Below the pieces are notes generated by a model. The model worked only from the letters and a program-made list of their open reading frames with translations, did no database searches and was not told where the DNA came from. Below are positions 1 through 42,407 of a stretch of DNA of 42,407 nucleotides, piece after piece; position 1 is the stretch's first letter; every line of letters starts with the position of its first letter. The stretch is from the NCBI RefSeq assembly GCF_001044255.1, contig NZ_JYNX01000054.1:52590-94996 (forward strand), in the 5' to 3' direction. The DNA comes from Mycolicibacterium chubuense. GTDB lineage: Bacteria > Actinomycetota > Actinomycetes > Mycobacteriales > Mycobacteriaceae. The translations under genes were made by a program, and so were the position numbers.

Positions 1-1
1 A

Positions 2-112
2 GGCCAGACCGAATGGGTGCCCCCACCCGACCTCGACACCGGCCAGCACCGCGTCAACGGCTACCACCACCCCGAACGCCACCTGCTACCCGAAGACGAC
101 CAAGGACCATGA
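2..112 (+). CDS. C-terminal end of a 13E12-family (DUF222/HNH endonuclease) protein, partial
   Basis: Only the last 36 codons are in the window; the 5' part lies to the left. The tail reads TEWVPPPDLDTGQHRVNGYH, then HPERHLLPEDDQGP and a TGA at 110-112. A tail with DTGQxRVNxYHHPE followed by LL and an acidic end is, from memory, the typical C terminus of the mycobacterial 13E12 repeat family, which carries DUF222 and an HNH nuclease motif and is present in many copies per genome. The HNH motif itself would lie upstream and cannot be seen. Whether the gene is complete or a fragment cannot be judged. The assignment rests on the tail alone, so it is moderately confident. Confidence 0.6.
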   Translation, partial: GQTEWVPPPDLDTGQHRVNGYHHPERHLLPEDDQGP

Positions 113-393
113 CCCGTCCGATCGGCGACCGACACGGCGGAAGATGTGCTGAAAATCCGCCGACCAGCCGCGAGATTGCGTACGCAAGTATCATTGCTAG
201 CGGCCTGAACTGGCTATATCAACCGATACGGCGCATCGGCCCTCCCTCGCCATCACAGAGATTCTGTTCGCCAGAATCGCATCATGGCGCGGGTTCCGGA
301 TGTTAACCTGCGTCGGCAGGGAACGTCAGACGAGCCCTTGCGCCGAGCATGTGGGGGTGCTCGGCAGCACTGCACCACCTGGGGGGGATCACC

Positions 394-774
394 ATGAATA
401 TCGTCCGCGTACTAGCGGTGAGCGCAGTCTCGGCCGCCGCGAGTCTGAGCCTCGCCGGCGTGGCGTCGGCGGACACGCTGGAAGGTTCCTACACGGCGAC
501 CGTGACCGGAAGCCTCGGCACCTATCTGGGCGCTGCGGCCCCGGTCTGGAATGTCAGCTCCTGTGGTCCCGATTGCGTGAAGATCGACGCCCAAGGGGCA
601 GTACTGCATCCGCGGGGCGACGGGGGATGGTCCGGCACGTATACGGTCTACGCGCAGGACAACGGCGAAGCTGTGGTCTGCACGCGCAGTGTGACACCGG
701 CATTGACCGCTTCTGATCTGTGCCCCAAGCCGCTGGGGCTGGCCGTCAACTATCAACTCACGAAGAACGGCTGA
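394..774 (+). CDS. Small secreted protein with four cysteines, unknown function
   Basis: A 126-residue product with a Sec-type signal peptide: a hydrophobic stretch after MNIVRVLAV ends in GVASA followed by DTLEG, so cleavage after about residue 27 is expected. The mature part of about 100 residues has four cysteines (SSCGPDC, VVCTRS, DLCPK), suggesting two disulfides outside the membrane. The ATG at 394 was chosen over an in-frame ATG at 349 because a G-rich ribosome-binding stretch (GGGGGGATCACC) sits directly before it and the signal peptide then starts normally. It is the first of three consecutive small exported proteins with gaps of 3 and 25 bases, probably one transcript. No family is recognised and no function is proposed. 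Confidence 0.75.
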   Translation: MNIVRVLAVSAVSAAASLSLAGVASADTLEGSYTATVTGSLGTYLGAAAPVWNVSSCGPDCVKIDAQGAVLHPRGDGGWSGTYTVYAQDNGEAVVCTRSVTPALTASDLCPKPLGLAVNYQLTKNG

Positions 775-777
775 CGT

Positions 778-1092
778 ATGTCGGTGCGACTGCTCGCGGC
801 AGCACTCGGTGTCAGCGCTGCCATCTCCGCCGGAATCGTGGGCGTGCACGACATTCCGACGGCGTCAGCAGACCCCGACGGTGGCGTGTGTGCGCGGCTG
901 AACGGCGTTCCGTTCTACATCCCCCCGCAGGGGTACATGCCGCAACCGGGTGAAGTGATCACCGGACCCGTCACCGCGGGCCCGTGTCAGGAATCCGCAG
1001 CGACCCGACCCTCGATGCCCGAACTGCCTCAGCCGGCTTTGACCCCGTCATCGTCGTCGTCGCCGCCGTCCCCACCGCCACCGCTGCCCTGA
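778..1092 (+). CDS. Small secreted protein with proline-rich tail, unknown function
   Basis: A 104-residue product starting three bases after the previous stop, so translation is probably coupled. The N terminus (MSVRLLAAALGVSAAISAGI) is a signal peptide with a likely cleavage site at ASA before DPDGG. The mature core has two cysteines around an NGVP motif (GVCARLNGVP, later GPCQ) and ends in a low-complexity Ser/Pro tail. The C-x3-NGVP spacing recurs in the next gene (CWVVNGVP), which suggests old tandem duplication. The tail could span the periplasm or cell wall, but that is inference. Function unknown. Confidence 0.7.
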   Translation: MSVRLLAAALGVSAAISAGIVGVHDIPTASADPDGGVCARLNGVPFYIPPQGYMPQPGEVITGPVTAGPCQESAATRPSMPELPQPALTPSSSSSPPSPPPPLP

Positions 1093-1117
1093 GCGGCGCC
1101 AACCACGGAGACCAGCC

Positions 1118-1423
1118 ATGCTCACCACACAATCGCGACGGGCAGCGCTTGCCTTCGTCGGATTCGGCGCTGCGCTGATCTGCTCGCCTCTGGTCAACGC
1201 CGAACCAGCTCCGACGGATTCACCAACGCCGAGTTCGAGTGCGCAGCCGCCCATTCCGCAACTACCCGACCTCCCCCGCAACAACCCGAACAACGTCGAT
1301 CTCGCCGACAAGAACTGCTGGGTCGTCAATGGGGTGCCCACGATGTGGTCCCCGGCCCTCACGACCGGACCCGGTCAGTCGGCGACTCCCTGCTATTTCG
1401 TGTACGGCCTTCAGCCCCACTGA
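1118..1423 (+). CDS. Small secreted protein, C-x3-NGVP type, unknown function
   Basis: A 101-residue product with a signal peptide (positively charged MLTTQSRR, hydrophobic core, cleavage likely at VNA before EPAP). Next comes a Pro/Ser/Thr-rich spacer, then a compact domain with two cysteines (KNCWVVNGVP and TPCYF). The core resembles that of the preceding protein, but here the low-complexity part is N-terminal. It lies 25 bases after the preceding stop on the same strand, with a GGAG-like site just upstream of the ATG. Probably exported and disulfide-bonded. Function unknown. Confidence 0.7.
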   Translation: MLTTQSRRAALAFVGFGAALICSPLVNAEPAPTDSPTPSSSAQPPIPQLPDLPRNNPNNVDLADKNCWVVNGVPTMWSPALTTGPGQSATPCYFVYGLQPH

Positions 1424-1551
1424 CCGACCGCCGATGACTCGCACACTGCGTTGTCCGACCGTGATCTAGCGGAATGCCGGCCCGCGTGACCAATCCACGC
1501 GTCCTGCCAGGCGGCGCCGTCGACCCGCTCGCCGTAGACGACAATGTCGGC

Positions 1552-2157
1552 ATGGTCGAGCAGAGCTTGTGGATGAAGCAGGTCGAGGCCGACCCCGGAC
1601 ACTCCGGCTGGTACGTCGAGCGCTTCCGGACCATGGCACGGGCAGGTGACGACCTGGACGGTGAGGCCCGCCTGGTCGACGCGATCGCGCCCCGCCGCGC
1701 CCGCATCCTCGACGCAGGATGTGGACCCGGCCGGCTCGGTGGGTACCTCTCGCGCGCCGGCCACGACGTCGTCGGGGTCGACGTCGACCCCGTGCTCATC
1801 GCAGCCGCCGAGCAGGATCATCCCGGTCCGCGCTGGATCGTCGGCGACCTCGCCGAACTGGACCTGCCCGGGTCCGGCATCACCGCACCGTTCGACGTCA
1901 TCGCTTCGGCGGGCAATGTCATGACCTTTCTCGCCCCGAGCACCCGCGTCGCGGTCCTGGCCAGGTTGCGTGCGCATCTCGCCGCGGACGGTCGCGCGGT
2001 CATCGGCTTCGGCGCGGGCCGCGACTACGACTTCGGCGACTTCCTCGACCATGCGACCGAGGCCGGCTTCGCGCCGGATCTGCTGCTGTCGACCTGGGAT
2101 CTGCGACCCTTCCGAGACGACTCGGAGTTCCTCGTCGCGGTGCTGCGTCCGGCATAG
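1552..2157 (+). CDS. Class I SAM-dependent methyltransferase
   Basis: About 201 residues from the ATG at 1552. An in-frame ATG at 1474 would add 26 residues that look like non-coding sequence, and the family begins near the conserved WMKQVEADPGHSGWYVERF segment, so the later start is preferred. SAM-binding motif I is RILDAGCGPGRLGGYL, motif II the acidic VVGVDVDPVLI, followed by WIVGDLAELDL and FDVIASAGNVMTFL. These are the strands of a Rossmann-like class I methyltransferase. The substrate cannot be read from sequence. The next gene (thioesterase) begins 39 bases downstream but has its own -10 element, so the two need not form an operon. Confidence 0.85.
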   Translation: MVEQSLWMKQVEADPGHSGWYVERFRTMARAGDDLDGEARLVDAIAPRRARILDAGCGPGRLGGYLSRAGHDVVGVDVDPVLIAAAEQDHPGPRWIVGDLAELDLPGSGITAPFDVIASAGNVMTFLAPSTRVAVLARLRAHLAADGRAVIGFGAGRDYDFGDFLDHATEAGFAPDLLLSTWDLRPFRDDSEFLVAVLRPA

Positions 2158-2182
2158 GCCGAACCCCCGAGGCCGCGGACCG

Positions 2183-2188
2183 TAGGCT
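2183..2188 (+). promoter_or_regulatory. -10 element (TAGGCT) for a leaderless start at 2197
   Basis: TAGGCT fits the mycobacterial TANNNT -10 and ends eight bases before the ATG at 2197. That puts the expected transcription start on or beside the start codon. No Shine-Dalgarno is seen before this ATG, which supports leaderless translation. Confidence 0.5.
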
Positions 2189-2196
2189 GACCCGCG

Positions 2197-2949
2197 ATGA
2201 GCACCCACGACGTCGACCATCGCCTGGCACCGCTCCCCGACACCGGATACGTCTACCGGACCTCGTGGCGGGTGGCGACGGGCGACGTCGGCGGCGACCT
2301 CAACCTGCGCCTGGACGGCGTCGCCCGCTACATCCAGGAGGTCGGCGCGGAGAACCTCGTCGACGCCGGCGAGGCCGAAGAACACCCCCACTGGCTGGTG
2401 CAGCGCACCGTGGTCGACGTCATCGAGCCGATCGGGTTCCCCAACGAGGTGACCTTCAGCAGATGGTGCTCGGCGCTGTCCCTGCGCTGGTGCACCATGC
2501 GGGTGGACCTCGTCGGCAGCGACGGCGGCCGCATCGAGACCGAGGGCTTCTGGATCGCGATGAACGCCAAGACGCTGACCCCGCAGCGAGCGACCGACAG
2601 CCTGCTCGCCCGGTTCGGCACCACCACCACCGAGCACCGCCTCAAATGGCGGCCATGGCTGCAGAATCCGGACACCGTCGAAGACACCGCGCCATTCGCG
2701 TTGCGCCGCACCGACATCGACCTGTTCGAGCACGTCACCAACACCGCCTACTGGCACGCCATCCACGAGGTGATGGCGGTCGCCCCCGAGGCGTGCACGC
2801 CGCCGTACCGCGCGGTGATCGAATACCGCAAGCCGATCAAGTACGGCGAAGAGGTGGTCCTCGGCTGGACCCACCGAGGCGACGCCGTGCAGATCGCGCT
2901 GAGCGTCGGCGACGAGGTCAGGGCCGCGGCGCTGCTGCGCCCCCTGTAG
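2197..2949 (+). CDS. Acyl-ACP thioesterase family protein (double hotdog)
   Basis: The 250-residue product matches the length and layout of the bacterial FatA-type acyl-ACP thioesterase family (PF01643) and, from memory, M. tuberculosis Rv2001. The first hotdog has [20 protein letters not shown] and ARYIQEVG. The second has [20 protein letters not shown], in which the Asn-x-x-x-Trp helix of hotdog thioesterases is visible, then [13 protein letters not shown]. Such enzymes release fatty acids from acyl-ACP or acyl-CoA; the mycobacterial substrate is unknown. The start has no ribosome-binding site but a -10 box at the right distance for a leaderless mRNA. The crotonase begins 13 bases after the stop with its own -10. 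Confidence 0.8.
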
Positions 2950-2950
2950 C

Positions 2951-2956
2951 TACGCT
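2951..2956 (+). promoter_or_regulatory. -10 element (TACGCT) for a leaderless start at 2963
   Basis: TACGCT (TANNNT) ends six bases before the ATG at 2963, within the 13-base gap after the thioesterase stop. The spacing predicts a transcript starting at the ATG. A weak GAGCGG also precedes the ATG, so a leadered message remains possible. Confidence 0.45.
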
Positions 2957-2962
2957 GAGCGG

Positions 2963-3715
2963 ATGTCCGATCTCGTACTGACGCAGGTCGACGACCGCGT
3001 CATGCTCATCACCGTCAACGACCCCGACCGCCGCAACGCGGTCACCGCCGACAGCTCGGCGGCCCTGCGCGCCGCGGTGGAAGCCGCCGAGGCGGACGAG
3101 GGCGTGCACGCGGTGATCGTCACGGGCGCCGGTAAGGCGTTCTGCGCCGGCGCGGATCTGACCGCGCTCGGCAAGGCGACCGAGGACGGGCTGCGGGTCA
3201 TCTACGACGGCTTCCTCGCCGTCGCCGAGTGCAGCCTGCCGACCATCGCCGCGGTCAACGGGCCCGCCGTGGGCGCCGGCCTGAACCTCGCCCTCGCCGC
3301 CGACGTGCGCATCGCCGGCCCGTCGGCACTGTTCGATCCGCGGTTCCAGAAGCTCGGCATCCACCCCGGCGGCGGCGCGACGTTCATGCTGCAACGCGCG
3401 ATCGGGCCGCAGGCCGCCAGGGCCGCGCTGCTGTTCGGAATGCGCTTCGACGCCGAGGCGGCCGTCCGGCACGGGCTCGCCCTCGCGATCGCCGACGACC
3501 CGGTCGCCGCCGCACGCGAGCTGGCCGCCGGCCCGGCGTCCGCACCGCGCGACGTCGTCGTCGCGACCAAGGCGTCGATGCGCGCCACCTTCAACCCCGG
3601 CATCACCGACATGCACCAGCACCACATGGCTGTCGACGTCGAGATCGGCCCGCAGGCGCGGTCCATCGAATCCCCCGAGTTCGCCGAGCGGCTGGCCGCC
3701 GCCAAGCGGAGGTGA
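2963..3715 (+). CDS. Enoyl-CoA hydratase/isomerase (crotonase) family protein, EchA14-like
   Basis: A 250-residue crotonase-fold protein. The oxyanion-hole segments are clear: [12 protein letters not shown] near residues 59-70 and [20 protein letters not shown] near 96-114. Aligned by eye to rat hydratase, the two catalytic glutamates are absent. The position in the conserved 'PE' is R127 in FDPRFQKLG, and the second falls in AARAALLFG at about A154. It may therefore be an isomerase, thioesterase or non-catalytic acyl-CoA binder rather than a classical hydratase. The sequence recalls M. tuberculosis EchA14 (Rv2486), unverified. It is convergent with the bkd genes, whose E2 stop lies 38 bases away. 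A role in branched-chain acyl-CoA breakdown is plausible from position only. Confidence 0.8.
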
Positions 3716-3753
3716 GCTTCACGGCGGGCAGGAGCGAAGCGACCCGGGGAATG

Positions 3754-4890
3754 TCACAGGTCGAGCAGCGCCGTCTGAGGCGCCTCGATCAGCGAGCGCA
3801 GCTCGCCCAGGAACGCGCCGACCTGCGCTCCGTCCGCCACCCGGTGGTCGAACGCGCACGTCAACCGCATCGTCGACCGCGCCACCACCTCGCCGTCGAC
3901 CACCACGGCGCGGGGTTTCAGCGCGCCCACCCCAAGGATCGCGGCTTCCGGATGGTTGATCACCGGAACCCCGTCGTCGAGTCCCAGCGCCCCGAAGTTG
4001 GACACCGTGAACGTCGACCCCTGCATGTCGGAGGGTGCGAGCGTGCCCTCACGCGCGGCGGCCACCAGCCGCGCCACCTCGTCACCGAGCTGACGGGTGG
4101 TCCGGTCCTGCGCGTCCGTCACCACCGGGACCAGCAGCCCGCGCGGCGCTGCCACACCGACGCCCAAGTGGATTGCCGCATGGGTATGGACCCGCGGTCC
4201 GTCGACGGTGTCGAGCCATGTCGCGTTCAGCTCCGGATGACGGCGCAACGCGGCGACCACCATCCTGAGCACCAGCACGAACGGTGTCACCGCCGCCGCG
4301 CCGGCGGAGTTGCAGTGCTCCCGCAACCGCAGCAATGCGGTGCCGTCGACGTCGACCGACGCGTTCGCGTCGGGAATCTCACGGCGCGACAACGCCATTC
4401 GTCGCGCCATCGCCAGCCGCACGCCGGTGACGGGCGCATCCGGCGCGCCCCTGGCCGCAGAGAGTACATCGGCGCGGGTCACGATGCCGTCGGGTCCCGA
4501 TCCGTTCACGCGGTCTAGCTCGACGTCGAGGTCTGCGGCCAGTTTGCGCACCGGCGGCTTGGTACGGGCACGCCGGCGGCTTCCGTCCAGCGCGTCGTCG
4601 GTGCCGTAACCCACCAGCACGGGCTTGCGCGGCGTCTGTTCCGCGTCGGCCGTCTCGATGCGCACCAGCACCGATCCGACAGGCAGCGTCTGCCCCTCGG
4701 CGCCACCGAGTTCGGCGATCCGCCCGGCATACGGGCTGGGGATCTCCACCTCGGCTTTGTTCGTCTCGACCGTGCACAGCGTCTGGTTCAGCGCCACCTC
4801 GTCGCCGACCGCCACCGCCCAACCGGTGATCGTCGCGTCCTCGAGCCCCTCACCGAGGTCGGGTACCAGGAAGTCCCGCAGCGCGCTCAT
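3754..4890 (-). CDS. bkdC: Branched-chain 2-oxoacid dehydrogenase E2 (dihydrolipoyl acyltransferase)
   Basis: A 378-residue E2 subunit, last gene of bkdABC. It moves the branched acyl group from E1 to CoA through a swinging lipoyl arm. One N-terminal lipoyl domain carries the lipoylation lysine K45 in [17 protein letters not shown] peripheral-subunit-binding domain lies near 111-145 ([16 protein letters not shown] and GIVTRADVL). The C-terminal catalytic domain has the family signature FDHRVADG with H349 and D353. The ATG at 4890 overlaps the stop of bkdB as ATGA, so translation is coupled and an upstream extension is not needed. The E3 (lipoamide dehydrogenase) is not in the window and is presumably shared. 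Confidence 0.92.
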
Positions 4891-5924
4891 GGCCGGCTCA
4901 TCGCGTCGTCGACGCAGTCCAGGAGGCGATCGACGCCGGGCAGCCACAACCGCTCGAGTCTGGCCGGCGGATACGGCGTATCGAAGCCGGTGGCCCGCAG
5001 CACCGGTGCCTCCAGATCGTAGAAGCACTCCTCGGAGATGCGGGCCGCCAATTCCGCGCCGAAACCCAATGTGCGCGAACCCTCGTGCATCACCACCGCC
5101 CGTCCCGTTTTGCGCACCGACGCCGCGACGGTGTCGAAGTCGAGCGGATTCAGCGTCCGCAGATCGACGACTTCCAAACTGGCCGAACAGGATTCGGCTG
5201 CATTGAGCGCAGTGGCGACCAGAGAACCGTACGTGATGACGGTGACGTCCTCGCCGGCACGGCGAATGACGGCGCGCCCGATCGCTTCGGCCGGATTACG
5301 GGTGTCGACGACCTCCTTGGCCCAGTAGCGGCGTTTGGGTTCGAGGAAGATCACCGGATCACGCTCGGCGATCGCGTACCGCAGCAGCCAGTAGGCGTCC
5401 GACGGTGTCGAGGGAACGACGACTTTGAGCCCCGCTGTGTGCAGCCAGTACGTCTCGGTCGATTCCGAATGGTGTTCCACCGCACCGATTCCGCCGAACG
5501 ACGGAATCCGGATCGTCACCGGCATGTCCACGTCGCCGCGGGTACGCATCCGGTACTTGGCCAGGTGGCTGACGATCTGGTCGAAGGCAGGCGCGGCGAA
5601 TCCGTCGAACTGGATCTCGGGCACCGGCACGAAGCCGCGGATCGCCATCCCGATCGCGATCCCGACGATCGCCGACTCGGCCAGCGGAGTGTCGAAACAC
5701 CGCTGCTCCCCGTACCGTTCGGCCAAGCCCTCGGTGACGCGGAAGACACCGCCGAGCGTGGCGACGTCCTCCCCGAACACCAGCACCCGGTCGTCGGCGG
5801 CCATCGCATCCGACAGCGCCCGGTTGATCGCCTGCGCCATGGACAGTGCCGGGGGCGCCGCGACCGGCGGCGGCTCAGGAGCGTCGTCGTCGAAGCCGAA
5901 CGGTCTCTCGATGAGCTGGGTCAT
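4887..5924 (-). CDS. bkdB: Branched-chain 2-oxoacid dehydrogenase E1 beta
   Basis: A 345-residue transketolase-like beta subunit of the thiamin-diphosphate E1. Family segments are [40 protein letters not shown], the [20 protein letters not shown] helix region, and the C-terminal transketolase-C domain ([22 protein letters not shown]). With BkdA it decarboxylates 2-oxoacids of Leu, Ile and Val and acylates the E2 lipoyl arm. The start is one base after the bkdA stop and the end overlaps bkdC by four bases, a tight three-gene operon with balanced subunit synthesis. Nothing odd was seen. Confidence 0.92.
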
Positions 5925-5925
5925 C

Positions 5926-6993
5926 TCACGACTCCTTCGCCAGTTCGGCGGTCAACTGGTCGCGTTGGCGCGCCAGGTCCGGGGTGATGCGGTGGTAGAC
6001 GGTGTCGAACACCTCGGTGACGTCGACGTCGGCCTCGGTCAGCACGGCGTCGCGCAGCTCGCTGCGCAGCCGCTGGGCGCGGTGCGCGACGCGGTCCTCC
6101 AACCGCTGCGTCCACACCCCCTCCTGCTCGAGATACGTCCGGTACCGCGCCAGCGGATCGCGGGACTGCCAGAGGTCGACCTCGTCCGCGCTGCGGTAGC
6201 GGGTGGGGTCGTCGGACGTGGTGTGCGGCCCCATCCGGTAGGTGACCGCCTCGATCAGGGTCGGCCCCTCGCCGGCACGGGCGCGGGCGGCCGCCTCGGC
6301 CATCACCGCGAAGCACGCGAGCACGTCGTTGCCGTCGACGCGAATGCCGGGCATGCCGTAGCCGTCGGCGCGCTGGGCGATCGAGGGCGCCGCCATCTGG
6401 CGATGCACCGGCACCGAGATCGCCCACTGGTTGTTCTGCACGAAGAACACGCACGGCGCCCGGTACACCGACGCCAGGTTGAGCGCCTCGTGCACGTCGC
6501 CCTCGCTGGTGGCGCCGTCGCCGAGGAACGCGACGGTCACGCTGTCCTCGCCGAGGCGCTGGGCCGCCATCGCCGCGCCGACGGCGTGCAGGCCCTGCGT
6601 GCCGATCGGGATGGAGATCGGCGCGCAGCACTTGTCGGTGAAGCCGAGGCCGCCGTGCCATGTCCCCCGCCACAACGCCCCGACCTGCGGCGGGGAGATG
6701 CCGCGCACCAGGAACGCGCCGAGTTCGCGGTACTGCGGGAACAGCCAGTCGGTCTTGCGCAGGCACGCCGTCGCACCGACCTGGGCGGCCTCCTGCCCTC
6801 GGCACGAGGCGTAAAGGGCCAGCTCGCCCTGGCGCTGGAGGTTGACGAACTCGGTGTCGAGCTCGCGGGTGACGGCCATCGACTCGTAGAGCCAGGCCAG
6901 GGTCTCCGGGGGCAGATGTCTTCGGTATCGGGTTTCCGCCGTCGGCGCGCCGTCGGGCGCGACGAGCGCAATGGGCTCACGAACACCGGCCAT
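5926..6993 (-). CDS. bkdA: Branched-chain 2-oxoacid dehydrogenase E1 alpha
   Basis: About 355 residues from the ATG at 6993, chosen over a GTG at 7011 because AGGAGG lies at ideal spacing before it. The ThDP/Mg motif starts with GDGATSEGDVHEALNLA (G158-D159-G160) and ends at N187-N188. Other E1-alpha landmarks are LYASCRGQEAAQVG and the TYRMGPHTTSDDP phosphorylation-loop region. First gene of bkdABC. In M. tuberculosis citE lies directly upstream on the same strand. Here a gene on the other strand and a decayed citE fragment intervene, so bkdABC needs a promoter between 6994 and about 7090. None was identified with confidence. Confidence 0.92.
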   Translation of the reverse strand: MAGVREPIALVAPDGAPTAETRYRRHLPPETLAWLYESMAVTRELDTEFVNLQRQGELALYASCRGQEAAQVGATACLRKTDWLFPQYRELGAFLVRGISPPQVGALWRGTWHGGLGFTDKCCAPISIPIGTQGLHAVGAAMAAQRLGEDSVTVAFLGDGATSEGDVHEALNLASVYRAPCVFFVQNNQWAISVPVHRQMAAPSIAQRADGYGMPGIRVDGNDVLACFAVMAEAAARARAGEGPTLIEAVTYRMGPHTTSDDPTRYRSADEVDLWQSRDPLARYRTYLEQEGVWTQRLEDRVAHRAQRLRSELRDAVLTEADVDVTEVFDTVYHRITPDLARQRDQLTAELAKES

Positions 6994-7093
6994 ACCGCCT
7001 CCTAGGGTCACTGGCGGCGGATCGCGCCGTCAGTCGACTGAGGTGCTCAGCACGGAGGTGGTCGGTGCTGACCTCTGGTGGGAGGTCTGTCCG

Positions 7094-7245
7094 TCAGCTG
7101 CCGGGGTGTGGCGCCAACGCGACGATGTGCTCCGCCGCCGTAGTGCTGGGGCATCCACCATTATGCCGCCGAAGCCGAGACCGCCCCTGCTGCGTGCGCG
7201 CCGTGTCGAGGGCGAGGCGCGCCGAATCGCGTAGTCGACTACTCA
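7094..7245 (-). pseudogene. Decayed duplicate of the citE 3' end
   Basis: About 140 bases match the 3' end of the intact citE (8023 onward) in the same orientation. Seventeen bases are identical (7111-7127 versus 8034-8050), followed by strong similarity with two single-base indels. Read on the minus strand the fragment still spells LDTARTQQG and, after the indels, AEHIVALAP, against LDTARTQRG and AERIVALAP in CitE, and a stop codon sits at the matching place (7094-7096). It has no start and the middle is frame-shifted, so it is not expected to make protein. It lies between bkdA and the exported-protein gene at 7320 and marks how that gene arrived. Confidence 0.88.
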
Positions 7246-7319
7246 TGCCCCCGCCGCCGTGGCGCCCCGTCAGAGTGGCGATTGCTCCGGTCCACCCACT
7301 TCTTGGAAAGCGAATCCCG

Positions 7320-8003
7320 ATGACCATCACCTCGATCGAGATCAGACGAGCAGCGTCGTTGTTCCTGCCGGTGTCGGGGGTGCTCGCCCTGGCCGTCTCG
7401 GCCGTGCCGGCGCCCGCCGCCGCAGAACCGCTGCCGTACGGGCCGGACACCTGCATCCAGGGCTACGTCTGGCGCGAGGCGCGCCCTGGCGACACCGTCT
7501 GCGTGCTCCCCGCAGTCCGCGACCGCACCGCCACCGAGAACGCCCATCCGGCGTCCAACAAGGACCCACTCGCCGGCTCCGGACCGGAGTCCTGCTCCCA
7601 GGGCTACGTCTGGCGCGAGGCCTTCGACGGCGACACGATCTGCGTGACGCCGGCGGAACGGACCGACACCTTGGCCGACAACGCCGCGGCGCAGTCCCGC
7701 AGACAGGCCGACCAGCCCGGACAGCAGGCACCCGCCAACGGTTCGCACCGGGTGGTCTTCAACGTCACCGGCTCCGGGGAGGTGTTCAACATCGTGACCG
7801 ATCCGGCCGGCCCCTTCGTGCCGGATCACACGCCGTTGCCGTTCGCGCGGACCTTGGACATCGGACCTGACGTCAGCATGCTCCAGGTGGTCGCCACCGG
7901 GCGGGACGCCCCGGGCCCGGGATGCTCGATCTCGATCGACGGCACGGTCGTGGCGTCACAGACGATCGGCGGCAGCGGGCACTGCATCTACGTCTTTCCG
8001 TGA
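7320..8003 (+). CDS. Exported protein with two QGYVWREA repeats and an MmpS-like C-terminal domain
   Basis: A 227-residue product with a signal peptide (hydrophobic LFLPVSGVLALAVSAVPAPA, cleavage likely near AAAEP). Two tandem repeats of about 55 residues follow, each with a C-x-QGYVWREA-x2-GD-x-(V/I)CV-x-P core (CIQGYVWREARPGDTVCVLP; CSQGYVWREAFDGDTICVTP). The C-terminal 85 residues (VVFNVTGSGEVFNIV to the terminal HCIYVFP) resemble the extracytoplasmic beta domain of MmpS-like proteins and that of the gene at 17213. The ATG has a GGAAAG site about nine bases upstream. It is convergent with citE (19 bases between stops) and divergent from bkdA, alone on its strand in an otherwise minus-strand cluster, flanked by citE 3' sequence on both sides. 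Function unknown. Confidence 0.82.
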   Translation: MTITSIEIRRAASLFLPVSGVLALAVSAVPAPAAAEPLPYGPDTCIQGYVWREARPGDTVCVLPAVRDRTATENAHPASNKDPLAGSGPESCSQGYVWREAFDGDTICVTPAERTDTLADNAAAQSRRQADQPGQQAPANGSHRVVFNVTGSGEVFNIVTDPAGPFVPDHTPLPFARTLDIGPDVSMLQVVATGRDAPGPGCSISIDGTVVASQTIGGSGHCIYVFP

Positions 8004-8022
8004 GCTGCGGCAGCCCTGACGG

Positions 8023-8832
8023 TCAGCCGCGCGGCGCCAACGCGACGATGCGCTCCGCCCGCCGCAGGACGGGGGCGTCCACCATGATGCCGCCGAACTG
8101 GAAGACGCCCCGTTGCGTGCGTGCCGTGTCGAGGACGCGGCGCGCCCAGTCGACCTGCTCGTCGGTCGGCGCGTAGGCCGCGCGGATCACCGCCACCTGC
8201 GTCGGGTGGATGGCGACCTTGGCGTCGAAGCCGACCGCGACCGCGTCGTCGCTCTCGGCGCGCAGCCCGTCGAGGTCCCTGATGTCGAGGTACACCGAGT
8301 CCAACGCCAACCGCCCGTAGGCCTTGGCGGCGAGCAGACTCTGCGAACGGACGTGCTGCGCGACGTCACGGTAGCTGCCGTCCGGCCACCGGTTGGCCGT
8401 CCCGCCGGTCACGGCGAAGAGGTCTTCGGCGCCCCACATGACGGCGCAGGCGTTGTCGACGCGGGCAGTCTCGGTGACGGCCAGCGCACCCAGCGGGGTT
8501 TCGACGAGCACGACGATGTCGCGGGGCGCCAGCGAGGCGACCTGCTCGGCGGTCTCGGTCTTGGCCAGCATGACGGTGGTGTAGCCGGTCGACGCGAGCG
8601 CCTCGAGATCTCTTGCGTGGTCCGGTGTGCCGACCGGGTTGACCCGTACGACGGTGCGTGCCGGGTCCAGCGGGGTGTCGATCAGGGCCTGCCGGGCGAC
8701 CGCGCGATCCTTCGCGGCCACGCCGTCCTCGAGATCCAGGATCACGACATCGGCTGCGGCCGCCGCTTTTTCGAAGCGCTCGGGTCGGTCCGCCGGGCAG
8801 AACAGCCACCCGGGACCGTTGGCCCCCCGCAT
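8023..8832 (-). CDS. citE: CitE-type beta-hydroxyacyl-CoA lyase (HMG-CoA/citramalyl-CoA lyase type)
   Basis: A 269-residue TIM-barrel lyase of the HpcH/HpaI-CitE family. Landmarks are GWLFCPADRPERF, DVVILDLEDGVAAKDR (metal/CoA site), VVRVNPVGTPD, VLVETPLGAL with the metal-binding glutamate, MWGAEDLFAVTGG and IHPTQVAVIRAAY. The M. tuberculosis homologue Rv2498c has been reported as a bifunctional lyase serving leucine catabolism ((R)-HMG-CoA) and itaconate breakdown ((S)-citramalyl-CoA). A true citrate lyase is unlikely because no CitD or CitF is present. The ATG at 8832 and a GTG at 8835 both overlap the stop of the MaoC gene (GTGATG), so coupling holds either way. Its 3' end is duplicated downstream at 7094. 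Confidence 0.88.
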   Translation of the reverse strand: MRGANGPGWLFCPADRPERFEKAAAAADVVILDLEDGVAAKDRAVARQALIDTPLDPARTVVRVNPVGTPDHARDLEALASTGYTTVMLAKTETAEQVASLAPRDIVVLVETPLGALAVTETARVDNACAVMWGAEDLFAVTGGTANRWPDGSYRDVAQHVRSQSLLAAKAYGRLALDSVYLDIRDLDGLRAESDDAVAVGFDAKVAIHPTQVAVIRAAYAPTDEQVDWARRVLDTARTQRGVFQFGGIMVDAPVLRRAERIVALAPRG

Positions 8833-9320
8833 CACGACTCTCCGCCGGGATGCTTGCGCACCATGGTCTTTCGCGATGCCGTCGCGACGATGTCGCCGTG
8901 CTGGTTGCGGCCGACGTGGCTGAAGGTCACGATGCCCTCACCCGGGCGGCTCTTGGACTCCCGCTTGTCGGTGACCTCGGTCTCGGCGTACAGCGTGTCC
9001 CCATGGAAGAGCGGTTTGGGGAAGCCGACCTCGCCGAAACCCAGGTTGCCGACGATCGTGCCCTGCGTCAGTTGCGCCACCGACAGGCCCACCAGCGTCG
9101 ACAGCGTGAACATCGAGTTCACCAGCCGCTGATGGAACGGCGGCAGCGCATCGGAGAACGCGGCGTCGAGGTGCAGCGCCTGGGTGTTCATCGTCAGGGT
9201 CGTGAACAGCACGTTGTCGGCCTCGGTGATCGTCCGGCCCGGCCGGTGCTGGTAGAGGACCCCGGTGTCGAACTCCTCGAACCACAGGCCGCGCTGCACC
9301 ACGACCTTCCGGTCGGTCAC
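8832..9320 (-). CDS. MaoC-like (R)-enoyl-CoA hydratase
   Basis: A 162-residue single-hotdog MaoC dehydratase. The hydratase-2 segment is RTITEADNVLFTTLTMNTQALHLDAAF, with the Asp that normally pairs with His in the family. Further motifs are the GTIVGNLGFGEV strand and FPKPLFHGDTLYAETEV. It corresponds by position to Rv2499c, assigned in the itaconate/leucine pathway as a hydratase acting before the CitE lyase. Start and stop overlap fadE19 and citE by four and one to four bases, so the three are translated together. Mesaconyl-, itaconyl- or methylglutaconyl-CoA are candidate substrates; the sequence alone does not choose. Confidence 0.85.
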   Translation of the reverse strand: MTDRKVVVQRGLWFEEFDTGVLYQHRPGRTITEADNVLFTTLTMNTQALHLDAAFSDALPPFHQRLVNSMFTLSTLVGLSVAQLTQGTIVGNLGFGEVGFPKPLFHGDTLYAETEVTDKRESKSRPGEGIVTFSHVGRNQHGDIVATASRKTMVRKHPGGES

Positions 9321-10477
9321 AGGCCGAGCTCCCGGGCGATCAGCATCAGCTGCACTTCCGTTGTGCCCTCGCCGATTTCGAGGATCTTGCTGTCCCGGTA
9401 GTGCCGTGCGACCGGGTACTCGTTCATGAAGCCGTAGCCACCGAAGATCTGGGTGGCGTCGCGGGCGTTGTCCATCGCGGCCTCGCTGGCGACCAGCTTG
9501 GCGACCGCGGCCGCCTTCTTGAACGGCTTGCCGGACAACATCAGTGCGGCTGCGTCGTAGTACGCCGCTCGCGCCGTGTGCGCGCGTGCCTCCATCCGGG
9601 CGATCTTGAACGCGATGGCCTGGTTGGTGCCGATCGCCCGCCCGAACGCGTGGCGCTCCCTGGAGTACTTCACGCTCTCGTCCACGCAGCCCTGCGCAGC
9701 GCCCACCGACAGCGCGGCGATCGCGATGCGGCCCTCGTCGAGGATGCGCAGAAAGTTCGCGTAGCCGCGGCCGCGCTCACCGAGCAGGTTCTCCTGCGGC
9801 ACCCGCACGTCGTCGAAGCTCAGCGGATGGGTGTCCGAGGCGTTCCAGCCGACCTTGTTGTAGGCGGGCTCGGCGGTGAAACCCGCTGTCGGAACCGGTA
9901 CCAGGATCGAGGAGATCTCCTTCTTGCCGTCGTGTTCGCCGGTGACGGCCGTGACCGTGACGAGCTTGGTGATGTCGGTGCCGGAGTTCGTGATGAACTG
10001 CTTGCTGCCGTTGATGACCCAGCTCGACCCATCCAGTTTCGCGGTCGTCTTGGTGGCACCGGCGTCGCTTCCGCCGCCGGCCTCGGTCAGGCCGAACGCA
10101 CCAAGCGCCTTGCCGGAGGCCAGCAGCGGCAGCCACTCCTGCTTCTGCTCGTCGGTGCCGAACCGGTACACCGGCATCGCACCCAGCGACACACCGGCCT
10201 CCAGCGTGATCGCGACGCTCTGGTCGACCTTGCCGAGTTCCTCCAGCGCCAGGCAGAGCGCGAAGTAGTCGCCGCCCATGCCGCCGTACTCCTCCGGGAA
10301 CGGCAGCCCGAACAGGCCCATGTCGGCCATGCCCGCCACCACCTCGTAGGGGAACGAGTGCTCCTCGTCGTGTTTGGCCGCCACGGGTGCGACCACGCCC
10401 TGCGCGAAATCGCGGACCGTCTTGGCCAGCTGCTCGTAGTGGTCGGGCAGCGTGCCGGTGGAGAGGAAATCGGTCAT
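9317..10477 (-). CDS. fadE19: Acyl-CoA dehydrogenase (FadE19-like, isovaleryl/branched-chain type)
   Basis: A 386-residue flavoprotein with all three acyl-CoA dehydrogenase domains: N-terminal helices ([20 protein letters not shown]), middle beta domain ([33 protein letters not shown]) and C-terminal helices ([40 protein letters not shown]). The catalytic glutamate is E370 in IGEGTTE, the position used by short-chain and 2-methyl-branched enzymes; classical isovaleryl-CoA dehydrogenase uses a base elsewhere. It would make the enoyl-CoA that the neighbouring carboxylase uses and passes electrons to ETF. ATGA overlaps with accA1 upstream and the MaoC gene downstream show tight coupling. Confidence 0.9.
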
Positions 10478-12456
10478 TGCTGTGGCTCCTTGGTTGCCGT
10501 GATCCGGGCCAGCACCTGGCCCACCTTGACCTGTTCGCCTGCGGCGACGAGAAGTTCGGCCACCCCGTCGACGGGTGCAGCGAGCGCATGCTCCATTTTC
10601 ATCGCTTCGACGGTGACGACGACGGTGCCGGCCGTGACCGTCGCGCCGTCGGTGACACCGACCGCGACGACCGCTCCCGGCATCGGGCTGGTCAGTTCGG
10701 CGTCACCGCTGTGTTCGTCGTCGGGACGTACCGGCGCCTCACGCACCTCGTCGAGCACCGTGACGCGACCCGCCGCGGCCAGCCAGATCTGCCCGTCGGT
10801 CTCGGCGACGAGGTATCGGGTGCGCAGCCCGTCGATGGCCACATCGAGCCGGTCGCCCGCCAACGATGCTGTGAGCGTTCGGGTTTCGCCGTGCTCGACC
10901 GTCGCTGTCGCGGCCTGCGGAGTGCCCGTCACCCACACGTGATCGGTACGCTCCCCCGCCCGCAGACGGATCGGTATCGGCGCGCGGCCGGCGATGCGCC
11001 ACCCCGACGGCACCTCCCAGGGGCTGCCCGGCTGCGCCGGCCAGTTGGTCAGCCATCGGTAGGCCGCGGCGGCGATCAGGTCGTCCTCGCGCGCCGGCGC
11101 CGGCGTGAAGTCCGGGGTGCGGCGGTCCAGCAGGCCGGTGTCGAGCCGCCCGGCTGCGACGTTGGCGTCGGCCAGCAGGAACCGCAGGAATTCGACGTTG
11201 GTGGTCACACCGAGGACGACGGTGTCGGCCAGTGCGGTGTCGAGCGCCCGCAGCGCGGCCGGCCGGTCCGCGGCATGGGCGATGACCTTCGCGAGCATCG
11301 GGTCGTAGTCGCTGCCGACGACCGTGCCCCGGGCCAGTCCGGAGTCCACCCGCACCCCTGGGCCGTGCGGTTCGCGCAGTGCGAGCACGGGGCCACCGGT
11401 GGGCAGGAAGCCGCGAGCGGGATCCTCGGCGTAGACACGCGCCTCCACGGCGTGCCCGACCATCCGGATGTCCTCCTGGCCGAGGGGCAGCTTCTCCCCC
11501 GCGGCGATCCGCACCTGCAGTTCGACCAGATCGCAGCCGGTGACCATTTCGGTGACCGGATGCTCCACCTGCAGACGGGTGTTCATCTCCATGAAGAAGA
11601 ACTCGTCGGGGCGGTCGGCGGAGACGATGAACTCGACGGTGCCGGCGCCGGTGTAGTCCACGCTGCGCGCGGTGTCGCAGGCGGCGGCACCGATGCGGGC
11701 CCGGGTCGCGGCATCGAGCAGCGGTGAGGGCGCCTCCTCGATGACCTTCTGGTGGCGGCGCTGCAGGCTGCACTCCCGCTCCCCCAGATGCACGACGGCG
11801 CCGTGGGTGTCGGCGAGCACCTGAACCTCGATGTGTCGCGGATTGAGCACGAAACGCTCCAGGAACAGCGTGTCGTCGCCGAACGCCGAGGCCGCCTCGC
11901 GGCGCGCGCTGGTGAGCGCGGCCGGCAGGTCGGCGGCGTCGTGCACCACGCGCATGCCCTTGCCGCCGCCGCCGGCCGACGGCTTCACCAGCACCGGGAA
12001 ACCGACATCGGGCGCTCCGGCGATCAGGTCGTCGTCGGTCAGTCCCGGCCGCGAGATACCGGGAACGACGGGCACTCCGAAGGCCGACACCGCGGCCTTG
12101 GCGGAGATCTTGTCGCCCATCGTCTGGATGGCGCCCACCGGCGGACCGATGAAGGTGATCCCCGCCGCGTTCAACGCCTCGGCGAATCGTGCGTTCTCCG
12201 AAAGGAATCCGTAACCGGGGTGGACCGCCTGCGCGCCGGTGCGTTCGATCGCGGCCAGCAGCGCGTCGATCGACAGGTAGCTGTCCCGCGCAGGAGCCGG
12301 TCCGAGTCGCACCGCGACGTCCGCCTCGGCGACATGGCGGGCACCGGCGTCGGCGTCGCTGTACACCGCGACCGAACGAATCCCCATCGCGCGCAGCGTG
12401 CGGATGACGCGGACCGCGATCTCTCCGCGGTTGGCGACCAGAACTGAGTCAAACAT
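10474..12456 (-). CDS. accA1: Acyl-CoA carboxylase alpha subunit (biotin carboxylase + BCCP), methylcrotonyl-CoA type
   Basis: A 660-residue biotin-dependent carboxylase alpha chain. The biotin carboxylase part covers about the first 450 residues: [19 protein letters not shown], the ATP-grasp glycine loop [31 protein letters not shown] and [20 protein letters not shown] linker of about 120 residues follows, then a C-terminal biotinyl domain with K620 in [15 protein letters not shown]. With AccD1 it carboxylates 3-methylcrotonyl-CoA in leucine breakdown; this assignment comes from homology and the leucine context. It begins 39 bases after accD1 and its stop overlaps fadE19. Confidence 0.92.
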
Positions 12457-12495
12457 CCCGTCGCTCCGCTCGCCCCGAACGTCGAAAGCTCATCA

Positions 12496-14079
<1,584 letters not shown>

Positions 14080-14088
14080 CGGTGGTAT

Positions 14089-14104
14089 GTTAATCATGAT
14101 TAAC
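14089..14104. promoter_or_regulatory. Operator-like site 2 (perfect 16-bp palindrome) for the TetR regulator
   Basis: GTTAATCATGATTAAC is a perfect inverted repeat in the 92-base gap between the divergent accD1 and TetR genes. It overlaps TATGTT (14085-14090), a possible -10 that reads TAACAT on the other strand. A protein bound here could repress both directions. Confidence 0.72.
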
Positions 14105-14138
14105 TCGCGTTGTCCACCATCGGCACGGAGGGTGCGCC

Positions 14139-14750
14139 ATGACCGCCACGGACGCCGCGTCCCGCCGCAGCAGGGCCAAGTCCGATCGCCGGAGTCAGTT
14201 GCTCGCCGCCGCCGAGCGTCTGATCGCCCAGCACGGATATCTGGCCGTCCGGCTGGAGGACATCGGCGCGGCGGCGGGAGTCAGCGGTCCGGCGATCTAC
14301 CGGCACTTCCCGAACAAGGAGGCGCTCCTCGCCGAACTGTTGGTGGGGATCAGCACCCGCCTGCTGCAGGGTGCCAACGACGTGGTGGACACCACCGAGG
14401 ACGCCGGCGCCGCGCTCGAGGCGCTGATCGACTTCCATCTGGATTTCGCACTCGAGGAGTCCGATCTCATCCGCATTCAGGACCGCGATCTCGGCAATCT
14501 GCCACCGGCGGCCAAACGGCAGGTGCGGCGCGCCCAGCGACAGTACGTCGAGGTCTGGGTCGACGTGCTCAGACGGTGCCGCGCCGACCTCTCCGAGACG
14601 TCGGCGCGCGTGATGGCCCATGCCACCTTCGGCCTACTCAACTCGACGTCGCACAGCGTGAAGCCCGGCAGCACGAAAGCGGCCGAGGCCAACTCGCGGA
14701 CCGTCCTGAGAACGATGACGGTCGCTGCGCTGACCTCGGCCGAACGTTGA
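14139..14750 (+). CDS. TetR-family transcriptional regulator of the leucine/acyl-CoA operon
   Basis: A 203-residue TetR protein with an N-terminal helix-turn-helix: LLAAAERLIAQHGYLAVRLE, DIGAAAGVSGPAIYRHFPNK and EALLAELLVG. The rest is a variable ligand-binding domain. The ATG at 14139 has a GGAGGG site seven to twelve bases upstream. It is divergent from accD1 and corresponds by position to Rv2506. It probably represses accD1-accA1-fadE19-MaoC-citE and itself through the two GTTAAT-type palindromes in the shared gap. The inducer is likely an acyl-CoA of the pathway, which is inference from context. Confidence 0.88.
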   Translation: MTATDAASRRSRAKSDRRSQLLAAAERLIAQHGYLAVRLEDIGAAAGVSGPAIYRHFPNKEALLAELLVGISTRLLQGANDVVDTTEDAGAALEALIDFHLDFALEESDLIRIQDRDLGNLPPAAKRQVRRAQRQYVEVWVDVLRRCRADLSETSARVMAHATFGLLNSTSHSVKPGSTKAAEANSRTVLRTMTVAALTSAER

Positions 14751-14760
14751 CGCCGAAGCG

Positions 14761-14916
14761 CTAGTACCAAGCTTTCCTGCCGCCGACCGGACGGCCGACC
14801 GAACCGAGTATCCAGAACACCGCGCCGATGACGAGCAGGACGACACCGATATAGGTCAGGATCGCCATACCGAACACCAGACCCAGGATCAGCAGGATCG
14901 CACCGAGAACGATCAT
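14761..14916 (-). CDS. Small hydrophobic membrane protein, DUF6131-like
   Basis: A 51-residue product, almost entirely two hydrophobic segments: MIVLGAILLILGLVFGMAIL and YIGVVLLVIGAVFWILGSVG. A short polar tail GRPVGGRKAWY follows. The arrangement and the GRPVGGR tail match what I recall as DUF6131, a tiny two-helix actinobacterial membrane family of unknown role. A GGAG site precedes the ATG. It lies 35 bases downstream of the 70-residue protein on the same strand and may be co-transcribed from the SigF-type promoter at 15211-15236. It converges with the TetR gene, whose stop is 10 bases away. Confidence 0.78.
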   Translation of the reverse strand: MIVLGAILLILGLVFGMAILTYIGVVLLVIGAVFWILGSVGRPVGGRKAWY

Positions 14917-14940
14917 GGCAACTCCATTCCTCGAATCATC

Positions 14941-14961
14941 CAGTCAGTGGATTACTGACTG
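14941..14961 (-). repeat. Hairpin CAGTCAGT/ACTGACTG spanning a stop codon
   Basis: Perfect 8-base inverted repeat with a five-base loop. The TAA stop of the 70-residue protein (14952-14954) lies in it. There is no U-run, so it is more likely an RNA-stability or attenuation element between the two small genes than a full terminator. Confidence 0.5.
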
Positions 14962-15164
14962 GGTTGTGGGACCTGTGGGACTTTGCAATCCGTGACTTTC
15001 GGATTGACCCCCGCGTAGTTCAGCGGGCCCGCCACGACGGTCAGCGCGATGCTCCCGGCGGTGGCGCAGTTCGCGTCGCCGCCCGTGAAGTAGTCGCGTT
15101 GGTATGCGGCGAACACACCGATCAACAACCAGACGAGCACAATGACGCCGAGAATTCCCCGCAT
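14952..15164 (-). CDS. Small membrane-anchored protein, unknown function
   Basis: A 70-residue product. One N-terminal transmembrane helix or uncleaved signal (MRGILGVIVLVWLLIGVFAA) is followed by an exported part with two cysteines (NCATAG and TDCKVP), the motif VVAGPLNYAGVNPKV and a short Pro/Gln tail. Proteins of this pattern are common in mycobacteria without assigned function. GGAGGAGG precedes the ATG at good spacing. A SigF-type promoter lies about 45 bases upstream, suggesting induction in stress or stationary phase. It probably heads a two-gene unit with the DUF6131-like protein. Confidence 0.75.
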   Translation of the reverse strand: MRGILGVIVLVWLLIGVFAAYQRDYFTGGDANCATAGSIALTVVAGPLNYAGVNPKVTDCKVPQVPQPSQ

Positions 15165-15210
15165 GCCGTGCCTCCTCCGTAATCGCGCCGACGTGACGCG
15201 CAGCAGGGTT

Positions 15211-15236
15211 TACCCGGGAGATAATTTCGATAAACC
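15211..15236 (-). promoter_or_regulatory. SigF-type promoter (GGTTT-N16-GGGTA)
   Basis: On the minus strand GGTTT (15232-15236) is followed after 16 bases by GGGTA (15211-15215), matching the mycobacterial SigF consensus GGWWT-N15-17-GGGTA. It lies 47 bases upstream of the ATG at 15164 and points toward it. Confidence 0.72.
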
Positions 15237-15251
15237 TGAAACCTGATCTTG

Positions 15252-17114
15252 TCAGCTGCCGAACGCCGCACCGAGCCAGGAGGTCATGGCTTTCAGCAGC
15301 ACAGCACGGTTTTCGCGCTTGTCGATCTCGTGTCCGTCGTCGTCGAAGAGCAGCAACTCCGCCTGCTTACCCTGCTCGACGAGCGCGTCGTACATTTGCT
15401 GCGATTCGGTCGGCGGCACATTGGTGTCGTTGAGACCGTGCACCAGCAGCAGCGGGGCCGTGATCGCTGTGGCGCGCGGCAACGGCGACAGCTCCTCGAG
15501 GAGATCGCGGTCGCTGACCGGGTGCCCGTACTTCGGGTACGCCGCCGCGGCGATCCACTGCTCGGTGGTGCGGTACCAGGTGTTGAGATCGCTCATCCCG
15601 CAGATGCTGATGCCGGCGGCGAACTCGTCGGGGTGGAACGCCAGCGCCGCCTGCGTCAGGTAGCCCCCGTAGGACCAGCCGCAGCAGGCGACACATCCTT
15701 GCGGCGCATGGCCGTTGTCGACGAGGAAGCGGACCGCATCGGCGACGTCGTCGATCGCGGCGAAGCGGCGCTCCCGGTCGTCGGCGTGCATGAACGAGCG
15801 TCCGAAACCGCCCGAGCCGCGCACATTGGGCAGGAACACACAGATGCCCGCCTCCAACAGGCCGGGGAAGAACTCGTTGTATCCCGGCCTGCCCTGCCCT
15901 TCCGGTCCGCCGTGCAGGAAGAGCATGGCGCCGACGGTGGGCACCCCCTCCGGCGGCTGGAACAGCCAGCCGGTGAAGGACAGTCCGTCGCGAGCCACGA
16001 CGGTCTCCAACGTCGGATCGGCCGAGAGAGGGCCCCTGCTCGGTTCGCGGTCGACGGGTTCCCACTCGCGGCTGCGGGGGTCGACCAGTTCGACGGTCGG
16101 CGGTTTGGCCGGCCCCTCCACCGTCATTGCCACCATCGACCCGCCGGCACTGATCGACAGCTCACTGGCGACCATGCCGGGCAACGGGATCGGCTCGAGC
16201 AGTGTGTTGTCCGCGTATTCGAGGATCTGTAACTCGCTGGCGCCGTGCAGGTTCCACAGGATCGCCACCGTGGAGAGGTCGTCACTGACGGTGAACTCGT
16301 CGAGTTCACACCCTTCCCGCTCGGCGAGTACGTGATAGGCGACGCCGTCGGCGGTGACGGTCACTTCGAGCAGTCGGGCGTGTTCGGCACCGTTCTCGCT
16401 GCGGATCAGCGCCCGCACGTAACCCTCGGTGCTGTTGATGTCGTAATCGCGGGCCGGATGGTAGAGCTTGGTCTGTTCGCCCTCCGGGCCGTAGCGCAAC
16501 CGGCGGGGCCCGTGGTCGTCGAGGATGATCCCGGTGTCGGTGGTCGAGCCGGGGTCGAAGGGCAGCAGCCCGGTCTCGGTGAGCCCGCGCAGCATGATCA
16601 GGTCGCGGTACCCGCGCGGCCCGACCCGCACCAGCGACGCCCCGCACCACGCGTCGACCAGCCTGCCGCCGGACCGGCGATCCAGCACGGTGGTCGTGCC
16701 GTCGGCGGGATCGATCAGGCACGAACTGCCCACGTTGTCCTCGCCCGTCAGGATCGCGGCGACCTGCGTGCCGTCCCAGCTGATGAGTTCCGCGGTGCCT
16801 TCCACCCCCGACGGCCAGTGATCGATGCGGCGCGCCGCGCGATCGTCGGGATCGGTTGTCACAACCCAGATCTGGCTGCGGGAGCCGCCCTCGGGCGCCA
16901 CCTGGCACGCCAGCCAGTGCCCGTCGGCCGAATGCAGCACCCGGGTCACCGGGCCCTCGACGGGCAACTCGACGTCACGCGAGGAGGTGGCCCGCCACCC
17001 GCGCAGGAACCGCTGCACCGCGCGCGGATATCCGCCGTCGTCGACCAGGTGGGCGAACGCGGTGGCGTCGGGCGACATCGACGCCCCGTAGACCCGACGA
17101 ACCTGCTGTGCCAC
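15252..17114 (-). CDS. S9 (prolyl oligopeptidase-like) serine peptidase
   Basis: A 620-residue protein with an N-terminal beta-propeller-like half (repeated strands such as HWLACQVAPEGG and STVAILWNLHGASELQI) and a C-terminal alpha/beta-hydrolase. The catalytic triad is visible: S481 in GWSYGGY, D563 in HGLNDTNVPP and H595 in DDDGHEI. The oxyanion segment is LFLHGGPEGQGRPGYNEFFP. No signal peptide is seen, so it is probably cytoplasmic and acts on short peptides or acyl-amino compounds. A GTG at 17114 is taken as start; ATG at 17078 would remove 12 residues. It lies between the Rv2506- and Rv2507-like genes, a place I do not recall it occupying in M. tuberculosis. Confidence 0.85.
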   Translation of the reverse strand: MAQQVRRVYGASMSPDATAFAHLVDDGGYPRAVQRFLRGWRATSSRDVELPVEGPVTRVLHSADGHWLACQVAPEGGSRSQIWVVTTDPDDRAARRIDHWPSGVEGTAELISWDGTQVAAILTGEDNVGSSCLIDPADGTTTVLDRRSGGRLVDAWCGASLVRVGPRGYRDLIMLRGLTETGLLPFDPGSTTDTGIILDDHGPRRLRYGPEGEQTKLYHPARDYDINSTEGYVRALIRSENGAEHARLLEVTVTADGVAYHVLAEREGCELDEFTVSDDLSTVAILWNLHGASELQILEYADNTLLEPIPLPGMVASELSISAGGSMVAMTVEGPAKPPTVELVDPRSREWEPVDREPSRGPLSADPTLETVVARDGLSFTGWLFQPPEGVPTVGAMLFLHGGPEGQGRPGYNEFFPGLLEAGICVFLPNVRGSGGFGRSFMHADDRERRFAAIDDVADAVRFLVDNGHAPQGCVACCGWSYGGYLTQAALAFHPDEFAAGISICGMSDLNTWYRTTEQWIAAAAYPKYGHPVSDRDLLEELSPLPRATAITAPLLLVHGLNDTNVPPTESQQMYDALVEQGKQAELLLFDDDGHEIDKRENRAVLLKAMTSWLGAAFGS

Positions 17115-17189
17115 GGTGCACGATTCTCACACGCTTCACCCGTCTGATGCGCTCCCGGCTGCCGCGGACCCCCTGACCGGCCGCACAGG

Positions 17190-17195
17190 TACCCT
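17190..17195 (+). promoter_or_regulatory. -10 element (TACCCT) placing the mRNA start at the leader ORF ATG
   Basis: TACCCT (TANNNT) ends six bases before the ATG at 17202, the distance expected for a transcript starting at that ATG. Confidence 0.5.
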
Positions 17196-17201
17196 GCAGC
17201 C

Positions 17202-17216
17202 ATGAGGTGGGTATGA
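17202..17216 (+). CDS. Putative leaderless four-codon leader ORF (MRWV)
   Basis: ATG AGG TGG GTA TGA. The ATG lies at leaderless distance from a TACCCT -10, and the stop overlaps the ATG of the MmpS-like gene as ATGA (17213-17216). The GAGGTGG inside the leader doubles as the downstream ribosome-binding site. A ribosome loading at the mRNA 5' end would finish exactly at the main start, so coupling is the likely role. The peptide itself is probably not functional. This is inference from spacing alone. Confidence 0.45.
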   Translation: MRWV

Positions 17217-18001
17217 CGGATTCACCTGACGGACGTCGTGACGAGCCGACGCAGGCCTTCGGTGGCGGCTACCCCGGCTATCCGGGCTATTCCGACCCGG
17301 CGTACGCGAGCCAGGCACCGTACGGGCAGCCCTACCAGCCGCCGCCCCCGCGGCCGACCGAGCAGCTGCCCCCCTATCAGTCCTACGGGTACGACCACTA
17401 CGCCACCGGCCAATATCCGCCGCAGTACACCAACTCCTACGGCACCGAGCCGCCCCCGCCGCCCGAGGACCCCAAGCCCCCGCGGTGGCTCTGGATCGTC
17501 GCCGGGGTGGCGGTCCTGGCGATCATCGGTCTCGTGATCGCGCTGGTGATCGTCAACAGCTCCCGGCAGCAGACCGTGATGGCACCGGCCCCGACCCTGC
17601 CCGAGCCGACCGCGACGTCGACGCGGCCCACGCCCACCACCACGTCGCGCACACCGCGGACCCCGGTGCTGCCGCTGCCCACCCTGCCCACTTCACCGAC
17701 CACTGCGCCGCCCGGGCGCACCACCACCCCCGGCGCCACCGACACCGTCGTCTACGACGTCGCCGGCACCGGACGGGTCATCAACATCACCTACGTCGAC
17801 ACCGGCGGGCTGTTGCAGACCGAGTTCAACGTGATGCTGCCCTGGAGTCGCGAGGTGTCGCTGGCCCAGCCGGGACAGGGGTCGGCCAGCGTCAGCATCA
17901 TCAACGTCGGTCGTGAGGTGACGTGTTCGATCACCGTCAACGGGGTGCGGGTGCAGGAGCGCACCGGCGCCGGACTGACGATCTGCGCCGCCGCCGGCTA
18001 G
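17213..18001 (+). CDS. Proline-rich membrane protein with MmpS-like extracytoplasmic domain (Rv2507-like)
   Basis: A 262-residue protein. About 90 N-terminal cytoplasmic residues are rich in Pro, Tyr and Gly (GYPGYPGYSDPAY, PYQPPPPRPTEQ). One transmembrane helix follows (WLWIVAGVAVLAIIGLVIAL), then a Thr/Pro linker that probably spans the periplasm and a C-terminal beta domain (VVYDVAGTGRVINITYVDTG to GAGLTICAAAG) with MmpS-like pattern and two cysteines. MmpS proteins are accessory to MmpL transporters, but no mmpL gene is here, so the partner is unknown. The ATG at 17213 is chosen because GAGGTGG precedes it; an in-frame GTG at 17207 is possible. The stop shares CTAG with the convergent MFS gene. 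Confidence 0.85.
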   Translation: MTDSPDGRRDEPTQAFGGGYPGYPGYSDPAYASQAPYGQPYQPPPPRPTEQLPPYQSYGYDHYATGQYPPQYTNSYGTEPPPPPEDPKPPRWLWIVAGVAVLAIIGLVIALVIVNSSRQQTVMAPAPTLPEPTATSTRPTPTTTSRTPRTPVLPLPTLPTSPTTAPPGRTTTPGATDTVVYDVAGTGRVINITYVDTGGLLQTEFNVMLPWSREVSLAQPGQGSASVSIINVGREVTCSITVNGVRVQERTGAGLTICAAAG

Positions 18002-19317
18002 CGCGACGTCCGGGTGTCCGGAACGCGCACCGCTGCCACCGCGGCCAGTCCGAGGACCAGCACGACGAGCAGCCCCACCAGCCCGGCCCGGTCGCTGTCG
18101 AAGACGTCGATGAACACCGAGAACAGCCAGGGCGCAAGGAAGGTCGCCGCGCGCCCGGCGGTCGCGTAGAGACCGAAGGTGACGCCCTCCTTGCCGTGCG
18201 CGGTCATCCGCATCATCAGGGTGCGGGCCGAGGACATCGTCGGCCCGATGAACAGGCACAGCAGCAGCCCGAGGATCCAGAACGCCACGGCGCCCGAGGA
18301 CGCCATCAGCGTCACGCCCACCGCGATCATCGCCACCAGCGAGGTGACGATGACCTTCTTGGCGCCGACCCGGTCGTCGGCGTGGCCGCCGAGGACAGAA
18401 CCGGCCGCCGCGACCACGCACGCGGCGATCCCGAACAGCAGCACGTCGGCCGCGGAGATGCCGTAGACCTGCACGCCCAGCACCGCGCCGAACGTGAAGA
18501 TCCCGGTGAGGCCGTCGCGGAAGACCGCGCTGGCCCCGAGGTAGTAGATGACGTTGCGGTCGCGGCGCCACTCCTCGCGGATCTCACGCCAGATGCGTCG
18601 GTACGCGCCGAGGATCCCGATCGGCGCCTCACCGCCGGGGGTGCCGGCGGGACCCGAGATCAGCAGCGGCAGCGCGAACAACGCGAACCACGCGGCCACC
18701 AGGAGCATGGCCGCCCGCACGTTCTGCCCGTCGGCGGCGGGCAGGTTCAGCAGGCCGCGGGTGTCCCCGGTCCCGGAGACGAAGCCGACATACACCACGA
18801 TCAGAGCCAGCACGCTGCCGACATAGCCTGCGCCCAAACCCATTCCGGAGACCCGGCCCGAGGTCTGCGGGGTCGACAGATCGCGCAGCATCGCGTTGTA
18901 GGGCACCGTCGCGAGCTCGCTGCAGGCCGCCGTGCCGGCGAGCAGGATCAGGCCCGGGATCAGATAGCGGTGGTCGTCGCGGATCAGGCTCATCGACGCC
19001 GTGAACAGCACCATGGCACCGGTGAGCACGGCCAGCGCGCGGCGCCGCCGGCCCGGGGCGTCCACCCAGACCCCGGTGACGGGGGCGAACAGCGCGACCA
19101 CCAGCCCGGCCACGGCGAGCGCCCGACCGAGGTAGCTCGTCGGGTTGGCGTCACCGGGCAGGTCGTCGCCGACGGCGCCGGTCAGGTAGACGGAGAACAC
19201 GAAGGTGACGGCGGTCGCGTTGACCGCGGTGGCACCGAAGTCCCACAGCGCCCAGGCTGCCACTAGAGACCTCCTCGGGCCGGCGACGGAGGGCCGGACC
19301 GGAGGCGACTCGCTCAT
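17998..19317 (-). CDS. MFS transporter (Rv2508c-like)
   Basis: A 439-residue integral membrane protein with about twelve hydrophobic segments. The N half includes LVAAWALWDFGATAVNATAV, the loop motif VDAPGRRRRALAVLTGAMVL and LIPGLILLAGTAACSELATV. The C half has GGHADDRVGAKKVIVTSLVA, typical of the MFS loop 8-9 signature. UMF1-like members of this fold are seen in lysosome/autophagy-related families, but the substrate here is unknown. The ATG at 19317 is used; further upstream sequence lies inside the divergent SDR gene. Only 25 bases separate it from the SDR start, and the stop overlaps the MmpS-like stop as CTAG. Confidence 0.85.
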   Translation of the reverse strand: MSESPPVRPSVAGPRRSLVAAWALWDFGATAVNATAVTFVFSVYLTGAVGDDLPGDANPTSYLGRALAVAGLVVALFAPVTGVWVDAPGRRRRALAVLTGAMVLFTASMSLIRDDHRYLIPGLILLAGTAACSELATVPYNAMLRDLSTPQTSGRVSGMGLGAGYVGSVLALIVVYVGFVSGTGDTRGLLNLPAADGQNVRAAMLLVAAWFALFALPLLISGPAGTPGGEAPIGILGAYRRIWREIREEWRRDRNVIYYLGASAVFRDGLTGIFTFGAVLGVQVYGISAADVLLFGIAACVVAAAGSVLGGHADDRVGAKKVIVTSLVAMIAVGVTLMASSGAVAFWILGLLLCLFIGPTMSSARTLMMRMTAHGKEGVTFGLYATAGRAATFLAPWLFSVFIDVFDSDRAGLVGLLVVLVLGLAAVAAVRVPDTRTSR

Positions 19318-19329
19318 GGACGCCCACGA

Positions 19330-19335
19330 TATAGT
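19330..19335 (+). promoter_or_regulatory. -10 element (TATAGT) for a leaderless start at 19343
   Basis: TATAGT ends seven bases before the ATG at 19343. The minus strand of the same core gives TATATC ten bases from the MFS ATG at 19317, so one short core may fire both ways with little or no leader in either direction. Confidence 0.55.
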
Positions 19336-19342
19336 CCGGCGC

Positions 19343-20149
19343 ATGCCCGTACCCGGTCCCAGCGCGGACGCCCGCGCCGTCGTCACCGGCGCGTCCCAGA
19401 ACATCGGTGAGGCGCTCGCCGTCGAACTCGCCGCCCGTGGCCACCACCTGATCATCACCGCGCGACGCGAAGAGGTGCTCAACGCACTCGCCGAGCGGCT
19501 GCGCGCCACCTACGGCGTCACGGTGGAGGTCCGCGCCGTCGACCTCGCCGATCCGGACGCCCGGGCAGGTTTCTGCGACGAACTCGCCGGCCGCGAGATC
19601 TCGATCCTGTGCGCGAACGCCGGGACCGCGACGTTCGGACCCGTGGTGGCGCTCGATCCGGCCGAAGAGAAGAAGCAGGTCCAGCTGAACGTCCTCGGTG
19701 TGCACGACCTGGTGCTGGCGGTGCTGCCGGGCATGGTGGCCCGTCGCGCCGGCGGCATCCTGATCTCCGGGTCGGCGGCGGGCAACTCCCCGATCCCCAA
19801 CAACGCCACCTATGCGGCCACCAAGGCCTTCGCGAACACGTTCAGTGAATCGCTGCGCGGCGAGGTGAAGTCGGCGGGCGTGCACGTCACGGTGCTGGCG
19901 CCCGGCCCGGTGCGCACCGAGCTGCCGAACCCCGACGAGCAGTCGCTGGTGGAGCGTCTGATCCCCGACTTCCTGTGGATCGACACGGAGTACACCGCGA
20001 AGGTGTCGCTGGACGGGCTGGAGCGCAACAAGATGCGCGTGGTCCCGGGCGTCACGTCCAAGGCGATGTCGGCGGCCAGCGGCTACGCCCCGCGCGCGAT
20101 CGTCGCCCCGATCGTCGGCGCGGTCTACAAGAAGCTCGGCGGCGAATAG
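19343..20149 (+). CDS. Short-chain dehydrogenase/reductase (Rv2509-like)
   Basis: A 268-residue SDR, the length I recall for Rv2509. The NAD(P) motif is [20 protein letters not shown], with the basic ITARREEV favouring [17 protein letters not shown] is the NAG motif, [12 protein letters not shown] carries the catalytic Ser, and YAATKAF the Tyr-x3-Lys pair. The homologue in Corynebacterium/Mycobacterium (CmrA/Rv2509) has been described as the reductase that converts the beta-keto mycolate to mature mycolate. By that homology this is likely the mycolate-motif reductase; orthology was not tested. Transcription is probably leaderless from TATAGT. Confidence 0.87.
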
Positions 20150-20161
20150 CCTTCTCTCCCC

Positions 20162-20220
20162 CCGAAACTGCATTCCACGCGCCAAAACCCACGAAAAGCC
20201 CTCGTGGAATACAGTTTCGG
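20162..20220. repeat. Long imperfect palindrome between convergent genes
   Basis: CCGAAACTGCATTCCACG (20162-20179) pairs with the arm at 20203-20220 through 18 bases with one C/T mismatch, around a 23-base loop. An inner pairing CCACGA/TCGTGG (20189-20194, 20202-20207) competes for the right arm. It fills most of the 74-base gap between the convergent SDR and HerA-like genes. It may act as a two-way terminator without U-runs or be a member of a dispersed repeat family. Confidence 0.75.
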
Positions 20221-20223
20221 CGG

Positions 20224-21822
20224 CTAGCGGCGGCGCCTGCGGCGACCGGTGCCGAAGATACTGCGGGTGATCTCGCGTCCGATCACCGTGCCCGCCGACC
20301 GCATCGCGCTCTTGAACGCCGGACTGTCCATCACCGTGTCGAGGAACCCGGGTTCACGCGGCTGCGCCGGCGTGGGCATCGGCGGGAGGTCCAGCGGTGG
20401 CGGCAGGTCGATGGGCGACGGAACCTGTTGGGCAGGAGGCTGTTCGGCGACCGGCGGAGGGGGCGCCATCCTGGCCGCCAGGCGCTCGTAAGCCGACTCG
20501 CGGTCGATGGTCTGGCCGTACTCGGCCTGCAGCGGGCTCGCCGAGGCGGCCGCGGCGATGGCGTCGGCGCCGATGGTGTCCATCAGCGACCGCGGCGCGC
20601 GCATCCGCGTCCACGCCACCGGAGTCGGCACCCCGCGCTCGGACAGCACCGTCACGATCGCCTCGCCGATGCCCAGCGACGTGAGCGCGGACTCGAGGTC
20701 GTAGATGTCGGTCTTCGGATAGGTGCGCACCGTTCTGGTCAGCGCCTTCTGGTCGTCCGGGGTGAAGGCGCGCAACGCGTGCTGGATGCGGGCGCCGAGC
20801 TGGCTGAGCACGTCCTTCGGGATGTCGGTCGGCTGCTGGGTGCAGAAGAAGACTCCGACGCCCTTGGACCGGATCAGCTTGACGGTCTGCTCGACCTGGG
20901 CCAGGAACGCCTTGGAGGCGTCGGTGAACAGCAGATGGGCTTCGTCGAAGAAGAACACCAGCTTGGGTTTGTCGACGTCGCCGACCTCGGGCAGCGTGGT
21001 GAACAGGTCGGCGAGCACCCACATCAAGAAGGTGGAGAACATCACCGGCCTGGCCGCCTGAGCGCCCAGCTCGAGCAGCGAGATGACGCCGCGTCCCGAG
21101 GCGTCGACGCGCAGGAGGTCGGAGGGCTCGAGTTCGGGTTCACCGAAGAACGTGTCGGCGCCCTCGGCTTCGAGGTTGACCAGCGCCCGCAGGATCACCC
21201 CGGCCGTCGTCGGGGACACCGCACCGAGGGCCTTGAGTTGGGGCTTGCCCTCGTCGCTGGTCAGGTACTGGATGACCGACCGCAGATCCTTGATGTCGAG
21301 CAGCGGAAGCCCCTGCTGATCGGCCCAGTGGAAGATCAGCCCGAGCGTCGACTCCTGGGTTTGGTTGAGCCCCAAGACTTTTGCGAGCAGGATCGGTCCG
21401 AAGCTGGTGACGGTGGCACGGACCGGCACTCCCTGACCCGACGTGCCCAGCGACAGGAACTCGACCGGGAACGACGTCGGCGTCCACGCATCACCGGTGT
21501 CGGCGGCGCGCTGGGTGACCTTCCCGTCGGCGACGCCGGGCCGCGACAGCCCCGACAGGTCACCCTTGACGTCGGCCATGAGCACCGGGACCCCGGCCGC
21601 GGACAGCTGCTCGGCGAGCACCTGCAGCGACTTGGTCTTGCCGGTGCCGGTCGCCCCCGCCACCAGCCCGTGCCGGTTCACCGTCGCGAGGGGGATGCGG
21701 ATGCTGGCGCCGGGATCGCAGACGCCGTCGACGACGACCGCGCCGAGCTCGAGCGCCGCACCGTCCGCGCTGTAGCCGGCCGCGATCTGCTGAGCCGGAC
21801 TGCCTGTCGACTCCATGGTCAT
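20224..21822 (-). CDS. HerA-like/DUF853 ATPase (Rv2510c-like)
   Basis: A 532-residue P-loop ATPase of the DUF853 (HerA/FtsK-like helicase) family. Walker A is GATGTGKT (56-63), Walker [13 protein letters not shown] with D293 and E294. Further segments are [38 protein letters not shown] (sensor-like) and [20 protein letters not shown]. The C-terminal 80 residues are Pro-rich and end in a basic tail (GTGRRRRRR), which could bind nucleic acid. DNA translocation or repair has been suggested for the family without a settled role. ATG at 21822 or 21816. It is divergent from orn with 81 bases between, as in M. tuberculosis. Confidence 0.85.
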
Positions 21823-21889
21823 GGGGGCACCCTACTTCGGCCGGACCGCGTTCCGGCGGGTGTCCGCGACCCGATCCCACCTCGGGAAT

Positions 21890-21895
21890 TACTGT
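21890..21895 (+). promoter_or_regulatory. -10 element (TACTGT) for the orn GTG start
   Basis: TACTGT ends eight bases before the GTG at 21904, consistent with a leaderless orn message. No Shine-Dalgarno is visible. Confidence 0.45.
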
Positions 21896-21903
21896 TGAGC
21901 GCT

Positions 21904-22551
21904 GTGCGTGACGAACTGGTGTGGATCGACTGTGAGATGACCGGCCTGGACCTGAAGTCCGACCGGCTCATCGAGATCGCCGTCCTGGTGACCGACTCAG
22001 AGCTCAACGTCCTCGGCGACGGGATCGACGTGGTGATCCACGCCGAGGAGGACGCGCTGACCTCGATGGTCGACGTCGTCACGCAGATGCACACCAAGTC
22101 CGGGCTGATCGACGAGGTGCGAGAGTCGACGATCGACCTGGCCACCGCGGAGACGATGGCGCTGGACTACATCCGCGACCACGTCAAACAGGCCAAGACC
22201 GCTCCCCTGGCCGGCAACTCGATCGCCACCGACCGCGGCTTCCTCGCCCGCGACATGCCCAAGCTCGACGACTACCTGCACTACCGGATGATCGACGTCA
22301 GCTCGATCAAGGAACTGTGCCGCCGGTGGTATCCCCGCATCTACTTCGGCCAGCCGGAGAAGGGTCTGGCCCACCGCGCGCTCGCCGACATCCACGAGTC
22401 GATCCGCGAGCTGCGCTACTACCGGCAGACGGCGTTCGTGGCCCCGCCCGGGCCGTCGACCAGCGACATCGCGGCGATCGCGGCCGGGTTGGGCCCGACG
22501 GCGAGCGCGGATTCGGTAACTGATTCGGTCGACAAGGGGTCCACCGGCTAG
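21904..22551 (+). CDS. orn: Oligoribonuclease (DEDDh 3'-5' exonuclease)
   Basis: A 215-residue enzyme, the length I recall for M. tuberculosis Orn (Rv2511). It degrades short RNA oligomers and linear pGpG-type dinucleotides at the end of RNA decay. ExoI is [12 protein letters not shown] with D9 and E11, Exo[21 protein letters not shown], Exo[17 protein letters not shown] with His and Asp. RYYRQTAF and the acidic tail are typical of actinobacteria. GTG is the start, judged by family length; a TTG nine bases upstream is less likely. tRNA-His and a strong terminator follow on the same strand. Confidence 0.93.
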
Positions 22552-22579
22552 TATCGACGACGCCGCGTCAGCGGCAATG

Positions 22580-22652
22580 GTGGCTGTAGTTCAGTTGGTA
22601 GAGCACCAGGTTGTGATCCTGGCTGTCGCGGGTTCGAGTCCCGTCAGCCACC
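22580..22652 (+). tRNA. tRNA-His (anticodon GTG)
   Basis: Full cloverleaf: acceptor GTGGCTG paired with CAGCCAC, D arm GTTC..GAGC, anticodon stem CCAGG/CCTGG with loop TTGTGAT (GTG), T arm GCGGG-TTCGAGT-CCCGT. The extra G before position 1 (22579) opposite C73 (22652) is the tRNA-His identity feature. CCA is not encoded. Confidence 0.96.
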
Positions 22653-22656
22653 CAGC

Positions 22657-22690
22657 AGGTCAGGGGCCCATTCGGGCCCCTGACCTTTTT
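22657..22690 (+). terminator. Intrinsic terminator after tRNA-His
   Basis: Perfect 13-base stem (AGGTCAGGGGCCC with GGGCCCCTGACCT), ATTC loop, then a T-run ending in C. It begins four bases after the tRNA and ends the orn/tRNA unit. This is unusually strong for mycobacteria. Confidence 0.9.
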
Positions 22691-22713
22691 CTTGCCCACG
22701 ACCGGGTGCCCGG

Positions 22714-23097
22714 TCAGGACGCGAATGACCACGCCGACGTCGCGATCAGATCCCCACGCTCGAGTGCCGCAGCGCGGTGCTGGTGCACCTGCACATAGCC
22801 GGGATCGGTCACCATCTCGACGAACGCCGCCGGCGTCGGGTACTCGACGATCAGCAGCGCATCCCACCACGGTCGTGCGCCGTCGCCGATGACGAAGGCG
22901 GGTGCGTGGCTCGCGACGCGGATCACCGCGCCCACCCGGTCGAGGTGTGGTGCCACCTCGCGGCCGTACTGCAGGTAGCGGTCGATGCCGCCCTCTCGTT
23001 CGAACTTGAGCAGGTTGACCATCACCACCGGACGGTCAGCCGGCATCGCCGCCAGCGTGGCGAATTGCTCAGGGGTGGTGTTGAGCGCGGTACTCAT
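22714..23097 (-). CDS. DUF1330-like protein
   Basis: A 127-residue ferredoxin-like (dimeric alpha/beta barrel) protein. Landmarks are ADRPVVMVNLLKF, DRYLQYGREVAPHLDRVGA, PWWDALLIVEYPTPAAFVEM and DPGYVQVHQHRAAALERGDL. This pattern matches DUF1330/EthD-like proteins that often accompany catabolic oxygenases; some bind or isomerise small ketones or quinones. It is the last gene of the minus-strand operon, and its ATG overlaps the hydrolase stop as ATGA. A role in clearing or isomerising a product of the pathway is possible but unproven. Confidence 0.75.
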   Translation of the reverse strand: MSTALNTTPEQFATLAAMPADRPVVMVNLLKFEREGGIDRYLQYGREVAPHLDRVGAVIRVASHAPAFVIGDGARPWWDALLIVEYPTPAAFVEMVTDPGYVQVHQHRAAALERGDLIATSAWSFAS

Positions 23098-23966
23098 ATC
23101 TGTCTCCTTGCGTGAGGTGATGCGTGGGGTTCTCCGTGAACCCGCTCCCGGAGGAACGGGACGATGTGGTCGGCGACCTGGTCGGGTTCCTCGAGCCAGG
23201 CCCAGTGACCGACACCGGGCAGGATCTCGATCCCGATCCGCGGGAACGCGCGGCGCTGCCGCTGCGCCTGCGCGACCGGGATGTAGACGTCGGCGGCGCC
23301 GAACACGACCAGGGCGTCCAGGTCCGCTCTTCGCAGGGGTGCCACCAACGCGTCCATGTCCCGTCGAGATGTGGAGCGGTAGAGGCGCAGCACGGCGCGC
23401 TTGGTCCCGTCCGACATCATGTGACCGGCGATCTGGTCGACCCAGTCGTCGGACAACCGCGGGTTGTCGTGACGTAGGACGAAGCGCGCGACTGCGCGGG
23501 TGCTGACCAGTTGGGCGAACTCGCCGAGCAGAGGAGTGCGCCATATCTTGGCAAGACGGTGCCAGCGGTAATCGAGTAGCACGCCCGTGTTGATCAGCGT
23601 CACGCTCGCCACCCGGTCGGCATGAGCAGCCGCCCACGTCAGCGCAAAGGGTCCGCCGAAGTCGTGGGCCACCAGATGGACCCGGCGGATACCGAGCTCA
23701 TCGATGACCCCGCCCAGGTGGGCGGCATAGCCGGCGAGGGTGTAATCCAGGTCGGGTCGCTTGTCGGCGCCGCCGAAGCCCGGCATGTCGGGCGCCACGA
23801 CCGGCGCGAACTCGGCCACCCGCGTCATCAGCGGGATCCAGTCGCTCCCTGCGCCGGGGTTGCCATGGACGAAAACGACCGCCTCTCCGTGGATTTCCTG
23901 GCCACCGACGAGCACGGGCGCACGCACCCCGTCGATGAGCAGCAGCCTGCTGTCGAGGGTCGTCAC
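23094..23966 (-). CDS. Alpha/beta hydrolase with aspartate nucleophile (epoxide hydrolase/dehalogenase type)
   Basis: A 290-residue alpha/beta hydrolase. The oxyanion segment is FVHGNPGAGSDW (HGNP 34-37). The nucleophile elbow is VAHDFGGPFALTW with D102 in place of the esterase Ser. The acid is probably D226 in FGAADVYIP and the base H254 in GVGHWAWLEEP. A helical cap lies between about 130 and 205. An Asp nucleophile with HGxP points to epoxide hydrolases and haloacid or haloalkane dehalogenases. Overlaps of four bases with the SDR before it and the DUF1330 gene after it show a coupled operon. The exact substrate is unknown. Confidence 0.82.
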   Translation of the reverse strand: MTTLDSRLLLIDGVRAPVLVGGQEIHGEAVVFVHGNPGAGSDWIPLMTRVAEFAPVVAPDMPGFGGADKRPDLDYTLAGYAAHLGGVIDELGIRRVHLVAHDFGGPFALTWAAAHADRVASVTLINTGVLLDYRWHRLAKIWRTPLLGEFAQLVSTRAVARFVLRHDNPRLSDDWVDQIAGHMMSDGTKRAVLRLYRSTSRRDMDALVAPLRRADLDALVVFGAADVYIPVAQAQRQRRAFPRIGIEILPGVGHWAWLEEPDQVADHIVPFLRERVHGEPHASPHARRQI

Positions 23967-24796
23967 CGCAACGGCCCCTGGACCTCGGAGTCCACCCGCT
24001 GCCGGTAGGCCTCACGCGCACTCAGGTCGCCCTGCGTCATCACCGCGTCGGCCTTGAGCAGAACTTTGATGCGGTCGGCGATGCCGGGCGGGGTCCCGGC
24101 GACGAGCCGAGCGATCACACCCAGCTCTCGGGGCACGAACACCTCTTCGCGCCCGGTGCGCAACGCATCCACGATCGCGTCGCCCACCGCGTCGGGCTCG
24201 ACGATCCTTGTGCCACGCGGCTTTTCGAACCCGCTGATCATGTCCGTGCGGACCAGGCCGGGCATCACGATCGTCGTGCGCACGCCGGTACGCCGTGTCT
24301 CCGCGCGGATGGCCCTGGTGAAGCCCACCACCGCGTGCTTGCTCGCCGCATACGTCGCACCGCCCGCGGTGGCTATCTGGCCGGCCGAGGACGCCACGTT
24401 CACCACGTGCCCGTGGCCGCGAGGCAGGAACCGGCGCAGCGCCAGCCTCGTCCCGGTGAGGACACCGGCGACGTTGATGTCGATCACCCGCGCGGTGTCG
24501 TCCGGGTTCTCGTGGACGAACGGCCCGATGGGCGCGATGCCGGCATTGTTGACCAGTGCATCCAGTTGGCCGACAACGCCTTCGGCCTCGGCGAGGAACG
24601 CCTCGAAGGCCTCGGGGTCCCTGACGTCGAGCGGCAGACCGACGGCCCGATCGCCGAGTTCTGCCGCCACCCCTGCGCACGCCACACCGTCGACGTCGCC
24701 GATGACGACTGACATGCCGGCCCGGAGGCAGGCCTCCGCGGTGGCGCGCCCGATGCCGCGGGCGCCGCCCGTGATGGCGACACGATGGACAGTCAT
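23963..24796 (-). CDS. Short-chain dehydrogenase/reductase of the catabolic operon
   Basis: A 277-residue classical SDR with an extended C terminus. The cofactor motif is TGGARGIG (9-16) followed by the acidic GDVDG, which favours NAD(H). NNAG is at 83-86, Ser136/137 in NVASSAGQ, Tyr149 and Lys153 in YAASKHA. It would oxidise a secondary alcohol to a ketone, or the reverse. AAAGGAG lies eight bases before the ATG at 24796. It follows the cupin gene by 29 bases and overlaps the hydrolase. Within the operon it probably makes the ketone that the cupin cleaves, which is inference. Confidence 0.85.
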   Translation of the reverse strand: MTVHRVAITGGARGIGRATAEACLRAGMSVVIGDVDGVACAGVAAELGDRAVGLPLDVRDPEAFEAFLAEAEGVVGQLDALVNNAGIAPIGPFVHENPDDTARVIDINVAGVLTGTRLALRRFLPRGHGHVVNVASSAGQIATAGGATYAASKHAVVGFTRAIRAETRRTGVRTTIVMPGLVRTDMISGFEKPRGTRIVEPDAVGDAIVDALRTGREEVFVPRELGVIARLVAGTPPGIADRIKVLLKADAVMTQGDLSAREAYRQRVDSEVQGPLR

Positions 24797-24825
24797 GAAG
24801 ATGTCTCCTTTCGGCAGTCGGCGGA

Positions 24826-25386
24826 TCAGACGGCGTCCGCGACGAAACCGGTGGCACCGCCGCCGATGTAGTTCAGCCGGCCCAGCCCGCGCTGCTCGGC
24901 CAGCGCGTCGACGAGGTGGCGGATCATCGTGGCGTCGAGGATCGAATGGAACTGGCCGTCCTCGGTGAAGTTGATGTTGGCGCCCTCGACACGGATGAAC
25001 AGCACGGTGTCTTCGGTGTTGGTCTCCGGGCAGACGAACGTGTGCACCGACCCGGCCGGCTCGTACATGTAGGAACCGGCGGTCTGCGGCTGCTCGGGGT
25101 ACTCGAGGTAGTGCCAGCTGCCCGACATGGTGTACACCTCGGCGACGCCGGTGTGATAGTGCAGCGGCACCTGCGCACCGGGGCTGAACGAGGCCAGGAC
25201 GACCCAGCAGCCGGCCTCGAGATCGAGCCGCAACGGCTTGACGTGCACGCCCTCGCTGAGGGAGTCCGTGATCAACGGAATGCTGCTCTCGTTGATCGAC
25301 AAAAGTTCGGTCTGGGGCAGGGCGACGAGCGGGAGCACGGCACCTGAGCTGGTGGTGGCCGCTGTGGGTTCGGCGATGAGCGTCAT
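24826..25386 (-). CDS. Cupin dioxygenase, 2,4'-dihydroxyacetophenone dioxygenase-like
   Basis: A 186-residue single-domain cupin. Metal ligands are likely H76 and H78 in PLHYHTGVAEVYTMSG, a glutamate (E83 or E95) and H115 in EPAGSVHTF. The GSWHYLEYPEQPQTAGSYMYEPAG stretch is the pattern I associate with 2,4'-dihydroxyacetophenone dioxygenases, which cleave alpha-hydroxyketones with O2. The real substrate may be another hydroxyketone. It is first in the minus-strand operon, divergent from the AraC regulator, with a tandem-repeat operator about 100-140 bases upstream. An AAGGAC site precedes the ATG. No signal peptide. Confidence 0.75.
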   Translation of the reverse strand: MTLIAEPTAATTSSGAVLPLVALPQTELLSINESSIPLITDSLSEGVHVKPLRLDLEAGCWVVLASFSPGAQVPLHYHTGVAEVYTMSGSWHYLEYPEQPQTAGSYMYEPAGSVHTFVCPETNTEDTVLFIRVEGANINFTEDGQFHSILDATMIRHLVDALAEQRGLGRLNYIGGGATGFVADAV

Positions 25387-25488
25387 CGAATGTCCTTGTC
25401 TGACGGAAACTCTCACGGTCCTTCCGCGGAGCCGGCGGCGTCTTCTCACCACCGACTCCCACGGTGCCGTACCGACGGGGGCCGAGTC

Positions 25489-25526
25489 TTGACAGTTCAG
25501 GACACCTTTTTGACTCCAGAGGACAC
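25489..25526. promoter_or_regulatory. Tandem direct repeat operator for the AraC regulator
   Basis: TTGAC-N5-AGGACAC occurs twice with exactly 21-base period (25489-25505 and 25510-25526), in the 209-base gap between the cupin operon and the AraC gene. Two direct half-sites two helical turns apart are the classic binding site of AraC/XylS proteins. Confidence 0.68.
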
Positions 25527-25581
25527 GGCAGGCCCGATGTCGCCACACTCGAATCGAGCCGCCGGGCGACAGTCGAGCGGA

Positions 25582-25587
25582 TACTCT
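25582..25587 (+). promoter_or_regulatory. -10 element (TACTCT) for a leaderless start at 25596
   Basis: TACTCT ends eight bases before the ATG of the AraC regulator, consistent with a leaderless message. The ATG lacks a good Shine-Dalgarno. Confidence 0.45.
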
Positions 25588-25595
25588 GTCGCGAC

Positions 25596-26618
25596 ATGTC
25601 GGTGGTCCGCGGGACGGCGCTCTCGAGCTATCCGAGCCTGGTCACCGACCTCGGCGGCGATCCACTGCGCCTGCTGACCGACGCCGGCGTACGCCCGGCC
25701 GACGTCGGCAAGTACGACGTCTTCATTCCGTTCAGCGCCGTTCTGCAGGCGGTGGAGTCCGCTGCGTCCGCCACGGCGACTGTGGACTTCGGCCGGCGCC
25801 TGGCCGAGCGCCAGGGCATCGAGATACTCGGACCGGTCGGAGTTGCTGCGCGCACGGCGCCCACCGTCGCGGTCGCCCTGGCCATCTTCGGCAATTTCAT
25901 GGCCGCCTACAGCCCGGCGCTGGCGATCCGGGTGATGCCCGGAAACGATCCGTCGCGGTCTTTCATCGCGATCGAGTTCTTGTCCGCGCAGGCGGTGCAG
26001 TGCCCGCAGAGCGTCGAATTGGCGCTCGGCGTCTCGCTGAAGGTCCTGCGGTTCTTTCTCGGATCGGACTGGTCACCACTGTCGGTGCACCTTCCTCACA
26101 CCCTCGTGGCGCCTCGGGCGGATTATCTCGGGTATTTCGGCTGCAGACCGTATCCCGGCGAGCGCACCGCAGGTTTCACCGTCCGCAGCGCTGATCTCGC
26201 CCGGCAATTGCACCGCGACGATGTGGCCCACCGCGCCATCGTCGAGTACCTCGACGGCATCACCGCGCGCGACAGCGGGCTTGCGCAATCGATCCGCACG
26301 ATCGTCCGCCAGCTTCTGCCCACTGGTGCCGCGTCACTGGACGTCATCGCCGCGCAGTTCCGGCTGCACCCGAAGACACTGCAGCGCAGGCTCGCCGACG
26401 AAGGCGTCACCTTCGCGGGACTGGTCGACGAGGTACGCAGGGAATCAGCCGAGCACTATCTGCGCGCGACGGACATGAGCCTGTCGCATCTCACCCACGA
26501 GTTGGGTTACGCCGAACAGAGCGTCCTGACCCGCTCGTGCCGACGCTGGTTCGGCTGCGGACCGTCCGCGTACCGCCGGCAGGAGCACTTACCTCCCCGC
26601 AGTCCGGTCCGCGCCTAG
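25596..26618 (+). CDS. AraC-family transcriptional regulator (PF12625-type ligand domain)
   Basis: A 340-residue regulator. The N-terminal two thirds ([60 protein letters not shown]) follow the Arabinose_bd/PF12625 pattern of OruR/ArgR-like AraC proteins. The C-terminal DNA-binding domain has both helix-turn-helix motifs: [20 protein letters not shown] and [20 protein letters not shown] followed by [10 protein letters not shown]. It is divergent from the cupin operon and probably activates it through the tandem repeat at 25489-25526. The chosen ATG gives a natural family N terminus. The stop shares CTAG with the convergent ldtB. Confidence 0.87.
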
Positions 26619-27835
26619 ATGTTCGCGTTGCCCGCTTTCCACTGGTCCCACGAGATGTTCCAGTCACCGAGGCCGTCGGTGCCCGGCAGCGTCGACCCCA
26701 CGGTGTTGACGATCTCCACGATGTCGCCGCGTTTGGCGTTGTCGTAGAACCACTTGCCGTTGCTGGTACTCACGTTGATGCAGCCGTGGCTGACATTGCT
26801 GTAGCCCTGACTGCCCACAGACCACGGCGCGGCGTGCACGTAGATGCCGCTGTAGGAGATCTGGGTGGCCCAGTCGACCTCGGTCCGATAGCCGTTGGGC
26901 GACTCTGCCGGCACACCGTAGGTGGAGGAGTCCATCACCATGTGCGACCGGCGGTCACCGACGATGTAGGTGCCGTTGTTGGTGGGCGTGCTGTTCTTGC
27001 CCATCGACACCGGCATCGACTTGATCACCTCACCGTTGCGCCTCACCGTCAACGTCTTGGTGTTGTCGTCGACCGTCGTTATCACCTGATCGCCGATGGT
27101 GAAGTTCGTCGAGACGTTCTCCTGGCCGAACAGTCCGTCCCCGAGGTCGACCCCGTAGGTGTTGACCGCCACCTCGACCTTGGTACCCGGCTTCCAGTAT
27201 TCGGCTGGGCGCCAACGCACTTCGCGATTGCTCAGCCAGTAGAACGCGCCCTCGACCGAGGGGGTGGTCTTCACCTTGATCGCCCGCTGCGCGGCGAGGC
27301 GGTTGGTGATGTTCTCGTCGAAGCGGACCGCCACCGGCTGCCCCACACCGACGACCTCACCCTCGGCGGGCAGCACGTAGGGCATCGTCAGGTTCTCCGG
27401 CGAGTGCGTCTCGAAGGACATCTGGCGACTGGCGACACCGCCGAGACCGAGCGACTCCGCGGTCAGGGTGTAGCGCTTGTTGTAGCCGAGCGGTTCAGCG
27501 GTCTCCCAGGTCAGGCCGTCCTTCGACAGCCGGCCCTGCACGGATTCGCCGTCCTCGTTGACCATCGACACCGCGCCGAGCACGCCGAATTCGGCGCTCA
27601 CCGTCACCGGGGAGTCGACACTGACGCCGACCGCGCCATCCTTGACAGAGGACGTCAGCTTGGGAATCAGCAGGTCACCGAACGGCGTGCCTTTTTCGCT
27701 GATCACCTGTGGTGTGGCCGCTTCATTGCCCCCGCCGCACGCGGTCAGGCCCAGCGCGAGCGCAGGGACCAGCGCGACGGCCGCCAGCATGGCCACCCTG
27801 CGCCGTGCACGGATCGCCGTGTTGACCTGCCTCAT
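26615..27835 (-). CDS. ldtB: L,D-transpeptidase lipoprotein (LdtMt2/LdtB-like)
   Basis: A 406-residue lipoprotein that makes 3-3 cross-links in peptidoglycan outside the membrane. The lipobox LTAC puts the lipidated Cys at C33. Two Ig-like domains follow ([40 protein letters not shown]). The YkuD catalytic domain starts near [15 protein letters not shown] and has H334 in GIYVHAAPW and SHGCINVS with H350 and C352. The C-terminal subdomain ends in [16 protein letters not shown]. Size and layout match M. tuberculosis Rv2518c, the main carbapenem-sensitive L,D-transpeptidase. The ATG at 27835 has GGAG at good spacing; a GTG four codons earlier is possible. Confidence 0.94.
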
Positions 27836-27992
27836 ACTTCGCTCCACCTCGTCTACAGGATGTTCCCAGGATTGTTGCAGCCGATTCTACGGTGCGTTTC
27901 GACTGCTCACATGACGGCGACGTTGCGGGCCGAAGAACCCGCGACGAGGCGATTTCCGTCCTGCGGCGCGGGCCTGTTATTGTCGTCGACGC

Positions 27993-28068
<76 letters not shown>

Positions 28069-28072
28069 CCGT

Positions 28073-28100
28073 GAAAGCCCCGCCTCGGCGGGGCTTTCTT
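28073..28100 (+). terminator. Intrinsic terminator after tRNA-Lys
   Basis: Twelve-base self-complementary arms GAAAGCCCCGCC (28073-28084) and GGCGGGGCTTTC (28087-28098), with the inner pairs probably open, followed by TT and a weak T-rich stretch. It sits four bases after the tRNA. Confidence 0.8.
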
Positions 28101-28153
28101 GCTCCTCGGGCCGTTGCCCACTGCGCCGGCCCGCGCTGGTGGATGATGCGGGC

Positions 28154-29383
28154 ATGCCCGCCGCAGGCCGCCTGGCCGTCGCAGCCTTCCTGCTGGTGAC
28201 GGCCTGCGCACCCGCCCCCGCCCCCAACGACAATTCCGCCGCGCCGCAGCATCTTTCGGGCCAGGCGGCCGCGATCAGGCGCATCGTGGCCGACGCCGTG
28301 GCCACATCGCACCTCAACGCCGCGATCGTCCGCGTCACCATCGACGGGCGCGAGGTGCTGACCGAGGCGGTGGGCGAGTCCATGACCGGCGAGCCGGCGA
28401 CCCCGGACATGCACTTCCGCAACGGAGCGGTGGCGATCTCGTACGTCTCGACGCTGCTGCTCCTGCTCGCCCGCGACGGCACCGTGGGGCTCGACGACCG
28501 ATTGTCCCGGTGGTTGCCCGAAGTACCGCACGCCGATCGGGTGACGCTGCGTCAACTCGCCCACATGACGTCGGGCTACGTCGACTACGTGCTCGGGAAC
28601 ACCGCGATGAACGACGCGATGTACGCCGACCCGTTCCGCAACTGGACCACCGACGAACTGCTCGCCTTCGCAGTCGACAAGCCGCTGCTCTACGAGCCGG
28701 GCACCAATTGGAACTACGCGCACACGAACTACGTGCTGCTCGGCCTGGCACTGGAGAAGGCGACCGGCCGCCCGATGTCGGACCTGCTGGCCGAGCGAGT
28801 CCTGCAGCCGTTGGGCCTGACCGACACCGTCGCATCCGAGAGTGCGGCGATACCGTCACCCGTGCTGCATGCGTTCACCTCCGAGCGGCGCGCGGCGCTC
28901 GGGATACCGCCGAACCAACCGTTCTACGAGGAGTCCACGTTCTGGAATCCGTCCTGGACCATCACCCACGGCGCCATTCAGACGACGAACATCGACGACC
29001 TCGAGGCGACCGCCGCGGGCATCGGGTCGGGCCGGCTGCTCGACCCCGAGTCCTACCGGATGATGGTGTCCACCGACCTGCGCGGCCGCACGCGAAGTCA
29101 GCCGGGGTGCAGCACGTGCGCTCCGATGACCGAGGGCTACACCTACGGGCTCGGCATCGTCATCTCCGGCGACTGGCTGCTGCAGAACCCGATGTTCAGC
29201 GGTTATGCCGCGGTGGCGGCCTACCTGCCCGCCCGGAAAATCGCGATCGCCGTCGCCACCACCTTCGCTCCCGCGGCGTTCAGCGCCGACGGTGACTACA
29301 CCAACGCGGCCGAGGCGCTGTTCCGGTCGATCGGAGCCGAGCTGGCGCCCGAGGACGCACCGCCCATACCGCCGCCGCGGTAG
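28154..29383 (+). CDS. Beta-lactamase/PBP-like lipoprotein lacking the catalytic residues
   Basis: A 409-residue protein of the beta-lactamase/DD-peptidase (serine hydrolase) fold with a lipobox LVTAC (C18), so probably anchored outside the membrane. The fold is clear: FRNGAVAISYVSTLLLLLAR, DRLSRWLPEVP, TLRQLAHMTSGYVDY, YEPGTNWNYAHTNYVLLGLA, LQPLGLTDT. The S-x-x-K motif is replaced by A92-V-A-I95 (canonical GSVTK reads GAVAI). The Y-x-N motif is Y188-A-H190, and the third H/K-x-G motif is gone (FSGYAAVAAY). It cannot work as a normal serine hydrolase and may bind peptidoglycan or act as scaffold or decoy. ATG at 28154 gives the normal lipoprotein signal. Confidence 0.85.
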   Translation: MPAAGRLAVAAFLLVTACAPAPAPNDNSAAPQHLSGQAAAIRRIVADAVATSHLNAAIVRVTIDGREVLTEAVGESMTGEPATPDMHFRNGAVAISYVSTLLLLLARDGTVGLDDRLSRWLPEVPHADRVTLRQLAHMTSGYVDYVLGNTAMNDAMYADPFRNWTTDELLAFAVDKPLLYEPGTNWNYAHTNYVLLGLALEKATGRPMSDLLAERVLQPLGLTDTVASESAAIPSPVLHAFTSERRAALGIPPNQPFYEESTFWNPSWTITHGAIQTTNIDDLEATAAGIGSGRLLDPESYRMMVSTDLRGRTRSQPGCSTCAPMTEGYTYGLGIVISGDWLLQNPMFSGYAAVAAYLPARKIAIAVATTFAPAAFSADGDYTNAAEALFRSIGAELAPEDAPPIPPPR

Positions 29384-29412
29384 ACCGGCCCTCCTCGAGA
29401 GACGCATGTCTC

Positions 29413-29449
29413 CTTAATGCAACCTTAAGTTGATCTTATTTTTCTTAAG
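29413..29449. promoter_or_regulatory. Phased CTTAA boxes upstream of the degenerate SDR gene
   Basis: CTTAA at 29413, 29424 and 29444 and CTTAT at 29435, spacing 11, 11 and 9 bases, in a markedly AT-rich patch just upstream of a TAGGCT -10 (29457-29462). Direct repeats with 11-base period are the usual form of OmpR/PhoB-family operators. Confidence 0.4.
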
Positions 29450-29503
29450 AACGCGCTAGGCTGGGGCGCATCGTCGATGGCTACGGCCAGACAGGAGTGC
29501 GCC

Positions 29504-30109
29504 ATGTCTGCGACATACGAACCGGTCGTCCTGGTCAGCGGAGGATCCGGGGGCCTCGGTCCGGCGGTCGCACGGCGGATGGGCGGCACCGGAGGACACG
29601 TCGTCATCGCCGGCGCCGACAACGACCAGACCGACGCGAGCATCGTGACGGAAACCGTGGCGGCGGACCACGGCCACCTCGACGCACTGGTGTTGGACGC
29701 GTCGGAGTGTCTGTCGCTACCGGGCGAGGATCCCGGCACGCTGCGCGCATTCCACGAAAAGCACCGCGCACTGGTCTCGCTGGCGATGCCCCTGATGTCC
29801 CCCGGCGCCCGCATCGTCTACGTCACCAGTCATCAGGCGCACTTCTTCCCCCACAAGGCGGTACCCAAGGGCTGCACCGCAGCGGTGGCGAGCATGCGCG
29901 CCGGCGAAACCGCCCTGTACGCGATGCGCTCACAGCTCGGACGCCACGGCATCCACCTCAGCGTGGTGTCCAGCGAGAGGACCGGGAGCGGCATCCATTC
30001 CGCGACGTCGGTGCACGAGCTCACCGGTGCGGTCGTCGCCGCGGTGACCACCCGCACCCCGCCGGGTCTCGTCTGCGTCGGCGGGACGCACTACCTCATG
30101 ACGGCCTGA
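29504..30109 (+). CDS. Degenerate SDR-fold protein
   Basis: A 201-residue protein with a short-chain dehydrogenase Rossmann core: VVLVSGGSGGLGPAVARRMG for nucleotide binding and ARIVYVTSHQAHFF at the strand that carries the catalytic Ser. The NAG motif is replaced by LVLDASE. The usual Y-x3-K helix reads KGCTAAVASMRAGETAL, with neither Tyr nor Lys in place. The protein is about 50 residues shorter than classical SDRs. It may be a non-catalytic nucleotide-binding or regulatory relative. The ATG at 29504 has AGGAG upstream; an earlier ATG at 29477 has none. It converges with htpG, whose stop is 12 bases away. Confidence 0.75.
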   Translation: MSATYEPVVLVSGGSGGLGPAVARRMGGTGGHVVIAGADNDQTDASIVTETVAADHGHLDALVLDASECLSLPGEDPGTLRAFHEKHRALVSLAMPLMSPGARIVYVTSHQAHFFPHKAVPKGCTAAVASMRAGETALYAMRSQLGRHGIHLSVVSSERTGSGIHSATSVHELTGAVVAAVTTRTPPGLVCVGGTHYLMTA

Positions 30110-30121
30110 CGGTCGCCGAGC

Positions 30122-32053
30122 TCACAGCGTCCGGGCCAGCCGGGCGGCGAGCAGGTCGGCGAACCGCGCGGGATCGTCGAGGGCGCCACCTTCAGCCAGA
30201 ACCGCTGTGCCATAGAGCAACTCGGCCGCCTCGGCCACGTCCGGGTCCTGCGCCCGCTCACCGTGGGCCCGCCGCAATCCGGTGACAAGCGGATGGTCCG
30301 GGTTCAGCTCGAGGATCCGCTTGGTGGCCGGGACCTCCTGCCCGGACGCCCGATAGAGACGCGCGAGAGCCGGCGTGATGTCGAAGGCGTCGGTGATCAG
30401 GCAGGCCGGCGACTCGGTCAGCCGGGCCGACAGGCGGACGTCCTTGACGTGCTCGCCCAGCGTCTCCTTCAACCAGCTGATCAGATCGGCGAACTGCTTC
30501 TCCTGCTCTTCACGCTCGGCCTCGTGTGCCGACTTCTCCTCCTCGGACTCGAGGTCCACCTCGCCGCGCGCCACCGATTGCAGCGCCTTGCCGTCGAACT
30601 CGGGGACGTTCTGCACCCACACCTCGTCGACCGGGTCGGTCAGCAGGAGCACCTCGTACCCCTTGGCTTTGAACGCCTCGAGGTGCGGTGACCGCAGGAT
30701 CTGCTCCCGGGTGTCGCCGGTGGCGTAGAAGATCTGGTCCTGGCCGTCCTTCATGCGCTCGACGTAGCCGGCGAGCGTGGTGGCCTCATCGTCGCTGCGC
30801 GTGGAGGCGAACGAGCACACGCGCAGCAGCGCGTCCCGGTTGTCGAAGTCCGACAGCAGGCCTTCCTTGACGACCCTGCCGAACTGCGTCCAGAAGGTGC
30901 GGTAGTCCTCGGGACGCTCGGACTGCAGATCCGCGATCGTCGAGAGCACCTTCTTGGTCAGTCGGCGACGGATCGCCTTGACCTGACGGTCCTGCTGCAG
31001 GATCTCGCGGGACACGTTGAGCGACATGTCCGACGCGTCGACGACCCCCTTGACGAAGCGCAGGTACTGCGGGAGCAGCTGGTCGCAGTCGCCCATGATG
31101 AACACGCGCCGGACGTAGAGCTGGATGCCGACGTGGGCGTCCTGGGTGAACAGATCGAACGGGGCGTGCGACGGGATGAACAGCAGGGCCTGGTATTCGA
31201 AGGTGCCCTCGGCCTTCATCGCGATGACCTCGAGCGGGTCGTCCCAGGCGTGGGCGATGTGCTTGTAGAACTCCGCGTACTCCTCTTCGGAGACCTCGTC
31301 TTTGGATCGCGCCCACAGCGCCTTCATCGAGTTGAGCGTCTCGGCTTCGACCGTCACGGTTTCTTCGCCGCCCTCGTCGTCCGCGGGGCTGCGTCGTTCG
31401 ACGTCCATCCGGATGGGCCAGGCGATGAAGTCCGAGTACTTCTTCACGAGATTGCGCAGCGTCCACTCCGCCGTGTAATCGTGCAGTTCGTTCTCGGCGT
31501 CTTCGGGCTTGAGGTGCAACGTCACCGACGTCCCCTGCGGGGCATCGTCGACGGAGGCGATGGTGTACGTGCCGTCCCCGCTCGACTCCCACCTGGTGGC
31601 CTCGCTCTCGCCGGCCTTGCGGGTGAGCAGCTCGACCCGGTCGGCCACCATGAACACCGAGTAGAAGCCGATACCGAACTGACCGATCAACGCATCGGCG
31701 GCGCCGGCGGTCTCGGCCTCGCGCAACTGCTGACGGACGCGCGCGGTTCCCGACTTGGCGAGCGTGCCGATCAGATCAACGACCTCGTCCCGGGTCATGC
31801 CGATGCCGTTGTCGCGCACCGTGAGCGTGCGCGCCTCCTTGTCAGCGTCGATGACGATGTGCAGATCCGAGGTGTCGACGTCCAGGTCCTTGTTGCGGAA
31901 GGCCTCCAGCCGCAGCTTGTCCAGCGCGTCCGAGGCGTTCGAGATCAACTCCCGCAGAAAAGAATCCTTGTTCGAGTAGACCGAGTGGATCATCAGATCC
32001 AGCAATTGCCGTGCCTCGGCCTGGAATTCGAACTGCTCGACCGTCGCGTTCAT
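30122..32053 (-). CDS. htpG: Molecular chaperone HtpG (bacterial Hsp90)
   Basis: A 643-residue Hsp90. The N-terminal GHKL ATPase has EARQLLDLMIHSVYSNKDSF, LRELISNASDALDKLRLE (metal/ATP Asn), VRDNGIGMTRDEVVDLIGTL, AKSGT and GQFGIGFYSVFMVADRV. The middle domain has the catalytic-loop region SLNVSREILQQDRQVKAIRR, followed by the C-terminal dimerisation domain. Length is normal for bacterial HtpG. GGAGGGAG lies just before the ATG, predicting strong translation. No HspR/HAIR or CIRCE site was seen in the 69 bases upstream. It refolds or holds stress-damaged proteins in the cytoplasm. Confidence 0.95.
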   Translation of the reverse strand: MNATVEQFEFQAEARQLLDLMIHSVYSNKDSFLRELISNASDALDKLRLEAFRNKDLDVDTSDLHIVIDADKEARTLTVRDNGIGMTRDEVVDLIGTLAKSGTARVRQQLREAETAGAADALIGQFGIGFYSVFMVADRVELLTRKAGESEATRWESSGDGTYTIASVDDAPQGTSVTLHLKPEDAENELHDYTAEWTLRNLVKKYSDFIAWPIRMDVERRSPADDEGGEETVTVEAETLNSMKALWARSKDEVSEEEYAEFYKHIAHAWDDPLEVIAMKAEGTFEYQALLFIPSHAPFDLFTQDAHVGIQLYVRRVFIMGDCDQLLPQYLRFVKGVVDASDMSLNVSREILQQDRQVKAIRRRLTKKVLSTIADLQSERPEDYRTFWTQFGRVVKEGLLSDFDNRDALLRVCSFASTRSDDEATTLAGYVERMKDGQDQIFYATGDTREQILRSPHLEAFKAKGYEVLLLTDPVDEVWVQNVPEFDGKALQSVARGEVDLESEEEKSAHEAEREEQEKQFADLISWLKETLGEHVKDVRLSARLTESPACLITDAFDITPALARLYRASGQEVPATKRILELNPDHPLVTGLRRAHGERAQDPDVAEAAELLYGTAVLAEGGALDDPARFADLLAARLARTL

Positions 32054-32122
32054 GAGACTCCCTCCTCGCTCTCGTGCACGAATGTAGCGAGACGCCGCGG
32101 CGCCGGACCGGGGCGGGTCGGT

Positions 32123-32869
32123 TCAGACCTTCTTCGTCTCGCCGTAGTACGCCAGCACCGCGTCCGAGACGTCGGTCGAGCGGGTCAGCACCGCATACGA
32201 GCGGATGAACGACTCACCGACGCAGCCGTCGATCTTGATGCGGAAGCCGGCCACCATGACCCACGGGTCCGCGCCGACGAACTGCTTCTCGGTCACCTTG
32301 ACCATGTTGATGATGCCCGGCTTGAGACCGATCGTGATGCCGCCGCCCAAGTTCCCGCCCACGCCCGGCAGGACGCCTTCGGGAAACGGTGAGATGACGT
32401 CGGTGCCCAGAATGCCGAGCGACGAGTTGATGCCGGCGGTGCCCGTCAGCGAGACACCGTTGGAGGTGCTCATGTCGATCCCGCACCCGATCTGGTAGCC
32501 GACCTCGAGGACGCCCCGAGGCGGTGCGTCCTCGTCGGGACCGGACATCGATCCGGTGAAGACGCCGCCGACCTCGTACTCGCGGGACGACACCGCCGTC
32601 GTCAGCGGCGCGATGATCTTCTGCGTCTCGTCCTTGGCGCCCACGGTGAGCGTCCAGCCGTCCGGGCTCTTGGTGGTCGCCGGGGGCGGCGACACGACGG
32701 CGCCCTCCGGAGGTGCGTCGACGGGCGCGGCGGTGGGATCGGCGGCGGCGGCCACAACCGGCTGCTCGGGTGTCACCGGTGCGACGTCGGGTTGGGCGGC
32801 GGCCGCCGGAGACCACAGCGCGCCGAGCAGCAACCAGCCGGCCGGCAGGGCGAGGAACGGGAGCCGCAC
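32123..32869 (-). CDS. MspA-family porin
   Basis: A 248-residue exported protein from a GTG with AGAGG six bases upstream. After a signal peptide (ending near AAAAQ) comes an unusual Ala/Pro-rich spacer of about 45 residues. Then follow MspA-family segments: DGWTLTVGAKDETQKIIAPL, SREYEVGGVFTGSM, GVLEVGYQIGCGIDMSTSNG, GINSSLGI and a C-terminal AFLR-like region (IRSYAVLTRSTDVSDAVLAY). MspA proteins form octameric outer-membrane pores for small hydrophilic solutes in fast-growing mycobacteria. The long spacer and the two cysteines set it apart from classical MspA (no cysteine that I recall), so its pore role is less sure. Confidence 0.82.
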   Translation of the reverse strand: MRLPFLALPAGWLLLGALWSPAAAAQPDVAPVTPEQPVVAAAADPTAAPVDAPPEGAVVSPPPATTKSPDGWTLTVGAKDETQKIIAPLTTAVSSREYEVGGVFTGSMSGPDEDAPPRGVLEVGYQIGCGIDMSTSNGVSLTGTAGINSSLGILGTDVISPFPEGVLPGVGGNLGGGITIGLKPGIINMVKVTEKQFVGADPWVMVAGFRIKIDGCVGESFIRSYAVLTRSTDVSDAVLAYYGETKKV

Positions 32870-32963
32870 AGAACACCTCTTCGGTCCAGCGATGGTTCGG
32901 ACGTGACCTGAGAACCTACAGCGTCACGACGACGGACCTACCGGAAAGTGATGAGATGCCGGC

Positions 32964-33353
32964 TCATCGCCGCGGCGCACCCGGCCCCTGCTGCCCGAGC
33001 AAAGGATTGACCTGCGCGCCGGGCTGCCCGCCGGGCTGTCCGACGTGCTGCTGCTGATGCTGCTGGATGGCCTGCACGAGCGGGTTGTCCTTCATCAGGG
33101 CGCGGCGGTCGTCCTCGCTCAGCTCGTAGAACGTCCACATCGCCCAGGCGGCGGGCCGCACGTAGAGGGTGACCTTCTGCCGCTTGCGGTTGTTCTGCGG
33201 CAGCATCGCCGGGATCGGCACCACACGGTCGAGGGTGACGGCGCTGACGAGCTCCTGCGCGAGTTGATCGACGTCGGTCAGATCCTGCAGCTCGTACACC
33301 GAAGCCTGGTGACTCGGTTGGGACGGGCCCTGCAGGGCGAGAAACCACGCCAT
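32964..33353 (-). CDS. Conserved hypothetical protein with Gln/Pro-rich tail
   Basis: A 129-residue soluble-looking protein. The first 95 residues look folded (MAWFLALQGPSQPSHQASVY, VDQLAQELVSAVTLDRVVPI, VTLYVRPAAWAMWTFYELSE). The last 35 are low-complexity, rich in Gln, Gly and Pro (IQQHQQQHVGQPGGQPGAQV). No known domain is recognised. AAGGAG precedes the ATG at good spacing. It lies about 95 bases upstream of the porin on the same strand, with room for a separate porin promoter. Function unknown. Confidence 0.7.
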   Translation of the reverse strand: MAWFLALQGPSQPSHQASVYELQDLTDVDQLAQELVSAVTLDRVVPIPAMLPQNNRKRQKVTLYVRPAAWAMWTFYELSEDDRRALMKDNPLVQAIQQHQQQHVGQPGGQPGAQVNPLLGQQGPGAPRR

Positions 33354-33694
33354 CGCGTGTCTCCTTTGCTCGTGGGTCAGCCGTCAGCGTAGAGGACACG
33401 CTCGACGATCTCGCGACCCTCTCTCCCGCCGTTCGCCGGTCCCGCTAATTGACGATCTTGAAAAATCTTCGCGTAAACGCACCTGAGCGGCGATGGATGT
33501 GCTAGAAGTCACCGCTCGGGCCACAATAGCTACGGGCGTCAGCCGAGACCCACGGTAACGGCATTCAACGCGCCCGTCGAAAAGATAGCGGTTGCGCTGG
33601 GCAAAGAGCAAAGTCGGTGCTACTGTTCCGTTAGCTGTTATGCACAGGCGCCGTCCGGAGCGACCTCCGCGGCACGAAACGAGGAAATTAGCTG
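33354..33694. other. 341-base intergenic region
   Basis: No gene is supported here. The sequence is more AT-rich than its surroundings (for example around CTTGAAAAATCTTCGCG at 33458-33474) and is the only upstream region for the divergent genes at 33353 (minus) and 33695 (plus), so promoters for both are expected. GAGCGG/CCGCTC (33485-33490, 33512-33517) could form a weak hairpin. No clear -35/-10 pair is assigned. Confidence 0.5.
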
Positions 33695-33865
33695 ATGTCA
33701 GGGCTGGCGGAACCGGTGTCGCCGGAGATCGCGACAGACGATTCAGCCGAGGACACCGCTGCACCTCGCCCGGTGCTGATCCACAGCTGCAACCGGCTCG
33801 GACGCGTCGCGAACCCGCCCGGTTTCTCCCTGTCCGACTGGTTGCGCTCGGCCCGTCGTCGCTGA
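33695..33865 (+). CDS. Small hypothetical protein, 56 residues
   Basis: ATG at 33695 to TGA at 33863-33865, with GAGGAA ten bases before the ATG. The product starts MSGLAEPVSPEIATDDSAED, an acidic flexible N terminus. It then has PVLIHSCNRLGRVANPPGFS and ends LSDWLRSARRR with a basic tail. The acidic-to-basic layout, one Cys and the aromatic FSLSDWLRS helix look like a small folded or interaction peptide. It converges with the DUF3618 gene, stops five bases apart. No family is recognised. It is supported by codon pattern and RBS only, so moderate confidence. Confidence 0.5.
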   Translation: MSGLAEPVSPEIATDDSAEDTAAPRPVLIHSCNRLGRVANPPGFSLSDWLRSARRR

Positions 33866-33870
33866 CTGCG

Positions 33871-34095
33871 TCAGCGGCGAGCGCGCCGCACGGTCACGAC
33901 GAGCACCAGAACGCCGACCCCCGCCAACGTGATGGCCACCGGCGGTCGCTTGACGAAGCGCACCACGCCGGCCTTCAGATCGTCGGCGAGCCGCCGCGGG
34001 TTCGCCCGCGACGCCAACGAATCGACGGTCAAGGCCAGCTGATCGCGTGCCTCGTCGATCTCGGCCTTGATGGTGTCGGGATCACGATCCGCCAC
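33871..34095 (-). CDS. DUF3618 membrane protein (Rv2520c-like)
   Basis: A 74-residue product: a charged helical N terminus (DPDTIKAEIDEARDQLALTV, DSLASRANPRRLADDLKAGV) followed by one transmembrane helix (PPVAITLAGVGVLVLVVTV) and a basic tail. The R-D-Q-L-A-x-T-x-D-S-L repeat is the DUF3618 signature, and Rv2520c is, from memory, 75 residues. GTG at 34095 is the start because GGAGG lies five bases before it; an ATG at 34137 lacks this. It is divergent from bcp with 105 bases between. Function unknown. Confidence 0.82.
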   Translation of the reverse strand: MADRDPDTIKAEIDEARDQLALTVDSLASRANPRRLADDLKAGVVRFVKRPPVAITLAGVGVLVLVVTVRRARR

Positions 34096-34200
34096 GTATG
34101 CCTCCGCCTGTTTGCGCCCGCCCTTGTCTTGCCGCACTACCCTAGTTCAGCGAGCGCGCACCGCAGCGCCCGGTCACAGATCAACAGGAGACCACGACCC

Positions 34201-34674
34201 ATGCCGCAGACACCCCGGCTCGAGGCGGGCGACACAGCGCCTGCGTTCAGCCTTCCCGACGCCGACGGCAACACCGTCAAGCTCTCGGACTACAAAGGCC
34301 GCAAAGTCATCGTGTACTTCTACCCGGCAGCCTCCACCCCGGGCTGCACCAAGGAGGCGTGCGACTTCCGCGACAACCTCGCCGAACTCAACGACGCGGG
34401 CCTGGATGTCGTGGGCATCTCACCCGACAAGCCCGAGAAGCTCGCGAAGTTCCGCGACAAGGAGCAGCTCACCTTCCCGCTGCTGTCGGATCCAGACCGC
34501 AGTGTGCTGCAGGCGTGGGGTGCCTACGGGGAGAAGACGATGTACGGCAAGACCGTGCAGGGCGTGATCCGCTCCACCTTCGTCGTCGACGAGAAGGGCA
34601 AGATCGAGGTGGCGCAGTACAACATTCGCGCCACCGGCCACGTGGCGAAGCTACGGCGCGACCTTTCGGTCTGA
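34201..34674 (+). CDS. bcp: Thioredoxin-dependent peroxiredoxin Bcp
   Basis: A 157-residue BCP/PrxQ peroxiredoxin, the length of Rv2521. The peroxidatic Cys is in STPGCTKEACDFRDNL with the resolving Cys five residues later. Other family segments are PAFSLPDADGNTVKLSDYKG, VVGISPDKPEKLAKF, FPLLSDPDRSVLQAWGAYGE and STFVVDEKGKI. It reduces peroxides in the cytoplasm with thioredoxin. CAGGAG precedes the ATG, and a TACCCT -10 candidate lies at 34138-34143. The last 24 bases overlap the convergent membrane-protein gene. A decayed copy of its 3' end lies at 35100-35180. Confidence 0.94.
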   Translation: MPQTPRLEAGDTAPAFSLPDADGNTVKLSDYKGRKVIVYFYPAASTPGCTKEACDFRDNLAELNDAGLDVVGISPDKPEKLAKFRDKEQLTFPLLSDPDRSVLQAWGAYGEKTMYGKTVQGVIRSTFVVDEKGKIEVAQYNIRATGHVAKLRRDLSV

Positions 34675-35028
34675 TCCGGGCTTCGGCGCTCCTGCTGGAT
34701 AGGTTCCCGCGCGCACCTCGGCGGTGATCGACTCGATTCGGTCGACGGAGGCGGACCAGCCGCGGACCTTCTCGGTGGCCAGCCACTCCTCGTCGCGCTC
34801 GATCTCGATTTCCCATCGCTGCAGCCCGGACAGCTTCGCGGCGAACGACAACGGCAACATCACCACCATGAGCGGCACGGCGATCAGCGTGGCGATGAAG
34901 AGGACGTCTCTGTCGTTCCGGTCCATCAGGGAGAGCCCGCCGAGGGCGTTGTCCTTATCCAGCCTCGGCACCCACCGGCGGCGCACCGTCCACCACGCGC
35001 CGTCCGGTGACTGCACGTCGTCGGCCAT
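34651..35028 (-). CDS. Membrane protein with one or two hydrophobic segments, unknown
   Basis: A 125-residue product. It has a cytoplasmic-looking N terminus (GAWWTVRRRWVPRLDKDNAL), a hydrophobic segment near 42-65 (DVLFIATLIAVPLMVVMLPL), and a charged C half (LQRWEIEIERDEEWLATEKV, GWSASVDRIESITAEVRAGT) resembling a short soluble domain. No family is recognised with confidence. It is convergent with bcp and overlaps its end by 24 bases. A bcp 3' fragment on its other side indicates that this gene was inserted next to bcp, as at citE. M. tuberculosis has no such gene here as far as I recall. Confidence 0.72.
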   Translation of the reverse strand: MADDVQSPDGAWWTVRRRWVPRLDKDNALGGLSLMDRNDRDVLFIATLIAVPLMVVMLPLSFAAKLSGLQRWEIEIERDEEWLATEKVRGWSASVDRIESITAEVRAGTYPAGAPKPGSDRKVAP

Positions 35029-35099
35029 GACCGCATCTTATGGGGGCTGGCGACCCGCAGGCAGGCCTTCTCAGACTGGCGCGACTACCCCACGCCCGC

Positions 35100-35180
35100 G
35101 CTCGGCTTCTCGACGTGGCGGACGACAACATCCGCGCCGCCGGACATATGACCAAGCCAAGGCCCGACCTTCCGGTCTGG
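35100..35180 (+). pseudogene. Decayed duplicate of the bcp 3' end
   Basis: Read on the plus strand from GTG at 35115 it gives VADDNIRAAGHMTKPRPDLP then V-W, against VAQYNIRATGHVAKLRRDLS then V-stop at the end of Bcp (34609-34674). About three quarters of the bases match without indels. The stop TGA has become TGG (35178-35180) and the rest of the gene is missing. It lies between the membrane-protein gene and the beta-CASP hydrolase gene. Confidence 0.85.
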
Positions 35181-35201
35181 GCCGCCGCCTCGGCAGCTCG
35201 G

Positions 35202-36596
35202 TCACAGATCAAAGCGCTGATTCATCCTGGGAACCGTGGCGGGCCAGCCGAACTGACGGTCCAGCCGGAGCCGCATGGTGTCCGCGGGCTGAGGTTCGCC
35301 GTGCACGACGAACACCCGGCGAGGTGCCGTGCCGATCTGCGATGCCCACCGGATGAGCTCGTCGGCGTCGGCGTGTGCGGAGAGCATCTTCATATTCGCG
35401 ACCTGCGCGTTGACCGGGATCCACTCGCCGTGGATCCGGATGTATCGATCCCCGTCGGCGATCGCCCGGCCGCGAGTGCCCGGAACCTGGTAGCCGGTCA
35501 GCACGATCGTGTTGCGCGGATCCGGGGCAAACGCCTTGAGATGGTGCAGGATTCGGCCGCCGGTAGCCATACCGCTGGCTGACATGACGATCTTCGGCTC
35601 CCGGTCGGCGGAGATCTTCATCGACTCCCCAGCCTCCCGGGTATAAGTGGCCATGGCGCACATCGCCTCGTACACCTCAGGCGCCAACCGGTGATCGTTC
35701 TGGTAGGTGCGCAGCAGCTCGCTGGCGTTGATCGCCATCGGACTGTCCAGATACACCGGGATCTCCGGCAACCTCCCCGTCGAGCGCAGCTGCCACAGGT
35801 AGTACAGCAGCGTCTGGGCCCGACCCACCGCAAAAGCCGGAATCACCACGGTTCCCGAGCGGTCCACCGTCGAATCGATGATCTCGGCCAGGGTGTCGGC
35901 AGGGTCGCCCCGCGCGTGCTCGCGGTCACCGTACGTGGACTCCATCACCAGGTAATCAGCCGCGGGGACGGGCTCCGGTTGCAGCATCACCGGATCGTCG
36001 TAACGGCCCAGGTCGCCGGTGAAGACGATCCGGCGACCTTCCCACCACACGTCCACAGTCGCGGCCCCGAGGATGTGGCCTGCCCGCCGGAACGTCACCA
36101 CCGGTCCGTCGTCCGGCAGGGTCACCTCTCGGCCGAACGGGTGCGTCTCGAACAACTCGAGGGTTCGCCGCACGTCCTCGCTGTCATAGAGCGGCAAGGC
36201 CGGATGATGTTTCGTCGCGTGATGCCTGTTGAGGAATTCGGCGTCACGCTCCTGCAGCCTGGCGCTGTCGCTCAGAATGATGTCGCTCACCGCCGCGGTC
36301 GCGGCGGTGGAGACGATGGGCCCGCGGAACCCCCCGCGTACGAGCCTGGGGAGGTAGCCCGTGTGATCGAGGTGAGCATGGGTGATGACGACCGCATCGA
36401 TGGTCGCGGGGTCTACGGCCGGCGGAGCCCAGTTGAGCTCACGAAGGTTCTTCACCCCCTGGAACAGACCGCAGTCGACCAGGATGCGTCGACCGGCGCT
36501 TTCCAGCAGATGTCGAGAACCCGTCACCGTGCTGACACCGCCCAGGCTGCGCAGCGTGAGGTCGGTACGCGACTCTGGGCCGTCACCGGTGAACAT
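35202..36596 (-). CDS. MBL-fold beta-CASP ribonuclease-like protein
   Basis: A 464-residue metallo-beta-lactamase-fold hydrolase. The metal motif is ITHAHLDHTGYLPRLV (H73, H75, D77, H78). Then follow AGHILGAATVDVWWEGRRIV, FTGDLGRYDDPVMLQPE and VMESTYGDREHA. The inserted beta-CASP domain has VVIPAFAVGRAQTLLYYLWQ, VYLDSPMAINASEL and SASGMATGGRILHHLKAF, and the end has MLSAHADADELIRW and FVVHGEPQ. This matches RNA-processing CPSF/RNase J-like exonucleases or endonucleases. The ATG at 36596 gives the family N terminus. It follows the M20 peptidase by 64 bases. I do not recall it at this place in M. tuberculosis. Confidence 0.88.
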   Translation of the reverse strand: MFTGDGPESRTDLTLRSLGGVSTVTGSRHLLESAGRRILVDCGLFQGVKNLRELNWAPPAVDPATIDAVVITHAHLDHTGYLPRLVRGGFRGPIVSTAATAAVSDIILSDSARLQERDAEFLNRHHATKHHPALPLYDSEDVRRTLELFETHPFGREVTLPDDGPVVTFRRAGHILGAATVDVWWEGRRIVFTGDLGRYDDPVMLQPEPVPAADYLVMESTYGDREHARGDPADTLAEIIDSTVDRSGTVVIPAFAVGRAQTLLYYLWQLRSTGRLPEIPVYLDSPMAINASELLRTYQNDHRLAPEVYEAMCAMATYTREAGESMKISADREPKIVMSASGMATGGRILHHLKAFAPDPRNTIVLTGYQVPGTRGRAIADGDRYIRIHGEWIPVNAQVANMKMLSAHADADELIRWASQIGTAPRRVFVVHGEPQPADTMRLRLDRQFGWPATVPRMNQRFDL

Positions 36597-36660
36597 GCGG
36601 TCAGTCTCGCCGACGCAGGCGGGGGTGCGGGTCAGCTTGGACGGATCGCCGGCGTCGGCG

Positions 36661-38001
36661 TCATCGCCGCCGGTCCGAGCCGAGCTTCTCGAGCAGCAGC
36701 GCCTCGGCGGTCGCCGCCCGCTCCAGCACACCCAGGTGCAGGCTCTCGTTGATGCTGTGCGCCTGGGTGTCCGGATCCTCCACACCGGTCACCAGGATCT
36801 TGGCGTCCGGGAACGCGCCGGCGAACGCGGCGATGAACGGGATGGAACCTCCGACACCGGTGTCGACGGCGTCCGCGCCCCACGCCTCCCGAAATGCCTC
36901 CCGCGCCGCGTCGTACACCGGTCCGCTGACGTCGATGGCGTACGGCTGGCCGACGTCGCCGGGCGTGACGGTGACGCGCGCACCCCACGGCGCGTGCTGT
37001 TTCAGATGACGGGTCAGTGCCGCCAGATGTTCCGCGGCGTCGCCGCCCGGGGCGACGCGCATGCTCACCTTCGCCCGCGCCGATGGGATGAGCGTGTTCG
37101 ACGACGCGCCGATCGGGGTGGTGTCGATGCCGATCACGGTGATCGCGGGCTTGGCCCAAAGTCGTTGCGCCACTGACCCCGTACCGATCTCGCGCACCCC
37201 GTCGAGCAACCCGGTGTCGGCGCGCACCCGCTCGGGGGTGTATTCGACGTCGGCGGCGACGGACTCGTGCAGCCCCTTCACCGCGACGTTCCCGTCGTCG
37301 TCGTGGAGGCTGGCGAGCAGGCGCACCAGAACAGTGAGAGCGTCGGGCGCGACACCGCCCCACATGCCCGAGTGCAGTCCGTGATCGAGGGTCGCGACCT
37401 CGACCACGCAGTCGGCGAGCCCCCGCAGCGAGACGGTCAGCGACGGGGTGTCGGTACTCCAGTTGTCGGAGTCGGCGATCACGATCACGTCGGCGGCCAA
37501 CGCGTCCTTGTGCGCGGCCAGCAGCCGCGACAGTGAGGGCGACCCCGACTCCTCCTCCCCCTCGACGAAGACGGTCACCCCGACCGGGGGTTCGCCGCCG
37601 TGGGCGCGGAAGGCCGCCAGATGCGTGGCGATGCCGGCCTTGTCGTCGGCGGTGCCCCGACCGTAGAGCCGGCCGTCGCGTTCGGTGGGTTCGAAGGGGG
37701 CGGACCGCCATGCGGTGGCGTCGCCTTCGGGCTGCACGTCGTGATGGGCGTACAACAGCACCGTCGGCGCCCCGGCGGGCGCGGGATGGCGGGCGATGAC
37801 CGCGGGCGCCCCGCCCTCAGCGACGATCCGGACATCGCCGAAACCCGCGTCGGACAACAGCTTCGACACCGCCTCGGCACTGCGCTGCACCTCCGGGCGG
37901 CGCTGCGGATCGGCCCAGACGGACTCGATACGCACCAGGTCCTCGAGATCGGCCCGCACCGACGGCAGCACGTCGCGCACGCGCTGGACGAGATCACTCA
38001 T
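36661..38001 (-). CDS. M20-family metallopeptidase (dipeptidase, Rv2522c-like)
   Basis: A 446-residue M20 peptidase. Metal and catalytic residues are in VLLYAHHDVQPEGD (H86/H87, D88), YGRGTADDKAGIATHLAAF (D119/D120) and VEGEEESGSPSL (E149/E150). LDHGLHSGMWGGVAPDALTV begins the dimerisation lid, and HSINESLHLGVLERA is the C-terminal zinc His segment. It is probably a cytoplasmic dipeptidase or deacylase. It lies 21 bases after acpS on the same strand and may be in the fas-acpS transcript. Substrate unknown. Confidence 0.9.
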   Translation of the reverse strand: MSDLVQRVRDVLPSVRADLEDLVRIESVWADPQRRPEVQRSAEAVSKLLSDAGFGDVRIVAEGGAPAVIARHPAPAGAPTVLLYAHHDVQPEGDATAWRSAPFEPTERDGRLYGRGTADDKAGIATHLAAFRAHGGEPPVGVTVFVEGEEESGSPSLSRLLAAHKDALAADVIVIADSDNWSTDTPSLTVSLRGLADCVVEVATLDHGLHSGMWGGVAPDALTVLVRLLASLHDDDGNVAVKGLHESVAADVEYTPERVRADTGLLDGVREIGTGSVAQRLWAKPAITVIGIDTTPIGASSNTLIPSARAKVSMRVAPGGDAAEHLAALTRHLKQHAPWGARVTVTPGDVGQPYAIDVSGPVYDAAREAFREAWGADAVDTGVGGSIPFIAAFAGAFPDAKILVTGVEDPDTQAHSINESLHLGVLERAATAEALLLEKLGSDRRR

Positions 38002-38022
38002 AGCGACGAGGGTAGTGCCCCG

Positions 38023-38415
38023 CTACCGCTCCTCGAGGATCGCGACCGCCGCGGCGGTGTCGGCCTCGTGGGTCAGCGACAGATGGATCGTCACCTCTTT
38101 GAGGTGCTCGGCGACCGCACCCGAGAGCCGGACCCGGGGACGGCCCCACATGTCGGTGACCACCTCGATGTCCCGGTGGATCGCCTCGGGAAGCACCGGC
38201 CTCTTGGAGAACCGCGACCCCGACCACGCCTTGATCACGGCCTCCTTGGCCGCCCACCGCGCCGCGAGGTGGCGCGCCGCCGACGAACTCTTGTCGGCGG
38301 CGTCGCGCCGCTCCCCTGGCGTGAACGTCTCCGCGAACACCGTGCCCGGCCGGTCCACCTGCTCGGCGAACTCCGGGATGGAAACGAGGTCGATGCCTAT
38401 CCCGACGATGCCCAC
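38023..38415 (-). CDS. acpS: Holo-ACP synthase AcpS (phosphopantetheinyl transferase)
   Basis: A 130-residue AcpS that attaches 4'-phosphopantetheine to the ACP domain of FAS-I and to AcpM. Signature segments are VGIVGIGIDLVSIPEFAEQV (metal Asp), FTPGERRD, HLAARWAAKEAVIKAWSGSR (metal Glu) and SLTHEADTAAAVAI. The GTG at 38415 gives the length of M. tuberculosis AcpS (130); an earlier GTG at 38424 would add three residues. It starts 22 bases after the fas stop, as in M. tuberculosis, keeping the FAS-I substrate and activator in one transcript. Confidence 0.93.
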   Translation of the reverse strand: MGIVGIGIDLVSIPEFAEQVDRPGTVFAETFTPGERRDAADKSSSAARHLAARWAAKEAVIKAWSGSRFSKRPVLPEAIHRDIEVVTDMWGRPRVRLSGAVAEHLKEVTIHLSLTHEADTAAAVAILEER

Positions 38416-38437
38416 GGCCAGCACGCTATCTCACGGG

Positions 38438-41400
38438 TCACCGCTGATACACGCCGTTCTCTCCGAGTCGCGACGTCGCGTCCAGCAGCATGGCCGCTTC
38501 CTGCGCCTTCTCCGGCTGGTCGTGGTCGAAACGCCGGTCGGCGGGCCGCTCGTAGAGAGGCCGTCCGCCCGCGATCGCCGAGGCCAGCCTGCGCTGACCG
38601 GCCAGCGTGCGCTCCTGGGCCTGGGCGGTGTAGGCCGCCCGCTGCTCGGGATTCAGCGTGGCCAGGAACGCCTGCGGATGCACCAGCGCGATCAGGCCCG
38701 AGACGTGACCGAACCCGAGGCTGGTCACGAGACCGGCCTTGAGCGGGTACTTCTCGCCCAGCCGCAGCGTCTCCCGCGGCCACACGAAGTGCGCCGAGGT
38801 CGCCAACTCGTCGTCGACACAGTCCAGGCTGCGGTTCGGCGGGATGACGCCGTCGCGCAGGACCTGGCACAGCCCGATCATCTGGAAGACCGCGGCACCG
38901 CCCTTGGCGTGACCGGTCAGGCTCTTCTGGCTGATCACGAACAGCGGCGCCCCGTCGGACCGGCCCAGCGAGGCCGCGAGCCGCTCGTGCAGCTCGGTCT
39001 CGTTGGGGTCGTTGGCCAGCGTCGAGGTGTCGTGCTTGGAGATCACCGCGATGTCGTCGGCACCCACGCCCAGCTTGGCGAGCGAGCGCGCCAGCACCGA
39101 GTCCCTGCCGCCGCGCCCGGCGCCCAGCGCGCCGAGACCGGGTGCCGGGATCGAGGTGTGCACGCCATCGGCGAACGACTGCGCGTACGCGACCACCGCG
39201 AGCACCGGCAGACCCATCTTCACCGCCAGATCACCGCGGGCCAGCAGGATCGTGCCGCCGCCCTCGGCCTCCAGGAAGCCCAGCCGGCGCCGGTCGTTGG
39301 CCCGGGAGATCTTCGAATCGCTGATGCCCTTGGCGCGCATCGTCTCAGTGTCGGCGGTGGCCGCCATGTCACCGAAGCCGATGATCGCCTCGAGCGTCAG
39401 GTCGTCGAAGCCGCCCGCCACGACCAGCTCGGCCTTGCCGAGGCGGATCTTGTCGACGCCTTCCTCGACCGAGACCGCCGCCGTCGCACAGGCACCCACC
39501 GGGTGCACCATCGCGCCGTAGCCGCCGACATAGGACTGCATGACGTGTGCCGCAACGACGTTGGGCAGCACCTCCTGCAGGATGTCGTTGGGCTTGCTGC
39601 GGCCCAGCAGGTTTCCGTGGTACATCGTCTGCATCGAGGTCATCCCGCCCATGCCGGTGCCCTGCGTGGAGGCCACCAGGCTCGGGTGCACCCACCGCAT
39701 CAGCTCGGCCGGGGTGAAGCCCGACGACAGGAACGCGTCCACGGTCGCCACGATGTTCCACAGCGCCACCCGGTCGATCGAGGTCGCCATGTCGGGGCTG
39801 ATGCCCCACACCGTCGGATCGAACCCGGTCGGGATCTGAGCGCCCACGGTCCGCGACAGCTTGGTCTTGCGCGGTACGCGAATCTCGGTGCCCGCCTTGC
39901 GAATCACCTCCCAGTCACCGCTGTCCGGGATCGGCCGGGCGACAGTGTGCTCCGGGTCGAACTGGACGAACGCCCGCGCGTCGGCCTCGCTGGAGACCAC
40001 GAACCGGAAGTCCTTGTCCAGGAACACACTGACCAGCAGCGGCGAGGCGTGATCGGGGTCGATCGCACCGTCGTCGACGAACTCACGGATGCCGCAGCGC
40101 TCGACCACGGTGTCGTGGTAACGCTCGACCAGCTCGGACTCCTCGACGAGCTCACCGGATTCCGTGTCGTACCAACCCGGTTGGGGGTCGTCCTCCCACG
40201 TGATCAGTCCGGTAGTCCAGGCCAGCTCGAGCACGCCGGCCGCGGACAGCTCGTTGTCGACCTCCATCTCGAAGCGGGTGCGCGACGAGCCGTACGGGCC
40301 CAGTTCGGCACCGCCGACGATGACGATGAGATCGGCCGGGTCGACGTCGAGGTCGGCCCACTCCGGAGCCGGAGCCGCCGGGGCGGGACGCGGCGGGGAC
40401 GGCAGGGCCGAAATCGTATGGCCGGCAGCCTCTTCCTCGGACTCCGACTCGGCAGGCGCCGCCGCGGCGTCGTCACGGGCCTTGGCGGCCAGCTCCGACA
40501 GGTCGAGATCGGCCTCGGCCAGTCCGCCGGTCAGGTCGGCCTGCACGGGCTCCCGGGCCGCCGCGACCTTCGTCTCGACGTCGCACAGGTCGAGCAGCAT
40601 GCTCGCCATCTGCTCGGTCGAGTAGGTGGTCACCCCGGCTTCTTCGACCGCATCGACGATGACGTCGTTGTGGCCCATCAGCCCGGTGCCACGGGTCCAC
40701 CCGATCAGCGCGTGCGCCAGGCTGACCCGCTGCGCCCACGAGGTCTCGGCCTTCCAGCGCGACACCACCGCGTCCAGCGCCGCCTTGGCCTCGCCGTAGG
40801 CACCGTCGCCGCCGAACATGCCCCGGTTGGGCGATCCCGGCAGCACCACGTGCAGTCGGGCCGCGATGTCCCGGTCCGCACCGATGTGGGACAGCCCGGC
40901 GATCAGCCGCTGCACGGCCCACAGCAGGACTTTCATCTCCATCTCCGAACGCGCACCGGCGTCGGAGAGGTCGCCGCCCACGCGAGGCGCGGCAAAGGGG
41001 AACAGCAAGGTCGGCGACAGCGCGTCCTTGATGTGGATCGATTTGGGCCCGAGGCTCTCGGTCTGCTCGGTGCCGACCCACTCGACCAGCGCGTCGATGT
41101 CGTTGTAGGAGGCCATGTTCGCCGGCAGCACCCACAGCTTGGCGCCGAAGCACGCGTTGTCCCGGTAGAGGTTGCGGTAGAAGCCGAGCCGCGAGTCGTC
41201 GAGCTTGGACGTCGTCGCGATGACGGTCGCACCGCCGGCGAGCAGCTGAGCCACCACCGACGCGGCGATCGAGCCCTTCGAGGCACCCGTGACGACCGCG
41301 ACCTCGTCGCTGTAGCAGCCCTTGCCCGGATTCTCCGCTCCCGCGGCAGCGCGGGCGTACAGCGACGCGTGGATGGTGCGTCCCGCCGCGAGCGCCTTGC

Positions 41401-42407
41401 CCTGCCAGTACGTCGCCTGGGTGCCGACCACGTGGCCGGCGCCTTCGAAACGCTCTGCCAGGCGAGACCATTGCGCCTCGACCTCGTCGGGCTCCATCAG
41501 CCAGATCTTGACGAGATCCTCACGGGCACTGGCCCACCGGTCGTCGAGGAGCACCGCCTTGCGGGCGTCGAACGACGGCGCGACCAGACGCGGCCAGTCC
41601 GACCCCAGTTCGGCGGTGACCAGGTCGATGAGCTCCGCGTCCGCGGACGACTCCGGCGTGACGAACGGGTCGCCCAGGCCCAGCTGATCGAGGATCGTGC
41701 GCGCCGCCGATGCGAGCACACCGTCGGGACCGGTGACCTGCTCGGCGAACTCACCGAGCGCGGCCGAGTCGACGACACCGCCGCCGGCGCCCCCGGCCGA
41801 GGGCAGCGCCACCGACACACCGTGACGCGCCGCCACGGCCGCCACGGCGGCGTCGATCGTCTTGTCCACGCTGGCAGCGTCGGCCAGCGCACCGTCGTGC
41901 AGACCGCCCAGCGCCCCACCGCGGACACTGGACCCCTCACGGGTGCCCAGCGCCACCTCGACGGTGACGTGCTTGGCCCAGCCCTCGCCCAGCTCCCAGG
42001 TCTTGGTGACCCGCTCGGTGAGGTAGGCCGGTCGCTTGCCCGACGGCCCGAAGACCGTCCGCAACTGGTCGTTGATCGCATCGGCGAGCACCGGGCCGAA
42101 CGGCTTGTACGTCCGGGCCAGCTTGGTGACCTGAGACTTCAGCCCGGCCAGATCCGCTTCTGCGGCACCGTCGATCGCGCCGAGGTTCAGCTCCGATCCG
42201 AGGTCGACGAGCATCTGGTTGCGCCGCGACGACGCACCGTCGGTGATCGACTCGATGGAGTCCAGCGGCTCGATCTGGTCGATGCGGATCTTGGCCGACA
42301 GCGCGATGAGCGCCATCGTGGCGTCCGATGCGTCGAAGGTCAGATCGTCGGGCCGGGGCCCGCCGCTGGGCGCGGCCGCCGGAGCGGGCGCGGCGGGCGC
42401 CGCCTCC
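38438..42407 (-). CDS. fas: Type I fatty acid synthase, C-terminal part (partial)
   Basis: The coding frame is open to the right edge, so the N-terminal domains (acetyl, enoyl reductase, dehydratase, malonyl/palmitoyl transferase) lie outside. Seen from right to left are an Ala/Pro linker, the ACP domain (LDSIESITDGASSRRNQMLV, with the pantetheine Ser in DSIES), the ketoreductase (AVVTGASKGSIAASVVAQLL) and the ketosynthase. The latter has its Cys in VHPVGACATAAVSVEEG and its His in VISKHDTSTLANDPNETELH and LTGHAKGGAA. FAS-I makes C16-C26 acyl-CoA from malonyl-CoA, feeding mycolic acid synthesis. It has no phosphopantetheinyl transferase domain at the end; acpS follows. Confidence 0.96.
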   Translation of the reverse strand, partial: EAAPAAPAPAAAPSGGPRPDDLTFDASDATMALIALSAKIRIDQIEPLDSIESITDGASSRRNQMLVDLGSELNLGAIDGAAEADLAGLKSQVTKLARTYKPFGPVLADAINDQLRTVFGPSGKRPAYLTERVTKTWELGEGWAKHVTVEVALGTREGSSVRGGALGGLHDGALADAASVDKTIDAAVAAVAARHGVSVALPSAGGAGGGVVDSAALGEFAEQVTGPDGVLASAARTILDQLGLGDPFVTPESSADAELIDLVTAELGSDWPRLVAPSFDARKAVLLDDRWASAREDLVKIWLMEPDEVEAQWSRLAERFEGAGHVVGTQATYWQGKALAAGRTIHASLYARAAAGAENPGKGCYSDEVAVVTGASKGSIAASVVAQLLAGGATVIATTSKLDDSRLGFYRNLYRDNACFGAKLWVLPANMASYNDIDALVEWVGTEQTESLGPKSIHIKDALSPTLLFPFAAPRVGGDLSDAGARSEMEMKVLLWAVQRLIAGLSHIGADRDIAARLHVVLPGSPNRGMFGGDGAYGEAKAALDAVVSRWKAETSWAQRVSLAHALIGWTRGTGLMGHNDVIVDAVEEAGVTTYSTEQMASMLLDLCDVETKVAAAREPVQADLTGGLAEADLDLSELAAKARDDAAAAPAESESEEEAAGHTISALPSPPRPAPAAPAPEWADLDVDPADLIVIVGGAELGPYGSSRTRFEMEVDNELSAAGVLELAWTTGLITWEDDPQPGWYDTESGELVEESELVERYHDTVVERCGIREFVDDGAIDPDHASPLLVSVFLDKDFRFVVSSEADARAFVQFDPEHTVARPIPDSGDWEVIRKAGTEIRVPRKTKLSRTVGAQIPTGFDPTVWGISPDMATSIDRVALWNIVATVDAFLSSGFTPAELMRWVHPSLVASTQGTGMGGMTSMQTMYHGNLLGRSKPNDILQEVLPNVVAAHVMQSYVGGYGAMVHPVGACATAAVSVEEGVDKIRLGKAELVVAGGFDDLTLEAIIGFGDMAATADTETMRAKGISDSKISRANDRRRLGFLEAEGGGTILLARGDLAVKMGLPVLAVVAYAQSFADGVHTSIPAPGLGALGAGRGGRDSVLARSLAKLGVGADDIAVISKHDTSTLANDPNETELHERLAASLGRSDGAPLFVISQKSLTGHAKGGAAVFQMIGLCQVLRDGVIPPNRSLDCVDDELATSAHFVWPRETLRLGEKYPLKAGLVTSLGFGHVSGLIALVHPQAFLATLNPEQRAAYTAQAQERTLAGQRRLASAIAGGRPLYERPADRRFDHDQPEKAQEAAMLLDATSRLGENGVYQR

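Follow-up and report, generated by a model that had tools for sequence, protein, structure and literature searches.

The stretch of Mycolicibacterium chubuense DNA considered here (the window, 42,407 nucleotides) carries the 3' end of citE twice, and the question raised by this locus is what the second copy, lying beside bkdA, represents. The two tails (7110-7229 and 8033-8152) were found in the same orientation and were 83 % identical in a local alignment, with a score of 137 vs at most 38 in 1000 Markov-shuffled pairs; an independent repeat search recovered the same two blocks. The duplication reported by the first-pass annotation was thus real, as was its exact match (the longest run being 18 bases), but the copies differed by more small indels than the two single-base ones it had counted. 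It had also correctly placed a plus-strand gene (7320-8003), probably encoding an exported protein as judged by eye from its signal-like N-terminus, between both copies, and an open reading frame in the intact citE (8023-8835, minus strand). The second copy (7094-7229, minus strand), hereafter the relic, was out of frame when read in the citE frame. On one side it is followed by a segment (7230-7319) that comprises the junction with the inserted gene and the DNA upstream of that gene; on the other it runs unbroken into the region upstream of bkdA (5926-6993, minus strand), which encodes the E1 component of branched-chain keto-acid dehydrogenase and whose ATG, at 6993, is preceded by a ribosome-binding site. 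The same continuity was displayed by the nearest single-tail relative (G054), where citE lies 82 bp from bkdA, as had been predicted for genomes without the gene. Over 7094-7229 the relic was 88 % identical to this single tail, so that it retains the old citE stop and the sequence past it, and it was closer to this tail than to the window's own intact citE.

The window belongs to the Mycobacterium-Mycolicibacterium group, in which citE was detected in 230 out of 248 genus genomes (E<=1e-60) and bkdA in 168 (E<=1e-100). Altogether 249 loci were analysed (L032-L161, the 80 named loci L162-L241, and L276-L314); several genomes appear under two locus numbers, which is why counts are given on distinct sequences. 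After removal of 58 duplicates, 187 distinct citE tails remained, of which 74 were coupled to bkdA, 68 were decoupled from it and 45 had no bkdA in the locus, a class that includes three tails with less than 1 kb of downstream sequence as well as G066, G206 and G223, in which bkdA lies 4.4-6.5 kb away (the codon counts given below being unaffected). In the coupled state, the citE stop was located 48-116 bp 5' of the bkdA start codon (72 distinct leaders). In decoupled loci, a citE tail severed from any citE body adjoins bkdA, usually out of frame, and the distance from citE to the bkdA start was 212-6508 bp in rapid growers (52 of the 53 being measurable) and 194-265 bp in slow growers (15), some gap figures being extrapolated from the bkdA alignment with an error of up to tens of bases. 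The 68 decoupled loci comprised 53 distinct leaders of 172-180 nt and 15 shorter ones from slow growers. When a strict pattern was applied, the citE frame stayed open as far as the old stop in 12 of the 53 relics and not in the other 41, although at least two of the latter also reached that stop, with changed residues, under a looser reading; none of the 15 slow-grower relics passed the strict pattern. As 12 relics were still in frame, part of the conservation may reflect youth. The search for stops overran an earlier citE stop in L070 and L180, where an in-frame stop soon after an R-R-A-E motif ends citE early and the citE end is unlike that of other species. Three loci (L291, L292 and L295) displayed bkdA without citE, with CATAAT ~30 nt before the start codon and the long leader lost.

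Besides the 5' part of the predicted bkdA leader, the relic contains the hexamer CATAAT (7160-7165, minus strand), a candidate -10 box of bkdABC, which is CATCAT in the intact citE. Coupled citE genes write this box as ...GGC-ATA-ATG-GTG-GAT..., within a G-x-M-V-D motif whose x codon was ATA in 72 of the 74 coupled tails and ATC in the other two. ATA was found in none of the 68 decoupled tails, which encoded Leu (31), Gln (28), Val (6) or Ile (3, as ATC), and in none of the 44 scorable tails without bkdA, where Ile did not occur at all (one more tail was unscorable). The resulting contrast, 72/2 vs 0/112, corresponds to a Fisher p of 5e-50, uncorrected for kinship. Since the coupled class had been defined using the motif, the test was repeated by gap length alone, and ATA was then displayed by 72 out of 75 vs 0 out of 67. 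The nearby Asp was written GAT in 74/74 coupled vs 12/68 decoupled tails. Other Ile codons within the last 100 codons were mostly ATC, ATA accounting for 11 out of 325 in coupled tails, and the x position was occupied by Arg or Lys in three CitE relatives belonging to two further genera of the family. In the window, the intact citE kept the Ile as ATC, with GAC (for GAT), CCC and GTC alongside, so that its 3' end lacks the box that the relic keeps; this looks like an early stage of citE drift away from the promoter sequence. CATCAT was encountered in two coupled genomes and in the relic of M. kyogaense, and CATACT in three relics.

As suggested by this codon pattern, the promoter seems to dictate a residue of CitE until duplication lets the copies specialise: CATAAT would be the -10 box of bkdA and would fix the residue for as long as coding and promoter sequences overlap. 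Promoters of downstream genes located in the coding end of an upstream gene are known from bacterial operons as intragenic promoters, and a -10-like element conserved beyond coding need was found here in the coding end of citE. The bkdA promoter candidate resembles them in this location and differs from them in being tied to a rare Ile codon, and even to an amino acid, and in having been split off repeatedly by tail duplication. Neither a -35 element at 16-18 nt from the candidate -10 box nor any sigma-70 promoter with a -35 element was found in the window between 6950 and 8100, and intrinsic terminators were likewise absent from this region; many mycobacterial promoters are devoid of a -35 element. 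Overall, the overlap of coding and promoter sequence and the retention of the relic are well supported.

Most probably, then, the relic represents a conserved 5' control region of the bkdABC operon that doubles as the end of citE until a tail duplication separates the two jobs. In coupled genomes, the last ~25 codons of citE would encode CitE and at the same time hold the -10 box and the first part of a folded leader RNA of ~165 nt ending at the bkdA start codon. Wherever DNA comes between citE and bkdA, both jobs would be kept only if the tail is duplicated; the outer copy would then complete citE and drift off the promoter sequence, while the inner copy, remaining by bkdA, would keep the -10 box and the RNA fold and lose the citE reading frame in time. 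The duplication, the retention of the relic, the near-constant leader length of rapid growers, the codon pattern, the covariation and the recurrence are observations; we infer the use of CATAAT as a -10 box, the transcription of the leader and its part in the regulation of bkdABC, and the origin of each duplication. The division between copies is directly visible in the window: a covariance model of the leader, R1 (of which the window is one of the building rows), matched the stretch that runs from the -10 box up to and including the bkdA start codon (6991-7166, minus strand; contig positions 59580-59755) with 176.8 bits (E 2.1e-36) vs 38 bits for the intact citE tail. Each copy has thus kept one function and lost the other, the intact tail with its open frame and the relic with CATAAT and the high R1 score, although frame loss across the genus was incomplete, as indicated by the 12 relics mentioned above. 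In duplication-degeneration-complementation (subfunctionalisation), a sequence with two functions is duplicated and each copy gives up one of them. The present case differs from that of whole genes in that only ~130 bp are concerned and that one of the two jobs is coding and the other regulatory.

How the second tail arose is a separate matter. Homologous replacement, in which a donor citE end recombined within citE, brought passengers along and left the old tail behind to be retained by selection, concerns origin only and is compatible with the control-region explanation; it is a possibility worth keeping, though we judge it somewhat less than even. It would account for the intact CitE of decoupled loci being of a Gln/Leu type that is prevalent also where no bkdA is in the locus, for the several base changes required to reach Gln or Leu from ATA, and for unrelated passengers at one spot. 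It sits less well with the window, where the end of the intact citE closely resembles its counterpart in G054, and with the trees. The changes needed between the coupled and decoupled states numbered 10 on the tree of fadE19 and the Rv2499c homologue, 13 on that of the citE body and 13 on that of bkdA (quick trees of 60-62 labelled rows). The citE-body tree thus required no fewer changes than the upstream genes, which argues against decoupled citE being one transferred type, and a single gene-transfer type of citE common to all decoupled genomes was therefore unsupported. The concatenate (60 rows) gave 12 changes, 11 of them forced by starred (well-supported) branches; for fadE19 together with the Rv2499c homologue, a tree of 82 rows gave 11 changes between states, with starred branches forcing only 4 per group. 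These trees do not distinguish gain from loss.

Counted from CATAAT as far as the bkdA start codon, the leader measured 172-180 nt in the 53 distinct decoupled rapid growers and 170-183 nt in coupled genomes, which also included a shorter group of 125-143 nt. Eight coupled loci (L103, L109, L117, L119, L124, L127, L129 and L134) had a leader of 136-139 nt devoid of part of the 3' region. In the 15 slow growers, leaders were 129-152 nt long; the -10 box and the relic persist there, while the fold was unsupported by covariation, with two compensatory pairs only and no helix masking the ribosome-binding site. Leaders were collected with the pattern CAT[ACG][AC]TGG, and seven bkdA loci failed either this pattern or the length limits. 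In the decoupled set (44 rows), GCATAATGG was conserved at 1.79 bits per base vs 0.90 for the preceding 10 bases and 0.12-0.55 for positions -11 to -80, the invariance of the -10 box being partly built in by the search pattern. The aligned leader reached a mean of 1.45 bits among 20 more diverse rows obtained by stricter thinning; an ungapped profile of the 44 rows gave only 0.46-0.99 bits 3' of the -10 box because of small indels.

An RNAalifold consensus of 52 leaders (alignment A1) comprised 38 pairs, of which 12 were changed on both sides, vs 7.6 in shuffled alignments (reached by 2 out of 500) and 3-8 in slid controls. The predicted transcription start (7152-7155, minus strand), ~6-8 nt past the -10 box, falls on the first paired bases of this consensus. 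In alignment A2, which is the decoupled set, the tails belong to no citE gene, and its structure was predicted from A2 itself: 14 of 48 pairs were changed on both sides vs 10.5 in shuffles (SD 1.2; 2 out of 500 reaching this figure) and 5-9 in slid controls. Two-sided cells numbered 98 vs 45.7 (none of 500 shuffles; slid controls 11-21), and further pair types gave a weaker signal, reached by 25 out of 500 shuffles. Mean folding z-scores were -3.3 for 16 decoupled and -2.4 for 16 coupled leaders. Rapid growers thus display a conserved fold with compensatory changes beyond those of shuffles and slid controls. Whether this fold acts as RNA bears on a second alternative, in which control is exerted at the DNA level only, through the promoter and sites for DNA-binding proteins, the fold being incidental. 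The -10 box is indeed the best-conserved part, slow growers retain it and not the full fold, the ribosome-binding site is not unusually masked, and helices 3 and 6 form inverted repeats, a possible target of a dimeric protein, and such repeats would covary as DNA sites too. Nevertheless, helix 2 joins bases some 60-100 nt apart and has six pairs changed on both sides, folding was more stable than in shuffles, and the leader length was near-constant, so that control by DNA alone appears unlikely.

If the leader does regulate bkdABC as part of the control region proposed here, the route is only suggested by the model of its fold. In the outermost helix of A1, the predicted 5' end pairs with the ribosome-binding site and the start codon, which would permit regulation through a masked ribosome-binding site. 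Base-pair probabilities gave a masking of 0.20 vs 0.23 and of 0.23 vs 0.23 in shuffled sequences, and as this helix hardly varies, covariation gives no support for masking. A conserved upstream peptide was rejected, the peptides varying in both length and sequence. The would-be start was NTG in 49 of the 53 decoupled leaders (36 ATG, 9 TTG, 4 GTG; otherwise 3 AAG and 1 CAG), and its U may be needed for pairing instead. Many rapid growers displayed a mid-leader stem with a GGGG side and then TTTT after helix 4, resembling a weak attenuator, which was not found in the window.

R1 matched 136 out of 248 genus genomes (E<=0.001), and 100 genomes had a match at E<=1e-14, one such match each. A second, weak match (E>=4e-7) occurred in seven genomes, that of the window being the 38-bit intact citE tail; many weak single matches corresponded to citE tails without nearby bkdA or lay 5' of bkdA in slow growers. 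Outside the genus, no match was encountered in samples of the order (298 genomes, one of 76 genera matched) and of the class (197 genomes, one of 90 genera matched), under filters that lose weak matches. None of the 4227 Rfam covariance models matched the window between 6800 and 8400 (E<=1) or the loci of six relatives (E<=0.5). The leader resembles the cis-regulatory leaders and riboswitch candidates of Rfam in being conserved, folded and placed immediately 5' of the opening gene of a catabolic operon; it differs from them in that the listed matches comprised a single strong copy per genome, in that the samples yielded it in one genus and in that its 5' half is coding in many species. A riboswitch with multiple targets is less likely on account of this single copy and single genus. 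That the leader represents an RNA of a new class, sensing a metabolite or bound by a protein, for the breakdown of branched-chain keto acids in mycobacteria, with a 5' half derived from the coding end of citE, is a speculative proposal to which we give little credence; if true, one stretch of DNA would be protein code, promoter and RNA sensor until duplication separates them.

The gene between the two tails suggests a further explanation, namely that insertion of an exported-protein gene left a neutral, functionless duplicate of the citE end. Its product carries two C-x-Q-GYVWRE repeats and a C-terminal part found alone in other proteins of the genus, and it had no Pfam match above cut-off, no NCBIfam match and no PDB match. 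The repeats (window 7439-7685) are tandem, 141 bp apart and 72 % identical as DNA. Relatives of the protein (any match) were found in 71 out of 248 genus genomes, with several per genome in some; they were near full-length or restricted to the repeat half or the C-terminal half. Among the 249 loci, the gene lies between citE and bkdA in three genomes only: the window (L032), Mycolicibacterium chlorophenolicum DSM 43826 (L162), to which the window is 94.6 % identical over 4.6 kb and whose full-length insert (87 %) makes for a gap of about 995, and M. kyogaense (L038 = L165; gap about 665), whose insert has its middle deleted. The repeat region of the latter protein, residues 45-141, is missing in frame and the C-terminal part is retained. 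A perfect 12-bp palindrome, GTAGTCGACTAC, lies at the junction of relic and insert (7231-7242) and is nearly kept in M. kyogaense; it may be an operator of the inserted gene.

In favor of an insertion scar, the gene does separate the copies in these genomes (window, L162 and L165), the insert/relic junction is identical in kind in the window and M. kyogaense, and the near relatives L033, L164 and L197 have a single tail and no gene, a state that deletion between direct repeats could also restore. The single tail expected where the gene is absent was thus encountered in G054, L033, L164 and L197, but not throughout: among the 30 nearest citE loci, a set that includes the window's, 10 had a short second tail beside bkdA and no such gene, the very observation that the first-pass annotation had named as refuting its proposal. 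Second tails without the gene were common, which largely refutes this reading, and relics were conserved genus-wide at a near-constant distance from bkdA, with compensatory changes and unconserved upstream bases. A mere scar is therefore very improbable, and the relic is best read as a conserved control region. In keeping with this, the same spot was occupied elsewhere by unrelated genes (inserts listed for 14 loci). Ten insert proteins from 8 of these loci, run on Pfam, included a histidine-kinase-type ATPase domain, an MFS transporter, a P450, a TetR regulator, a DyP-type peroxidase domain, a histidine phosphatase, a mannitol dehydrogenase, a MarR regulator and DUF1214, one protein being without a match; at many other loci the intervening DNA amounted to just some 100-300 bp. 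A large, related-looking gene (~750 aa) lies on the opposite strand between citE and bkdA in L082, L190, L208 and L297; that of L082, the one run on Pfam, is the carrier of the histidine-kinase-type ATPase domain. The exported-protein gene of the window would thus be one among several unrelated passengers. A mobile element that inserts site-specifically at the citE 3' end and, in the manner of integrative elements, brings a replacement tail would fit the architecture (intact gene, insert, displaced 3' fragment, one spot reused) but is scarcely credible, since no integrase was matched in the window insert or the 10 insert proteins from 8 loci (Pfam), the inserts are unrelated, and the retained repeat resembles a promoter and leader, not a crossover site.

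According to the portions of the M. smegmatis report drawn on here, the TetR repressor BkaR controls accD1-citE, and RT-PCR detected cotranscription of bkdABC with citE over an intervening 211 bp "with no associated regulatory motif" (PMC3920632). An own promoter of bkdABC is thus not strictly required in that species, whose gap, by the published figure, lies at the edge of the decoupled range found here. Derepression was 16.5-fold for citE, 8.4 for bkdA, 3.3 for bkdB and 1.8 (not significant) for bkdC (PMC3920632); these falling values are compatible with an additional promoter and no proof of it. The BkaR regulon concerns the same gene cluster, and its paper, in the same portions, explains bkdABC by cotranscription with the citE operon and does not describe a promoter, leader or citE relic (PMC3920632). 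In M. tuberculosis, the transcript of Rv2497c was unchanged when both citE genes were deleted, as stated in the part of the report cited here (PMC6232273), which fits with a bkdA that is not solely dependent on citE. No description of a bkdA start site, leader or riboswitch was found in the main text of the open-access papers searched.

The control-region reading offers an explanation of the gap before bkdA in M. smegmatis, left unexplained in those portions of its report (PMC3920632), and it points to a non-Rfam leader RNA on an operon for branched-chain amino-acid breakdown. Across the genus, these loci amount to an experiment that nature has repeated many times, the division of a sequence with a double role between two copies, so that what the overlap costs is visible in one codon. 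They also give a warning: what looks like gene debris beside an intact gene may be a control region at work.
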